IMG/VR virus record: IMGVR_UViG_3300022929_002041
Coordinates: 1-57,959 of that record
Source: a virus
Length of the DNA stretch: 57,959 bases
Reading direction: 5' to 3' (one strand)
The notes under the pieces: generated by a model
Told to the model about the DNA's origin: nothing
Database searches by the model: none
The model's input: the letters and a program-made list of their open reading frames with translations, nothing else
Shown here: positions 1 to 57,959 of the stretch, piece after piece
How positions within the stretch are numbered: position 1 is the first letter of the stretch
Layout of the letters: each line of letters starts with the position of its first letter
Translations under genes and position numbers: made by a program

Positions 1-228
1 TCCACCAGAGAAAAAGAATTTAAAGTTTTTGTACCCTGCTTTCTTATAACGTTTAACTATTTCATCTAGGTTGTTGATGTAAACGTCTAAGTTTCCGTTG
101 TTAGGATTATCGCCCGCCCAGTTACCAGGATTACAATAACTACAACTGAAGTTGCAAAAGTTATTGACCTGCCATGTTATTGCTAAGTATGGCTCAGGTG
201 CAAATACTTCTCTTAACTCTCTGCCCAC
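1..228 (-). CDS. Radical SAM protein, N-terminal part (cut by window edge)
   Basis: Only the first 76 codons are inside the window; the C-terminus lies beyond base 1. The frame opens with GTG at 228-226, inside the end of the upstream gene, with AAGGA about 9 nt before it. There is no ATG nearby, so the start is an inference. The radical SAM signature CNFSCSYC lies at residues 25-32, and FFFSGG at the cut edge fits the glycine-rich SAM-binding strand that follows in this fold. Unlike the four neighbouring radical SAM proteins, the CxxxCxxC motif is near the N-terminus with no cysteine cluster before it, so this is a different subfamily. It is the last visible gene of the overlapping minus-strand operon. 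The substrate is unknown. Confidence 0.8.
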   Translation of the reverse strand, partial: MGRELREVFAPEPYLAITWQVNNFCNFSCSYCNPGNWAGDNPNNGNLDVYINNLDEIVKRYKKAGYKNFKFFFSGG

Positions 229-1493
229 TCGTATACTTCCTTGATTTCTGGTACGATGTCTTCAAACTTTTCATCTCTATATTCATCTAGTTCGTCATTG
301 AACTTTTTGAACTCTAGTATTCCACCTTTGTTTTCATCACCTACTGTTAAGTTATAGATGATCATTTTAAAGCCATTGTAAATGTCTACATTGTCTTTAT
401 GTTTCTCCTGATATACACGATACAGTTCTGCTAGTCTGCGTTTAACACTTTGTGGTAAGATCATTACGTTAGCATACCACGGGTTAGTCGCAAGATTGAA
501 TCTTGGCGAAGAGTATTCAACATCAATAAAGCCATTGTCAACCATGTAATCCCAGAAGTCAGGAAAATCAAAGATGTTCCAAATGGATATCGTGGGAGTT
601 ATTTGAAATTGAGCATGTGGAACCTGCTCTTTGACCTCTCTGATATTCCTGACAATTTTTTCCCAATCGGTACCTGAACGAATGCACTCTGCGACTTCGC
701 CATGTGCATCTAAACTCGCCCAAATCTTCAATTGCGGAAACTTTTTCCAATACGCAATCAAGTCAACATTTTTCTTATAATTAAGTGTTGAAAAGTTTGT
801 CGTATAGGTTAATTCTACTTGATCTGTTAGATCGTTTTCGATCCAATAATCTAAACACTCGTAATGCTCTGGAGTAATAACGATTTCTCCACCAGCAAAA
901 TAAACTTCTGTAACGTCATCTAAGTAAGGCTTAAGTTTTGACATCAACGTCATTTCATCATTGTTACTGATAACAATTTTACCTTTGTTCTTAGGGAAGT
1001 ACTCATCGAATACTTCTTGTCCACGTTCATTTAAAAACTCTTGTGACCATAGTGATGAGCATGAAGGACCGCATGATCTACATTTCATATTACATATATT
1101 ACTAAAACGAATATCCATATACTTCATCTGAAACTCTTTCAGTGAGCCGTCATCGTTAGTAACATCTGCTATGTAATCAACATAGTCAAGTCCTTTACGT
1201 TTGTTATGTGACTGTCGCATAGTCCACTCGCCCATTAACTCTAAGTCATAACAACGTTTACATTCTGCTACAGGTTCATCACGCATCATCTTAGAACGTA
1301 AATCATTATACTTGTCAGAATTCATCATCTGTATAATTGATTCATCATCTCTAAGTTCTGCTGTAGGCAACTCACTGTCTGCGACACAGCAAGGCATCAC
1401 ACGTTTGTCTGGCCATGCATGAAAATGTACCCAGGGTAAAACACAGAAATGCTTACCGTTTTCGACTAGATTCTTTACTACGATCTTTTCCAT
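213..1493 (-). CDS. Radical SAM protein with N-terminal cysteine (twitch-like) cluster, paralog 1
   Basis: This 426-residue protein has the radical SAM motif CNMKCRSCG (Cys134, 138, 141) and a SAM-binding GGE segment (YFAGGEIVIT, about residue 197). In front of the core is an unusual cysteine set: Cys17 in FCVLPWVHFHAW, Cys35-Cys36 in VMPCC, and Cys78/Cys81 in CKRC. In the family such cysteines would ligate an auxiliary Fe-S cluster (SPASM or twitch type). Here they come before the core, as in families described as N-terminal-twitch radical SAM proteins. The start ATG follows the stop of the outer-membrane gene by one base (TAATATGG). It is a clear paralog of the proteins at 2166 and 3413. 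The substrate is unknown; peptide or sugar modification is inferred only from neighbours. Confidence 0.85.
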   Translation of the reverse strand: MEKIVVKNLVENGKHFCVLPWVHFHAWPDKRVMPCCVADSELPTAELRDDESIIQMMNSDKYNDLRSKMMRDEPVAECKRCYDLELMGEWTMRQSHNKRKGLDYVDYIADVTNDDGSLKEFQMKYMDIRFSNICNMKCRSCGPSCSSLWSQEFLNERGQEVFDEYFPKNKGKIVISNNDEMTLMSKLKPYLDDVTEVYFAGGEIVITPEHYECLDYWIENDLTDQVELTYTTNFSTLNYKKNVDLIAYWKKFPQLKIWASLDAHGEVAECIRSGTDWEKIVRNIREVKEQVPHAQFQITPTISIWNIFDFPDFWDYMVDNGFIDVEYSSPRFNLATNPWYANVMILPQSVKRRLAELYRVYQEKHKDNVDIYNGFKMIIYNLTVGDENKGGILEFKKFNDELDEYRDEKFEDIVPEIKEVYEWAES

Positions 1494-1494
1494 A

Positions 1495-2169
1495 TTAAAA
1501 CTTTACTCCCAAAGTTATATTAAAAATACTTCTTTCTATTGGATCTTTTGTATAAACATTTTTAAGACCCACTGTTACTTTATCTGTTACACTATAATCA
1601 AATGATGTTTCGTTTCTTATGTAATCATCTTGTCCTGATTCCCATAACAACTTATTTACAAATGTAACTTTTTTGTTTAAGTTGTATGCATACCAAAGTG
1701 ATGAACGTATAATAGGTTCACTAATCTCATTTGAATTAAGGTATGCAATTGAATTTTCTATCGATGCTTTGTGATTTTCTGTTCTGAAAATTTTATATCC
1801 ATGACCCATACCTATTACGATTCTATCATTGTTATCTCTAAATTCATCGTAATCATAACTGGTAGATCCTATTACATAATGCTTTTCAGTTATAGTTCTA
1901 ATTGCTTTACCACTAGTTCTAAACTTATTAATTGTTTGCTCACTGTCTTCTGATTTGTAGGCATAGTCTGCATCAAATACTCCCTGCCATATATCTGATT
2001 CCCATTTATGATCAAACGATCCTGTGAATACAATTGACTCATCGATGTTAACAAACGTTCCACCGACTTTTGCTTTTGTTTCTGCTGATGCAGTAGGCGC
2101 TAATATAATCATTGCGGCAACTGCAAGTAATATAGTCATATCTCCTATAAATTTTAATTTCTTTTTCAT
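1495..2169 (-). CDS. Outer-membrane beta-barrel protein, DUF481/YdiY-like
   Basis: The 224-residue product starts with a typical Sec signal peptide: KKK, a hydrophobic stretch LLAVAAMIILAP and an ASA-like cleavage site near residue 29. The rest is alternating beta-strand sequence rich in Tyr, Ser and Asn. It ends in ITLGVKF, a C-terminal Phe strand like those read by the BAM machinery. The order of strands (FDADYAY, VIGSTSYDYDEF, VIGMGHGYKIF, SSLWYAYNLN, TVGLKNVYT) resembles the DUF481 family (YdiY, a putative salt-induced outer-membrane protein). It lies between two radical SAM genes with an ATGA overlap to the upstream gene, so it belongs to the same operon. A phage-encoded outer-membrane protein could alter the host surface, for example to block superinfection, but that role is a guess. 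It implies a Gram-negative host. Confidence 0.7.
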   Translation of the reverse strand: MKKKLKFIGDMTILLAVAAMIILAPTASAETKAKVGGTFVNIDESIVFTGSFDHKWESDIWQGVFDADYAYKSEDSEQTINKFRTSGKAIRTITEKHYVIGSTSYDYDEFRDNNDRIVIGMGHGYKIFRTENHKASIENSIAYLNSNEISEPIIRSSLWYAYNLNKKVTFVNKLLWESGQDDYIRNETSFDYSVTDKVTVGLKNVYTKDPIERSIFNITLGVKF

Positions 2170-3416
2170 TCTTCTAAATCTCGTAAACTATTGAGTTCTG
2201 GAAACACACTCCAGAAGTCCTCATCTCTTATTTTATCTATGGACGCAGTGTGTTGCATCATAATCTTTTTGTTATCTTGCCATGTATTATCTTCATTAGC
2301 AAAATTAACTGCATCTCTAATTAAACGTGATAAACTTGTCTTGTCACCTTCAAACTTGTCAGCAAACTTTAAAGCATTCTCTGCCGCTGGTCCCTTCATT
2401 GCAGTAGGTAAACTCTTAGCACTATAGTAACTAGGATGCACAGCAAGATATAAACTATGATACCAATCTTCTGCTCTTACAATATTCTTATCTTTAAGAT
2501 ATTGATAAAACTCACCGATCATTGGGTAATTAAACATAGAGAATACTGTGTTCATTTGAAATGTTACGTAATCTAAATCTCTGAATGTAAGTAAGTTGTT
2601 TTCTACTACACCCCAGTCTGTTCCTTTACGTAACCATTCTGCTCTTTCGCCATAATGATCAACTGAACAACTTAACTCAATATTATCAAAGTGTTTCCAA
2701 AGTTCTAATATATCATGCTTCTTATATTTAATGTTACTTGCGTTAGTATTATACCTTAAGACAGGTTTTTTACCACGTCTAATAAATTCTTCTAACATGA
2801 CATAATGTTCGTCTGTAATAAGTGGCTCTCCACCTGCAAAATAACATAAGTCAATATTGTCAATGTGTTCTAGTGTTTCTTCTAGTACTGTTCCTGTTTG
2901 ATCGTCTGCATGTATTAAGATAGGATGTTTAGGATCGTGGTTGGCTCGCATCTCTGCTCCCCATTGCGAACTAAACTCACTGCCACATGTGCGACATTTG
3001 AAATTACATATATTAGAGAACCTAATATCAAAGTAATGCATTCTAAAGTCATCTACTGTTCCGTCTGCTTTTGTCTGTGGTACTAATTCATCGAATCGTT
3101 TACCAAAATGTTCTTTAGAATAGTTTCTAAAACTATGTGGACCTGCTTCTTCATGTTTGTAGCAGAAATCACATACACTATTCTTTTTATCGTTTAGCAT
3201 ATCTAAACGTAATTGTTTCATTTTGTCATTGTTAAATGCTTCTTTCAATGATGTTTCTTTTGTGTTGCCAAATGGTTGTGTATAGTCATTAGAACAACAA
3301 GGATAGATATCTCCTTTAGGTGTCACGTTTAAATGCAACCAAGGAAACATACAGAATGTTTTACTTTCTTCTAATAAGTAAGTTTTGTCTACTATTGGTA
3401 TACGTTCATTGCTCAT
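2166..3416 (-). CDS. Radical SAM protein with N-terminal cysteine cluster, paralog 2
   Basis: This 416-residue protein has the same plan as its neighbours. The N-terminal motif FCMFPWLHLNVTPKGDIYPC carries Cys22 and the pair Cys40-Cys41. A CDFC pair follows near residues 82-85, then the radical SAM motif CNFKCRTCG near residue 136 and the SAM-binding YFAGGEPL strand. A VDHYGERAEW segment in the second half is shared with the other copies. The start is ATGA-overlapped with the stop of the 3413 gene, and its own stop is ATGA-overlapped with the outer-membrane gene, so translation is probably coupled. The product is a SAM-dependent 4Fe-4S enzyme with a likely auxiliary cluster; substrate unknown. 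The array looks like tandem duplication followed by strong divergence. Confidence 0.85.
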   Translation of the reverse strand: MSNERIPIVDKTYLLEESKTFCMFPWLHLNVTPKGDIYPCCSNDYTQPFGNTKETSLKEAFNNDKMKQLRLDMLNDKKNSVCDFCYKHEEAGPHSFRNYSKEHFGKRFDELVPQTKADGTVDDFRMHYFDIRFSNICNFKCRTCGSEFSSQWGAEMRANHDPKHPILIHADDQTGTVLEETLEHIDNIDLCYFAGGEPLITDEHYVMLEEFIRRGKKPVLRYNTNASNIKYKKHDILELWKHFDNIELSCSVDHYGERAEWLRKGTDWGVVENNLLTFRDLDYVTFQMNTVFSMFNYPMIGEFYQYLKDKNIVRAEDWYHSLYLAVHPSYYSAKSLPTAMKGPAAENALKFADKFEGDKTSLSRLIRDAVNFANEDNTWQDNKKIMMQHTASIDKIRDEDFWSVFPELNSLRDLEE

Positions 3417-4735
3417 GGTCGCAACGCCTTTGGTACTTTATACAATGCTGCCAACTCAGGGAAAGTAGTTAAAAAGTCTTCTCCCCTTAACGCATCTATT
3501 CTTTTTATTTCTTCTTTAAACTCTACTTCTCTTTCGTTCCAAGTATCTTTAGACATTAACCATGGAATAACCTGTTGTATTTCATTTATCTGTTCTTGTC
3601 TAAAGTTTAAATCTTTCATGTAATGCATAGTTAAATGCAACTGTTCTAGTGCTTGTTCTTTATAGCCGTCAGGCAATACATGTGAAGATAAGTGTTCTGG
3701 TGATCCCATGCTATAGAGAGTCCACACAGAACTCTCAGGCGTATAAAAATGATTGTCTATCATATACTTGTAAAAGTGAGAAATAGTCAATGCATTGAAT
3801 ATACTGTACACAGTATTCACCTGAAAATTAACATTCTTTGCTTTCTTTAATTTTTTTAAATTTGTTTCAATTGTTTTCCATTTAGTTCCGTGTCTAATGT
3901 ATTCTGCCTTTTCTCCCATATGATCAATTGATGCATAAATTTGAACTGGCTGTTCAAAATGGTCCCATAGTTTAAAAATATCACGTTTCTTATATTTAAA
4001 ATTAGATATGTTTGTATTATACCTTAATTGAATATCTGTTTTCTTTTTCTTAATCATCTCATCAATTAACATATAATGTTCATCAGTGATTAATGGCTCT
4101 CCACCTGCAAAGTATGCAACTTCAAAATTGGGAACTTGTTTTAATACTTCTAATATAAATTCTTCTCTGTTGCCTTTTTCTAACTCTATAGCATACATAG
4201 GCAACCCTGTTTGCTCACGTGATTCTAAATCTTCTTGTTCCCATTTAGAACTAAATGCACTGCCGCATGTACGACATTTAAAGTTGCAAATGTTACTAAA
4301 ACGAATATCAAAATATCTCATACGAAAGTTTACAATTCTTCCTGTATTCATATCTGTTGTTTCAATTACATCGTTAAAGTAATCAGCCCATGCTTCGTTG
4401 CTTTGTGTTCTGAAACTTGGTACACCCTGATCATCATGTTTATGGCAATTCGCACATTCAGGATTTTTGTTTCCTTTTAACATATCTAAACGCAACTTCT
4501 TCATTTTAGGAGAGTTAACTAAGTCTGCAAGACTGCTACGATTAGAGTTACCAACGCCCTGATTGTCTGCACATGATTTTGAGATGCAACAAGGAGCACC
4601 TTGTCCTGTGGGTGTAGTATGCATGTGTACCCATGGAATCATGCAGAAAGTTTCTGATCTATTAAGAAGCAAATCTTTTAGAAAGATTGCCTGCTTCTTA
4701 TCTACAGCGGGTTTGTTAGGCTTACTTGCTGGCAT
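3413..4735 (-). CDS. Radical SAM protein with N-terminal cysteine cluster, paralog 3
   Basis: The 440-residue product carries FCMIPWVHMH (Cys31), then GQGAPCC, a CANC pair, the core motif CNFKCRTCG and the SAM-binding YFAGGEPLI strand. The middle of the protein matches the 2166 paralog closely in pattern (DIRFSNICNFKCRTCGSAFS against the same block there). It has a Lys- and Pro-rich N-terminal tail of about 20 residues. It overlaps the end of the upstream gene by 34 nt. No internal Met lies between the start and the first conserved Cys, so the long overlap seems real. Function: a SAM radical enzyme of unknown substrate, probably working with the other copies. Confidence 0.85.
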   Translation of the reverse strand: MPASKPNKPAVDKKQAIFLKDLLLNRSETFCMIPWVHMHTTPTGQGAPCCISKSCADNQGVGNSNRSSLADLVNSPKMKKLRLDMLKGNKNPECANCHKHDDQGVPSFRTQSNEAWADYFNDVIETTDMNTGRIVNFRMRYFDIRFSNICNFKCRTCGSAFSSKWEQEDLESREQTGLPMYAIELEKGNREEFILEVLKQVPNFEVAYFAGGEPLITDEHYMLIDEMIKKKKTDIQLRYNTNISNFKYKKRDIFKLWDHFEQPVQIYASIDHMGEKAEYIRHGTKWKTIETNLKKLKKAKNVNFQVNTVYSIFNALTISHFYKYMIDNHFYTPESSVWTLYSMGSPEHLSSHVLPDGYKEQALEQLHLTMHYMKDLNFRQEQINEIQQVIPWLMSKDTWNEREVEFKEEIKRIDALRGEDFLTTFPELAALYKVPKALRP

Positions 4736-6102
4736 AATTTATAAAAATCCATATACTCTGGATACACTGTTAATATATCTGTTTCTCTACGATCATCTAG
4801 TTCGTTAAAGAAGTTGTAAAAATCTCTTCTACCTTCAATTAATTTGTCTTCGTCATAATGTGTATTTTCCATATAATCAACGACACGTTTGAACTTTTCA
4901 TATTCTATTGTAGTAAACTTATCACTACGTTCATTATCTACGTTGTCTTCGATAAACTTAAGTGACTCGTACATGTAAGGCATGAATTCTTCTTTAGGTA
5001 AAATATTCATATCATACTGTAAAGGTTCTTTCAAGTATGGAGTATCAAATCTAACTCTGTGTTTATCTTCTGACTTCCAATCGTACCATCCATAGATCGC
5101 ACGCCATTCTAAAAACTTTTCTAATAGACTTTTAAAGTCTGTTACTGCTAACAAATTAAAAGTACACATAAATGTAACAGGAGAGTCTGTCTCTGTTAGA
5201 TACGTATGTAAGTTCTGTTGAAAGAGTTCCAAGTCTAGTCCAGTTCTAATATATTCTGCTCGTTCTCCCCAGCAGTCTAAACTAGTAAACAATTTAAAAC
5301 TTTCTAGTTTTTCTTCGTCACACAATTTCTTTACAGAACTACTTAGTTTTTTTACTAATGCATTTTTTGTACCTAAGTTACTGTTTACATTAAGTTCTAA
5401 CCAAGGCATAGGTTCTTCATCGATTTGTTTTAGCAGTCTCCATGTTGATGTATGCATTGTTGGTTCTCCACCTGTTACACGTAAGATATTTAAGTCTTTA
5501 CGCATAGATGGCCACCACTCCCAAAACGCATCAACATATGGATTTTCTTCTTCACGTTCAAACAGTTTCATCCAATCAACATCATTTCTATGGTTCTTTA
5601 CAGTTTCAACTGGACCGAATTGTTTAATCTCACTGTGATAACTTGATGAATACTTTGGATGACAATAACCACATTTAAAGTTACACTCATTACCAAAGTT
5701 AATTTCTAAATATTCTGGATTAATGTTTTGGTCCCAAGGGCCATTAAGTGCTTGATCGAATCTTTCTTCTGTGAAAATAGAACCGTTACGAATATGTCTG
5801 TCTGAAATATAATCAGGACCCATGTCTTCAACATTCCAGCAATATTGACAACCTTCTGGTCTCTCACCTGCTAACATTTGTTTGCGTTCCATTTTCTTTT
5901 CCCAAGTATTATGTAATGCACTTGGGTTATCTTTTAATTCATGTAATGGAATTTTGTGTGGGCGAGGATGATAACAACTATGCGTTTCACCTGTTTGTAA
6001 GTACATAGTAACATGTTGCCATTTAGCCAAACAGAATGAAGGCGTTGCTTCATTTTCAACTCTTATCTGAATTGTTTTTATTCTATCTGTTTCTTTGGAC
6101 AT
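4702..6102 (-). CDS. Radical SAM protein, divergent member of the N-terminal cysteine group
   Basis: This 466-residue protein is the most divergent of the four. The N-terminal block reads FCLAKWQHVTMYLQTGETHS then CYHPRP, so the Cys-Cys pair of the other copies is reduced to one Cys followed by Tyr-His. A CQYC pair lies near residues 85-88 and the radical SAM motif CNFKCGYC near 139-146. The SAM-binding strand is ILRVTGGEPTMH. The domain order is otherwise kept. The start codon shares its A with the stop of the glycosyltransferase-like gene (TAATG), so the two are probably coupled. The changed cysteine pattern suggests a different auxiliary cluster or substrate. Family membership is firm; the substrate is not known. 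Confidence 0.85.
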   Translation of the reverse strand: MSKETDRIKTIQIRVENEATPSFCLAKWQHVTMYLQTGETHSCYHPRPHKIPLHELKDNPSALHNTWEKKMERKQMLAGERPEGCQYCWNVEDMGPDYISDRHIRNGSIFTEERFDQALNGPWDQNINPEYLEINFGNECNFKCGYCHPKYSSSYHSEIKQFGPVETVKNHRNDVDWMKLFEREEENPYVDAFWEWWPSMRKDLNILRVTGGEPTMHTSTWRLLKQIDEEPMPWLELNVNSNLGTKNALVKKLSSSVKKLCDEEKLESFKLFTSLDCWGERAEYIRTGLDLELFQQNLHTYLTETDSPVTFMCTFNLLAVTDFKSLLEKFLEWRAIYGWYDWKSEDKHRVRFDTPYLKEPLQYDMNILPKEEFMPYMYESLKFIEDNVDNERSDKFTTIEYEKFKRVVDYMENTHYDEDKLIEGRRDFYNFFNELDDRRETDILTVYPEYMDFYKLCQQVSLTNPL

Positions 6103-7046
6103 TACCAGCCCTCTATTTCTCTGATAATCTCCATCTCTGTCACTAGGGGACCTAGGTTTCTTTTATCTGCGTTATAATGCCTTTTGAAAAACTTTGATTG
6201 TTCAGCATCAAGCATGTTCATGGGTAAGCCCAACTTGGCTTTTAGTTCTACCCCAATTTCTTTTGCGGCTTCGATTGGGTCATTGTTCATATGCTGTTCC
6301 CACATATTCGGATAGTTATCAAACCATTGAATGTCTGTGTGTTCAAAGTCTGTTAACATTGTCATATATGTTCCCAATCTTGCGCCGTATATTGCCCAGT
6401 CACCGTTCTCTGCATCTAAGCCTACATTCTGCCATATAGTTAGATTGTTTAAATTTTTATCTGCTACTCTACCTTTAAACTCATCTACAGTTACTAATGC
6501 TCCGCGGTCTAATACCATCTTTACGCCTTCTCTAAAACCAGCACGCCATGCTTGGAATGCTGATTTGTTAGGGTAAGTAGTTGAGTAGCAATCATACATT
6601 GCCCAGTACAATGAGTCTGCTGAGTTCATCATAAAATCAACTTGAGTTGCTTCAGAACCGTCAGTATGTTCATGCGTAGTCATATTCTCTACATAAGTTT
6701 TAGTCCATGAACTCATTCCACCGTTGCCATAACGCAAACCATTAATATTGTTGATTGACTTCCATCTAAACTGTGCTTGTTGATATCTTGGGTCTTTATC
6801 TGTGAAATCTAGTTGAATGTTAAAGAAATCTTCTTCTGGTAAAGTGTCACCATCGATAAGAATAAATCTTTCCGTTTCACTTAACTCACCTGCGGCTTTG
6901 TGAGCCGCATCACTTCCTAATACGCCGTCAACTCTTTGAGCCCACGGAACCATGTTTTTAACTTGTACCCAAAATTCTTCTTTTTGTGGTTCATCGTAAC
7001 TTAAATAAATTACATCTAAGTCTGCAATATCAACAATATTACTCAT
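6102..7046 (-). CDS. Putative glycosyltransferase-like protein with DGD motif
   Basis: The ATG at 7046 was preferred over an upstream GTG five codons earlier because it overlaps the stop of the small upstream gene, the junction style of this operon. The N-terminal half has an alternating fold: DVIYLSYDEP, then VDGVLGSDAAHKAAGE, then RFILIDGDTLPEEDFF. The last contains a DxD (DGD) motif typical of metal-dependent GT-A glycosyltransferases. The second half is Trp- and Tyr-rich. I know similar proteins from marine T4-like phages only as hypothetical proteins. The donor and acceptor cannot be read. It precedes the radical SAM genes, so a shared modification pathway is possible. Confidence 0.5.
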   Translation of the reverse strand: MSNIVDIADLDVIYLSYDEPQKEEFWVQVKNMVPWAQRVDGVLGSDAAHKAAGELSETERFILIDGDTLPEEDFFNIQLDFTDKDPRYQQAQFRWKSINNINGLRYGNGGMSSWTKTYVENMTTHEHTDGSEATQVDFMMNSADSLYWAMYDCYSTTYPNKSAFQAWRAGFREGVKMVLDRGALVTVDEFKGRVADKNLNNLTIWQNVGLDAENGDWAIYGARLGTYMTMLTDFEHTDIQWFDNYPNMWEQHMNNDPIEAAKEIGVELKAKLGLPMNMLDAEQSKFFKRHYNADKRNLGPLVTEMEIIREIEGW

Positions 7047-7194
7047 CAAATTTCTTTTCACCTCTGGAATAACTATCTTCAGGATTTATTTCGGCATCAG
7101 CATTTATAAATCGCATACGTTGAATTAAATCCCAATTGACATCTTTCCAATTTTCGTTAACACTTGTGTATTCTTCGTTATTAGATTTCTTCAC
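7039..7194 (-). CDS. Small 51-residue protein of unknown function
   Basis: A short frame starts with GTG at 7194, inside the end of the 118-aa gene. It stops with TAA overlapping the ATG of the glycosyltransferase-like gene (GATGAGTAA). The product reads MKKSNNEEYTSVNENWKDVN at its start and ends RGEKKFDE. It is hydrophilic, with no signal peptide or known motif. Support comes from filling the only sizeable gap in an otherwise overlapping operon, with operon-style overlaps at both ends. The start codon is non-ATG and no homology can be judged here. Confidence 0.5.
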   Translation of the reverse strand: MKKSNNEEYTSVNENWKDVNWDLIQRMRFINADAEINPEDSYSRGEKKFDE

Positions 7195-7537
7195 TGAATA
7201 ACTCCCAATATCTACCTTTAGATTTATTTGTTACTAGTATACTTATATCATCTACAGAAGCCAGTACACCTGATGTACTAGGCTTATATTTTTGTACACC
7301 CGCTTTACGTCTATTACGTGTAATACGACCATCGATCACTTTGATGTCAGGTCTGGCTTCTGCAAATACTCCGGCGTCGATGACTATGAAATTGCCCTCA
7401 GGCTTTTCACATGTATAAAAGTCAACGGTGCCGTCTTCTTTATAGTACAATCTAAACTCGGGATCCTCAATCTTGGGTGCTTCCCAAACAGTGATGTATT
7501 CTTCGTTATCAGTCGGGCTGTGTTTTTCATCACTCAT
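7181..7537 (-). CDS. Conserved-looking phage protein, 118 residues, unknown function
   Basis: The product is a soluble protein of mixed strands. Recognisable stretches are YITVWEAPKIEDPEFRLYYK, GNFIVIDAGVFAEARPDIKV and a basic ITRNRRKAG segment. There are no cysteines beyond one, no membrane segments and no catalytic motif that I recognise. It starts ATGA-overlapped with the end of the 7534 gene and ends inside the 51-residue gene. I recall similar small proteins in marine T4-like phages, always unassigned. Its position between glycosyltransferase-like genes suggests an accessory role in the same process, which is inference only. Confidence 0.6.
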   Translation of the reverse strand: MSDEKHSPTDNEEYITVWEAPKIEDPEFRLYYKEDGTVDFYTCEKPEGNFIVIDAGVFAEARPDIKVIDGRITRNRRKAGVQKYKPSTSGVLASVDDISILVTNKSKGRYWELFSEEI

Positions 7538-8331
7538 TGAATCGACTCCTTTATTTTATCAGAAAATGATTTGATATGATAGTGAAAAGGATACGTCTGT
7601 GGGATTGTATTCACTCTCAATGTATGTGGATAAATCTCATATACAAAAGTATCAGTCCATTTTTCTGATGCAGTACCATTAATAAATTGCTTCATGTGTA
7701 TCATTGAAAATTCTTTAAAAGTTGGTAGTGTAGACTTTTCAACTCCTATAACATGACACGCATAAGCATAAACCCAGTCAGTCGTTGCTGGCTCATCTGG
7801 GTTACATTGAAGTGTGTCTCTAAACTCACTCCAATTCTCAAAGACATGTCTTACGATGTCAAAAAATTCTTTTGCTGTTTCTGACTTTTTAAAATAAGTT
7901 ATAGCATTATATACGTCTGGCAGTTCATTATCGTCTATAAACCTACGGTAGGTGCGTACATGCGATATATTTTGTTTAAAGTCACGTATATGTGTAGAGA
8001 CAACTAAGTCTCTTTGTTTCAGTATATCCCACCAATAGTCTATTGATGTTGGGACATATAAATCTGCTTCTAGTTTAATTGTGTGTTTATAAGGACTTGC
8101 TTCATACACTTGCCAATCGTTAATAAGTTTCCAATCACTGTCGGGTTCTAAGTCTCCATAGGGCAATGGAATAACTTTATGAAATGCTTTGCACTTTGTT
8201 TTGTCATCAGAGATTAAAGATACTTTTGCATCTGGCATCACTCTCATAATAGACTCTGCTAATTGTTCGGCACATTGGACATAGTTGACATCGGCAGTGT
8301 TTTGTGCTAATATAACGAAACCCTTATCCAT
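7534..8331 (-). CDS. Putative glycosyltransferase-like (GT-A-type) protein
   Basis: The 265-residue protein opens with KGFVILAQNTADVNYVQCAE and continues AKVSLISDD, like the nucleotide-sugar-binding start of GT8-type enzymes. A KLEADLYVP block takes the place of the DxD loop, with Glu-Ala-Asp instead of a strict DxD. The segment YNAITYFKKSETAKEFFDIV matches a block in the 8324 neighbour (ATVIMFKKSERAKQIFETL), so the two are related. It overlaps the upstream gene by 8 nt and the downstream gene by 4 nt. It may be an active or a degenerate transferase; the missing DxD makes catalysis uncertain. Confidence 0.5.
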   Translation of the reverse strand: MDKGFVILAQNTADVNYVQCAEQLAESIMRVMPDAKVSLISDDKTKCKAFHKVIPLPYGDLEPDSDWKLINDWQVYEASPYKHTIKLEADLYVPTSIDYWWDILKQRDLVVSTHIRDFKQNISHVRTYRRFIDDNELPDVYNAITYFKKSETAKEFFDIVRHVFENWSEFRDTLQCNPDEPATTDWVYAYACHVIGVEKSTLPTFKEFSMIHMKQFINGTASEKWTDTFVYEIYPHTLRVNTIPQTYPFHYHIKSFSDKIKESIQ

Positions 8332-9190
8332 TCATAATCCCCACAAATAAATCTTTGTTCATAACATGAAAGTCCATGTCTTTGATTAACATATATTCTT
8401 TTCTAACTTTGCTTTTCTTCCAATGATCAAACATGATTGTAAATTCTGTGTTAAAATCATATACGTTACCGTCACAAGGTACTTGTACATCTATTTGATT
8501 TGGATATACAGAAGTATTCTTACCTACATGAATTAAGTTCCATGGTATATAATCACTTGGTACATCTGTGTGACCATTGACAATCTTAAGTGCTATCGTT
8601 AATCCATAGTCATTACGATATACTCCGCCAATAAAACTATGAATGCCTGCATAGTGTTCATAATTGTTTTGTACCATTTCTAAAGTTTCAAAGATTTGTT
8701 TTGCACGTTCAGACTTTTTAAACATAATTACAGTTGCCCATAATGTTTCGTATGTATAACCCATCTTTTCTTGTGCCGCTTCTGGATGCATGAGCATATG
8801 CGTATTGCTATGACAACAAAACGTGTCAGATAAATCAAATGTTTTTAGTAGTGTATCAGAATTGACAAGATAGTCAACATCTATTACTAGAGTTTCATCA
8901 TAAGGACTAAGTTCATATGCTTGATAACGTCCTTTGTTGATCCAAGATGTTTGATCTTTAATATTAGTTAAATCAGGCTCGACTTCAACGACACCATCAA
9001 AAACTTTTCTATCGTCTAAAATAGTTTTATAAGTGTCTACGTCTGTAATTAAAGTTGTAGGTAAATCTAAGAATGCCTTAACTCTTTTTGCAGTATATAC
9101 GGCCATATCGGCATAATTATATTTGCTAGAATTAAATGCAAATAAAACTACGCCTCTAGTTTTTACCTCTTTCGTTCTAGTTCTTTCCAT
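8324..9190 (-). CDS. Putative glycosyltransferase-like (GT-A-type) protein with DVD motif
   Basis: The 288-residue protein has a Rossmann-like opening (RGVVLFAFNSSKYNYADMAV), a second strand TTLITDVDT, and ETLVIDVDYLVNSD, which supplies a DVD motif in the usual GT-A place. Later HSFIGGVYRNDYGLTIALK and LIHVGKN resemble C-terminal parts of GT8-like proteins. It shares the FKKSExAK block with the 7534 product, so the pair probably arose by duplication. Its start overlaps the end of the 9163 gene by 28 nt. Sugar donor and acceptor are unknown; virion, LPS or DNA glycosylation are all possible. Confidence 0.55.
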   Translation of the reverse strand: MERTRTKEVKTRGVVLFAFNSSKYNYADMAVYTAKRVKAFLDLPTTLITDVDTYKTILDDRKVFDGVVEVEPDLTNIKDQTSWINKGRYQAYELSPYDETLVIDVDYLVNSDTLLKTFDLSDTFCCHSNTHMLMHPEAAQEKMGYTYETLWATVIMFKKSERAKQIFETLEMVQNNYEHYAGIHSFIGGVYRNDYGLTIALKIVNGHTDVPSDYIPWNLIHVGKNTSVYPNQIDVQVPCDGNVYDFNTEFTIMFDHWKKSKVRKEYMLIKDMDFHVMNKDLFVGIMNG

Positions 9191-9468
9191 TCACTGTTCC
9201 ACTCAGTCATTACGTTAGTATATGTTGTAGTAAGAGATTCTAATAATTTCAGTCTATCTACTTTTACTGGATTATCAAACGTGTCTATAACGACAAGAGT
9301 TTCATCAGAGAATGAATTAAGAAAGCCTATAGTTTGAGCATCGGCATTCCACAAACCGCCTTGTTCTGCAATGACAAGTTTGCTCTTATATTTTTCTTGT
9401 AGGTATGCTTTGGCTGAATTATGACTGAATCTAGCCTTTGCATCTTTGATTAATTTTGTTGTATCCAT
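9163..9468 (-). CDS. Small phage protein, first gene of the left operon
   Basis: The frame can start at an ATG at 9486 or at 9468. The second is preferred because a late box CTAAATA lies at 9490-9496 and the first ATG would be almost at the transcription start, while GGGAG sits 11 nt before the second. The product begins MDTTKLIKDAKARFSHNSAK and continues LQEKYKSKLVIAEQGGLWNA. I recall proteins of this pattern as conserved hypotheticals in T4-like marine phages. No catalytic motif is visible. It leads the glycosyltransferase/radical SAM operon, and its 3' end overlaps the next gene by 28 nt. Confidence 0.65.
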   Translation of the reverse strand: MDTTKLIKDAKARFSHNSAKAYLQEKYKSKLVIAEQGGLWNADAQTIGFLNSFSDETLVVIDTFDNPVKVDRLKLLESLTTTYTNVMTEWNSEWKELERKR

Positions 9469-9489
9469 AGTAAATAATACTCCCATGAG

Positions 9490-9496
9490 TATTTAG
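9490..9496 (-). promoter_or_regulatory. Late promoter box (CTAAATA) for the left operon
   Basis: Read on the minus strand the box is CTAAATACTC, a variant of the T4 late consensus TATAAATA. It lies in the short gap between the structural gene ending at 9524 and the first gene of the accessory operon. It would make all genes from 9468 down to the window edge late genes. Confidence 0.5.
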
Positions 9497-9523
9497 ATGG
9501 ATTTCAAAGTGGCTGAAAAAAAC

Positions 9524-10477
9524 TTATGAGCCGGATACTGAACCTGAGATCGAAGGTGTTCCCCACGATGCAGATAAGTATGTAGTCTCAGGAAGTTGAA
9601 CAGTACATGTAACAGCACTACCACTAGTTGCTACTAAGTCATTAGGAATCTCGTCCCAAACAGAGTAGATTGTGATAACTGATCCAGTGTCACCGTTAGA
9701 TCCTTGAGCACCATTAGACTTAACAATATACCTAATGAATGATGACAAGTATCCTGAAGGACCTGAGTCTGCTAACTGTGTAAATGCAGTTGCGTTTGCT
9801 GTTGTAAGTCCAAAATATCCTTTGTCTGCGTCAACAGTAGGCGTATTACCACCACCACCGACTTTAGTAATACCAGAATATGATGAACCTGAAATACTGA
9901 TTGTACCTGAGTTAGGTGCAGATACAGTAACTGTTCCTGTGTCACTTGCTAAATCTGAGAAAAGCAAGTTAATACCTGAACCAGTTGGGTGTGAAGCAGT
10001 CATTTTGATTTGACCACCTGCGTTAAAGAAGTAACGAGCGGCATCTCCTGATGCGAATGTAACTGTATGAGTGAATGTAAGACCATTCTGCCATGAACTA
10101 CTACGTGTTGCTGTATCAGCAATCGTAGATCCTTGTGATGCGGCGTTTCTTCTGTTAGTGTAAATTGTTGTTAAGTTTGTAGGGATCGCAGACAAATATG
10201 ATACAGTTCCACCCGATGTAGGTGCAGTAACTGAAGTGATTGATGACCCTTGATGTGATGCAGACGATGCAGTATTAGTTACAAGAGCATTCCATTGTCC
10301 TGTTGCAACTACAGTGTCTCCGCCACTTACTTGTGATACAGCAGTTTGTCCGTATCCAGCAGTTGTGCCACCAGTTGACCAAACAGTGTTTAGTTTGTTT
10401 GCTCCGGTTTCTGGGTTACCCCCGACAAATCCATTGAAGTCTGTTGCTTCGATTAAACCATTTTGTGCGTAACTCAT
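9524..10477 (-). CDS. Virion structural protein, fibre-like, Gly/Ser/Thr-rich
   Basis: This 317-residue protein begins MSYAQNGLIEATDFNGFVGG and continues WSTGGTTAGYGQ, a start I recognise from structural proteins of marine T4-like phages. It contains no Cys except near the end (AVTCTVQ). It is built of short beta segments rich in Ser, Thr, Gly and Asn, with a GGGGN turn near the centre, as in tail-fibre or decoration proteins. It follows the 405-residue fibre-like gene after a 16-nt gap and is last in the tail/baseplate block. The exact place in the virion is not known. Confidence 0.6.
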   Translation of the reverse strand: MSYAQNGLIEATDFNGFVGGNPETGANKLNTVWSTGGTTAGYGQTAVSQVSGGDTVVATGQWNALVTNTASSASHQGSSITSVTAPTSGGTVSYLSAIPTNLTTIYTNRRNAASQGSTIADTATRSSSWQNGLTFTHTVTFASGDAARYFFNAGGQIKMTASHPTGSGINLLFSDLASDTGTVTVSAPNSGTISISGSSYSGITKVGGGGNTPTVDADKGYFGLTTANATAFTQLADSGPSGYLSSFIRYIVKSNGAQGSNGDTGSVITIYSVWDEIPNDLVATSGSAVTCTVQLPETTYLSASWGTPSISGSVSGS

Positions 10478-10493
10478 GTTAAGTATTCCCTAA

Positions 10494-11711
10494 TTATTTA
10501 ATAGTAACAATGGCTTCTACTGTGCCAAAGTCTGTTGTTGTTTTATCTTCTAATGCTCTACCAATAACATTAAAAGCAGATGCTTCTCCGTCTTCAGCGG
10601 CTCTTGCATAACCTTCTCCAGCACTTACAAGTCGTTGACCTTTACGTACTGTTCCTAATGTTTTCACTCGTACACGTCCTGTCATTGCAACAGCAGGGTG
10701 AGTATCATTGTCACCTGCGCCGTTGTTCATTAAGAACGCCATGTTATCAGAGATAACACCGAATACGTCTTCACTTAATTCATATTTAACAGCAGTAATT
10801 TCTGCACTGCCGCCTAATTCTACAACTGTACCAGGCTCATATACATCATCAGCACTAAATCTTTCCGCTAAGTCAGCATATGTTGCTGTAAGACGAGAAC
10901 CTGTTGATAGAGTCCAATTACCTGTAATTGTACCTGCTGTTGTGTTTGCACCAGTTGTTAATGTTGTTGCTTGAGTTTGTACTGTTAAAATATTACCGTT
11001 ATATGTTGGTAAATATGAGGCTACGTTTGAGTTACTGTATGTACCTGCAAATGAGATCGGATCTCCGTTTGCATACATGTATTTGTCAGTTCTGATACCA
11101 TACAAGTTACCAGAATTATTAATGTATATACCACCTGTATCTAGCAAAAGAGCAGAAGCATTTGCACCAGTATTACCTGTTACAGTCCAAATACCTGTTA
11201 ATGTGCCAGGTGTAGTTGCTGAACCTGTTGTAATTGCTGTTGTTGTTAGTGTACCGATGTTTGCTGTTGTTATACTAGCATCTGCAATAGTTGCATTTGC
11301 TGATATTGTTAAATATCCTGCTGTAAATGCATTTGCTGTAACTTCGTTTGTTGCTGTAAAATTGTTTGCTGTTGCATTGCCTGTTATGTTGACTGATCCG
11401 AATGTTGTATTACCACCTGATGCTGTTGAAGTCAATGACAACCAGGCTAAACTATTTGATTCGCCGTCAGTTGGGCAAACTTTTAACGTAGTGTCAGATG
11501 TGTCGTACCAAATTTGACCTCTAAGAGGATTAGCAGGTGGAGTGCTGTCTGCAAAATTCTCAGTTACATGGACAAAGTTAGTATCTAAAGACTGGCCATA
11601 TCCTGCGTAGTTTCTACCAGGAAGACCTAATGAAGTACTACTTGTATTAATAGTACCGTCGGCAATGGTCGTTAAGACTGTCCCATCACTTTTTACAATT
11701 GTATATGCCAT
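10494..11711 (-). CDS. Tail fibre-like structural protein with Peptidase G2-like C-terminus
   Basis: The 405-residue protein has an N-terminal module that I recognise from phage fibre genes (RNYAGYGQSLDTNFVHVTEN, then NPLRGQIWYDT). A Thr/Ala/Asn-rich repetitive middle follows, with many TANAxT units. The last 120 or so residues begin DLAERFSADDVYEPGTVVEL and include DVFGVISDNMAFLMNNG, GRVRVKTLGTV and VIGRALEDK. This order matches the intramolecular chaperone/auto-protease domain (Peptidase G2-like) found at the end of some phage fibres. Such domains help trimer folding and may be cleaved off; whether cleavage happens here is not shown. A GATAAATA late box and GGAG lie upstream. Confidence 0.65.
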   Translation of the reverse strand: MAYTIVKSDGTVLTTIADGTINTSSTSLGLPGRNYAGYGQSLDTNFVHVTENFADSTPPANPLRGQIWYDTSDTTLKVCPTDGESNSLAWLSLTSTASGGNTTFGSVNITGNATANNFTATNEVTANAFTAGYLTISANATIADASITTANIGTLTTTAITTGSATTPGTLTGIWTVTGNTGANASALLLDTGGIYINNSGNLYGIRTDKYMYANGDPISFAGTYSNSNVASYLPTYNGNILTVQTQATTLTTGANTTAGTITGNWTLSTGSRLTATYADLAERFSADDVYEPGTVVELGGSAEITAVKYELSEDVFGVISDNMAFLMNNGAGDNDTHPAVAMTGRVRVKTLGTVRKGQRLVSAGEGYARAAEDGEASAFNVIGRALEDKTTTDFGTVEAIVTIK

Positions 11712-11734
11712 TTTCTAATTCACTCCGTTAATAT

Positions 11735-11742
11735 TATTTATC
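11735..11742 (-). promoter_or_regulatory. Late promoter box (GATAAATA) upstream of fibre-like gene
   Basis: On the minus strand GATAAATA directly follows the stop of the 11743 gene and lies 23 nt before the ATG at 11711. A GGAG ribosome binding site is in between. Spacing and context fit a T4-type late promoter. Confidence 0.5.
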
Positions 11743-12363
11743 TTAAATGGTAACTAAATTAGTTAGAGATTGTATCCTAACCGTGTAATCTATCTGTATT
11801 TGCCTATTCAAGGACTTTTGGACAGGGTGAAAGATTACATGAGTTAAAAGTCTTGTAATTACGTTCCCGTTTGCGTCTGTTCCGTAGTTTGCTAATAGCC
11901 CTAATTCATCAAATATGAAGTTGGAATCAGTTTGCGTACTATTATCAAATGCGGCTTGTCCTGCAGGTTCTCCATAATCTAGTAAACATTGTACTAAGAT
12001 ATCTGTGTACACACGACCTGTTGTGTGAAACACTGTCATTTTATTTCTTGTTGGGTCTAAGTTAAAAACACTTGTATCGTCTACAATTTTTGCATATGTT
12101 TGGTTATATAATGCCGCATTTTGACCCGTAGTATTAGGTGGTAGATATGTAATCACACCTGTTTCATCAACAGAGGCTCCACCATTACCGAATGCCATTT
12201 GATATATTTCACCATAACCTCTACTAGACAATGTATCAGCAATTGCTTCTGACATGTTTTCGTAGTTAATTGCGTTCTTTGCTTCTTGTAAAATTTCGCC
12301 GGTGTTATAGTCTCTGATCGTCAGGAACCCTTCCATTTTTAGAATTTGTTGATCACCGGACAT
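11743..12363 (-). CDS. Putative virion structural protein, 206 residues
   Basis: The product begins MSGDQQILKMEGFLTIRDYN and ends with a strand-rich segment, DYTVRIQSLTNLVTI. The central part EIYQMAFGNGGASVDETGV and FIFDELGLLANYGTDANGN are patterns I associate with structural proteins of marine T4-like phages, where the family has no firm name. There is no signal peptide and no membrane segment. It starts ATGTCC, its first base just before the TAA of the small 46-residue gene (cat at 12361-12363). It may be a baseplate or fibre-attachment protein by position, but this is inference. Confidence 0.55.
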   Translation of the reverse strand: MSGDQQILKMEGFLTIRDYNTGEILQEAKNAINYENMSEAIADTLSSRGYGEIYQMAFGNGGASVDETGVITYLPPNTTGQNAALYNQTYAKIVDDTSVFNLDPTRNKMTVFHTTGRVYTDILVQCLLDYGEPAGQAAFDNSTQTDSNFIFDELGLLANYGTDANGNVITRLLTHVIFHPVQKSLNRQIQIDYTVRIQSLTNLVTI

Positions 12364-12503
12364 TAACTATCTCCTCGCACTTGCACTAATACTTCTTCAG
12401 TATTAGGATCAGTGATTTTAAGGCTTGAAGAAAAGTAAATTCCACTGTTTTCATTGGGTTTTACTTCTTTCGGCTCTTGGTTCTCTGATTTATTATCGTT
12501 CAT
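12363..12503 (-). CDS. Small 46-residue protein between giant structural gene and 206-aa gene
   Basis: The frame starts with ATG at 12503 and ends with TAA at 12363-12365, touching the ATG of the next gene. The product begins MNDNKSENQEPKEVKPNENS, a charged tail, then GIYFSSSLKITDPNTEEVLV and QVRGDS, a short beta-like unit. It is preceded by GATAAATA and AAGAG right before the ATG. Support is its exact fit between two genes and the overlapping junction. The function is unknown; I recall similar short proteins next to tail genes in marine T4-like phages. Confidence 0.6.
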   Translation of the reverse strand: MNDNKSENQEPKEVKPNENSGIYFSSSLKITDPNTEEVLVQVRGDS

Positions 12504-12508
12504 CTCTT

Positions 12509-12516
12509 TATTTATC
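12509..12516 (-). promoter_or_regulatory. Late promoter box (GATAAATA) five bases before the ATG at 12503
   Basis: The box sits right after the stop of the giant gene and is separated from the ATG by AAGAG. A T4-type late start would fall at or next to the start codon, so the box may drive a near-leaderless transcript or serve the next gene down. Confidence 0.4.
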
Positions 12517-12518
12517 AT

Positions 12519-15500
12519 TTACGTTATATCCGTATGTAGAAATTGTGCAGGAACAGTTTCTGATATTGATAATGGATCTCCTTCTACTGTATTAAAGTTA
12601 TAAGAGTTCCAACTTTGATCAATATATAAGTCAGGTAAGCGGTTATTGCTTAATAAACTGAACACTTCTGTATATTTTGCAATGTATTCTTGGACTGCTG
12701 TGCCGTTTGCGCCGCGTTGTAATCCAGTTACTGAATTATTATTAAAGTCTACACTACTAAATTTAATTTGCTCTCCATTAATATACAACACATTACCTTC
12801 TAATGATGTAATTGTCAATGAATCTCCTGCAGAAATATATGTACCATCTGTGATTTTTAAGATAGGTGCAAGTTCTTCAATAACAACTTCATATGTATCA
12901 GTGTCTAATGTGTTTCCAGTAGTATTATTTAGAACAGTTACACCACTCAAAATGTTTTTGTCTGAGTTTAGTCCAATTGAATAGATATTGTTGATCGGAG
13001 TAGGTGCAGTTCTTTCTTCTACTAAATTATCAGTCACTCTAGTTACATCACCTAAGTAAATTACTTGTGATAGAGGGAAGATAGGTTGTGCTAACCAAGT
13101 TCTACTTTGAGTATTTGCTCTATAAATTGACTGAGTACTCTCTGCATTCACTGCATTTAAATAAATTTCTTCGTCAGGTGTTGAGTGCGGTATCATATTG
13201 GTTATAACAACAACATCACCTGGTGCAATGTCGGTTAAAAGACTTACTTCATTGTCTTCATCTAGTCTTAGTCTACTTGTTGGTAAACGGTAACCATTAA
13301 CTGTAACCCAAAGTCTTTCAACATTTGTTTGTTCCCATTGTGTTACATTCATAACACCTGTATCATTAGTCAAAGACACTTCAACAGTTGCATTTCTAGT
13401 CAAGCCAACAGTAAATTCAGTATTGCTTAATATTTGCTTGATATAATAAGTCGTACCCTGTATTAATCCACCTAATACTGAAGAACCTGCTACTTGTCCT
13501 TGTTGTGAGAATATAACTTCATTATTAACAACAAGTTGACTTGTATCTTGGCATGTGATTCTATTTGTAGTTGCTGTTGCAGTTGCTTGTGTAGTAACTA
13601 AGAAGAATGTTCCTTGTTTCCAAACATAACCACCTGATATATATGTTGATACACCAGTAACTGGGTAATTGACTGCATCTAATGCTGGATTGTATACTTG
13701 TGTATAAATTTCAAATCTATATTGATCGAACACTCTTGCATAATATGAGTTACCGTTCAATTCAACAGCACCATATACACCATCAATTTTTACTAATTGA
13801 TCAGTTGCTAATGAGTGAGGAATACCCGTTGTAATTCTTGTTGTTGGGTTACCTCCTACTGTTGTAACCATTAACCCGGTTGCTGTAGATAATACAACTT
13901 GTGCACCTGTTTGATCTTTAATAGTTGCAGTTGTAGCATCTATAACATTTTCTACAAAGTAAACTTGTCCTTGTTCTAGTCCACCAAAGTCATTTCCTTG
14001 GAAATAAATTTGTTGATCAACAGCAAAACCTGTTGTAGAATCAAATGTAATTTCATTTGATGTCGCGGTTGTAGCAGTTGCCTGAACAACAGCAAGAGGA
14101 TTTTCTTGTCCAGTTTCGATGTTTGTAATATTTGCGACTGTGATAGCATTTGAACTACCTACCATTGATCCTGTATCAGTTGTCACTGTAACTGGAGTAC
14201 CGCCTACTTGTAATGAAATTGTAAACGTAGTTGCATCAATAATCTCTAAGATATAATATGTTACACCTGCTGTAATACCACCTATAGTTGGATTAGAGAA
14301 TACAATTGGTTCGTCTTCCGCTAAGACCGATGTGTCAGCACATGTTAAGTAATCTAATAATTCATCATACAAGACAACTGTAGGTGTATCTTGGTCGTAT
14401 GTCTCTACATCAGGAGTATCTTCGTCAAATGTACCTTCTAAATGAGTAGTTGCTGTAACTGTAATAGTCGTAAATGAACTGCCTGATGTACCTGAAATAC
14501 CGTATTGTGTTGTTAGATATTGTCTTTCAGTATTATTATATGTTAAGACAGAAACTTTTGCTCCAAGTGCGGGAGGTGAATTAAACAGAACTGTGTTTGA
14601 TCCGTCATCGATAGTATATGACGTATTTGTTTGTCGCAGACCATCGATTTCAACAATTGCGTTGTGTGGATTGTCTCCTCCATTGTAATTGTTCATTGGG
14701 AAGGATGCTTGTGATCCATTACCAACATATTCTTGTATTTCTGGTAGAGAGTATCCGTACTGTGATGGATCTCCTGAATCTCCAAATATTGTGTAAACAA
14801 TGTAATCGTCAGCATTGTTATAGCCACTTGGATTTGCTAGTACAAGTTCTGCTTGTATACCATTTGGCTGTATGCCTATTGCATAATCATTAGTTACATA
14901 AGATGAGATTCCTGCTGAATCAGTTAAAGTAACAGCAGGGCCACCGTCAGTTTCTGAAATTGTAAATTCATTGTTATCTATAATTGATTCAATATAATAA
15001 ACAGTATTTGGTGTAATATCTGAACCAAACATATCTGCCGCAAATTGTATTCTGTTACCCACAGATAAACCTAATGTAGTGCCTGTCGTAATCGCATTAT
15101 TAGATGCTTTAGTTTTACTTACAGTATTTGTCAAACCTAATACTAATCTATTACCATTGTGATATACGAGAGGATCAGTCCATACTGTACCTGTTCCGGT
15201 TTGAACATTAACAAGCATAGATCCAGTTGCATCAGTTAACGATTTAATCGGACCTGCTAATCCTGTACTTGAATCATAACTTTCTGATATTGTAATAGAA
15301 TTTGTTGCTGTAGAAATAGACTTAACATAATAAGTTGTGTCTTCTGCTACTCCGCCGAATACTACTCCTTGGAATGATATTGCTTCGTTTGCTGTAAATT
15401 TAGTTACACTTTCACATACAATCGTATCACCTGCGGCAATAGTTTCAATTGCTTCTACTTCAATTGCATTTGACCCGGGTCTGATTGCTCCTGAACCCTG

Positions 15501-18500
15501 GAAGAATGATGCACTATAATTACAGTTTAAATAGATGTCGTTAAAGCCTGTTGATGCAATTTCTCTAATAGGATCAGTATCAGTATTACCTTTAACTATT
15601 TGATTACCATTACCTACTTCATAAACATCTATACGCAATGATTCTTTTGGTGCAAATGATAGTGGAGTATTCAACGTAATTACTTTTGTAACCCAATTAA
15701 TAGAGTATTCACTTGTTGCTAATCCAGTTCCTAAACCAGTTGCTGGATCAATGATTTGTATTGACATATCTATTGGATATTGAACAAACTGATCAAAACT
15801 ATAATCAACTTGGAATTCAGTTGTAGGTGCAACAACTCTACTTACAACATTAAATCCTGTATGAGAATATTCAGTTACGTCCCAAACTGTGCCAGGACGA
15901 GTAACTACAGTTAAGTTTACATTGTCTTTAATTAGACCCGGCACTAATTCTTCTGGACCGTAACCAGATGTAAAGTCTTCGCCTTTAACATCATAAACAG
16001 GTGCTTCTACTGTAAATGCACTTGTCGATGTCCAAGTAACACCTGAGTCTGTAGATTGTAAAATAGTATTGTTGTCACCAACAACTATAAATGTGTCTGT
16101 TTCAGATGCATATGTAACGCCATTCAAGTCTTGTGTTGTACCTGATGTTTGTGTTGTCCAACGTAAGCCATTTGTTGATGTTTGAATTCTACCGTTATCT
16201 CCAACTGTCATCCAAATACTATCAGCATAAATCACATCACGCAAGTTATCTGAATTTGCATCATACAAATACATTCTTGCTTGTAATGGAATAACATCAT
16301 CTACTAATGTTACTTGTGATGTTAGTCCTGAATCAGTATATATTTCTACTTGTGTAGAACTTACAATGTTTATATAATAAGTTGTATCTACTAACAATCC
16401 ACCGAATGAATTAGTAACTCTAATAGGATCTGCATTTACAAACCCGGCTGTGTTAGTGATGTTAAGTTCGTTAGAAGATTCATTTATAGATACGATTCCT
16501 ACTTCATTAATTCCTGTCCAGTCGCCGCCGTTAGATGTTTGATACTTAACATCATTTTCACCAACTGCAATTGCAATTGTACCGTTACTTGCTACGCCAT
16601 ACAATCCGTTTGGAGTAAGTTGAGGTCCGTCTTGCCAATACTCTCCAGTTGGTTCATATGAGTATGCAATAATATTAGTATCGATTAATTCTGTTATTCC
16701 AGTTGAGTAATCATATTTTTTACCTTTACCAACTGCAATAAATCCGCCAAAGTCTGTAGTGTCAATTGAATTGACTCCGTATAAAGTTACTGCTAATGGT
16801 GTGTCATATGTTTTTCTTTCTGACCATACATATGTATCAGGAGAGTTTACAATACTATCTCCAACACTGACATAATAATTATTTCTATATGCTGTACTTT
16901 GTAACGACAACGCCGCAATAGATAATGATGTTGATGAATATGGTGTTGTATCATATGGTAACGCACCATACGGTGTAAACCAACCGTTTGTTGTCCATGT
17001 AACACCATCGTTTGATCTGTAAACTGGTGTTGCAGTATTTGTAGTTGTCATTACATATAAACCACCACCATATACTATATCAGTTGCATCAACAACAATA
17101 TTTGAAATTTGTTTTGTTGACCAACTTTGTCCATTGATAGATGCAATAACACCTGAATACTTGTCAAAATTAGCAGATGCTATATAATTAATTCCGTTCC
17201 ATAAAACACCTGTAATTGAAACTCCTGTTGGATAGAACGGCTCATCTTTTAATATAGTGTCTATTGCAAACTGATCTTCAGGTGCAAATGCATTACCTAA
17301 ATAAACTGCATTTGGATATGTTGTTCCTGCAAATAATTGATTTAAATCAACGCCTGGCATATTGATATTAGGTTGATAATAGCCTTCTACTCTGTCAAGT
17401 GCATTTAAAATTCTATTGTCTGATCTTAATTCTTCCCACTTACCAATAACAAACTCTGGGTCGTTGTTAGAAATAACACAACGATAAACCCTATCTAAGT
17501 ATTTGATAATAGACTGATTAAAGTAGAATGGTTCTGGTAAGAATGCATAACTACCTGGTTTAGATAAAGTAAGACCTGTAATAGAAACTGTTGTAATTAC
17601 ATTGACCGCAGTACCACCTGGGTTTGTTGATATTGTAATTTCATTTGTGCTTGTATCAATTGTTTTAATGTAGTAAGACGTTGATACTTCTGCATCGATT
17701 GAATTGCTCGGTATTGTTCCTGCAAATATTACTTCATCATTTAATGAAAATCCAGTTACATCTGTTAATGTAATTGAATCTGTGCCCGATGTGCAACCTG
17801 TTACATCAGTTGTTGTAAATCCATTAAAGTCAAATCCGATACCAGTAACTGGCACAGTCATTCTTGCATCTGAATACACTTCTAATTGATTTTGACTTAT
17901 AACTTTTAAATAATAATCTGTTGTAAGATCGTTGGGTTCACCTGATACTATCAAACTTGTAATTGCGCCGTCATCGTCAACCTCATTGACTTGCAAAGTA
18001 GCATCATTGAGAGGAGATGTTCCTCCTAATTCTGTTCCTGCAATAGTGATAATATTATCGATTGCATATCCTTCACCTGCATTTGATAAAATTACTCTAT
18101 AACCACCTAATTTATATCCTATATCAAAGATTGCATCTGTTGTTGGTGCTTGAGATAAACTAAATGTAGTGTTCGTGTCTGATACAGTAACATCTTGTGT
18201 TCCACCTGATGTTGTTGATAATCTAATCCAAGGGTTACCAGTACCAATCATTGGACCATTGTCATTTTGTAATACAAATGTGCTTCCGCCTACGAGTTCT
18301 GAGATTGTAAATTGAGTTGCATTATCAATCGACTTGACATAATACTCATCTCCAACTATAATATTACCTAAACCGACACCCGTAAATGTGATCGGCATGT
18401 TTACCCATAGTGAAGAAGTATCTGCACATGTAATTCTATTTGTACTTGATGAAGTAGATGTACAATCTACACTTATGTATGTACTTTCATCTCCGTCTGT

Positions 18501-21500
18501 TGAAAAATCAAACAAGTAATATGTTACACCAGTAGAAAGTCCTGATCCGCCTGGAACAGAATTAAAGACAATAGGCATCCCGGCATAAAAATTAAATGTT
18601 CCTTTGTCTTGGTCACTTAATGCAATTCTGTTGTCTGTGCCTTGTGCGTTGTCACCTGCAATAGTAGCATAACATGTTCTATCAAGTGTATTTGTTAACA
18701 CTCCTGTATTGATGTCTGTATAGTATGCAGACGTATTATACATTGTAAACTTCTGGCCGTCAACCTGACCCGGTGATACGGGAAGTGAAACGTGCATTAA
18801 CATAGAACCAGTTGCTGTACTTAATTCTACTGTATCTTTCTGATTGGTTAATAATGCTGAGCCTGTTGTTACTGTAGATAAGGTTAGTGGCGATACGTTT
18901 ACACTAACTCCAATTTTTAATTCAGTTGTTGACACAATTTCATTTACATAGTATACTGTACCTGATGTAATTCCGCCAAAGTCTGTAATTTTATTACCAC
19001 TTGCATCCAGCATCATATTAAATATAACTGGATCATTTACTGAGAAGCCTGTAGTGTCAGCAACAGTAATAACATCTGTGGTAGCAGTTGTAGCACTCAC
19101 TGTGGTTGTCAGAGCCGTTTCTGTAGTACCTAACGTGATTGTTTGCTCGTCTACTACTGTTGTTACATAGTATACATCATTTTCTTCTATGCCGCCAAAT
19201 ACGTCACCAGTAAAGAATAATGAAATGCCTTGATAAAATCCATCAGTGCCGCCTGTACCTACAACACTTTGTGGAATAGTAACTTTGTTAGTAACTGCTT
19301 CTGTTGCTGTTGCTGTCAGTAAGCCTGGGTAATTAAGAGTAACTACTGCTGTATCCGTGACTTCACCTGCATATGCAAACATACCTGCACTTGGTGCAGT
19401 TGCATCTGGTAGAGTTTTAACTGCTCCACCGGGTGTTTCACTGATTGTAAAGTCTGTTACATTGACAACAGACTCTACATAATAGACTTGCTCATCAACA
19501 ATGCCACCGATTACTGCTCCAGTAAATTTAATTGGCATACCTACATAAAAACCTATAGTTGAGCCTGATGCATTAAGTTCACCATTGTTTTCATCGTAAG
19601 GATCTAATCTAATAAGATTGCCTGTTGCTTCTGTTAACTCTACTGTGCGTTTAAATTCTGTATAATAAACGTCATTATCATTAGTAACATTAACTATTTC
19701 AAAAATTGCACCTTGGGCTGATGCAGATATGTCTGCTATCGGCGGTTGTGTTGCTTGTAATGAGATAGACGAACTTGAAACGTTTTCACTGTTAAAATAA
19801 GACCCTGCAAAGAATGAACCATAAAAAACATTTGCTTCCCAATCTAAAATTTGGCTAGTATAAGTTGTTCTATCAAAACGGATTGCAATTTCATTTTCTC
19901 TTGTAGGTACTGAACTTGTAATTGCAGATGCTTTTGCACCCAAATTAAGAGCAAAGTCACCGTCTGTATTTCCTGCACTAAGTTTTACTCTATTTGTTTC
20001 ATTAACTGCATCATCATAACTAGTATACAATCCAACTATAGTTGTTGGAGTTGTTTCTAATACATTGATGTAGTACCATTGTCCGTTGACTAATCTATCT
20101 ACTGAGGCTCCAGTAGTACTATCATCTTTATATTGTATTAAATTACCAGTTTGCAAACTTGGTGCAAACAATTTAATCGTATGCAACGTAGAGTTAATAT
20201 CATCATTAGTAAAGAAATATTGCTCTGCTGGTGCAATTCTAATTTCTGGTAATACAGCATACCCTTCTCCGGGATTTATTACGTTCACACTGATTACACT
20301 ATCAACACTCATTACTGCTTCAAGTTCTGCTTCAACTCTTGGTGCTGGATATTTTTCTAAATCAATGTATGCTGTTATCTTGGGCGGTTCTATATAATTT
20401 TTTCCACCGTCAAGTATTACCACTGCAGGCAAATCAATAATAATTTTTGCGCCAGGTAAATGTGTAGTCGGAGTAGTTCCGTTTAAGCCTCTTTGTAATC
20501 CACCAAGAGTATTTAAAGCACGATCAACAAAAGAGTAACTTATAATTTCGTCATCTATTTGTATTGTGCCGTTAATCGGGAAACCCTGAGCATTATCTAC
20601 CATTATTAAAACTGAACCAATTGTCATATATTCATTTAATTCAGTTATTTCGTAATCTGTTTGTCCAACTATAGATAATCCATAGTTGTTATACCAATTT
20701 TGATATTGTTCTTTTTGCCATATGGCGTCAGTTGGTAAGAATTCATTTGTTCCGTCAACGTTTTCGTATACTAATTGAGGAGAAATATAAGATTGAGTTG
20801 ACTCATTCCATTCAGCAGGTAAATCAAAGTCTGTTATGTTTCCTGCATATGTATCGATACCGGTATACTTAAATAAGAAGTCTTTAATTACTACATGATA
20901 GGGTTTTGCTTCATTAATATACCCAGACAAGAACTCTTGGTTGTCTTGTTGATAATTCTGAATTGGTTTTAGTTCTCTAATAACATGAGATACATCTACT
21001 AACGATGTTTTATTCAACCAAGGTAAATAGTTTTGTGATTCATCTGTTTCACTTTGAATATATTCAAACAAAATAATTAATGACTTGTTTCTAAATTCAA
21101 CTAATTCATCAATATAAATTTGTTCGTTTAATGCACGAATAATCCAACGTGTTTCTTCACTTGGATATTCATCAAAATCTGTTGTGTCAAAGAAATTATC
21201 TCCGAAACCTGTTTTGCCTGCGGCGTAGTCCCAAAGATATGTTTTAAATTGTATTGTTCCGTTTTCTAAACCTATACGAGTCCAAACACTGTTACCATCG
21301 TAACGATACATTTCCCATTTACTGTCGCCGTTTGCTTCTACTGTAGCAATAGTGTTTATATCTACATTTAGTTTTGCAAGGTCTGCATAGGTTGCAACAC
21401 TAACCGTTGATTTAGTATTGTTGTTATATTGTCCTACAGGGTTAGTTGTAGGTAACCACCAATTAACATACTGCCAATAATCTGCTGTGTCGTAAAATTC

Positions 21501-24500
21501 TCCAGTAGCAAATAAGTATGTTGCATCTTGTCTTGTTTCTGAAATTGGATATTCAGCAAGAACTTTGTTTGCATATTCTAAATAATTTTTTAACCCTAAG
21601 AATCTACTAAAGAAGAAACTTTGTCTTGGACGTGCTAATACTCCTGACTGCACTGCTTTTGGTAAATATGGATTAGGTACAACTTCACCCACTTCATCTA
21701 CACCCGATAATGAATCTAGTAAACGATCATAAAGACCTTCTGGTCTGTTAGTTGAAGTTTGTGGACCGAATTTAGGTAGACCCGGTAAGAAATCATCTGG
21801 CTCACCGGCTTTAATTAAATTAAATTCTTGGTGTGAAGGATCGTCATTGTTTCCTTCTGCATATCCTATATGGAATACACTATCAGTTGTGTTTATATAA
21901 GGTTGTGTATTATATAAAGCAAACGTATTTTGTAATAAAGGTGCAAAGTATGCGATGCCGGATCTAGTAGGATTAGCAATGTATGTTTGCAATGTAGCAT
22001 CACTTAATGTTTTGCCTATAGATGTTTCTACTACATTTGTATTGCGTACCCAGAAATAGTAACAAGGTTGAACAGTGTTGGTTGCATTAATATCTGTTTC
22101 AACACTATACTTTGTATTTGATTTCGGTACGCCCGGGCCACGATATTGTGCGGGTGGTCTAGTTGATTTTACCCAAGTATAACATGCAACTTGAGAGCCT
22201 GGGAATACTCTACCCCAAAACCTAGCATTGTATGCTACATCATTTTGATGATAATTCATCCATCTTACTTTTGATGTATCAAACCAAATATGACCCTTTT
22301 GATTTGCACCCCAAGTTAATCCTGAATTTAGTTCTCCTACAGCACTATTATATGTTGCTGGATCGACACTATTAATATAGTCGATATTTTCTCTGACTGC
22401 ACCTAATAATTTTTCTTGCATCGGATCCATATAATCTAAATTGATTAATGTATCATTTGTTTCTGCACTATAAACTTGTGAATTTTGTATTCTACTGATG
22501 TCTACTATAGGGGAAGACTGTCTATAAAGTGCCCAGTCTTTAGCAGTACCTGAATTTTTAAATAGTGTTATCTGTCCTTCTAAGTCACCGACACTTAAGT
22601 TCGGTGTACCAATAATAACTTGATTGTTAGTAAAGTCTAATGCAGTTGCGTATTGAGGTTCAAAGCCATAATTTTGCTCTTGGCTATTTAAGTTTTGTGC
22701 ATATATAAACTTGCCAGGATCAGCAATTGATCCGTTGTAGTTTGCAAGATAATCATACATGTAAAGTGCGCCTGCATTATCCCATGTATCTACCCAACGA
22801 GTTGCATTGTTATCAAAAATTGTATCGTTGTCTAAATTTTCATCATCAATAAAGTCAAACGTAGTTGCTAAAAATCTTGTTGATACTGGCGCAGAAATTA
22901 CTACTGAATCACTTTCATTAAATTTAATTGTGTTACCAAATAATGTTCTGCTTACATTATGAGGTGCAAAGATTGTTTGTGTTTCTGAATATATTTCTAA
23001 TCCAAGTTCACTGAATGTATTTGTATTCGGTGCTTGTAATAATAATTTTTCATTTACTAATGCTAAACTTGCATCAATGATTGAAATAATAAGTTTACCA
23101 TCGGATGCACTTGCAGTTATATTTGTAATACCATATTGATTGATAAGATTTGCAACCGTTGTTGCATTGCTACCACTTGCTAACTCTACAAGATAACCAT
23201 TAATTAGTAGTTTTCTATCGGCTGTAAGTAAGCAATCACTAGTACCTATGACAGTGCCATATTTGCCTCCGCCATTAGTATATCTATAAACAGTACCGTC
23301 TGTTTGTTTTTCGCCGTTGATTCTTATTTCACCGGGTGCACCTATTAAAAGTTCACTACCATATGAAGTCATGTCAGAATCATAACCCATAAATGTACCA
23401 ACTCTTTCATCAGCATATGACACCATTGTCTGTACCCATTGAATATTACGAGTACTAATATTAATAATGTCTCCTGCTCTAATATCACCAAAGTATCTAA
23501 AGTCTGATGTACCGCCACCAACTGCATAATTGTCGTCATCAACAACTGTGCCATTTACCGAAACTAGTAAAGGTTCTGTTTGTACGTAGATATCAAAGTT
23601 AACAGTATCATTCGTAAATGTTAAAGTAGAAGAACTTGATCTGCTTTCTTTTAATTTAAATGTGTTACCAGAAATATCAGACAAGTAATAGACTTGATTA
23701 GGTGTAATTCCTGTATCTCCAAAATCTCCGCCTTCATTGAATGCTACAGGATCATTATTATTAAATCCTGTCATTGTTGCGTTAGCAGTAATAACACTTG
23801 ATGCTACTGCACTTGCACTTCTACTTGTAAACGATGTAGTCCATGCTAATGGATACTGTTGTGGTTGATTGGGTATTGCAGTGTATTGTGATTCTATATT
23901 TTGTACTAAACGTGAGTACACAAAATTCTTACCCCAATTAACTTTTGAAGTTGGAGAAGGGGTATTAGGCGCGCCAATCGATATAGTGTCTCCATTGCTA
24001 TCACAACTTACAGAAAAACCAAAGTTATCTCCTGCAGTTGCATTAACTGGGGCGAGAGTGCCATCGATATCACTTAACGCCTCATATGAAATTTGATTTG
24101 CTGTACCGGTGCCTGTTCCTACGCCAGTTGCATTAAAAATTATTCCTACTTTGTTTTCTACAGCACCTATTGCTGTAAAGTCAGTTGTTCCTACAGCAGT
24201 AATTTCATATGTTTCACCTATATTAAAGTACCCTGCAGTTAAAGGTATGCGTTGTCTTCCATATACTTGTACTGAATTATTACTAGGGTTACCAGCAAAA
24301 ATAAAGTTTTGATCATTACTGATTGCAAGACTTGTACCTGAACTAAATGTTGCTGTAAAAGATTGCAACTCTAAGATGTCATCAGTTAATACAGAATCAT
24401 TTAAAGTATAAATTCTAAGTGTTGATGTAGTTAATGATGTTTCGGGTTCACTAATAACAAATAAATTATCAGAGTATGCAATTGCTGTACCGAATGATGC

Positions 24501-27500
24501 AGACTCTGTTAAAAGACTTCCGGTGTCTTCATCAAATGCATTTGTTTGAGGATTTAAACCATAACGATAAACTTTACCTGCGGCTGAGTCTCCTATTAAA
24601 TAACCCATTCTTGGAGTGTATGCTACCGAACTACCGAACTCTTGTCCATCAGTACGATTTAAATTGTTTGTTAAACTATAATTAATTGATTTACGATATA
24701 CTCCCCAATCGCCATCACTTGCTTCGTCTACCCAAACAGTATTTTTTGAAAACTCTGCTTCAAGTAAATCTAAATCTACAATTTCTCCTGGCTTTGATAC
24801 ACGTTGATCAACAAATGTCAATCCTAATCCAGATGCATTAATTGGAAACGTTGATGCATTTTCTAAATCTAATGTTAAGTTAATTATAATTTGATTATTA
24901 TTAGGAACCTTAGTTACAATATAATATCCATTAACATTTGGTGATACTTCTATAAATGCTACTGCATCTAATACCGACAAGCCATGTCTTTGTCTAAATG
25001 TAACTGTAGTCGTATTGTCATTATTTGGTTGTACTTGTGAAACTTGTCCAACTGGCTTAATTGAATAGACTCTCCAGTGTTCTTTAAAGTTAGCAATCCA
25101 CATATAATCTCTTACATAAAATTGCTGAAGAGGAATACGTCTACCATTAACATTAGTTGCTCTATTACTTAAAGACCTAAAGTCATAAGCGGCCATTTTG
25201 ACATCGTTATAATTTACAAAACCTGCAGTAGGGTAAAGACTTAGTGGGTCTTCACTTTGTAATGTAGATAAAATATTAGGACCTTCAATAGGTCTTGCAT
25301 AGTTAAATAAATTGTGTACTGATACTTCTTGTTGAGAGCCAATTGTTGGCATACCTTCAGTTAAAGATACAATCCCTGGATTACCTGTTAATTTTGCTTG
25401 ATCTAATTTAAAGTCAACAAAATTGTTGTTTAATGTTCCGCCGAACTCTCCAGACAGAATAGCCCAGTTTTCATAAACATCATAATCAATGCCACCAGTA
25501 GGTAATTGCGTTCCTTTAAATGCTGATACTGCGTTTGTTGTACCTTTAGTTTCAATTAAATTTTTATAAACGTTTACCTGAGTAATATCTGATAAATTTA
25601 CACTTGCCAAATAATCTCTAGGTCTAAAGCCAATTAATGAAAATGACAATTGATCAGCATCGTTTTCTAAGTTTGCTTTTGTACTATTATAGTACAGTGT
25701 ACTTTCATAAGAACGTGTTGCAGAGTTAGGCAACAAGCCTTTTTGTATGTCATTATAATCTGTTTCTGTCCAGTCAAGTTCTACAAATGTGGCACTTGGT
25801 TCGATTGTTTTATTAGCAATAAAATATTTGTTTTTGTATCTAACAATTTCACCTTTTGCATATTTAAATGCAACTTGCCATTCTTTAATATTATCTTGGT
25901 TAAGAATAAAACCAGAAGCATTAACTGTGCCATTCCATTCAGCAGTTTTAGTACCGCGTAAGTAAATACGATTCTGTCTTAAGCCTGTTACCAAATTATA
26001 AATGACATCATTGAAAACTGTATTGTTATCGAATACAATACCATGTTCGATACTAGACATATTGAATTGACCATACCCCATAGTATCGCCTACATTCAAA
26101 GTTTTAACTTGGAACTTAGTGTCTAATCTTTCTATTGCTAAATCTTTAGTTGCAATAGGATACAAGTTTTGATTTAATAAAAAGTTATCTTGTTCGACTG
26201 TAAGTGGCTGAACAACAAGACTATCTTTTTCAATTTTTAAATTTTGTGCAGACGGATTGACTGTTATAATTGACCCGTTTTCCCAATTAAATTGTGTCCA
26301 ATAGAGATACTCTCGTATCATTGTGTTCCAATTTATTTCTGCACCGTTTTCAATTAAATCAAACTTCATACCCTTACGTTGTAACCAAGCGCCATAACTT
26401 GCTAAGAATTGTGAAAGGGCTTGATATGTATAGAACTGTGTACCGTAAGGGACAATTTTTTCATCTGTTTTGGATTGGGTATAGTCGTTTGCAATTTCAA
26501 CTACATATTCGTCTACTTCGACTTTACTTTTGTTTCCATTACTAATAGGAGTATCGGTAGTAAAGTATGCTTGATCTTGTGAATTACCAAATACTTTCCA
26601 ACCGTTTGGTACAATTTGAATTAGAACACTTGAAAATTTAATTTGATCGTTAGGTTGATTGTCGTGTAACAATACAGCATAACTTTCATCTGGTATCAAC
26701 AATGATGAATTATCAGAGTTAGGCGTTGCTTTTTCTACAAAGAATTTTAATAATGTCTTATCACTAAAGCCTGCTAGTCTATAAATTAAACGAACATCTA
26801 CGTTGTTTAATACTCTTGTAATATCTACAGTTGCATCCACGCCTTGTTGTTTTTCAAAATCAACAATCCAGTTTATATAACTTGTTTTTGCGGTACCGTT
26901 TCCATAAATATCAATTGCACTAATGTTTAAATGACTTCGATCATTTACTAGATACTGATTAAATTCTGTGTTAAATTTGTAGTTGTCTAAGTCTGCTCCT
27001 AAGTTAAAAAACTGTGAAGGCTTAGTTAATGCAAATATTCGCATTAAGTCGAACGGATAAGATGAACTTCTTCTGTATGAGAATTCTGCCGGAGCGTCAT
27101 CTCCTACTTTCCAATCACGTTGTAGAGTGTTAGAATCATATGCACCTACTAGTGCATCAAACGGAGATAAAAGATCACCATGTTCATCTACAGGAATAAT
27201 TTTGCTTAAGCCTGGTCGTTTTAATTCATCAATAGTAATACTTGTTGTTCCACCTGCATTATAAATAATACCTGCTTCGATGTCTCCCCACATAATACCG
27301 TTTTCACTTGTGTACGGAGCAGGTCCATAACGACTAGTCCACCAACTAGGCATTTCAGTAAATCCTAACATTTCCCATGGTGCTATGTTTGGCTGAGATG
27401 TTCCATAGAAATATTCATAGATACCTCTCCAATAACCTTGATCAATTGGTGTATTAGTTAGTTTATTTCCTGATTGAAAATAGTTCCAACTAAATTGATT

Positions 27501-30500
27501 GCTTTTGGTATATCCTGTTTGTGTTTTATAATCGATTCTATTTTGTCCAGCCCAATTTAAAAACTGTGAACTGTAAATTTTTAAATAGTCTTCAGTCGAA
27601 TATGTTGACTCTCTAAAGAATCCAGGTAGCACTTCATAACGTTCAATAGGAACAAGTGTGCTTAATTTAATATTATTATAAATTCTAGTTTCAAATTCTA
27701 ATAATGCTTGATCTCTAAAATCAGTAAGACCTGTTTCTGGAGTATAATCAATAGTATACAAAGATGTATACGACCCATCATGTCCTCTCAACATATATGT
27801 TGGTGTTTGATAATTCGGATCTAATACTACTTCAGGTTTCCATTTAGGATACATGCCCAATTTACTAGGAGTGTTAGGTACAAAGTTACCATATGTTTGA
27901 TTGTATTCTTTAATAGTAACAACATCACCTGCTTGTAAATCTTTTGTTACTGTCAATGAAGGCGCAGTTGTTGATACAACATAATCTACATCTCTAATCA
28001 ACTGAGATGTCGTAGTAACGCCTGAAGTTGTCCTTGTGAGATAAACTAAGACACCTTTATAATTTGCTTTAGTAAAGTCATACGTTTGGGCTAGAGGGTA
28101 AATGGACTCTTGCAATGCGTTTGCAAACGTATATGTATTTGTTTTGTAGGGTGCTTGTGATGGTAACATGTCTGACCAAAAGAAAGAATCTTGTTCAGAC
28201 TTTGCTGATACCATTTGTTCTAATGCTGTATCTAAAATATAACTAGGTTCAAATCTACGTTCCCATTCGATATCATTTACAGTTTTTACAAGTTGTTGCT
28301 TGTATTGAATATATTGATCAGAATTGTATTGGAGTGCATTAAACAAATTATGTTCAGACTTACGCAAGAACACACTAGGCAATACCAATGATGCAGAGTT
28401 TTGAATAATCTTTGTGCCGTACGGCACTAAATTACCTAAGTCTCTTAAATTGTTTGATCCAAAGATTGTACCTTCTGAGTTTGGATTGTTAATAAAGATG
28501 TCTTGGTATTGTGATCTAATGTCACCAATGTCTGCAATTTCTAAATCTGTATTAAAAGGGTTGTTACTTAAATTAATAGGTATACTATAATATGCAGTAT
28601 CAGATGTTTGATTACTGAGTACTAAAATTTGTACAGGTGTATCTACTGTTGGTGCAGTATTTAATTTAATTTTTGTTGTCGTGTCTGTTTCAGTAACTGT
28701 GTATGTAGACTCTAATTGATACACATTGTTTACATACACTTGTATGCGTGGCCATGAGTCATCAGACTCAGGAATCACAGCAACATCACACGTGAACGAG
28801 GCTTCGGACCCTTTACTATATTCTAATTCAAATATTTGATACTGAACTGAGGGGGCAAGTGCTGTTTGCCAGCCCAACTCACGTGTTTTGTCAGTCCGTG
28901 TAGTATAATTATACACGTAACCTGTATTGACTTTTTCAGTTACTGGCGTTGATCCAGTAACATATGAAAAAGAGTCAACATTAAGAGAGCAATCAAAACT
29001 AATATCTCCCACATTGTCTACTGCCGAGTAACGTAATGGGAAGCCAAGTATAGCATCGTTGACTCCTGTACCTCTACCGTAAGCAAATAGTTTATTACCT
29101 AAAAATGATGTGCCTTGATAGACTGAAGCATCTCCAAATGATACTCCGTCTTTGTCAAAGATATCAAATTGCGGTGCTTGGTTGACTGTAAGTTTTTGTT
29201 GTGCTTCTTCCCATGCTGTTCCATCAAACCAAAAAGTAGAACCTTGATAATTATATCCTCTGAGTGCTACTGTTTGATCGTCAACTAAACAAAGAGAATC
29301 TTCTGCTTCAGTCAAAGTTATAACTGGTGTAGATCCAAATGTAATCGTTGAGAAACCAACAACATAAATTTTATTTCTAACTTCTAAATTAGTGTCTGCT
29401 GTAAAAACAATTCTTGCACCAGAGAATAATTCATAATTGTTTACTGTTGTGTCACTACCTACAATTGATACGTTTGTTTGACCAACTACTGTTGAGTTAG
29501 CAAACTCAACTGTTAAAACAGTATTAGTACCAACTTCTTCAATATTGGTAATTTGCGTGTTGTTTGGTAATGCAAAGTTAGAGTCTGTTACATACATATT
29601 AACATCAAATGATGTAAAGATATCTGCTGTAGGAATAGTAATCGTTGTGCTGGTTCCTGTAACCCCTGCAATTGTCGCAGTGTAACTTGTATATGTTTCG
29701 ATGTCAGGATAATATTGTTGTTTGTTTGCAACTTGATCAAATGCATTTGTTGTTCTTGTATCAATAAAGTCTACTGGTGCTTTGGCATTTGTACCAGCAT
29801 CAAATAGTTTTAAGTTTGGATAAAACTCAATAATCGGACGTTTTGCTTTGTTTGCTCCTGTTGCATAAGTCGTAACAATCGACGGATCTTCATTATAATC
29901 AGCAGTTGCATTTATGACATCAATGTGAAACCATCTATTAGAACGTGACCATGCATTTCTGTTAATAGAGTTTCTACCGATTGTAATATAATCTTGGTCG
30001 ACAGGAATAAACAATTCTGTATCAAAGTTACCAATCGAATATGGCAACGAGTCATAAGGAATATAATTTGTTCCTGTAAAATCCTCAGGTACTGTTAGGT
30101 CTGTTGTAGGAATCAAATTAATAGATTCGCCAACACCTTGAACATAATATTCACCTGTCAAATATTTTGACGGTACAACGTCTCCGTCAAATTGTACTTT
30201 TAATCCGTTTGTAAATACAACTTCATTTGTTGATGTAAATGTTTTTTGACCTATAATATCTTCGTCAACGTTTAATGTGTTTGTTAAATTACTTTCAATT
30301 AATTTAATTGTACCAACTTTATTTGGGTTTGTGCCATCTTGGTAATATAATGTATCTAACAATGCTGAAAGATAAGGTATCTTTGTAATTTCACCACTTA
30401 GTGATCTATAAAAATCTAAGCCAATAAATTCTGTACCAAATTGAGCAGTAATTTTTTCTTCAGTTGGAATAACTCCAGCCGGAATCAAACGAATTGTAGG

Positions 30501-31811
30501 ATCTGATGAATCTCCTACGTATGTGATTGTATAAAAATTTTCATTAACATTTGTGTAAAAACCTTCTTCCCACAAACCTTCATTAATGTTTGCTACCATT
30601 GAACCTGTTTCAGCAACTAAGGTTAATGTTGGACCGTTTAGTGTTAATGAAATAGTAAAGGATGTTGAATCGATAATATCTTTTACATAATAAATCGTAT
30701 CTACATCTAATCCACCAATTAACGGATCATTTGCAGGTACTGCTGTAAAGGTAACAGTCTGATTAGCAACTAAATCATCTGTTGTTCCAGATGATAATTT
30801 AAGTTGTGATGTTGTAGTTTCATCAATTGCTAATGTTACAGGAGCAACAATCTCTGGTGATGTTAGATTGACATCATAGTTTGCTCCACTCTCATCAAAG
30901 AATGATTGAACAAATCCTACTTCGTTAGGTTCTTCTGTTTGATAGAACATAACAGTAAGACCTTCTAATGACGTTACACCATCAATGTTTCCTACTTGAC
31001 TAACTGTTAAGCCGTTAATTTCTGAAAATAGTTTTGTACTAACAACACCTACTGTGTTTTCTCCGGGGAACAAAAAGTCATTTTGTGCTTCTCTACTAGG
31101 AACAGTAAATGTTACATAACCTGAAGTCGCACCATTATTGTTAACACCTAAAATTTCTCTTGTGTTTTGTGCACCGTCCATGCCCGTAACACCAGGTACA
31201 CCTTGTATCCAAAATTGAGTTTCTTGGTTGATTGCAAATCTATATGACCCGCCACGTAATAAAGTAAGAGTAGGATTAAGAGAACCTGATGCAGTACCTA
31301 ATGCTCTAATACTATATGCATTTGCTGTGTCTGTTACAATATAATCAGACTCTGAAAATACTGTTGCACTAGCAACTGTAACTGCTGGGGGACCGTCTGG
31401 TATCCAGTAGTACTGATTAAAGTTAATTAATTTATCTAAGTCTGTAAAAGAGTCCCATGAATAAAATTGACTATTAAACAAACGAGAATTATCTAATGTT
31501 ACTCCACCTTTAAGTTGTAATGCATCAATAAGTTCTGGATAAGTTAAAAAGTCTTTAGCAGTAGATTGGTTTTCATTTAAGAATGCAGTACCGGGTGCAA
31601 GTTGATAATCTGTTCTTGTTTTGTTTGGTTCAGTTACATAGTAATCTTTTGCGTTAACACCATAACCAAACTTACTTCCAACATAACCTTGCAACGTTTC
31701 TGTTTTGGGTTCATTGACTAACTGATCTAATGTTGCACCTAAAAACTGTGCATTGGTAGAGGTTTTAAATATCTCTGGTAAAAACTCTAATGTCCTGATC
31801 TTTTGTGCCAT
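12519..31811 (-). CDS. Giant virion structural protein, 6430 residues, likely baseplate/tail-fibre associated
   Basis: A single uninterrupted frame covers one third of the window. The N-terminus (MAQKIRTLEFLPEIFKTSTN, then LDQLVNEP, GYVGSKFGYG and NFNQYYWIPDGPP within residues 1-140) is a module I recognise from very long structural proteins of marine T4-like phages. The rest is Thr/Ser/Asn/Val-rich beta sequence. It includes FG-GAP-like blades at about residues 2370-2750, GxGYxxxPxI units near 3800-3850 and 4570, and Asp-box blades (SNDGVTW, STNGLRW) at about 4844-5284. At least 14 copies of a 60-80-residue module with the core FGGI..YYV occur, mostly at 4050-6150. It follows gp6, the place of gp7 in T4, whose gp7 is far shorter. 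Function as wedge, long fibre or adhesin is inferred. No frameshift is seen. Confidence 0.8.
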   Translation of the reverse strand: MAQKIRTLEFLPEIFKTSTNAQFLGATLDQLVNEPKTETLQGYVGSKFGYGVNAKDYYVTEPNKTRTDYQLAPGTAFLNENQSTAKDFLTYPELIDALQLKGGVTLDNSRLFNSQFYSWDSFTDLDKLINFNQYYWIPDGPPAVTVASATVFSESDYIVTDTANAYSIRALGTASGSLNPTLTLLRGGSYRFAINQETQFWIQGVPGVTGMDGAQNTREILGVNNNGATSGYVTFTVPSREAQNDFLFPGENTVGVVSTKLFSEINGLTVSQVGNIDGVTSLEGLTVMFYQTEEPNEVGFVQSFFDESGANYDVNLTSPEIVAPVTLAIDETTTSQLKLSSGTTDDLVANQTVTFTAVPANDPLIGGLDVDTIYYVKDIIDSTSFTISLTLNGPTLTLVAETGSMVANINEGLWEEGFYTNVNENFYTITYVGDSSDPTIRLIPAGVIPTEEKITAQFGTEFIGLDFYRSLSGEITKIPYLSALLDTLYYQDGTNPNKVGTIKLIESNLTNTLNVDEDIIGQKTFTSTNEVVFTNGLKVQFDGDVVPSKYLTGEYYVQGVGESINLIPTTDLTVPEDFTGTNYIPYDSLPYSIGNFDTELFIPVDQDYITIGRNSINRNAWSRSNRWFHIDVINATADYNEDPSIVTTYATGANKAKRPIIEFYPNLKLFDAGTNAKAPVDFIDTRTTNAFDQVANKQQYYPDIETYTSYTATIAGVTGTSTTITIPTADIFTSFDVNMYVTDSNFALPNNTQITNIEEVGTNTVLTVEFANSTVVGQTNVSIVGSDTTVNNYELFSGARIVFTADTNLEVRNKIYVVGFSTITFGSTPVITLTEAEDSLCLVDDQTVALRGYNYQGSTFWFDGTAWEEAQQKLTVNQAPQFDIFDKDGVSFGDASVYQGTSFLGNKLFAYGRGTGVNDAILGFPLRYSAVDNVGDISFDCSLNVDSFSYVTGSTPVTEKVNTGYVYNYTTRTDKTRELGWQTALAPSVQYQIFELEYSKGSEASFTCDVAVIPESDDSWPRIQVYVNNVYQLESTYTVTETDTTTKIKLNTAPTVDTPVQILVLSNQTSDTAYYSIPINLSNNPFNTDLEIADIGDIRSQYQDIFINNPNSEGTIFGSNNLRDLGNLVPYGTKIIQNSASLVLPSVFLRKSEHNLFNALQYNSDQYIQYKQQLVKTVNDIEWERRFEPSYILDTALEQMVSAKSEQDSFFWSDMLPSQAPYKTNTYTFANALQESIYPLAQTYDFTKANYKGVLVYLTRTTSGVTTTSQLIRDVDYVVSTTAPSLTVTKDLQAGDVVTIKEYNQTYGNFVPNTPSKLGMYPKWKPEVVLDPNYQTPTYMLRGHDGSYTSLYTIDYTPETGLTDFRDQALLEFETRIYNNIKLSTLVPIERYEVLPGFFRESTYSTEDYLKIYSSQFLNWAGQNRIDYKTQTGYTKSNQFSWNYFQSGNKLTNTPIDQGYWRGIYEYFYGTSQPNIAPWEMLGFTEMPSWWTSRYGPAPYTSENGIMWGDIEAGIIYNAGGTTSITIDELKRPGLSKIIPVDEHGDLLSPFDALVGAYDSNTLQRDWKVGDDAPAEFSYRRSSSYPFDLMRIFALTKPSQFFNLGADLDNYKFNTEFNQYLVNDRSHLNISAIDIYGNGTAKTSYINWIVDFEKQQGVDATVDITRVLNNVDVRLIYRLAGFSDKTLLKFFVEKATPNSDNSSLLIPDESYAVLLHDNQPNDQIKFSSVLIQIVPNGWKVFGNSQDQAYFTTDTPISNGNKSKVEVDEYVVEIANDYTQSKTDEKIVPYGTQFYTYQALSQFLASYGAWLQRKGMKFDLIENGAEINWNTMIREYLYWTQFNWENGSIITVNPSAQNLKIEKDSLVVQPLTVEQDNFLLNQNLYPIATKDLAIERLDTKFQVKTLNVGDTMGYGQFNMSSIEHGIVFDNNTVFNDVIYNLVTGLRQNRIYLRGTKTAEWNGTVNASGFILNQDNIKEWQVAFKYAKGEIVRYKNKYFIANKTIEPSATFVELDWTETDYNDIQKGLLPNSATRSYESTLYYNSTKANLENDADQLSFSLIGFRPRDYLASVNLSDITQVNVYKNLIETKGTTNAVSAFKGTQLPTGGIDYDVYENWAILSGEFGGTLNNNFVDFKLDQAKLTGNPGIVSLTEGMPTIGSQQEVSVHNLFNYARPIEGPNILSTLQSEDPLSLYPTAGFVNYNDVKMAAYDFRSLSNRATNVNGRRIPLQQFYVRDYMWIANFKEHWRVYSIKPVGQVSQVQPNNDNTTTVTFRQRHGLSVLDAVAFIEVSPNVNGYYIVTKVPNNNQIIINLTLDLENASTFPINASGLGLTFVDQRVSKPGEIVDLDLLEAEFSKNTVWVDEASDGDWGVYRKSINYSLTNNLNRTDGQEFGSSVAYTPRMGYLIGDSAAGKVYRYGLNPQTNAFDEDTGSLLTESASFGTAIAYSDNLFVISEPETSLTTSTLRIYTLNDSVLTDDILELQSFTATFSSGTSLAISNDQNFIFAGNPSNNSVQVYGRQRIPLTAGYFNIGETYEITAVGTTDFTAIGAVENKVGIIFNATGVGTGTGTANQISYEALSDIDGTLAPVNATAGDNFGFSVSCDSNGDTISIGAPNTPSPTSKVNWGKNFVYSRLVQNIESQYTAIPNQPQQYPLAWTTSFTSRSASAVASSVITANATMTGFNNNDPVAFNEGGDFGDTGITPNQVYYLSDISGNTFKLKESRSSSSTLTFTNDTVNFDIYVQTEPLLVSVNGTVVDDDNYAVGGGTSDFRYFGDIRAGDIINISTRNIQWVQTMVSYADERVGTFMGYDSDMTSYGSELLIGAPGEIRINGEKQTDGTVYRYTNGGGKYGTVIGTSDCLLTADRKLLINGYLVELASGSNATTVANLINQYGITNITASASDGKLIISIIDASLALVNEKLLLQAPNTNTFSELGLEIYSETQTIFAPHNVSRTLFGNTIKFNESDSVVISAPVSTRFLATTFDFIDDENLDNDTIFDNNATRWVDTWDNAGALYMYDYLANYNGSIADPGKFIYAQNLNSQEQNYGFEPQYATALDFTNNQVIIGTPNLSVGDLEGQITLFKNSGTAKDWALYRQSSPIVDISRIQNSQVYSAETNDTLINLDYMDPMQEKLLGAVRENIDYINSVDPATYNSAVGELNSGLTWGANQKGHIWFDTSKVRWMNYHQNDVAYNARFWGRVFPGSQVACYTWVKSTRPPAQYRGPGVPKSNTKYSVETDINATNTVQPCYYFWVRNTNVVETSIGKTLSDATLQTYIANPTRSGIAYFAPLLQNTFALYNTQPYINTTDSVFHIGYAEGNNDDPSHQEFNLIKAGEPDDFLPGLPKFGPQTSTNRPEGLYDRLLDSLSGVDEVGEVVPNPYLPKAVQSGVLARPRQSFFFSRFLGLKNYLEYANKVLAEYPISETRQDATYLFATGEFYDTADYWQYVNWWLPTTNPVGQYNNNTKSTVSVATYADLAKLNVDINTIATVEANGDSKWEMYRYDGNSVWTRIGLENGTIQFKTYLWDYAAGKTGFGDNFFDTTDFDEYPSEETRWIIRALNEQIYIDELVEFRNKSLIILFEYIQSETDESQNYLPWLNKTSLVDVSHVIRELKPIQNYQQDNQEFLSGYINEAKPYHVVIKDFLFKYTGIDTYAGNITDFDLPAEWNESTQSYISPQLVYENVDGTNEFLPTDAIWQKEQYQNWYNNYGLSIVGQTDYEITELNEYMTIGSVLIMVDNAQGFPINGTIQIDDEIISYSFVDRALNTLGGLQRGLNGTTPTTHLPGAKIIIDLPAVVILDGGKNYIEPPKITAYIDLEKYPAPRVEAELEAVMSVDSVISVNVINPGEGYAVLPEIRIAPAEQYFFTNDDINSTLHTIKLFAPSLQTGNLIQYKDDSTTGASVDRLVNGQWYYINVLETTPTTIVGLYTSYDDAVNETNRVKLSAGNTDGDFALNLGAKASAITSSVPTRENEIAIRFDRTTYTSQILDWEANVFYGSFFAGSYFNSENVSSSSISLQATQPPIADISASAQGAIFEIVNVTNDNDVYYTEFKRTVELTEATGNLIRLDPYDENNGELNASGSTIGFYVGMPIKFTGAVIGGIVDEQVYYVESVVNVTDFTISETPGGAVKTLPDATAPSAGMFAYAGEVTDTAVVTLNYPGLLTATATEAVTNKVTIPQSVVGTGGTDGFYQGISLFFTGDVFGGIEENDVYYVTTVVDEQTITLGTTETALTTTVSATTATTDVITVADTTGFSVNDPVIFNMMLDASGNKITDFGGITSGTVYYVNEIVSTTELKIGVSVNVSPLTLSTVTTGSALLTNQKDTVELSTATGSMLMHVSLPVSPGQVDGQKFTMYNTSAYYTDINTGVLTNTLDRTCYATIAGDNAQGTDNRIALSDQDKGTFNFYAGMPIVFNSVPGGSGLSTGVTYYLFDFSTDGDESTYISVDCTSTSSSTNRITCADTSSLWVNMPITFTGVGLGNIIVGDEYYVKSIDNATQFTISELVGGSTFVLQNDNGPMIGTGNPWIRLSTTSGGTQDVTVSDTNTTFSLSQAPTTDAIFDIGYKLGGYRVILSNAGEGYAIDNIITIAGTELGGTSPLNDATLQVNEVDDDGAITSLIVSGEPNDLTTDYYLKVISQNQLEVYSDARMTVPVTGIGFDFNGFTTTDVTGCTSGTDSITLTDVTGFSLNDEVIFAGTIPSNSIDAEVSTSYYIKTIDTSTNEITISTNPGGTAVNVITTVSITGLTLSKPGSYAFLPEPFYFNQSIIKYLDRVYRCVISNNDPEFVIGKWEELRSDNRILNALDRVEGYYQPNINMPGVDLNQLFAGTTYPNAVYLGNAFAPEDQFAIDTILKDEPFYPTGVSITGVLWNGINYIASANFDKYSGVIASINGQSWSTKQISNIVVDATDIVYGGGLYVMTTTNTATPVYRSNDGVTWTTNGWFTPYGALPYDTTPYSSTSLSIAALSLQSTAYRNNYYVSVGDSIVNSPDTYVWSERKTYDTPLAVTLYGVNSIDTTDFGGFIAVGKGKKYDYSTGITELIDTNIIAYSYEPTGEYWQDGPQLTPNGLYGVASNGTIAIAVGENDVKYQTSNGGDWTGINEVGIVSINESSNELNITNTAGFVNADPIRVTNSFGGLLVDTTYYINIVSSTQVEIYTDSGLTSQVTLVDDVIPLQARMYLYDANSDNLRDVIYADSIWMTVGDNGRIQTSTNGLRWTTQTSGTTQDLNGVTYASETDTFIVVGDNNTILQSTDSGVTWTSTSAFTVEAPVYDVKGEDFTSGYGPEELVPGLIKDNVNLTVVTRPGTVWDVTEYSHTGFNVVSRVVAPTTEFQVDYSFDQFVQYPIDMSIQIIDPATGLGTGLATSEYSINWVTKVITLNTPLSFAPKESLRIDVYEVGNGNQIVKGNTDTDPIREIASTGFNDIYLNCNYSASFFQGSGAIRPGSNAIEVEAIETIAAGDTIVCESVTKFTANEAISFQGVVFGGVAEDTTYYVKSISTATNSITISESYDSSTGLAGPIKSLTDATGSMLVNVQTGTGTVWTDPLVYHNGNRLVLGLTNTVSKTKASNNAITTGTTLGLSVGNRIQFAADMFGSDITPNTVYYIESIIDNNEFTISETDGGPAVTLTDSAGISSYVTNDYAIGIQPNGIQAELVLANPSGYNNADDYIVYTIFGDSGDPSQYGYSLPEIQEYVGNGSQASFPMNNYNGGDNPHNAIVEIDGLRQTNTSYTIDDGSNTVLFNSPPALGAKVSVLTYNNTERQYLTTQYGISGTSGSSFTTITVTATTHLEGTFDEDTPDVETYDQDTPTVVLYDELLDYLTCADTSVLAEDEPIVFSNPTIGGITAGVTYYILEIIDATTFTISLQVGGTPVTVTTDTGSMVGSSNAITVANITNIETGQENPLAVVQATATTATSNEITFDSTTGFAVDQQIYFQGNDFGGLEQGQVYFVENVIDATTATIKDQTGAQVVLSTATGLMVTTVGGNPTTRITTGIPHSLATDQLVKIDGVYGAVELNGNSYYARVFDQYRFEIYTQVYNPALDAVNYPVTGVSTYISGGYVWKQGTFFLVTTQATATATTNRITCQDTSQLVVNNEVIFSQQGQVAGSSVLGGLIQGTTYYIKQILSNTEFTVGLTRNATVEVSLTNDTGVMNVTQWEQTNVERLWVTVNGYRLPTSRLRLDEDNEVSLLTDIAPGDVVVITNMIPHSTPDEEIYLNAVNAESTQSIYRANTQSRTWLAQPIFPLSQVIYLGDVTRVTDNLVEERTAPTPINNIYSIGLNSDKNILSGVTVLNNTTGNTLDTDTYEVVIEELAPILKITDGTYISAGDSLTITSLEGNVLYINGEQIKFSSVDFNNNSVTGLQRGANGTAVQEYIAKYTEVFSLLSNNRLPDLYIDQSWNSYNFNTVEGDPLSISETVPAQFLHTDIT
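13350..14430 (-). repeat. Protein-level repeat cluster (FGGI..YYV modules) in giant gene, C-terminal set
   Basis: Three tandem modules of about 70 residues are encoded here, at about residues 5800-6150. Cores such as FSNPTIGGITAGVTYYILEI, FQGNDFGGLEQGQVYFVENV and GGLIQGTTYYIKQIL are followed by FTI or similar, and end with a Gly-(Ser/Leu/Val)-Met unit. Identity is at protein level; the DNA is diverged. Confidence 0.65.
14900..15440 (-). repeat. Protein-level repeat cluster (FGGI..YYV modules) in giant gene, second set
   Basis: Two modules lie at about residues 5460-5640. Their cores are FQGVVFGGVAEDTTYYVKSI and FAADMFGSDITPNTVYYIES, each followed by SITISES or FTISETDGG. They are separated by a unique linker. 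Confidence 0.6.
17580..19660 (-). repeat. Protein-level repeat cluster (FGGI..YYV modules) in giant gene, main set
   Basis: At least six diverged copies fall at about residues 4050-4745. Cores include FTGAVIGGIVDEQVYYVESV, FTGDVFGGIEENDVYYVTTV, DFGGITSGTVYYVNEI, GLGNIIVGDEYYVKSI and FAGTIPSNSIDAEVSTSYYI. The usual order is Asn-Asp/Met-Pro, Ile-Phe, GG, Gly, YYV, then FTIS, GG and a final Gly-Ser-Met. Confidence 0.65.
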
Positions 31812-31815
31812 ATTT

Positions 31816-31823
31816 TATTTACA
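31816..31823 (-). promoter_or_regulatory. Late-box-like sequence (TGTAAATA) four bases before the giant gene
   Basis: Reading the minus strand, TGTAAATA then AAAT precede the ATG. It differs from TATAAATA at the second base. It is listed because three other genes here have a better late box at nearly the same distance from the start codon. Confidence 0.25.
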
Positions 31824-31826
31824 ACC

Positions 31827-34800
31827 TTAAGACTGCATTGTCGCAGGAGTTAATGCTGGAACAATTACTATATCTTCTGTAGTAGCCGCATTTACAAATA
31901 TTTCATACGGTCTACATTTAATTTCATATAAATCACCAAATAATTTTTCTGGATCATCTGAAACAAGTATAACTGAACTCACTAATTCTCCTATTTGTTC
32001 ATGTAGATACGCACTTAATTCTGAAAAGAAAAAAGTATCGCCAAAGTTCCAATTGTTGATATCAAAATAGTTATCCATTGTTGCTAATACAGAACTTCTT
32101 ATTTCACTATTAGATGCATTTGTTGACTGTGATTTCACCACTTTAATAGTTGCTCTTAATGATTGATCTGCTTTAGGGCCAAACAATGGCTTAAACGTGA
32201 CACTATTTAATATAACTGAGTCTGATAGCATTTTATAATTTTGTACTAAAGGATATTCAGTATTCAATTCATTTAATGTTGGTTGTTCAGGTTCTTTAAC
32301 TGTGTCCGTTGTGTCTTTAATATAGTTGCTGTATGCAGTATAGTATGATTGTGTTACTACATAAAGATCAATAATATTTGTTGTCGCCGGATCAATACGT
32401 GTAGTGTTATTAGCATTATGTCTATATTGATAGTCTAATCCTTGTCTGCCTGATTTAATAGAATAATCTAATTGTTCAGTCATAATATAATTAGGCGTTG
32501 TTATTGTAGGATCTTGTACCGACTTATAAAATTTGTTTTCATTAAAGGCATAAAATAATTGTCCTACAGGGAATTCATATTTAACAATTTCAATTTGATT
32601 TTTAGTTCCATAAGTATAAACAACATCTGTACTTGGTACGATTAATTGTCTGGTTAAATTAACTGGATCTGTTATTGTTCTAAAGAAAACATAAACGCCT
32701 GTATTGGCTCCGTTATTTACATACCCAGTAATATCATTAAAGAAGTCAGGGTCTAATATTAATTGACCATTGTTGACATCAGTTGCGGCAACTTCAACTT
32801 GGAAGTCATTGACGTATCCATCACTTTCGACAGTTTGTCCTAATATATTAACTTTAGTGTCTGCGCCTAGTGCGGTTGCTGTATTAAACACTGTATTAAT
32901 ACCTAATACATTAATAAAGTCTTGTATAATTTTACCTGTAAACGGATCATATACTAATTCATCTTTGCTATAAGTAAATCTTGTATCTGCAACACTACCA
33001 AAATAATATGTAAGTGATCGGTAAGATACTGTATAACGATTGTTTCCTAAACTTGTAAACTTAACAAAATAATTTGCATTTGATGCAGAACCAATTGACC
33101 AACGTTCTTGGTTAACTAATAATGAATTATTAAAAATTAAAGTAAAGTCTTGTTGTAATTCAATTTTAAGAATTGCTTCTTGTATAATCTCAGAAGACAA
33201 AGAGTTATCAAATACAGGAATAAGTTCTGTAAGTATTACGCCATCGGGTACATATCCATTTACTGTTACTGGTCCTTGACCGTTTGCAAATGTTCCTTCT
33301 CCGTTATTATTACCATCACCCACAACATTTAATACTGTTGACCATATATAATTCTTTTCTCCACCTGTAGGTACACCTGCAACTAAACGATTGTCTGCAT
33401 CGAAATAATACCCTGTAGGTGCATTAAATTTTAATAACGCACCTTTAGTTGCATATTTTGCATTGGTCGTTGTAAATGTTCCTATAGGTTGAGGTCGTTC
33501 TATTGTTCCGTCAAGTGAGTAAAAATATCCTGTTTCACTTGATGCATCAACTGAACTTGTTTTCCAATATAAAGTATTTCCTCCACCTGTACCTGGATAA
33601 GCATAACGAGTATAATTTTGAATGTAATATTGATTAGCACGATTTAATGCAAGTACAGATGCTAAATCATCTGTAAAAAATTGAATAATATCTGATGTAT
33701 TATTTACTTGTAACGTTAAAAATCCATCTACGTTATCTTGGTATAGTGCTCCGTCATCTCCAAACGAATTTGTGCTTGAATACTTTCCTGTTGGATCAAG
33801 CAAGTCTAAGTTTTTAGATACACCAACTGAACTTCTATTAATTGCTTTTGACTTAATAATAGAGTTATATAAAGTGTATGGGAAGTTTGTATAATCTTCA
33901 CCATTAACCATTCGATTTTGTGTGTAATATCTTGTCGGTGCTCTTTGTTTAATTTGTGCTAATGGTTCTCTTGCTTGTGCATTTGTTACTGCAACAGGCA
34001 ATTGAAAATTTATAGATAGAGTCTGAGTACTGCCTGTTCGATCAACATAGTTAATAGAAACACTTACGCCGTTCATTTCTGAAGGGTCAATAGTATATGT
34101 TAGTGCGTTACTTGATCTTACATATGCTCTAAAATTACCTACGGGCATTTCTGAAAACACACCATCACCAAATACATATGTGACTTGATCGTTTACACGT
34201 GAGTTTACAGAAAATATTTTCTTGTTACTTGACTCAGTTTGTAAGTAAGCATCAGCATAAACATTTTCTACTTGTGTCCATGAACCTAATGTGTTATCCG
34301 CGTTTAATTGATACAACCATGTATCAGTTTCATTGACACCTGCAACATCAACATTAATTGTTTGGTTTGAAATTTGTTGCTGGAAATTAAAATTAAAAGG
34401 AGTCAATGATCCTTGTTTAAAGAAAAACATAAATCCTGTATTAGGACTACCAAAACCTAATCTGTCATTTCTATATAACATATTAATTTTATTAGTAGGT
34501 TTAGGTGGAAGTTCATAGACATAATTTTCATCTAATGACGTTGCACTTACCAATTCAAAATTCATACCCTTACCGTCTACTTGTGAAGTAAAAGGTACAA
34601 TAGGCATTGTTCCTTCTGGCAATCTTATTCCATATTCACTTGTTCTAACACCTAAAATATCAGAACTGTTTCCTGGACGTCCTATTCTTTGCGAATCTAC
34701 CATAGCCGCATTGAATATCGTGTTCATTTGATCTAACCAATTAGTGTTAGACGGATCATTCCAACTTATTGGAGTATTACTTAAATTGACACCATTTGCA

Positions 34801-35192
34801 TCTCTAACATTTTCAGTTGTTCTGATAGAAGATACTTTTAGATAACCAGATGCACATGAGTTTCTTTTAGGTGTGTATCCAACTAAGTCTGCTAATTTTA
34901 CTACAGAGTCTCTGCGTTCGGCCGTGTCGATGAAATTTTCACGTGTGTTTAAATCGTTTCTAAAGGCAAGACCTTGACCCATAAAAGCCATGACATCAAG
35001 TAGAGCAATGAACTCCGAACTTTCGATATAATCATTGTAGGTTTCAGGATAATAAAGTCTAATATAGTCGATAAAACTTTTTCTTAGAGTTTCATAATCA
35101 TATGATCGAAAGTCTGCCTCACGAAAGGTTTCGTAGATTGCTTTCCAATCATTTACTCCAAAGAGTCCTGATTGCCTTGAACTTGTAGCCAT
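31827..35192 (-). CDS. 6: Baseplate wedge protein gp6
   Basis: The 1121-residue product starts MATSSRQSGLFGVNDWKAIY and continues FRSYDYETLRKSFIDYIRLY. SSEFIALLDVMAFMGQGLAF, LADLVGYTPKRNS and the rest of this start are typical of T4-family gp6. gp6 joins the gp7, gp53 and gp25 proteins to form the baseplate wedge ring (gp J-type core). The ATG at 35192 is preferred over a TTG six codons upstream, since a GATAAATA late box lies at 35212-35219 and AGGGA precedes the ATG. The protein is much longer than T4 gp6 (about 660 residues), with extra beta-rich sequence in the middle. It lies directly downstream of gp25, as in T4. Confidence 0.9.
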   Translation of the reverse strand: MATSSRQSGLFGVNDWKAIYETFREADFRSYDYETLRKSFIDYIRLYYPETYNDYIESSEFIALLDVMAFMGQGLAFRNDLNTRENFIDTAERRDSVVKLADLVGYTPKRNSCASGYLKVSSIRTTENVRDANGVNLSNTPISWNDPSNTNWLDQMNTIFNAAMVDSQRIGRPGNSSDILGVRTSEYGIRLPEGTMPIVPFTSQVDGKGMNFELVSATSLDENYVYELPPKPTNKINMLYRNDRLGFGSPNTGFMFFFKQGSLTPFNFNFQQQISNQTINVDVAGVNETDTWLYQLNADNTLGSWTQVENVYADAYLQTESSNKKIFSVNSRVNDQVTYVFGDGVFSEMPVGNFRAYVRSSNALTYTIDPSEMNGVSVSINYVDRTGSTQTLSINFQLPVAVTNAQAREPLAQIKQRAPTRYYTQNRMVNGEDYTNFPYTLYNSIIKSKAINRSSVGVSKNLDLLDPTGKYSSTNSFGDDGALYQDNVDGFLTLQVNNTSDIIQFFTDDLASVLALNRANQYYIQNYTRYAYPGTGGGNTLYWKTSSVDASSETGYFYSLDGTIERPQPIGTFTTTNAKYATKGALLKFNAPTGYYFDADNRLVAGVPTGGEKNYIWSTVLNVVGDGNNNGEGTFANGQGPVTVNGYVPDGVILTELIPVFDNSLSSEIIQEAILKIELQQDFTLIFNNSLLVNQERWSIGSASNANYFVKFTSLGNNRYTVSYRSLTYYFGSVADTRFTYSKDELVYDPFTGKIIQDFINVLGINTVFNTATALGADTKVNILGQTVESDGYVNDFQVEVAATDVNNGQLILDPDFFNDITGYVNNGANTGVYVFFRTITDPVNLTRQLIVPSTDVVYTYGTKNQIEIVKYEFPVGQLFYAFNENKFYKSVQDPTITTPNYIMTEQLDYSIKSGRQGLDYQYRHNANNTTRIDPATTNIIDLYVVTQSYYTAYSNYIKDTTDTVKEPEQPTLNELNTEYPLVQNYKMLSDSVILNSVTFKPLFGPKADQSLRATIKVVKSQSTNASNSEIRSSVLATMDNYFDINNWNFGDTFFFSELSAYLHEQIGELVSSVILVSDDPEKLFGDLYEIKCRPYEIFVNAATTEDIVIVPALTPATMQS

Positions 35193-35211
35193 AGTTTTTC
35201 CCTGTTTCAAG

Positions 35212-35219
35212 TATTTATC
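35212..35219 (-). promoter_or_regulatory. Late promoter box (GATAAATA) upstream of gp6
   Basis: The box lies 19 nt before the gp6 ATG with AGGGA in between, in the gap between gp25 and gp6. This is normal spacing for a T4-type late promoter with a short leader. Confidence 0.55.
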
Positions 35220-35241
35220 TTTATGGAAAAACCGACTTTTT

Positions 35242-35691
35242 TTATACTACTGAGGCAGTATTTGTTTCAGAATCAAAGAATAATGCTAGGTCTCCAGCAT
35301 TATTATACGGAGAAATAGAGAGTTGTACTTCTATTAAAATGCCATTATCTCTAGGAGAAACTAGTATTGTATTGATAGTAAGACGCGGATCTAATCCGGC
35401 AACTCGTCTAACTTCATTTTGTATGGCTGTTTGAACATCACTTGTGTTAGGATCAAAAACAAAATCCCATAAAGTAGTACCATAACTCGGTTTACCTACT
35501 TTTTCTCCTCGTCTAATATTAAGTGCGTTAACTAAATCTTGTATAACAAGTTGTTCATCAGTTAATCTGAACTTTTTACCAAAGACTATAGGATTAGTTA
35601 TGCCGTTGGCTTCCCCGTCAATAGCCGGGACAGGGTTAACTGTTCGTGCCTTGTCTGCGTTTATTGTTGAAAAACCTATGTAAGTTGCCAT
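35242..35691 (-). CDS. 25: Baseplate wedge protein gp25
   Basis: The 149-residue product matches the gp25/GPW family. It has DEQLVIQDLVNALNIRRGEK followed by GKPSYGTTLWDFVFDP, then VQTAIQNEVRRVAGLDPRL and the closing strands TILVSPRDNGILIEVQLSI. This lysozyme-like-fold protein initiates sheath assembly at the baseplate and occurs in all contractile injection systems. Length is close to T4 gp25 (132 residues). It sits between gp5 and gp6. No strong ribosome binding site is seen, but a perfect TATAAATA lies five bases before the ATG, which is odd for a normal leader. Confidence 0.92.
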   Translation of the reverse strand: MATYIGFSTINADKARTVNPVPAIDGEANGITNPIVFGKKFRLTDEQLVIQDLVNALNIRRGEKVGKPSYGTTLWDFVFDPNTSDVQTAIQNEVRRVAGLDPRLTINTILVSPRDNGILIEVQLSISPYNNAGDLALFFDSETNTASVV

Positions 35692-35696
35692 AATAC

Positions 35697-35704
35697 TATT
35701 TATA
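35697..35704 (-). promoter_or_regulatory. Perfect late promoter box (TATAAATA) five bases before gp25
   Basis: The exact T4 late consensus occurs on the minus strand between the gp5 stop and the gp25 start. With GTATT as the only spacer, transcription would be expected to start at about the ATG. Confidence 0.6.
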
Positions 35705-35709
35705 CCCTA

Positions 35710-38700
35710 TTATTTTAGTACCCATTTACTACCATTATAAATCCACTTAAGTGAGGCACCGCCTAGATAACCAGTAACATAGTTCTCATTGATTGTAATA
35801 ACTCCGCCGCCGCCGCCTGTTGTACCAGTATAGCCTGCACTTCCGCCTTCTGAACCACCTGCATCTACATTATCAGCATCTGAGTTATCTGATGTTAGTG
35901 GACCATCTCCGATATCTTCGCCTTCGACACTTTCAACTGTATTTTCTGGTGCAGGATATCCTGTTATAACAGGCGTATAATCAGTAGTAAAGGGTTCAGT
36001 TTTAAATTGTGTCTTTTTCTTCGGTACAAATGTTTTTGCAATAGTTGCTAATATGTTTGAGTATGTTGTATCATCATAATCATTAGGGTTCAAGCCTTGA
36101 ATGCCTTCAAGTATTGCGGCATTAAAATAATCTTCGTTGTCCGGGCCTGCAGCCTCGGCGCCGGGTGTTAATATACCGTCACCATCCTGATCAGTAGCAT
36201 ACCCACCTCCAAGTTGAGCATTAGACCAAGCCTTAAGACTATTTTCTATAGCACTGAATGGATTTGTTGCTGGGGCAACAGAATTGTCTACATCAATACT
36301 AGCAAATAGTGCTTCTGCGGCTTCGATTTTTGTTACCAAGTTTGTATATGTAGATGATGTTGCGGCCGCTTCGTATGCCGCTTGAGCCGCTGTAATTTCA
36401 GGTGACCCTGCAGGGAACGTTGTTTGTACTTCAAATAGTTTTGCTTGTTTCTTAGCAATTCCTTTAGATAAAACACTTAATGTTTGTATATCTTTTGACA
36501 GTTCTTTTCTTACTGCTAGTAGATTGCTAGCCGCAGTGAGTGTACCTTGAGGTATTTCTCCTAATAAGTTAGGTCTAGGTACAATTGGATCTAACACACT
36601 ATCTATTAAGGATGTAATAGAAGATCGATCATATGTATTGACTGCAACAACAGGTAGTTTAATAGTAGACCCTCCACCTGCAGTCAAAGATGACAACGCA
36701 GATTGCAGTGCGGCTGATGCTCCAGGACTTAACGCATTTGAAAGCGGTCCCTCTATAGCACCTGTCAATTGTTTTGTCATAGAACTAAAAGTATCTTTGA
36801 CATCTCCTAAACCAGTCCAGTTTTGATTACCCCATACAGCGGCGCCGACATCGCTGCCGCTGAATGCCAAGGCCCCTACTCCCTTTAGACCTTCAGTAAC
36901 ATCTTCTATGCCGTCTGCAATTGGATTAACTGCACCGACAGCATTGTTTACAACTGCGCCTGCTAGTTTTTGTCCACCAGGTAATTGACTTACACCGGAT
37001 GCGATAGTTCCTGCAATTTTTGATGATTGTCCTTGTTGTACTTGCCTTGCCGCGGCTCCTAATGTTCCTTGAACTGCTAAAGTTTCTGCACTGACTCCAG
37101 AAGCATTCAAGGCATTTATAGATTCGCTAATTGCGGCTTTAGCCGCATCGTCACCAGATGCGGCAATTGCGGCAACTGCTCCTGCTTGAGTCGTTAACAC
37201 GCCTGTAATTCCGTCAGTTACTCTAGGTCTAGTTCCTAATTCTGCATCAGGCACAACTCCTTGTGTAATGAATGGGGCCGTTCCATCGCCCAACGCCGTT
37301 GCAAGGTCTGAATCAATTGAGTCTGCAAGTGCTAAATCTAATCCCGTCATACCAGCACTTGCTCCGGCGACGCCGGCTGCGGCTGCGCCTGCAGTTGCTA
37401 CTAAATCAACAGGAACGTCAGCAGGTAAAACAGGGAATGAATTAACGATAGATTTAAATGATGATGCCGCCGCTCCTATATTTAGATCGGCACCGACACC
37501 TGGTAAATCAAGACCGCTGTTACTAAGTGTATCTAATGCTGATACAATGCCACCACCGGCACCTGACAAAGCAGATGCTATCATTGCTGATGAACCGCTT
37601 TTCATTTTTGATAGTACTTCGGCTTTGGCTCCTGAAACACTTAGATCACTTCCTTGACTTTTATAACTGGTAATTATGCTCCCTACATCTTGTGCATTTT
37701 CTGCTACATTTCCTTTATCTGCTAATGTTGTTGCTGTACCCTGTACAAGTGCCCCGATACCGCCTGAGTTTTCTTTACCTGATATGGCTTTTATTTCTTG
37801 TAATGCTTTTTGTCCTTTCTGTAATACTTGTACTGAAGATTTTGCCTGTGCTCCTGTAGAATTTGTAAATTGTTCTAATGTGTTAACACCATCTTTTCCA
37901 GTAAATGCAGTTGATGGCATAACTGATGATAATTTATCGGGACTAATAAAGCCATCAAAATCACCATTTGCTTGTACGTTTTCACTGCTAACTAGTTTCC
38001 CGGCGTTCGCCGCAATCAAAGTATTAACCATAGTATCGGCGCCTGGCTTAAGAATGCCGCCTGCCGCCATTTGCGATGGGGTTTGACCAAATACACCTAT
38101 GACTGCTGTTGATGAGGCTGTTGTTGAATTAACTCCATTAACAGAGTTAATGTCTGTAACTACCGCTTTAAGTTGACCTCCTGCCCCTCCTATACCAAAA
38201 TCTGAAGCAGTATCTTGTGCTATGCTACCTAACATTTGTGCTGTAGCATTTTTATCTATTGCATCACTAATGCTACCCACTTCATTAATTGTTGCGGCAG
38301 TTGAAGGGTTGGTTAAGGCTGTTGTTCCTCCTAAATCTCCGGCCAAGTCTGCATTTAAATCTGCTACTGTCTCTGGTGGTTCTGCAGGAAGTGCGCCAGA
38401 TGCTGAAGGGTCAACTTGTACATCTGCTCCCTGATTTGCATTCATCCAAGGCATATGAGCAGGTGCACGTGAAGTAATACTTGGAAGTTTTGCTAGTGCG
38501 GCAGCCCAGCCCTTGACATCATCAAATAATGTGTCTGGGTGCATGACAACTTCTATAGGCTCAACTTCATCTGGTGATAAACTTGCGGCTCCGTCGTTTA
38601 AATGTATTTTTGTACCTTCGTTAAAAATTTCAGCATCGGATTTTATTCCTACTTGCCCGGTAGCAGCCATTGCAAGTGCGGCGTCTGCTTTAAATTTTAA

Positions 38701-39834
38701 GTTTTGTAATGCATATAAACTGTAGTCTTCTCCTACTCTTTGTTTAAATACCTTATCAGTATTCATTGTAGTATTTTCAGATGCGTTTATGTTTACGTTT
38801 TTTGCATTTAAGTTAAGTGTTTCGTCTGCATGTAAGTTGAGATCACCCTGAGTACGTAGGTTAATAGAGTTTGTACTAAAGACATCTACAGTACCTTCTT
38901 TTCCCAATTCAATATATGATTGCCCATTTGCATGTAAGATAGATAACATTTGTCCGTCATCACTCATCAGTATTTGATGACCTAATGATGTACGTAATCT
39001 AATTAATTGATCTCTACCAATGATGTCTCCATCATCCATGACAAGTGAGTGTCCACCTCGTCTTGTTACTACTCTAAAGTCTTGTGGATCATCTCCTAAT
39101 TTACCTGCAATGTCTTCATCTGTTGCACCGCCTATATAAACAGGACGACCCGGAGTGCTTACGCCCCACCCTACTCTACTTGATGCTTCTCTTGTTGCAC
39201 TTGAGCCTATAGGACCTCTATACTTGTCTCTTAGAACACCTTGTTGTTGCATAATAGATGCAGTAAAACTATGAACTGGTTTTGCGTCTTTTAAATAATT
39301 AACACTGTCTGCAATATCTTTGTTGTTTGTGTTGATATTAGTAGTGGGTAATCTTGTTGCACCACCATATGACGCCGCTTCTGCTCCGTTAAGAGTTACA
39401 TTTTCCGATGCACCTATCGCAGGTATCATCGATAATGTTTCTGGTTTAGGTATTGTTCCTATATAAAAACCATAATTAGGATCACCATTAACAAATATAC
39501 AAATAACTTGAGTTTGTTTATCTGGTGGTGCATTCCATTGTCCATAAGAACTAGGGTTTTGGGTATATGATCCATACTCTCCTATCTCGTCTGGACCTAA
39601 AGGCGCTGTTTGCCCTGCAAAAGTTGCAAGTCTACCTACCCATAGCCAGTTGTTAGCATTGTATGCATCTTTGTCTAAATTTTCAGAAGGATAAACAGCA
39701 ACACGTCCTTGGTGTGTAGGATCGACAGTACTCATTACTGTACAAAGAATAGGTACATCGATTACAGAGGCTACTCCCGCTCCGGGTTGATTCTTTTTTA
39801 ATTTCCCTCTGGGCTTAAAAACATCAATAGCCAT
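35710..39834 (-). CDS. 5: Baseplate central spike protein gp5 (OB-fold plus beta-helix), with long Ala-rich extension
   Basis: The 1374-residue protein starts with an OB-type module: PILCTVMSTVDPTHQGRVAV, NNWLWVGRLATFAGQ and DPNYGFYIGTIPKP. A gp5/VgrG-like segment follows, with GGHSLVMDDGDIIGRDQLIR and LRTSLGHQILMSDDGQMLSI. A needle-like repeat region (INLRTQGDLNLHADETLNLN) ends near residue 370. I see no T4-lysozyme domain, unlike T4 gp5. The remaining 900 or so residues are Ala/Ser/Gly/Asp-rich and probably extended, with an EF-hand-like DQDGDGILTPGAE near residue 1210. A small C-terminal module ends SLKWIYNGSKWVLK. The start shares TAATG with the upstream stop. The role is membrane-piercing spike at the tail tip. 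Confidence 0.85.
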   Translation of the reverse strand: MAIDVFKPRGKLKKNQPGAGVASVIDVPILCTVMSTVDPTHQGRVAVYPSENLDKDAYNANNWLWVGRLATFAGQTAPLGPDEIGEYGSYTQNPSSYGQWNAPPDKQTQVICIFVNGDPNYGFYIGTIPKPETLSMIPAIGASENVTLNGAEAASYGGATRLPTTNINTNNKDIADSVNYLKDAKPVHSFTASIMQQQGVLRDKYRGPIGSSATREASSRVGWGVSTPGRPVYIGGATDEDIAGKLGDDPQDFRVVTRRGGHSLVMDDGDIIGRDQLIRLRTSLGHQILMSDDGQMLSILHANGQSYIELGKEGTVDVFSTNSINLRTQGDLNLHADETLNLNAKNVNINASENTTMNTDKVFKQRVGEDYSLYALQNLKFKADAALAMAATGQVGIKSDAEIFNEGTKIHLNDGAASLSPDEVEPIEVVMHPDTLFDDVKGWAAALAKLPSITSRAPAHMPWMNANQGADVQVDPSASGALPAEPPETVADLNADLAGDLGGTTALTNPSTAATINEVGSISDAIDKNATAQMLGSIAQDTASDFGIGGAGGQLKAVVTDINSVNGVNSTTASSTAVIGVFGQTPSQMAAGGILKPGADTMVNTLIAANAGKLVSSENVQANGDFDGFISPDKLSSVMPSTAFTGKDGVNTLEQFTNSTGAQAKSSVQVLQKGQKALQEIKAISGKENSGGIGALVQGTATTLADKGNVAENAQDVGSIITSYKSQGSDLSVSGAKAEVLSKMKSGSSAMIASALSGAGGGIVSALDTLSNSGLDLPGVGADLNIGAAASSFKSIVNSFPVLPADVPVDLVATAGAAAAGVAGASAGMTGLDLALADSIDSDLATALGDGTAPFITQGVVPDAELGTRPRVTDGITGVLTTQAGAVAAIAASGDDAAKAAISESINALNASGVSAETLAVQGTLGAAARQVQQGQSSKIAGTIASGVSQLPGGQKLAGAVVNNAVGAVNPIADGIEDVTEGLKGVGALAFSGSDVGAAVWGNQNWTGLGDVKDTFSSMTKQLTGAIEGPLSNALSPGASAALQSALSSLTAGGGSTIKLPVVAVNTYDRSSITSLIDSVLDPIVPRPNLLGEIPQGTLTAASNLLAVRKELSKDIQTLSVLSKGIAKKQAKLFEVQTTFPAGSPEITAAQAAYEAAATSSTYTNLVTKIEAAEALFASIDVDNSVAPATNPFSAIENSLKAWSNAQLGGGYATDQDGDGILTPGAEAAGPDNEDYFNAAILEGIQGLNPNDYDDTTYSNILATIAKTFVPKKKTQFKTEPFTTDYTPVITGYPAPENTVESVEGEDIGDGPLTSDNSDADNVDAGGSEGGSAGYTGTTGGGGGVITINENYVTGYLGGASLKWIYNGSKWVLK

Positions 39835-41912
39835 TATGTATCATCGTTTCCTTCGTTATTTTCACTTTCACCTTGTTCTTGTGCTCCTGCTTCATCTCCT
39901 GATGTTTCTATAGGTTCAGGATCTGCGAATGTATTAATTGCACAGGATAATTCTTGTGTGAATTTCCCGTCACTAAAAGTACTATCTATAGTTATGACTT
40001 TATAACTTACCCCTTTAATTTGTTCTTCTATTGCTGTAGGATATCTGAAAAATAAAATAGAGTCATTAAGATCCATTACACCTGTTTCGCCATTGTAATC
40101 TATTGCTTCTTTAAAATCAATTTCAATAAAGACTTGACCACCGTTTGCAGTTACTCTAAATCCATCGTCTCCATAAAATCTTTGATAGAGGTTATCTATT
40201 GCTGACCGATGTTCCTGTACTAGAAAATCAGGATCTCCCAATATTTTAATTTTTGCGGTAGCATAAGAATCAGGAGAATAAAGACTTGTTACATATTCAT
40301 TCTGCGATGATCTACCTCCACCTACAGCATTGAGTGTTGGCATAGATGTTTTTTTGTTTGTTGCAACTGGAGTTTGTGCGGCGCCGCCTGATCCTCTACC
40401 TTTTTCATCGGCTGGCGCCGCTTCGCCGTCGACAGTTTTAACGTTTAAATTTGCATTTCCTAATACTTCATTGTAAAATAAATTATCTAATTTCTGTGAG
40501 TATTCTAAAATTTCTCTGTTTTCTCCGGTCCACCAATATTCATATCTTTTATGGGGACCATAATAATCAGTCGATGGGTTTGTAACACTTGTAGTAACAA
40601 TAGGTGTTTCATATCTTTCTATTATAAAAAGAGTTTGATATGCCCAATCAACTACAATACTATCCCATTTGGCTTTTTGAATAACCGGTGTTACTTTATA
40701 CCAAGCAACTTTTGTATCACTGCCTGGATCTTCTTGTGGTTGTTCTCCTGTTGTTAAGTCAGGAGTAGCCTGACTTTTATAGATGGCTTTTAATGCATCA
40801 TACATATAACCACTGCCTTTAAGAATTTCATCAAAGATTTCTATAAACGTAGTGTCGCCATTAAATATTATTTTTCTATGTGCATCGTTTGGTACTGCTG
40901 TCGCGGCTTCAGCATCAGTTGCGTTATCTGTATTTAATGCGCCGCCGTCTGGTCCGCACCATTTACTTTTGTCTGTGTCTGTAGGCAAAATAAGTCTAGC
41001 ATCTTTAATAGCATCTACTCCATCTCCTACATATTTTACTTGATATACATTTGGAAATTCTGCTTCGCCATTTTGAACCTTTTGTGCTTCTATCGCATTA
41101 AGTTGTGTGAATAATCCTACACCAGGTATTGGAGGATCAGCATTTGGATCTCCTCCTTGCAGGGCTTGATCAAATGTCTGACCAGAAATTGTTTTAGTTG
41201 AATCTATTCTGCCTCTTTTTGTACCAAATGCTTTTCCAGGAGATAATGCTACACCTGATAATGCATATCTGGTTGCACCACCTTCAATTGAAAATTTAAT
41301 ACCTGTAATACTTATATCATAATATGTTTGAAAAATAGAGTTGCCACTTGCATTTGGATCCAGCACGTCACCTTCGAAATCTTGGTCTCCTGATATTAAA
41401 TTACCACTAGCATCGTAACCTAAAAATTTAATACCTATAATAAAAAACTGCCTGCTTGGATTTTCAACTGCACCATTACCTGAATATCCTGTTTCGTTGT
41501 AATATGATTGTAATTGATCACTGGCTCTTTTTAGTTTTGTGTTGAAAGAAAACCCATATGGCTCTATAATATCAAACGAGACTGAATAAGTGTTAGTAGA
41601 CGATTGTGTGGCAGCACCATTGATTGCTTGTTTTAGTTTAAAATTATCTATATAGTAATCTAAATCAAAACCTGGTGCCCTTTGAGATGCATCATTATTG
41701 ATGCCACCTGATTGTGCAATTAAATATGCACCGCCCGTGTTCTCTTCCCCTGATGCTTCTGCTAATGCATTAATTGATCTTCTGCCTGTTGCATTAAAAG
41801 CATCGTATGCATCCGGAGTAATCATATACAGACTTAATTGGTAAGTATAGGAAGACAGAACTCCTAACGGGTTTTTTAATCTTCTGCCAGGTGCATCAGT
41901 TGGACTTGGCAT
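39834..41912 (-). CDS. Putative baseplate hub protein (gp27-like position and pattern)
   Basis: The 692-residue protein opens with LGVLSSYTYQLSLYMITPDA and has EPYGFSFNTKLKRASDQLQS near residue 130. Its C-terminal part (GQVFIEIDFKEAIDYNGETG, then YKVITIDSTFSDGKFTQELS) resembles the end of tail hub proteins, where a strand ending in G-x-FTQ-L is common. It lies between gp53 and the gp5 spike with TAATG overlaps at both ends. This order would place the hub next to the spike that caps it. The last 30 residues are acidic. The gp27-like label rests on pattern and context, not on clear identity. A different baseplate role is possible. Confidence 0.5.
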   Translation of the reverse strand: MPSPTDAPGRRLKNPLGVLSSYTYQLSLYMITPDAYDAFNATGRRSINALAEASGEENTGGAYLIAQSGGINNDASQRAPGFDLDYYIDNFKLKQAINGAATQSSTNTYSVSFDIIEPYGFSFNTKLKRASDQLQSYYNETGYSGNGAVENPSRQFFIIGIKFLGYDASGNLISGDQDFEGDVLDPNASGNSIFQTYYDISITGIKFSIEGGATRYALSGVALSPGKAFGTKRGRIDSTKTISGQTFDQALQGGDPNADPPIPGVGLFTQLNAIEAQKVQNGEAEFPNVYQVKYVGDGVDAIKDARLILPTDTDKSKWCGPDGGALNTDNATDAEAATAVPNDAHRKIIFNGDTTFIEIFDEILKGSGYMYDALKAIYKSQATPDLTTGEQPQEDPGSDTKVAWYKVTPVIQKAKWDSIVVDWAYQTLFIIERYETPIVTTSVTNPSTDYYGPHKRYEYWWTGENREILEYSQKLDNLFYNEVLGNANLNVKTVDGEAAPADEKGRGSGGAAQTPVATNKKTSMPTLNAVGGGRSSQNEYVTSLYSPDSYATAKIKILGDPDFLVQEHRSAIDNLYQRFYGDDGFRVTANGGQVFIEIDFKEAIDYNGETGVMDLNDSILFFRYPTAIEEQIKGVSYKVITIDSTFSDGKFTQELSCAINTFADPEPIETSGDEAGAQEQGESENNEGNDDT

Positions 41913-42229
41913 TATATGCTCAATACTCTTTTAAGAGTATCCATAGTAGGAACATATATTTTTGCTCCTGAAACAAAATTAAAATATGGATCGGGTCCTA
42001 ATAAATTGGGGTTACGTGCCGCAAACACCCACCATAAACGTGAATCATTATATAAATGTTCTGCTAACATATCAGGTCTAAATTCATATTGTGGTGTAAT
42101 AGTAAAAGATGCGTCTGATTGCAATCTAGGTATTTTTGGAAACGGTTCCATAATACCTAAATATTTACCATCAATGACTTCTGTTCTGTTATATGGACTT
42201 GAGGGTGGGTATATATTATTTGTAGCCAT
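41912..42229 (-). CDS. 53: Baseplate wedge protein gp53
   Basis: The product (106 residues from the ATG at 42229) contains the gp53 hallmark: QYEFRPDMLAEHLYNDSRLW, then WVFAARNPNLLGPDPYFNFV and GAKIYVPT near the C-terminus. This LysM-like start-to-end pattern is conserved in T4-like phages, where gp53 joins wedges into the baseplate ring. T4 gp53 is longer (196 residues). The ATG at 42229 overlaps the upstream stop as TAATG and was chosen over a TTG two codons earlier. The downstream junction with the hub-like gene is also TAATG. Confidence 0.85.
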   Translation of the reverse strand: MATNNIYPPSSPYNRTEVIDGKYLGIMEPFPKIPRLQSDASFTITPQYEFRPDMLAEHLYNDSRLWWVFAARNPNLLGPDPYFNFVSGAKIYVPTMDTLKRVLSI

Positions 42230-42993
42230 TACCAAATTCCTGGTTTATCATTTTGTGATCCGCGTAATAATTTTCCTGTTGCATACTCTTTAACACTAAA
42301 GTCATTACTAATTGTATTTCTACTAACAACAGGTACGCATGTAAGTGTTATTGTAATTTTTGTAGGGACATATGTGATTGCTTGATCTTCTGTGTCAATA
42401 AATGTCGCAGGAGGCCTGTTGCCACCTGGTTGCAGTTGACCACCTATTAAATTAAGATTAGATGTTGAAGATGCATCGTCTGTATTTGTTGCTCGGATAT
42501 AGTCAACATTATTGGGTAAATTATAAGAAAAATTAGTAACAACGACAGGATGATTGTCTAATTGAAATGCTCCTAATCCATAAAAGAAACCTAATGGAGG
42601 AGGAGTTCCGTTTGTTGGGTTTTCGTCTTGTCCATAAAACATTTTAGTCATTGCTTTGAAAAAATGTATTGATGCTAATAAGTAATTTGCTTCAAATGTG
42701 TCTTGTGCTGTAAAGTCTGCGGTTACTGTTACTTGCTCTACTGCACTATTCATATATTGTTGAATTCTAAAGTTTGTATGAGTTGGCAATACACCATCAT
42801 AATTTGCTACATATGAAGTATTAATTGTAGGAGTATATGGAAAAACAACTCCGTCTGTTTTTGCTAGAGGAGCCATGATGCCAGGTGGATCAGCCCTATA
42901 CAAATAATTAGCCGTTGATGCCAATGATAGTCGTACTCTCCAGTCGGCTAGTCTAACATCTGCGGCTGTATTTGCTTGGTCTTCTGCTGACAT
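42229..42993 (-). CDS. Putative baseplate tube cap/initiator protein (gp48-like)
   Basis: The 254-residue product has a structural-protein pattern: VVFPYTPTINTSYVANYDGV, then NFRIQQYMNSAVEQVTVTAD, and ANYLLASIHFFKAMTKMFYG followed by PPPLGFFYGLG. A late strand set (AITYVPTKITITLTCVPVVS) closes the fold. I associate this order with gp48-like or gp54-like tube-cap proteins of marine T4-like phages, where gp48/gp54 sit on the baseplate and nucleate the tail tube. It leads the baseplate operon and has a late box upstream on the minus strand at 43058-43065. The exact T4 equivalent is uncertain. Confidence 0.5.
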   Translation of the reverse strand: MSAEDQANTAADVRLADWRVRLSLASTANYLYRADPPGIMAPLAKTDGVVFPYTPTINTSYVANYDGVLPTHTNFRIQQYMNSAVEQVTVTADFTAQDTFEANYLLASIHFFKAMTKMFYGQDENPTNGTPPPLGFFYGLGAFQLDNHPVVVTNFSYNLPNNVDYIRATNTDDASSTSNLNLIGGQLQPGGNRPPATFIDTEDQAITYVPTKITITLTCVPVVSRNTISNDFSVKEYATGKLLRGSQNDKPGIW

Positions 42994-43033
42994 ATATGAT
43001 TTCTCCGAATATTTCCCAAGACTTACCTATTTG

Positions 43034-43041
43034 TATAAATA
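43034..43041 (+). promoter_or_regulatory. Perfect late promoter box (TATAAATA), plus strand
   Basis: TATAAATAGTAG lies in the 185-nt gap between the divergent gp48-like and gp55 genes. It points toward gp55. It faces the minus-strand box at 43058-43065 with 16 nt between them. Confidence 0.55.
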
Positions 43042-43057
43042 GTAGTCTTACATGATA

Positions 43058-43065
43058 TATTTATC
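43058..43065 (-). promoter_or_regulatory. Late promoter box (GATAAATA), minus strand, for the baseplate operon
   Basis: On the minus strand GATAAATATATC points toward the gp48-like gene, giving a leader of about 55 nt. Its predicted start overlaps that of the facing plus-strand box. Confidence 0.55.
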
Positions 43066-43099
43066 TATTACAAAAACCACTAAATTTTACCCGTTCATG

Positions 43100-43128
43100 T
43101 TGCATTCGGGAAAGAAATCACATAGAAT
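43100..43128 (+). promoter_or_regulatory. Sigma70-like promoter for gp55
   Basis: TTGCAT (43100-43105) and TAGAAT (43123-43128) are 17 nt apart, a good host-type promoter about 45 nt before the gp55 ribosome binding site (AGAGGA). It would allow gp55 to be made before late transcription begins. Confidence 0.5.
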
Positions 43129-43178
43129 AGATATATCGACTCCATACTTGTCGAAATAATCAAACTAGAGGAATATTA

Positions 43179-44132
43179 ATGCCAGCACCACGCAAAACAA
43201 CAAATTATCTTAATAACAAGGATATACTAAAAGAAATTCACAAAAGCAAATCATCATATTGCTATTTTACTAAAAAAGATTATCATCAATATGATCTAAT
43301 TACTGATTTGGATCTTGCTAATGATGGTCAAACAGGCATTGAAAAGAGTCTGACATGGGCACTTAAGCCTGAACAGATTCAACAAGCAAAAGAAAACAAA
43401 GCCGCACGTTTATCAGCAGAGCAAGGCTTGACCGGAAAAAACAAAATTGATCCAGCAACGATTGAAACAGATGGATTAATCTTTAGAGTTATGACTTGGG
43501 ACCATATTCCTGTTGCACAAAAGCAACCTAGAAAAGTTACTAAGAAAAAGAAAGCGGCAGACATTATTGATTTTGAAGACGATTTAAGTGCAAACCAAGA
43601 TTTGTTCTCAGATATAGAAGACAAGAAAACAAAGAAAGAAGTTGAAGACTTAGTTCACGTAAAAGTTAACTTCCCTCCTTTTCAGCATTTTAGATTAGAT
43701 GCTGAAACAATGTCTACCCATTTAGTTGGCAAGTCACATTGGAAGGGCGGTCTTAAGACTGGTAAATTTACTGCGACTGACGGTAATCTTACAGATAAGT
43801 TAGCACGTATGTACATTATGTTATGTGAAAAGTATGCTATGAAGTTTAACTGGCGTGGCTATACTTACAATGACGAAATGAGACAAAGTGCCATTCTTCA
43901 ATTGACTTATGTCGGCTTAAGATTCAATGAAGCCAAGTCAGCAAATCCATTCGCATATTACACTGCGGCAATTACAAATAGTTTCTGTAGAGTTCTTAAC
44001 TCTGAAAAACGTAACCAAAATATCAGAGACGATATTTTAGAAATGAATGGGTTGAATCCTTCGTTCACTAGACAGATGAAAGATTACAACGGTTTAGGTT
44101 ACGAAAAGAAAGCAGAAGCATACTCTGAATAA
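43179..44132 (+). CDS. 55: Late-transcription sigma factor gp55
   Basis: The C-terminal third has the gp55 signature: KFNWRGYTYNDEMRQSAILQ, LRFNEAKSANPFAYYTAAIT, NSFCRVLNSEKRNQNIRDDI and then ILEMNGLNPSFTRQM. In T4 this small sigma factor binds host RNA polymerase and reads the TATAAATA late box. The product is 317 residues against 185 in T4. The extra length is an N-terminal part and a charged insert near residues 110-160 (RKVTKKKKAADIIDFEDD). An AGAGGA ribosome binding site precedes the ATG. The gene is followed by gp47 and gp46, as in the T4 cluster. Late boxes throughout the window are its expected targets. Confidence 0.9.
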   Translation: MPAPRKTTNYLNNKDILKEIHKSKSSYCYFTKKDYHQYDLITDLDLANDGQTGIEKSLTWALKPEQIQQAKENKAARLSAEQGLTGKNKIDPATIETDGLIFRVMTWDHIPVAQKQPRKVTKKKKAADIIDFEDDLSANQDLFSDIEDKKTKKEVEDLVHVKVNFPPFQHFRLDAETMSTHLVGKSHWKGGLKTGKFTATDGNLTDKLARMYIMLCEKYAMKFNWRGYTYNDEMRQSAILQLTYVGLRFNEAKSANPFAYYTAAITNSFCRVLNSEKRNQNIRDDILEMNGLNPSFTRQMKDYNGLGYEKKAEAYSE

Positions 44133-44140
44133 CATTTTCG

Positions 44141-44173
44141 GGCAAACAAGGCATCCAAATGTCTTGCTTTGCC
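44141..44173 (+). terminator. Strong hairpin between gp55 and gp47
   Basis: GGCAAACAAGGCAT pairs with ATGTCTTGCTTTGCC across a 4-nt loop, giving about 13 base pairs with a small bulge. It lies 8 nt after the gp55 stop. There is no clean T-run after it (CCTACCTTTAAC), so it may be a weak terminator or an mRNA-stability hairpin. Its right arm holds the -35 box of the next promoter. Confidence 0.45.
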
Positions 44174-44192
44174 TACCTTTAACATGTATAAT
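44164..44192 (+). promoter_or_regulatory. Sigma70-like promoter for gp47-gp46 operon
   Basis: TTGCTT (44164-44169) and a perfect TATAAT (44187-44192) are separated by 17 nt, 28 nt before the gp47 ATG. It is the best host-type promoter in the window and fits early or middle expression of the recombination genes. Confidence 0.6.
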
Positions 44193-44219
44193 AGATGTTG
44201 AATACTGGGAAAACTAATT

Positions 44220-45236
44220 ATGTCAAATCTTTTTAAAAAGGCAGCCGTATTCACAGATATACACTTCGGTTTAAAGAGCAATAGCATACAACATAACCGA
44301 GACTGTAGTGATTTTGTGGATTGGTTTATTGATAAATCAAAAGAAGAAGGCTGTGAAACATGTTTGTTCTTAGGTGATTGGAATCATCACAGAGCAAGTA
44401 TTAACATGCATACCTTACAGTTCGGACTTAATGCATTAGAAAAACTAAACGATGCATTTGAAAAAGTTTATTTCATAACAGGTAACCACGATCTTTATTA
44501 CAGAGACAAACGTGACATTCATTCAGTCGAATGGGCTAAACATCTCAAAAACGTAGTCATTGTCGATCACTTTATCGAAGAGGGTAACTGTGTTATTGCT
44601 CCTTGGTTATGTGGTGATGACTATAAACTTCTTAAAAAGAAGAAAGGTAAATATTTGTTTGCTCATTTAGAGTTACCACACTTTTATATGAATGCTATGA
44701 TAGAAATGCCTGATCATGGCGAGACTAATGCTGACCATTTATCTCATTTTGAAAAAGTATTCTCTGGGCATTTCCATAAACGTCAAGCAAGAAAAAATAT
44801 TTGGTATATGGGTAATGCTTTCCCACACAACTATGCAGATGCAGGTGATGATGCTAGAGGCATGATGGTACTAGAATGGGATAAAGAACCCGAGTTTCAT
44901 TCATGGCCCGATCAACCTGTATACAGAGTGTACAAACTAAGTGAAGTATTAGATAACCCAGAAGGGTTGCTAATTAAGAATGCTCATGTTAGAGTACATT
45001 TAGATATCGATATATCTTATGAAGAATCAAACTTTATAAGAGAACAATTGATACCAAAACATGAATTAAGAGAAATGTCGTTGATTCCTGTTAAGTCTGA
45101 CGAACATGCACAAGACTTAGCACCCGGTGAGATTTCTTTTGAAAGTGTTGATTCAATTATTATCGAACAGATTAAAAACATAGAATCTGATTTCTATGAC
45201 AAGGGTGTACTATTGGAGATTTATCAGTCTATATGA
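44220..45236 (+). CDS. 47: Recombination endonuclease subunit gp47 (Mre11/SbcD family)
   Basis: The 338-residue protein shows the metallophosphoesterase motifs in order: AVFTDIHFG (motif I), FLGDWNHH (II), YFITGNHDLYY (III), YLFAHLELP (IV) and VFSGHFHKRQ (V). These bind two metal ions for DNA 3'-5' exonuclease and endonuclease activity. In T4, gp47 works with gp46 to resect ends for recombination-dependent replication and to degrade host DNA. Length matches T4 gp47 (339). Its stop overlaps the gp46 start as ATGA, so the subunits are probably made in a fixed ratio. Confidence 0.95.
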   Translation: MSNLFKKAAVFTDIHFGLKSNSIQHNRDCSDFVDWFIDKSKEEGCETCLFLGDWNHHRASINMHTLQFGLNALEKLNDAFEKVYFITGNHDLYYRDKRDIHSVEWAKHLKNVVIVDHFIEEGNCVIAPWLCGDDYKLLKKKKGKYLFAHLELPHFYMNAMIEMPDHGETNADHLSHFEKVFSGHFHKRQARKNIWYMGNAFPHNYADAGDDARGMMVLEWDKEPEFHSWPDQPVYRVYKLSEVLDNPEGLLIKNAHVRVHLDIDISYEESNFIREQLIPKHELREMSLIPVKSDEHAQDLAPGEISFESVDSIIIEQIKNIESDFYDKGVLLEIYQSI

Positions 45237-46999
45237 TCAATTTAAAACATGTAACTCTCAGAAACTTTTTAAGTGTGGGGTCAGTTACACAAGCAATTGA
45301 CTTGCAGAATGAAGAACTAACACTGATTTTAGGTGACAACTTAGACTTAGGTGGAGACGGTGCTAGAAATGGTACTGGTAAGACTACTATTATACAAGCA
45401 ATCAGTTATGCATTGTATGGTGTTCCACTTAACAATATCAAACAGAATAATTTAATCAATAGAACTAACGGCAAAGGCATGATGGTCACATTAGACTTTG
45501 AAGCCAATGGCGTTGAGTATCGTATTGAACGTGGTCGTAAGCCTCACGGCATGAAGTTCTTTATTAACGGAACAGAAGAAGAAGACAACGAAGCCCAAGG
45601 CGAAAATAAAGAAACACAACAAGTTATTGAAGACATCGTAGGCATGTCTTCAGTGATGTTTAGAAACATCGTTGCACTTAATACATACAGTCAACCATTC
45701 TTAAGCATGACACAAGGACAGCAACGTGATATCATCGAACAGTTGTTGGGTATAACTTTGCTATCAGAGAAAGCAGAAAAGATTAAAGTTATTATAAAGA
45801 ATAACAAAGAAGAAATTCAACAAGAAGAATTTAAAGTTCAAGCCGTTGAAGAGGCAAACAAACGAATAGAAGAACAAATCAACAGTCTTAAACAAAGAGA
45901 AAGACTATGGACAGCAAAGATTAATGAAGATATTAATACTTTAAAAGAGCAGATTGAGACTTTAGAAAAACTGGATATTGATGCCGAATTACTTGGACAT
46001 AAACAACTTGCTGTCTATAATGCATTAGTGAAGGATCATGCAGATATTGACAAATTATTGTTAAGAACACAATCTGATATAGACAGAGAAACTAAATCAA
46101 TATCCAAATATGAAAGAGAATTAAACATCTTAAAACAGAACAAATGTCATACTTGCGGACAAGATATATGTGATGATACTCATACAAAAATTCTGTCAGA
46201 AAAAGAAGAAAGCCTTAATGAATCTACAAAACATGCAGAAGAACTAGCAGAGGTGTATGTAGAGTTAGAAAAAGAAAAACATTCTTTGTTTGACATAGGT
46301 GAAAAGCCTGTTGTTTTTTATAGTTCTGAAGAAGAGGCTATTGAACACAAAAACAAAATTAAAGATTTATCAGCACAAGTTGAACGTAAAGAACAAGAAG
46401 AAAATCCATATACGGATCAAATCTCTGAAATGGAGTCTAGTGCATTACAAGAAGTTAACTTTGATAAGGTTAATGAATTATCTCGTATAGGAGATCATCA
46501 GAAGTTCTTGTTAGACCTATTAACAAGCAAAGATTCATTTGTACGTAAAAAGATTATTGATCAAAACTTGTCATACTTAAACTCACGTTTGACAAGTTAC
46601 TTAGACAAGATGGGTCTACCACATCAAGTTGTATTCCAAAATGATTTATCTGTAGAAATTACAGAGTTGGGTAGAGAGTTAGACTTTGATAACTTGTCTA
46701 GGGGAGAACGTAACAGACTGATTTTAGGATTGTCATTTGCATTCAGAGATGTTTGGGAGAACTTATACTTCCCAATCAACACATTGTTTATTGATGAGTT
46801 AATCGATTCAGGTCTTGACACAATCGGTGTTGAGAATGCTATGGCTATTCTTAAAGATATGACACGTAGACGTAACAAGTCTGTTTGGTTAGTATCACAC
46901 AGAGAAGAATTAGCAGGAAGAGTTGCTAGTGTATTACAAGTTATTAAAGAGAACGGCTTTACTACATACAACTCGACAAGGGAGTTGGAGGAGTTGTGA
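45233..46999 (+). CDS. 46: Recombination endonuclease subunit gp46 (Rad50/SbcC-type ATPase)
   Basis: The 588-residue protein has a Walker A motif GARNGTGKTT at residues 43-52. A long coiled coil follows, broken at its centre by the zinc-hook motif CHTCGQDIC (about residue 304), then a second coil. The ABC signature is LSRGERNRLILGLS and the Walker B segment LFIDELIDSGLD. A typical SMC-like D-loop and the His of LVSHREEL follow. It is close in length to T4 gp46 (560). It partners with gp47 in end resection. The last four bases (GTGA) overlap the start of a radical SAM gene, which is an unusual operon partner. Confidence 0.95.
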   Translation: MINLKHVTLRNFLSVGSVTQAIDLQNEELTLILGDNLDLGGDGARNGTGKTTIIQAISYALYGVPLNNIKQNNLINRTNGKGMMVTLDFEANGVEYRIERGRKPHGMKFFINGTEEEDNEAQGENKETQQVIEDIVGMSSVMFRNIVALNTYSQPFLSMTQGQQRDIIEQLLGITLLSEKAEKIKVIIKNNKEEIQQEEFKVQAVEEANKRIEEQINSLKQRERLWTAKINEDINTLKEQIETLEKLDIDAELLGHKQLAVYNALVKDHADIDKLLLRTQSDIDRETKSISKYERELNILKQNKCHTCGQDICDDTHTKILSEKEESLNESTKHAEELAEVYVELEKEKHSLFDIGEKPVVFYSSEEEAIEHKNKIKDLSAQVERKEQEENPYTDQISEMESSALQEVNFDKVNELSRIGDHQKFLLDLLTSKDSFVRKKIIDQNLSYLNSRLTSYLDKMGLPHQVVFQNDLSVEITELGRELDFDNLSRGERNRLILGLSFAFRDVWENLYFPINTLFIDELIDSGLDTIGVENAMAILKDMTRRRNKSVWLVSHREELAGRVASVLQVIKENGFTTYNSTRELEEL

Positions 47000-48012
47000 G
47001 TCTAGCCCTGTGGCACTGGCATATTGAAATTAGCAGTAAGTGTACATTAAAGTGTCCTCGTTGCCCTAGACAAGAAGTTCCTGACACATTAGTCAGTACT
47101 GAACTCAAATTAGATTTTTTTAAACAAAACTTCCCTGCGTTCTTTATATTAGAACATGTAGAGAAACTAACGTTCTGTGGTGACGATGGCGATCCTATCT
47201 ATGCACATGACTTCTTAGAAGTCATCCAGTATTTCAAATCAATTAAGCCTAGTATAGCAATCATTATCGTCACTAACGGATCATATAAAAATGAAGACTG
47301 GTGGACGAGACTAGCAGAATTACTAGACGAACAAGATCAAATACACTTTAGTATAGATGGCTGGGACCATGAGAGTAATAATCTCTATCGAATCAATTCT
47401 AATTGGTCTAGTATCATTACAGGCGTCTCTATCATCAATGATAAGTCTAATTGTTATACAGTATGGGACGCAATAGGCTTTAAGTTTAACGAAGATAAGA
47501 TTGGCGACATGCAGAATTATGCTAGAGACTTAGGTTTTGATGCATTTCAATTAACACGTAGCACTAAGTTCGGTAAGATATACGAAGATTCTTATGGGAA
47601 AGAAGATGCTTTACAACCACGTGATGATCTGTTATCATCTAGTCATAGATTTGAAAGAGAAGTCTTTAAGTTTACAGATAAAACAATTAAAGAACCTTGG
47701 ATGAAGACAAACATTAAGTTGTATGATGAATCTAAGTTAGTAGGAAATGAACGACCTCTATGTCATATCGGCAATAAAGGTAGTTACATTAATGCAAGAG
47801 GAGAGTTTTATCCATGTTGTTGGGTTGCTACAAGATATGGACACAACAATAAATGGAATGAAATTGGCAAGAAATATAATCTACATGAATTGAGATTACC
47901 CAAAATTGTAAAAGATAAATTTTGGGAAGCCGACTTTATACATGACTCTTACGAGTGTCAAACAAAATGTGCCCATCATAGGGTAGATAAAAATTATGCC
48001 ACCGAGTGGTAA
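46996..48012 (+). CDS. Radical SAM/SPASM-type protein coupled to gp46
   Basis: The 338-residue product begins with GTG overlapping the gp46 stop (GTGA). Its radical SAM motif CTLKCPRCPRQ has Cys16, 20 and 23. The C-terminal part has RPLCHIGNKGSYINARGEF, then YPCCWVATRYG and ECQTKCAHH, the layout of a SPASM-type auxiliary cluster. So this protein has N-terminal core and C-terminal extra cysteines, the reverse of the four proteins in the left operon. Proteins of this kind occur near replication genes in T4-like marine phages. The substrate is unknown; peptide or protein modification is the usual SPASM role. Confidence 0.85.
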   Translation: MSLALWHWHIEISSKCTLKCPRCPRQEVPDTLVSTELKLDFFKQNFPAFFILEHVEKLTFCGDDGDPIYAHDFLEVIQYFKSIKPSIAIIIVTNGSYKNEDWWTRLAELLDEQDQIHFSIDGWDHESNNLYRINSNWSSIITGVSIINDKSNCYTVWDAIGFKFNEDKIGDMQNYARDLGFDAFQLTRSTKFGKIYEDSYGKEDALQPRDDLLSSSHRFEREVFKFTDKTIKEPWMKTNIKLYDESKLVGNERPLCHIGNKGSYINARGEFYPCCWVATRYGHNNKWNEIGKKYNLHELRLPKIVKDKFWEADFIHDSYECQTKCAHHRVDKNYATEW

Positions 48013-48029
48013 GGAGATAACTACATATA

Positions 48030-48617
48030 ATGCCATCACCATCTAAGAACAAAGGATCAGGATTTGAACGAGAAGTTGCAAAATTTCTCAGTGAAACTTA
48101 TGAAGAAAGTTTCATACGTGCTCCTGGCTCTGGTGCTTATGTAGGTGGCAAAAATCAAAATCGTACAGAGATTTTGCATGAAGGACAAATCAGAAGTTTT
48201 AAAGGCGACATTGTTCCCGGAGAAAGTTTTCACAAGTTAAATGTAGAATGTAAGTTCTACGCAGATTTCCCTTTTCATCAACTTCTTTCTGGTTCATGCA
48301 GACAACTAGAAGAATGGCTCGACCAGTTAATGGACGTGCATGATGAAGGGGACTTTGACGTTCTTTTTATGAAGTTTAATCGTAAAGGACGTTTTGTATG
48401 TGTACCAAGTAAATACACATTCGTAAGTGATCAATTCATATATTACACATCGGACAAACACAGTGACTGGGTAATATTTGGATGGGATCACTTTTTTAAA
48501 TTCAATAAAGATATATTCAAAGCATACGCAGGCGACACAGAGACCAACTCAGAACCCACCGATGACACCAAGTCAGAACTAAAACTAAACACAACAACAA
48601 CTACAGTAGACTTTTAA
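48030..48617 (+). CDS. PD-(D/E)XK nuclease, Holliday junction resolvase-like
   Basis: The 195-residue product shows KGSGFEREVAKFL (N-terminal Glu), then FIRAPGSGAYVGG, IRSFKGDIV (Asp) and LNVECKFYADF (E-x-K). This is the core of archaeal Hjc-like resolvases and related PD-(D/E)XK nucleases. It could process branched DNA made by the gp46/47 pathway just upstream, as endonuclease VII does in T4. The last 30 residues are a low-complexity Thr/Ser/Asp tail. An AAGGAG ribosome binding site lies about 11 nt before the ATG, 18 nt after the radical SAM stop. A simple repair endonuclease is the alternative. Confidence 0.7.
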   Translation: MPSPSKNKGSGFEREVAKFLSETYEESFIRAPGSGAYVGGKNQNRTEILHEGQIRSFKGDIVPGESFHKLNVECKFYADFPFHQLLSGSCRQLEEWLDQLMDVHDEGDFDVLFMKFNRKGRFVCVPSKYTFVSDQFIYYTSDKHSDWVIFGWDHFFKFNKDIFKAYAGDTETNSEPTDDTKSELKLNTTTTTVDF

Positions 48618-48620
48618 AAT

Positions 48621-49050
48621 TTAGTATGGTCGTAATTTGTACTCGACCCTCCTCGAGGATGCAGTAACCCTGCTGACGGATTTGGAGTAGTGTCTTACAG
48701 ACATATAAACCGACAAGGCAATCGTTATGGTAGCGAACCTTGAATGAGTTCATATCTACTTTGATTTGATGATATGAAACATGCGTTGCTGAGAGGTCAT
48801 GCTTATTAGTATGATTGGCTCAACTACAGCCCAGTAAACATTACAGAGCAACCGGTTGCAATTGATTATAGTAACGTAATCGATTGGGGATAATCAACAT
48901 GGATGACAGGGGGTAATGACCTGAACCGTGGTAGTGTTTGATAGCACTACCATGGCTTCTAAAAGGTAATAAGACTTTAAACAATTACCTTATAAAATAA
49001 TCGATTAACCGTTTTAAATAAGAAATTACGAATGAACGAAGTGAATGAGT
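48621..49050 (+). ncRNA. Candidate structured non-coding RNA
   Basis: This gene-free stretch holds an unusual density of strong hairpins. They are GGTCG/CGACC (48628-48648); an 8-bp stem TTCATATC/GATATGAA (48749-48778); an 11-bp stem CAATTGATTAT/GTAATCGATTG with a 6-nt loop (48859-48886); an 11-bp stem CCGTGGTAGTG/CACTACCATGG with an 8-nt loop (48926-48955); and an 8-bp stem AAGGTAAT/ATTACCTT (48963-48991). The palindrome GCAACCGGTTGC is at 48848-48859, and GTTGCT near 48784 could pair with AGCAAC near 48848. No ORF of size and no tRNA, tmRNA or RNase P signature is seen. The strand is assumed from the upstream plus-strand operon; the stems are symmetric, so the minus strand is possible. Confidence 0.5.
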
Positions 49051-49054
49051 AATT

Positions 49055-49073
49055 GGGTCTTCAAAGAAGACCC
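49055..49073. terminator. Bidirectional terminator-like hairpin
   Basis: GGGTCTTC, AAA, GAAGACCC forms a perfect 8-bp stem with a 3-nt loop. It lies between the plus-strand RNA region and the end of the converging minus-strand gp51-like gene, where a terminator is expected. The flanking T-runs are short on both sides. Confidence 0.55.
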
Positions 49074-49091
49074 TTAAGAATGCTCTAGTGT

Positions 49092-49322
49092 TTAGAAGAA
49101 TGGCATTTGAGTTTTCTTAGTAGTTTCTAAGTGTTCCTCAATTAATTTGTTTATGGCTTTGCGTTCCGATAAGGACATGTTAAGGACATCTTCATATGAG
49201 GCACCACCACGCATATACCAAGCCAAAGTCAATGCGTTTGACTTTAAGCCCTGAGTATATTCTTCATATTTTTGTATTAACTCCCTTATCCCTTCAGGGT
49301 CGAGTGAAAGGAGTCTTAGACG
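49092..49322 (-). CDS. 51: gp51-like frame, expressed as -1 frameshift extension of gp26
   Basis: The frame encodes 76 residues after the slip site: RLRLLSLDPEGIRELIQKYE, then a block with ALTLAWYMRGGASYEDVLNM, and an end at TTKKTQMPFF. The pattern matches the short gp51-type (hub assembly) proteins next to gp26 in marine T4-like phages. No ATG, GTG or TTG lies between the last in-frame TGA upstream and residue 31, and the frame passes straight through the end of gp26. The simplest reading is that it is made only as a gp26-gp51 fusion of about 362 residues through a -1 shift at UUUUUUC (49328-49322). A rare ATT or ATA start is the alternative. In lambda-like phages a similar fusion makes the tail assembly chaperone. 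Confidence 0.7.
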   Translation of the reverse strand, partial: RLRLLSLDPEGIRELIQKYEEYTQGLKSNALTLAWYMRGGASYEDVLNMSLSERKAINKLIEEHLETTKKTQMPFF

Positions 49323-49328
49323 AAAAAA
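49280..49328 (-). promoter_or_regulatory. Predicted programmed -1 ribosomal frameshift signal
   Basis: In gp26 reading frame the codons GAT TTT TTC GTC TAA contain the slippery heptamer U UUU UUC (49328-49322). A 7-nt spacer GUCUAAG follows. Then ACUCCUUU (49314-49307) pairs with AAGGGAGU (49287-49280), an 8-bp stem with one G-U pair, whose loop contains a CCC/GGG mini-hairpin. Both tRNAs can re-pair in the -1 frame, which is the gp51-like frame. Heptamer, spacer and stem all match the known type of signal. Confidence 0.7.
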
Positions 49329-50176
49329 TCCGATGCATTCAATGTGAATGGTTGCTGATATTCATGTCCACATTCTTCTTTTGCTGGATCATCTGCACCT
49401 GCTGTGCATACAATAGTTAGAGGTTTAATTGTTGATTTCTCTCTAAGTTGTGTGTTATGATCTCTTATAGTTTCATAAGTTTTTGTATCGGCATTCTTTA
49501 GAAAATCATGTATATGATCGGTATCGGTTACTTCTCCTTCCGGAGTAACAATTTTTGTGATTGTTTGGGCTAAAATCTCCATGGTGAGTACTGTGATATC
49601 TTTTAATGCTTCAGCACTTACTAAAGTACGTTCTTGTTGATCTTCAATAGCGGATAAGTTTTTGTATTTTGCTTGAATCTCAAACTGTTTTAACCCTGCT
49701 TCATTCATTTCTTTATATTTTAAAGGTGCAAAATAAATTTCTAAATCATTGATTCTTAAAGGAGTTTTGTAATCACCTGCACCTAATGATTGTAATAGAA
49801 CTTGCAGATTGATAGCATATGTTCCTTGTTCTCCGCATTTTTCGCATTGAGACTCTACATCGATTGTTTCTTGTCCACCTGCGGCTTTGATAGAAATTAA
49901 TACTGTATCTAAATCAGTGCTTAATAGTGCCCAAGGATTCTTAATTGCCGGTACACAACTTTTAATAATCTCTACCATGGCTGTACCATTAAATAAGGCA
50001 TCTGGAGTTTTTGTCGTTATCTCATCAATTGCTGTCATAGGATAGACAGGCAATTCTTTGTTTTCAGGCCATTCAATGTCTTCTGGTGCGTAATTATCTC
50101 CACCTGACGGTAAAGTTATATGTACAGCAGGTCTACGAAAAAACTGTCGTAGCGGATTATTTTCATTTATTGTCAT
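49316..50176 (-). CDS. 26: Baseplate hub protein gp26
   Basis: The 286-residue product has FFRRPAVHITLPSGGDNYAP, PVYPMTAIDEITTKTPDALF, then VEIIKSCVPAIKNPWALLST and LDTVLISIKAAGG, which is the T4-type gp26 (baseplate hub) pattern. A Cys pair CEKCGEQG near residue 135, with further Cys near the end (VCTAGADD, EECGHEY), could bind zinc. T4 gp26 is shorter (208 residues). The stop codon lies two codons after a slippery UUUUUUC, and the -1 frame continues into the gp51-like sequence. The gene is divergent from the tape-measure-like gene, and each has a late box in the shared gap. Confidence 0.8.
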   Translation of the reverse strand: MTINENNPLRQFFRRPAVHITLPSGGDNYAPEDIEWPENKELPVYPMTAIDEITTKTPDALFNGTAMVEIIKSCVPAIKNPWALLSTDLDTVLISIKAAGGQETIDVESQCEKCGEQGTYAINLQVLLQSLGAGDYKTPLRINDLEIYFAPLKYKEMNEAGLKQFEIQAKYKNLSAIEDQQERTLVSAEALKDITVLTMEILAQTITKIVTPEGEVTDTDHIHDFLKNADTKTYETIRDHNTQLREKSTIKPLTIVCTAGADDPAKEECGHEYQQPFTLNASDFFV

Positions 50177-50213
50177 ATATGTTCCCCATAATAAAATACG
50201 GTATTTTAAAAAA

Positions 50214-50220
50214 CTAAATA
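50214..50220 (+). promoter_or_regulatory. Late promoter box (CTAAATA), plus strand
   Basis: CTAAATACTAG points toward the tape-measure-like gene, leaving a leader of about 55 nt. It faces the minus-strand box at 50230-50236 with only 9 nt between. Confidence 0.55.
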
Positions 50221-50229
50221 CTAGTGATA

Positions 50230-50236
50230 TATTTAG
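50230..50236 (-). promoter_or_regulatory. Late promoter box (CTAAATA), minus strand, for gp26
   Basis: On the minus strand CTAAATATATC points toward gp26 and gives a leader of about 50 nt. Together with the plus-strand box it forms a dyad CTAAATA-N9-TATTTAG. Confidence 0.55.
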
Positions 50237-50280
50237 TATTCCAAAACCATGCTAAATTAAAACTTATAGGATGACACTAG

Positions 50281-53200
50281 ATGGATGATTTTTCACCCGA
50301 AGAAATGCGAGAATTTAATGAGAATTTAAATTCTATGAATGCCTCTTTGGGAGCATTAAATTCAGGGCTACAAAATTTAGCCAATACTCTTAATCAAACA
50401 TCACAAGCAAACCAGTCAGCCGCAAAACAAACAGAAGAAAATACCCAACAACAAACAACTGCTTCTAATAAAAAGACAGAATCAGATAATAAAGCCGGCG
50501 AACAAATAAAAACAACTGCTGAAAAAATGTCAGGAGCATTACGAACTGCTACTGGTGCAGTTATTAGTTTTTCAGGTGCATTAGTTTCAGGTGTTGACGG
50601 TTTTGACAAATATACTAAAGCAGTATCTGGCTTTGGAGACTCAGCAAAAGAAACTGGTGACGCATTAGGTGGATTTGGTAAGTTTTTAGGTAACGCAGTA
50701 AACATATTAGCCGAGTTTACAGTCGTTACAATGAAACAGGCTGATGCACAAAACGAGTTTGCAAAACAAATGAACAGAATGGGTGCTGTTGTTGACACAA
50801 CTACCCAAGGTTTAGCAGAACAAGCAAGAGCCGCAGGAGCAAGTGCAGGTGACTTACAAGAATTAGCCGTAATTATTACTCAAAGTTCTCAAGCATTAGC
50901 ATCGTTTGGTGCAGGTACTTCTGAGGGTACAGCAAAAATGTTGGAAGTCTTCAGATTATCTGATGACCAAGAAAGAGAAATGCGTAGATACGGATTAACT
51001 CTAAGAGAAGCCCAAGAACAACAAGCATATTATATAGAACTACAAAGAACATCTGGTATTAATATGCAAGCCCAAGAACTGTCTGAAAGACAAGTTCGCA
51101 CCAGATCATTACAATATGCAAAAACATTAACAACATTATCAGAGTTAACAGGTATTCAAGCCGGTCAACTCAAAGAAGAACAAGCCGCAGTCCAAGCAGA
51201 CTTACGTAATAAAATTCGTAATATACGTGATCAAAATGATATTGAAAGACTTAAGAAACAGTTAGACGGCGACATTACTGCTGAAAAGAGAGCATCAATA
51301 GAAGCAGAAATAAAAGCAAGAGAACAAGAAGTACAAGTAAGAGTTGATGCTGGTAACCAATTTGCAGGTTTATTAGGCAGAGATATGGCTGCCAAAGTGA
51401 TGAATGTTATTGGCACTGGAGCATTTGACGAGAATACAAAAGAACTAGCAAACTTAGGTCTTAATGCCGCAGAACTTAAAGAAAGATTTGCAGGCTTGAC
51501 TGCTGGTTCAGACGAATACAGACAAGCAGTTGCCGAAACAACAGGTGAACTCGTAGGTGGTGTCAGACGAAACGTAGATAGGTTCGGTAAGTCTATGGAA
51601 CTTGCCGCCAACGCAAGTGAGATCGGCGCCGCAGTAGGCATCAACGAGAGAACAACAGATACAGCCAGACTCTTTGCTTCCCAAGATGAGGCTACGAATA
51701 GAGTATTAGAAAGTTTTGATGAAGTAGCAGAATCTACAAAAGAAGGTGCAGATACACAAAAAGATTTGGCTGCCACTCTCCAAGTATTTGAAACCAATGT
51801 TAGAACAGCCGCAGACGAGTTTTTAAATCAATTTAATCCGTTTACAGGTGGATTAAGTTTAGCAGGTATTGCTCTTACTGGACTTACCGCGGCTGCCACT
51901 TCAGCCGCAATTGCATTAGGAAGTATGTCGCCCGGAGGCGGAGTACTTAGTAATCTATTTGGTGGTGGCACCAAAACTGGCGCCGGCTCAATGGGGTCAA
52001 AAGGCACAGCGGCCTTAAAAGGCGCGGGTAGCATGTTTAAAGGCATGGGAAGATTAATACCTGGTGCAGGCGCTCTAATGGCTATTGGTGGCGGTTATAT
52101 GGCCGCAGAGGATGCAAAAGACGAGGCTGATTTACAACTTAATGAAACATTACTTGATGACAGTGCTACAGAGTATGAAAAAGATTTTGCTCGTAAACAA
52201 CATGAAATAGACACTACACAAGCCAATAATAAAGGATTAGGTATAGCAGGTGGTGGCGCCGGTGGCGCCCTTGCAGGTGCAGCCGCAGGTGCAGCCTTAG
52301 GTTCAGTTGTCCCAATTCTCGGAACAGCAATCGGTGGTATTTTAGGCGCTGCCTTAGGAGCGGCAGGCGGTTCTATGCTTGGAAGTTCGGTAGCAGGAGC
52401 CTTATCTCCTGAAGACCTAACAATGTACGGAACAAAGTTAGACAAAGATTCTGAAGAATATAATATGATGTCTGAGGATGAAAGGAAAGAGTATCATAGA
52501 ATTCAAGACCTAATTGCGGAGCAAACAGCAGAACAAGATAGATTGTCAAAACTCACTTTAGATGAAGCCAAAAAAGATAGAGATGGCCGAGTTCTTTATG
52601 AAGAAAAATTCTTTGGTAATAGTAAAGTAGACTTTGACTTGCTCGCCGAAATGAAAGAATCAGGTGAACTAACATCCGACATGCTTGAGGCTATACTGCT
52701 GGACAATGATATTAGCAAAGGAACAGAAGACCTCATAAGAAAAGAATTAGACTTACTTAAAAAGAAAGATGCAAAAGACGATGCAAAAGATCAAAAAGAT
52801 GAAGCAAAAGTAGCAGAAGCAAAAGAAGAAGAAGTAGGCGGCAGAACATTAGACATGTCTTCTGAAAATCTAGCCAAAATATTTGAAGCAGATATAAAAG
52901 CAGAAGAAAAAAGAAATGCAGAAAAACAAGCAGAACAACTTGCAATCGCACAAGCAAAAGAAGAATCTGCTACTGAACAAATTACACCTGAAGTTGTTGC
53001 TAATGCATTAAAAGAAACAGGAAGCGGCGCGCCTATTCCAGGAGTAGTTGATACAGAACAATTATTAGCAACAACACAAGTTGTTGAAAATATGATAGCA
53101 GATGCAGGGCAACTTACAGGTGCACCTGTACTAGAAGAAATCGAAACTACAGCAGAACGTATTCCTATAGATAGTATTTTAGAAGAAGTTAAAGTTTCTT

Positions 53201-53784
53201 CATCTAAAGTAGCAACTCTTATAGAATCACCTGCAATTAAAAAAGCAGTAACTACTGAGCCAATGAATGAGGCTACAAAGGAATTTATTGCTTGGGCTGA
53301 TTCAGACGAAGGTAAAGCAGAGATTGCTCAGAACAAAGCAGAACGTGCTGAAAGAATGGCAGAAATGAAAACTTCTGCTGAAAATCAGATGCTATCAAAA
53401 GAAGATCAATACCGAGAAATCTTAGCAAGTGGTGAGTATAAAGGTGAAGCCGCTAGTGAAAGTATCCTAGGACAGGCTGAGACATACCTTGCATCTATTG
53501 AAGAAACTAAAAAGAGTCGAATGGCTATAGATGAATCTAGTCTTCTAAGTTCACCTCTTGTTGACATTAGTCCAGAACCAACTGAAGAAGAATCTGGTGA
53601 TGGTATGTCGGCTGAGGAGAAATTTGCCCAAACGGGGAAAGAATATAATGATATGTTAGCAGAAAAGATAGACCTACTAATAGCGGCACAAACAGAGAAT
53701 AATATGATTGCTAAAGGCATTAAAGATGCGACGGTTGAAGGCGCAGAAGCCTCCCAAAAAATTGCAGTCAACTCGGCAGTTTAA
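50281..53784 (+). CDS. Putative tail tape measure protein, 1167 residues
   Basis: The protein starts with a helical, Asn/Gln-rich coil (FNENLNSMNASLGALNSGLQ). It has long Ala/Gln/Glu-rich helices to about residue 520, for example LTLREAQEQQAYYIELQRTS. Hydrophobic segments follow: LSLAGIALTGLTAAATSAAI (about 525-545), LIPGAGALMAIGGGYMAAED (about 595), and a Gly/Ala zipper GGAGGALAGAAAGAALGSVV running to about 710. The C-terminal 400 residues are acidic coiled coil (KAEEKRNAEKQAEQLAIAQA). Long helix plus internal membrane-active segments is the usual tape-measure layout. It is next to gp26/gp51, whose fusion resembles the chaperone that serves tape measures in lambda-like phages. It is about twice as long as T4 gp29. 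Other structural roles are possible. Confidence 0.55.
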   Translation: MDDFSPEEMREFNENLNSMNASLGALNSGLQNLANTLNQTSQANQSAAKQTEENTQQQTTASNKKTESDNKAGEQIKTTAEKMSGALRTATGAVISFSGALVSGVDGFDKYTKAVSGFGDSAKETGDALGGFGKFLGNAVNILAEFTVVTMKQADAQNEFAKQMNRMGAVVDTTTQGLAEQARAAGASAGDLQELAVIITQSSQALASFGAGTSEGTAKMLEVFRLSDDQEREMRRYGLTLREAQEQQAYYIELQRTSGINMQAQELSERQVRTRSLQYAKTLTTLSELTGIQAGQLKEEQAAVQADLRNKIRNIRDQNDIERLKKQLDGDITAEKRASIEAEIKAREQEVQVRVDAGNQFAGLLGRDMAAKVMNVIGTGAFDENTKELANLGLNAAELKERFAGLTAGSDEYRQAVAETTGELVGGVRRNVDRFGKSMELAANASEIGAAVGINERTTDTARLFASQDEATNRVLESFDEVAESTKEGADTQKDLAATLQVFETNVRTAADEFLNQFNPFTGGLSLAGIALTGLTAAATSAAIALGSMSPGGGVLSNLFGGGTKTGAGSMGSKGTAALKGAGSMFKGMGRLIPGAGALMAIGGGYMAAEDAKDEADLQLNETLLDDSATEYEKDFARKQHEIDTTQANNKGLGIAGGGAGGALAGAAAGAALGSVVPILGTAIGGILGAALGAAGGSMLGSSVAGALSPEDLTMYGTKLDKDSEEYNMMSEDERKEYHRIQDLIAEQTAEQDRLSKLTLDEAKKDRDGRVLYEEKFFGNSKVDFDLLAEMKESGELTSDMLEAILLDNDISKGTEDLIRKELDLLKKKDAKDDAKDQKDEAKVAEAKEEEVGGRTLDMSSENLAKIFEADIKAEEKRNAEKQAEQLAIAQAKEESATEQITPEVVANALKETGSGAPIPGVVDTEQLLATTQVVENMIADAGQLTGAPVLEEIETTAERIPIDSILEEVKVSSSKVATLIESPAIKKAVTTEPMNEATKEFIAWADSDEGKAEIAQNKAERAERMAEMKTSAENQMLSKEDQYREILASGEYKGEAASESILGQAETYLASIEETKKSRMAIDESSLLSSPLVDISPEPTEEESGDGMSAEEKFAQTGKEYNDMLAEKIDLLIAAQTENNMIAKGIKDATVEGAEASQKIAVNSAV

Positions 53785-53791
53785 CTAAATA
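53785..53791 (+). promoter_or_regulatory. Late promoter box (CTAAATA) upstream of gp20
   Basis: CTAAATATATAAT overlaps the stop region of the upstream gene and lies 26 nt before the portal ATG. AGAGAA is in between as a weak ribosome binding site. Confidence 0.5.
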
Positions 53792-53817
53792 TATAATATA
53801 AAGAGAACCTATACCAC

Positions 53818-55611
53818 ATGGCATATACAAAGAAATTTTTAAACAAGAGCGGAGTATCAAGTCCGATATCGGGAGGCAACAGTAATCCTGGGTCTTGGAA
53901 CGGTGTAGGCGCTTCAGAAGAAGGCTATTCAAATACTGACTTCGGTTACAAAAACTACATGAGTAGACTCCCTGAAGTTTACACAGGACATCCTAACAGA
54001 ATAGAAAGATACAATCAGTATGAGATGATGGATGTCGATGCTGAGATCAATGCTTGTTTAGATATCATTGCAGAATTCAGCACACAAAAGAATGATCACA
54101 ATCATACACCATTTAACTTTGAGTTTAGAGATGAGCCTACTCCACATGAGATGGACTTGTTATCTAAGCAGTTACAACAATGGTGTAAGTTAAATGAATT
54201 TGATACTCGTATGTTTAAGATGTTTAGAAACGTCATTAAATACGGAGATCAAGTCTTTGTAAGAGATCCAGAGAACTTTAAACTCTACTGGGTTGACATG
54301 GTTAAAGTCATTAAAGTTATTGTTAACGAGAGTGAAGGTAAACTTCCTGAGCAGTATGTTATTAAAGACTTAAACATTAACTTACAGAACTTAACAGTTG
54401 CACAAAAAACAAACACAGATTTTGCCGCTAATCCAACAACAGGATTAGGTGGTACTGGTGGCGGTGGTGGAGCAGGTGGTGGCGGATACACAGTCCCATC
54501 TATGCCATACAACACATCAGGTAGTCGATTTACATTAGGACAAGCAGAATCAGCAATCGATTCTAATCATGTTGTTCACTTGTCATTAACAGAAGGCTTA
54601 GATCGTTTTTGGCCTTTCGGACAATCAATCTTAGAGAACATCTTTAAAGTATATAAACAGAAAGAACTGTTAGAAGATGCTATCTTAATCTATCGTGTAC
54701 AACGTGCACCAGAACGCAGAATGTTTAAAATTGACGTAGGTAACATGCCTAGTCATTTAGCAATGGCATTCGTAGATAGAATTAAAAACGAAATTCACCA
54801 AAGACGTATTCCAAGTATTCATGGTGGTCAGTCTGTAGTTGATGCTACATATAATCCACTATCAATGAATGAAGATTACTTTTTCCCTGTAACAGCAGAA
54901 GGTAGAGGATCATCTATCGAAGTTCTCCCAGGTGGACAAAACTTAGGTGAAATTGATGACTTAAAATATTTCAATAATAGATTAGCAAGAGGACTGCGTG
55001 TACCTAGTTCATACTTACCCACAGGTCCTGATGACAACACAACACCTCTAAACGATGGTCGTGTTGGTACTGCTATGATACAAGAGTTTAGATTCAATCA
55101 GTACTGTGAAAGACTACAGAACTACATCTGTCAAAAACTTGACGATGAATTTAAATTATTCTTGCGTTGGAGAGGATTCAACATTGATACACAGATGTTT
55201 GACTTATCATTTAATCCACCGCAAAACTTTGCCGCTTATCGTCAAAGTGAATTAGATACTGCAAGAGTTGGTACTTTTGGAGCAATGGAAGCATTCCCTT
55301 ACATGTCTAAACGTTTTGCACTAGAAAGATTCTTAGGATTAACAGAAGAAGAAATCAACAAGAATGAAAAACTTTGGGCAGAAGAAAACACTGAAGCACA
55401 AGACGCAGATCCATCAGGCTCTGATCTTAGAAACATTGGAGTATCTACCGGAGACTTTGATGCAGATATGGATACTAGTGAAGAAATTGAAGACCAAGAA
55501 AACTTAGAAGACTTCGGGGACATGGATGTTGCTGGACCAGTAGGAACGCCAGGTACAGCAACCGGCTCAGTTGAAGGTGCTGGAGAAGTAGGCGGCACTC
55601 AAGGCGTCTAG
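53818..55611 (+). CDS. 20: Portal vertex protein gp20
   Basis: The 597-residue product has the conserved gp20 core: RYNQYEMMDVDAEINACLDI, MFKMFRNVIKYGDQVFVRDP, LTEGLDRFWPFGQSILENIF and YRVQRAPERRMFKIDVGNMP, then ARGLRVPSSYLPTGPD and EFRFNQYCERLQNYICQKLD. It forms the dodecameric portal through which DNA enters the head. T4 gp20 is 524 residues. The extra length is a Gly-rich loop near residue 220 (GTGGGGGAGGGGYTV) and an acidic, Gly-rich tail of about 70 residues. Its stop overlaps the GTG of the SGNH-like gene (TAGTG). Confidence 0.95.
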   Translation: MAYTKKFLNKSGVSSPISGGNSNPGSWNGVGASEEGYSNTDFGYKNYMSRLPEVYTGHPNRIERYNQYEMMDVDAEINACLDIIAEFSTQKNDHNHTPFNFEFRDEPTPHEMDLLSKQLQQWCKLNEFDTRMFKMFRNVIKYGDQVFVRDPENFKLYWVDMVKVIKVIVNESEGKLPEQYVIKDLNINLQNLTVAQKTNTDFAANPTTGLGGTGGGGGAGGGGYTVPSMPYNTSGSRFTLGQAESAIDSNHVVHLSLTEGLDRFWPFGQSILENIFKVYKQKELLEDAILIYRVQRAPERRMFKIDVGNMPSHLAMAFVDRIKNEIHQRRIPSIHGGQSVVDATYNPLSMNEDYFFPVTAEGRGSSIEVLPGGQNLGEIDDLKYFNNRLARGLRVPSSYLPTGPDDNTTPLNDGRVGTAMIQEFRFNQYCERLQNYICQKLDDEFKLFLRWRGFNIDTQMFDLSFNPPQNFAAYRQSELDTARVGTFGAMEAFPYMSKRFALERFLGLTEEEINKNEKLWAEENTEAQDADPSGSDLRNIGVSTGDFDADMDTSEEIEDQENLEDFGDMDVAGPVGTPGTATGSVEGAGEVGGTQGV

Positions 55612-56465
55612 TGAAACTTAAACACATTATTACATGTGGTTGTAGTTTTGGAGATGCTTATACTTCATGGACATGGCCTCACGTATTAGAATCACATATC
55701 AAATCATTAGACCCTAACGTAACATTTGACCACAGAGGTATGGGTCATCAAGGTCAAGAACTCATACAAAAGAAAACAACAAATGCTATTGTAGATGCAT
55801 TAGACGATGGTATTGATCCATCTGAAATAGGTGTCGTTGTTTCTTGGAGTGGCAATGATCGCAAAACTTGGTACATAACAAACAAAGATTATATTAGTGA
55901 CATCAAAGATCACTGGAGTACGTCTGGTGGAGATATGTGGCATGTACAGTTCTGTGATCTTAAAAACAGTAAAGAAGGTGTGGAAATATTAGAATATAAT
56001 AATAAAAATGGAAATTATTTTGTTCAATATAATCCTAACGGCGGTTGGTATCACTCTGCATGGAATCATAGAGAACCTAAATTTATCAATGATTATATGA
56101 TGTTTACTGAACCTGTTACTGACAGAGATTATGATAAACATAACATACACTCATTGCATCTTGCATTAGAAAATATGATTATGTTACAAAATACATGTAA
56201 AGTACACGGTATTAAATTTTATCATCAGTATTACATGGATCATACATACAAAGATATTGAAGCATGTAAGGATCACCCTATCATAGAATATCTTTATAAA
56301 CAATTAGATCAAACGATTAGAGTAAAGCCAGCAATACATGAATATGTTAAACCTTTTGGCATGACAATATCAGAAGAAGATGTGCATCCTAATGAAGAAG
56401 GACACAAAAAATACTTTGATGATATTCTAAAACCCTTTTTAGAAGAAAAAAACTTTTTTGAATAA
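55611..56465 (+). CDS. SGNH/GDSL hydrolase-like protein
   Basis: The 284-residue product starts with GTG sharing a base with the portal stop (TAGTG). The SGNH blocks can be followed: IITCGCSFGD (Ser12, block I), DHRGMGHQGQ (Gly, block II), VVVSWSGNDR (Asn82, block III) and EEDVHPNEEGHKKYF (His259 with Glu256 or Asp257, block V). The usual DxxH would need Asp at position 256, where Glu is found, so the acid residue is shifted or replaced. Members of this fold are esterases or acetyl-hydrolases on lipids or sugars. It is odd to find one between portal and prohead core genes. It could act on cell-envelope sugars or be a repurposed fold. Confidence 0.65.
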   Translation: MKLKHIITCGCSFGDAYTSWTWPHVLESHIKSLDPNVTFDHRGMGHQGQELIQKKTTNAIVDALDDGIDPSEIGVVVSWSGNDRKTWYITNKDYISDIKDHWSTSGGDMWHVQFCDLKNSKEGVEILEYNNKNGNYFVQYNPNGGWYHSAWNHREPKFINDYMMFTEPVTDRDYDKHNIHSLHLALENMIMLQNTCKVHGIKFYHQYYMDHTYKDIEACKDHPIIEYLYKQLDQTIRVKPAIHEYVKPFGMTISEEDVHPNEEGHKKYFDDILKPFLEEKNFFE

Positions 56466-56468
56466 ATA
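56461..56468 (+). promoter_or_regulatory. Late-box-like sequence (AATAAATA) five bases before the ATG at 56474
   Basis: AATAAATA then TTAAT precede the ATG of the 76-residue gene, overlapping the stop of the upstream gene. It has the same box-to-ATG distance as gp25 and the gene at 12503. Confidence 0.35.
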
Positions 56469-56473
56469 TTAAT

Positions 56474-56704
56474 ATGAAATTATTTGAAATGTTTGATGCG
56501 GCAACACCAGGATACCAAGAAGTTGGAGATGACAACTCTAAACCTATATGGAGAACATCTAGGAAAACAAAACTTACATTAAGTCAAATAAGAAAATTAC
56601 GAAAAATGTTAGATGTTAGAAATTATGAAAAAGCAAAGCATTTGACCAAAGTTAGAAATCAGTACGGGGCAAAACCAGATCCAGAGGCTGGTCCTAGTAT
56701 TTAA
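56474..56704 (+). CDS. Small basic protein between portal and prohead core genes
   Basis: The 76-residue product begins MKLFEMFDAATPGYQEVGDD and contains the basic helix RTSRKTKLTLSQIRKLRKML followed by NYEKAKHLTKVRNQYG. I recognise similar short proteins at this place in marine T4-like phages, where they are unassigned. The Lys/Arg-rich helix could bind DNA or the acidic core protein encoded next door, but that is inference. It follows the SGNH-like gene by 8 nt. Confidence 0.6.
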   Translation: MKLFEMFDAATPGYQEVGDDNSKPIWRTSRKTKLTLSQIRKLRKMLDVRNYEKAKHLTKVRNQYGAKPDPEAGPSI

Positions 56705-56717
56705 TTTCCTCTAGTCA

Positions 56718-56790
56718 GAAAATCGACGGATTTGTCTATTTTCGCCTCAAATACACCAAAAACGCAAAAAAGTAGTACTTAAATAGTACT
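56718..56790 (+). other. Intergenic hairpins before the prohead core gene
   Basis: GAAAATCGAC, GGATTT, GTCTATTTTC forms a 9-bp stem with one mismatch (about 56717-56742). Further on, AAAAAGTA ... TACTTTTT with AGTACT repeats (about 56766-56793) forms an AT-rich dyad ending in a T-run, which could act as a weak terminator. The rest of this 150-nt gap holds the late box at 56806-56812. Confidence 0.35.
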
Positions 56791-56805
56791 TTTTATAACT
56801 ACGCA

Positions 56806-56812
56806 CTAAATA
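56806..56812 (+). promoter_or_regulatory. Late promoter box (CTAAATA) upstream of prohead core gene
   Basis: CTAAATATCTC lies 42 nt before the ATG, with AGGAGA as a good ribosome binding site just upstream of the start. It fits late expression of the head genes. Confidence 0.55.
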
Positions 56813-56854
56813 TCTCTACAAAGCCATACTTTATTATATCAGGAGAAAAGTACA

Positions 56855-57667
56855 ATGGAAAACAAGAAATTTGAACAATTAATCGATCTCATTATTAATG
56901 AAGACGAAGAACAGGCGAAAGAACTGTTTCACAACATTGTTGTCGAAAAATCAAAAGAAATTTATGAATCAATCATGGAAGAAGAAATGAAAGATTCTGA
57001 TGACCTCGAAGAGGGCATGGGCGGACAAGTTGGCGATCTTGCTGATGAAGTCCAAGCAGAAGAATCTGGAGTTGCTGAAGATGCTGAAGAAGAAATTGAC
57101 ATTGATTCAGAAGAAGTATTTGACATCGAAGGTGATGATGAAGTAGATGCTACTTTAGACATCGAAGCAAACTCATCTGAAGAAGTAGAAGATGCAGTTG
57201 TAAGAATTGAAGACAAACTCGACACATTACTAGACGAGTTTGAAGAACTCATGGCCGACCAAGATGAATTAAAAGGTCGTGATGACGAGATGGATGCAGA
57301 CTTGCATGACATCGAAGACGAAATTGAAGACCAAGAAGTTGACGTAGACGTTTCTGTTGATGATGAAGAAGTAGTTGCTGAAGCAATTAATCTTCCTAAA
57401 GTAACAGCACACATGGGAGACAACGGTGAAAACACTAAGTCCCCTGTAGACGCAAACTCAGGTCAAAAAGGAATGGATTCACACCCAGTCGATTTTGACA
57501 AAGGTAGTGATGAAAAAGGACGCCCTGCTCCGACTGCTAAAGACGTAGATGGCGCATCTTCATTCCAAAACGTTCCTGGAAACAACAAAGGACCTAAATT
57601 AAGTCCTGCTCCAAAGCCCGTGACATCACAGGCTGAAGGTACGAACACTAAATCTGTAATAGATTAA
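56855..57667 (+). CDS. Prohead core scaffold protein, gp67/gp68-like
   Basis: The 270-residue product begins FEQLIDLIINEDEEQAKELF and continues HNIVVEKSKEIYESIMEEEM, like the helical start of T4 gp67. It then runs through a very acidic Asp/Glu region (EEEIDIDSEEVFDIEGDDEV, later DIEDEIEDQEVDVDVSVDDE). The last 90 residues are Gly/Pro/Lys/Asp-rich and likely flexible. It lies between the portal and prohead protease genes, the T4 location of genes 67 and 68, and is larger than either. Core proteins fill the prohead and are cut by gp21 before packaging. A strong AGGAGA site precedes the ATG. Confidence 0.7.
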   Translation: MENKKFEQLIDLIINEDEEQAKELFHNIVVEKSKEIYESIMEEEMKDSDDLEEGMGGQVGDLADEVQAEESGVAEDAEEEIDIDSEEVFDIEGDDEVDATLDIEANSSEEVEDAVVRIEDKLDTLLDEFEELMADQDELKGRDDEMDADLHDIEDEIEDQEVDVDVSVDDEEVVAEAINLPKVTAHMGDNGENTKSPVDANSGQKGMDSHPVDFDKGSDEKGRPAPTAKDVDGASSFQNVPGNNKGPKLSPAPKPVTSQAEGTNTKSVID

Positions 57668-57679
57668 GGACTGATACAA

Positions 57680-57959
57680 ATGGCTTTGTATCTTAAAGAA
57701 CACTTATCATTCGACCGTGCTGAAATGATGGTCGAATCGGTGAAAGAAGGTGATTCTAATTTGAAGACTCTTTATATGAAGGGTATCTTCATTCAGGGAG
57801 GGGTAAAAAACGCCAATGAACGTGTTTACCCCGTTTCTGAAATCAAAGACGCCGTAGACACACTCAACGGCCAAATACAAGAAGGTAATTCTGTATTAGG
57901 TGAAGTTGACCATCCCGATGATTTAAAAATTAACTTAGATCGTGTTTCACATATGATTA
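57680..57959 (+). CDS. 21: Prohead core protease gp21, N-terminal part (cut by window edge)
   Basis: The frame runs from ATG at 57680 past the window edge; 93 codons are seen. FDRAEMMVESVKEG, LKTLYMKGIFIQGGVKNANE then RVYPVSEI, and SVLGEVDHPDDLKINLDRVS are typical of the T4-type prohead protease. LGEVDHP should carry the catalytic His. This serine protease cuts the core and capsid proteins during head maturation. It follows the gp67-like gene by 12 nt, as in T4. The rest of the catalytic domain is outside the window. Confidence 0.92.
   Translation, partial: MALYLKEHLSFDRAEMMVESVKEGDSNLKTLYMKGIFIQGGVKNANERVYPVSEIKDAVDTLNGQIQEGNSVLGEVDHPDDLKINLDRVSHMI

Follow-up and report, generated by a model that had tools for sequence, protein, structure and literature searches.

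In this work, we used sequence analysis and comparison among relatives to study the 3′ end of a gp26-like gene in a 57,959-nt virus sequence (IMG/VR record IMGVR_UViG_3300022929_002041, analysed over its whole length and called the window below). The gene ends in a −1 slip signal that is conserved in its relatives and is followed by an extension under selection in the −1 frame; these three points are established from the sequence and the comparison. The reading that the gene yields two forms of a tail assembly chaperone, a short one and, by −1 frameshifting, a long one, as in lambda G/GT, is very probably correct, and it is strongly supported by its fit to the conserved phase of the heptamer, the position of the stop, the −1 frame, the downstream stem and the scarcity of start codons (Table 1).

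Slippage itself, its efficiency and the chaperone role are what we infer. In the mechanism we propose, most ribosomes would reach the zero-frame stop and yield the short chaperone, TAC-N, of 286 aa, while a minority would pause at the downstream stem with tRNA-Phe pairs on U_UUU_UUC. These paused ribosomes would slip back one base, bypass the stop and append a 76-residue helical domain, giving TAC-NC. By analogy with lambda gpG/gpGT, TAC-N and TAC-NC together would cover the tape measure protein and bring in the subunits of the tail tube.

Table 1. Features of the chaperone locus and its surroundings, in window coordinates
Feature	Position	Strand	Basis or remark
Candidate new structured RNA	48618..49091, core 48705..48889	+ favoured	covariation
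−1 extension, FF + 76 codons + TAA, predicted C-terminal domain of TAC-NC, gp51-like	49092..49328	−	
Predicted stimulatory stem-loop, arms 49315..49307 and 49287..49279	49279..49315	−	fold, covariation
gp26-like gene, zero frame, predicted short chaperone TAC-N	49316..50176	−	286 aa + stop
Zero-frame stop TAA, one sense codon past the heptamer	49316..49318	−	same spacing in 55/55 + 40/40 alleles
Slippery heptamer T TTT TTC (U_UUU_UUC), in phase	49322..49328	−	sequence; identical in 55/55 + 40/40 alleles
Intergenic region separating the chaperone gene from the divergent tape-measure-like gene	50177..50280	.	sequence
Divergent tape-measure-like gene, 1167 aa	50281..53784	+	PHROGs profile matches

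Slip site, stop and downstream stem

The gp26-like ORF ends in GAT TTT TTC GTC TAA and its protein in ...NASDFFV*. A sequence-only reading of the window had placed a U UUU UUC slip site at this end, and the heptamer indeed lies in the X XXY YYZ phase of −1 frameshift signals, GA[T TTT TTC], with the single sense codon GTC between it and TAA. The same reading had suggested aligning the junction across relatives, and this alignment bears it out on two counts, with heptamer and stop spacing kept in 95/95 distinct alleles from uncultured relatives and the pairing of the stem kept through compensatory changes. The alleles come from two sets. A scan of IMG/VR with gp26 returned 26 loci, in all 26 of which TTT TTC is separated from TAA by a single sense codon, and a profile scan, with 247 confirmed relatives, contributed the best 80, often from the same contigs; merging identical junctions left 55 distinct alleles from 84 loci, and TTTTTTC followed by exactly one sense codon and a stop is present in each of the 55 examined. 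The second set was found through the neighbouring RNA instead of gp26 (80 loci scanned, 68 with a chaperone match, less 20 already counted and 8 duplicates), and the same arrangement of heptamer, single sense codon and stop recurs in all 40 of its distinct alleles. Because the alleles share kinship, these counts are not counts of independent events. As a rough control, Phe-Phe is written TTT TTC in 17/129 cases elsewhere in the open frames of the same loci. The final Phe-Phe itself is retained in 24/24 aligned gp26-like proteins and in 41/42 of a second set, whose one exception is truncated by its coordinates.

Downstream structure in −1 frameshift signals begins about 5 to 8 nt past the heptamer, according to a passage of PMC4066793, and the covarying stem of this clade lies within that range. 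In the window, the fold has a 6-nt spacer, a closing G-U pair and 8 further pairs (−13.1 kcal/mol), so that the 7-nt spacer and 8-bp stem described earlier return as a spacer of 6 to 7 nt and a stem of 8 to 9 bp. Compared to dinucleotide shuffles, the window's own stem is unremarkable (z −1.35; 22/200 shuffles fold equally well), and the case therefore rests on the relatives. Across 47 distinct sequences, (i) the 7 core pairs are formed in 93.6% of cells; (ii) double-change cells in these pairs number 24, compared to 6.8 in shuffles; and (iii) sliding the stem partner brings pairing to 59% or less. In addition, the minimum free energy is lower than the synonymous-codon shuffle average in 47/47 alleles (mean z −2.68). 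Two of five covariation measures are less clear, as 36 and 33 of 500 shuffles do as well, and RNAalifold returned no consensus structure for the 47-row junction alignment. A first, longer candidate structure with an inner helix was rejected, with 78.7% of its cells paired compared to 93.6% for the 7-pair core.

The −1 extension and competing origins for it

The −1 frame, which ends in TAA at 49094..49092, is open for 78 codons in 54/55 alleles—the remaining one, L127, ends with its sequence and was excluded from the selection and folding tests—and in 40/40 of the RNA-found alleles. Over the 54 alleles, pN/pS, calculated with relatedness ignored, is 0.36 in the −1 frame, whereas the other two frames give 1.03 and 1.65. 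The result extends to the part of the extension that precedes the window's first usual start (0.49 compared to 0.89 and 1.43) and to extension codons 3 to 16 (0.49 compared to 0.77 and 1.57), again over 54 alleles. The extension is thus a long conserved reading frame, and purifying selection acts on it in the −1 frame only.

These data also bear on whether gp51 is a separate protein, started within or just past gp26 from an unusual codon or by coupled re-initiation. The annotation of phage genomes leans that way, with a separate short ORF marked at the extension in 14/17 jumbo-phage records examined (none is marked in MIJ3 and RaK2, and the LR756511 record carries no annotation at all), and T4 records list an internal product, 26′, of gene 26. 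As the sequence-only reading had pointed out, the 76-codon frame of the window has no usual start before residue 31: the first ATG, GTG or TTG is a TTG 96 nt past the heptamer, and initiation there would drop 30 of the 76 residues, a region that is under selection in the relatives. In 42/55 alleles, usual starts are absent upstream and appear downstream only from 39 nt onwards, and the −1 frame of MIJ3 has no ATG, GTG or TTG anywhere. A −1-frame stop abuts the heptamer in 22/55 alleles, and the frame therefore opens exactly at the heptamer there, as it also does in Munch and Hallingskeid; near-cognate starts upstream are absent from 27/55 alleles, although the window's own allele has some. On the other side, 12/55 alleles have a usual start 9 to 18 nt downstream of the heptamer and 2/55 have one upstream, so that coupled or internal initiation could also operate in these relatives. 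As a general account, a separately started gp51 leaves the conserved heptamer unexplained, and we regard it as very unlikely.

Slippage could instead occur during transcription, with RNA polymerase, not the ribosome, producing the −1 product on the run of six T. Slippage on homopolymers is generally known, but six T followed by C, as found in 95/95 alleles, is short for a polymerase, and the codon phase, the distance to the stop and the covarying stem 6 to 7 nt downstream suit a ribosomal signal; we regard this origin, too, as very unlikely. Least credible of all is an assembly error or a decayed gene, since the single indel that could break an intact gene into this layout in one contig would have to recur in 55 + 40 distinct alleles and in isolated phage genomes, with the extension kept under selection.

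Protein families and the wider T4-like group

The sequence-only reading likened the locus to lambda-like tail chaperone pairs and took gp26/gp51 as the T4-like equivalent. The analogy fits at the level of families: the gp26-like protein matches Pfam PF12322, T4_baseplate (E 7.5e-12), and phrog_150, baseplate hub (E 3.4e-14), and T4 gp26 and T4 gp51 both match PF12322, which makes its TAC-N domain homologous to known members. The T4-like equivalence holds for gp26 through PF12322, whereas the extension can be connected to the C-terminal end of T4 gp51 only by way of the cyanophage family. Compared directly with T4 gp51 by hhalign, the extension gives weak matches (P 0.048 and 0.0076, probabilities 1% and 5%); its profile matches cyanophage extensions at 77.9%, and these in turn match T4 gp51 at 61% over the whole and 86.8% to the C-terminus. 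The gp26-like profile behaves similarly, with a weak direct match to T4 gp26 (9.5%) and 86.5% to the cyanophage set. RaK2-type and Phosso/Atu_ph07 extension sets match this clade at 98.7% and 99.6%, but the cyanophage set at only 14.7% and 0.7%. With the C-terminal piece alone, tblastn at E 1 returned only three records, of Atu_ph07 and Phosso, and a gp26 search of genome contigs returned no relative. Structure models of the two parts reached mean pLDDT values of 86.5 and 83.0 (pTM 0.78 and 0.55), and neither part matched the PDB at E 0.001.

Searched with the fused protein, phage records gave 62 matches, and in 36 the match covers 80% or more of the protein; of the 60 listed, 57 are records longer than 200 kb. 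We examined 17 of the 62 at the junction: an in-phase TTTTTTC is present in 15/17, XacN1 has TTTTTTT, and LR756511 has none. Six named T4-like phages divide into P-SSM2, S-PM2 and KVP40, with TTTTTTC, HTVC008M and phiM12, with TTTTTTT, and T4, in which no heptamer was found. A cyanophage-type set, built from the best 80 of 595 loci of a scan with the gp26 proteins of these phages and from three named phages (83 loci, 81 distinct alleles, with L188 and L207 truncated by the sequence end), has TTTTTTC in 78/81 alleles; of the remaining three, one has TTTTTTT, RHph_I1_9 has TTTTTTG and phiA8-29 has none. The gp26 loci of cyanophages, pelagiphages, KVP40 and phiM12 are thus like the one described here in combining a PF12322 protein, an in-phase T6N heptamer and a −1 extension. 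The cyanophage-type extensions differ in being shorter (59 to 71 codons where complete) and in often having an ATG close by, at +15 nt in 38/80 alleles (both for the best 80 of 595 and the three named phages).

Downstream structure varies over this wider group. Longer stems occur in Atu_ph07 (z −4.61) and Phosso (z −1.66), and folding is also good in P-SSM2 (z −3.85), phiM12 (−3.22) and MIJ3 (−2.03). Within 55 nt of the heptamer, we found no outstanding structure in nine records, RaK2, BF, Kaldavass, XbC2, CBB, Munch, Hallingskeid, GAP32 and Phosso (z −0.1 to +1.7), and little in SCTP-2, XaC1, XacN1, HTVC008M, KVP40 and PBECO4 (z −0.06 to −0.92).

T4 has two PF12322 genes, 26 and 51, placed divergently; since both products belong to this family, T4 seems to encode the short and the long chaperone form by two genes. 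The distribution of heptamers and extensions suggests that frameshifting at U_UUU_UUC is usual across the wider T4-like group, with T4 and its two genes as the exception.

A study by Vladimirov, Gautam and Davidson from 2022 (Virology 566:9-15), whose title states that T4-like chaperones point to a mechanism other than frameshifting, reportedly found frameshifting conserved in several T4-like groups and separate genes 26 and 51 in T4. The T4-like chaperone genes of that study belong to the same protein family, gp26/gp51, as the gene described here. In passages that cite Vladimirov et al. 2022, poly-T slip sites are treated as a known signal in T4-like TAC-N genes (PMC12846349), and some T4-like phages are said to use two genes (PMC10885494). 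The sequence-only reading, which knew of no such signal for gp26/gp51, is out of date on this point, at least going by that passage of PMC12846349: because poly-T slip signals in T4-like TAC-N genes are discussed in print, the kind of signal is already known, and this clade adds a new case. A literature search, with most subscription journals outside its coverage, yielded nothing published on such a signal in this clade or in these jumbo phages. In lambda, G/GT consists of a short protein and a minor −1 extension near the 3′ end that acts with the tape measure protein, and tail chaperone frameshifting is conserved widely, T4 excepted, according to passages of PMC5009743; the gene described here would resemble G/GT in its short form and in the −1 extension near the 3′ end. 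A conserved −1 frameshift at a T-rich site is likewise described, in a passage of PMC12846349, for the TAC locus of phage Adele and of the Vandenendeviridae/Andersonviridae, where the downstream ORF had earlier been annotated as a hypothetical gene. As given there, that locus differs in its GTTTTT motif, where ours has U_UUU_UUC, and in belonging to other phage families.

Neighbouring genes and a candidate convergent structured RNA

A TAC gene usually adjoins the tape measure gene, upstream of it on the same strand. The chaperone gene described here also adjoins a tape-measure-like gene, but the two are divergently oriented, which sets the locus apart from lambda G/GT. The sequence-only reading had called this neighbour tape-measure-like, and its product does match phrog_794 and phrog_167, tail length tape measure (E 1.3e-14 and 2.6e-8), though among ten hits that include unknown-function families and lysins and partly through apparent low-complexity sequence; Pfam gave no match. 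Homologues of it lie beside gp26 on the opposite strand in 13/15 uncultured loci and in 0/11 named-phage loci tested. Between the two genes, CTAAATA occurs on both strands at 50214..50236, a motif that may, by its resemblance to such elements, mark divergent late promoters.

On the other side of the chaperone gene, the product of 48030..48617 (+) matches a RusA-like resolvase in PHROGs (E 1.9e-21) and the phage endonuclease family PDDEXK_15 in Pfam (E 3.5e-26). A radical SAM protein, barely past the cut-off (PF04055, E 4e-7), is encoded at 46996..48012 (+), flanked by a gp46/SbcC-like gene and a nuclease gene.

The 474-nt gap past the −1 frame is conserved DNA that holds a structured RNA, probably convergent with the chaperone gene. 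Its alignment folds at −141.6 kcal/mol, compared to −50.9 (sd 4.0) for 20 column shuffles, and within the core 27/37 predicted pairs show compensatory change (MAFFT alignment, 39 sequences). A DNA pattern derived from the clade fetched 80 loci and has at least 119 stretches in IMG/VR; an RNA model run on the 57 loci unseen before matched 57/57 at E 1.8e-25 or better. In the model-fitted alignment of 44 distinct rows, 98.1% of cells are paired, and 302 cells carry double changes compared to 83 in shuffles. The fold energies of the gap are near-equal on the two strands (−144.6 and −145.5). The + strand, opposite the chaperone gene, is nevertheless favoured and probably encodes the RNA, because covarying pairs have 139 G-U to 33 A-C cells on that strand and 100 to 102 on the other; the model-fitted alignment gives 52 to 3.

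Searches beyond the clade gave little. Rfam returned no family at its cut-off for the gap RNA, and a permissive search of 48580..49110 returned four matches, all far below cut-offs. The exact clade-derived pattern is absent from 84,980 bacterial and archaeal species genomes (one each), and among 18 named phage records there was only a weak hit, in SCTP-2 (E 0.067).

Within the clade, the RNA lies opposite the −1 extension in 70/80 of the pattern-found loci, and 9 others have less than 900 nt of sequence on that side. One locus, L259, is the only one of the 80 with room (970 nt) in which no chaperone extension was detected alongside. Right past the −1 frame stop, at 49055..49073, lies a perfect inverted repeat, GGGTCTTC-AAA-GAAGACCC, which covaries in relatives. 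This repeat could be the shared boundary of two convergent transcripts. We consider it very unlikely that the chaperone gene and the convergent RNA form one unit in which the RNA sets the amounts of TAC-N and TAC-NC, by antisense contact or by blocking transcription; were this true, the locus would be an RNA-tuned tail-assembly switch.

These results assign a tail chaperone predicted to be made by frameshifting to a large clade of uncultured phages, with a covarying stem that is well defined and suitable for laboratory tests. They assign one also to jumbo-phage records in which the second domain is annotated as a separate short gene (14/17 records) or not at all.
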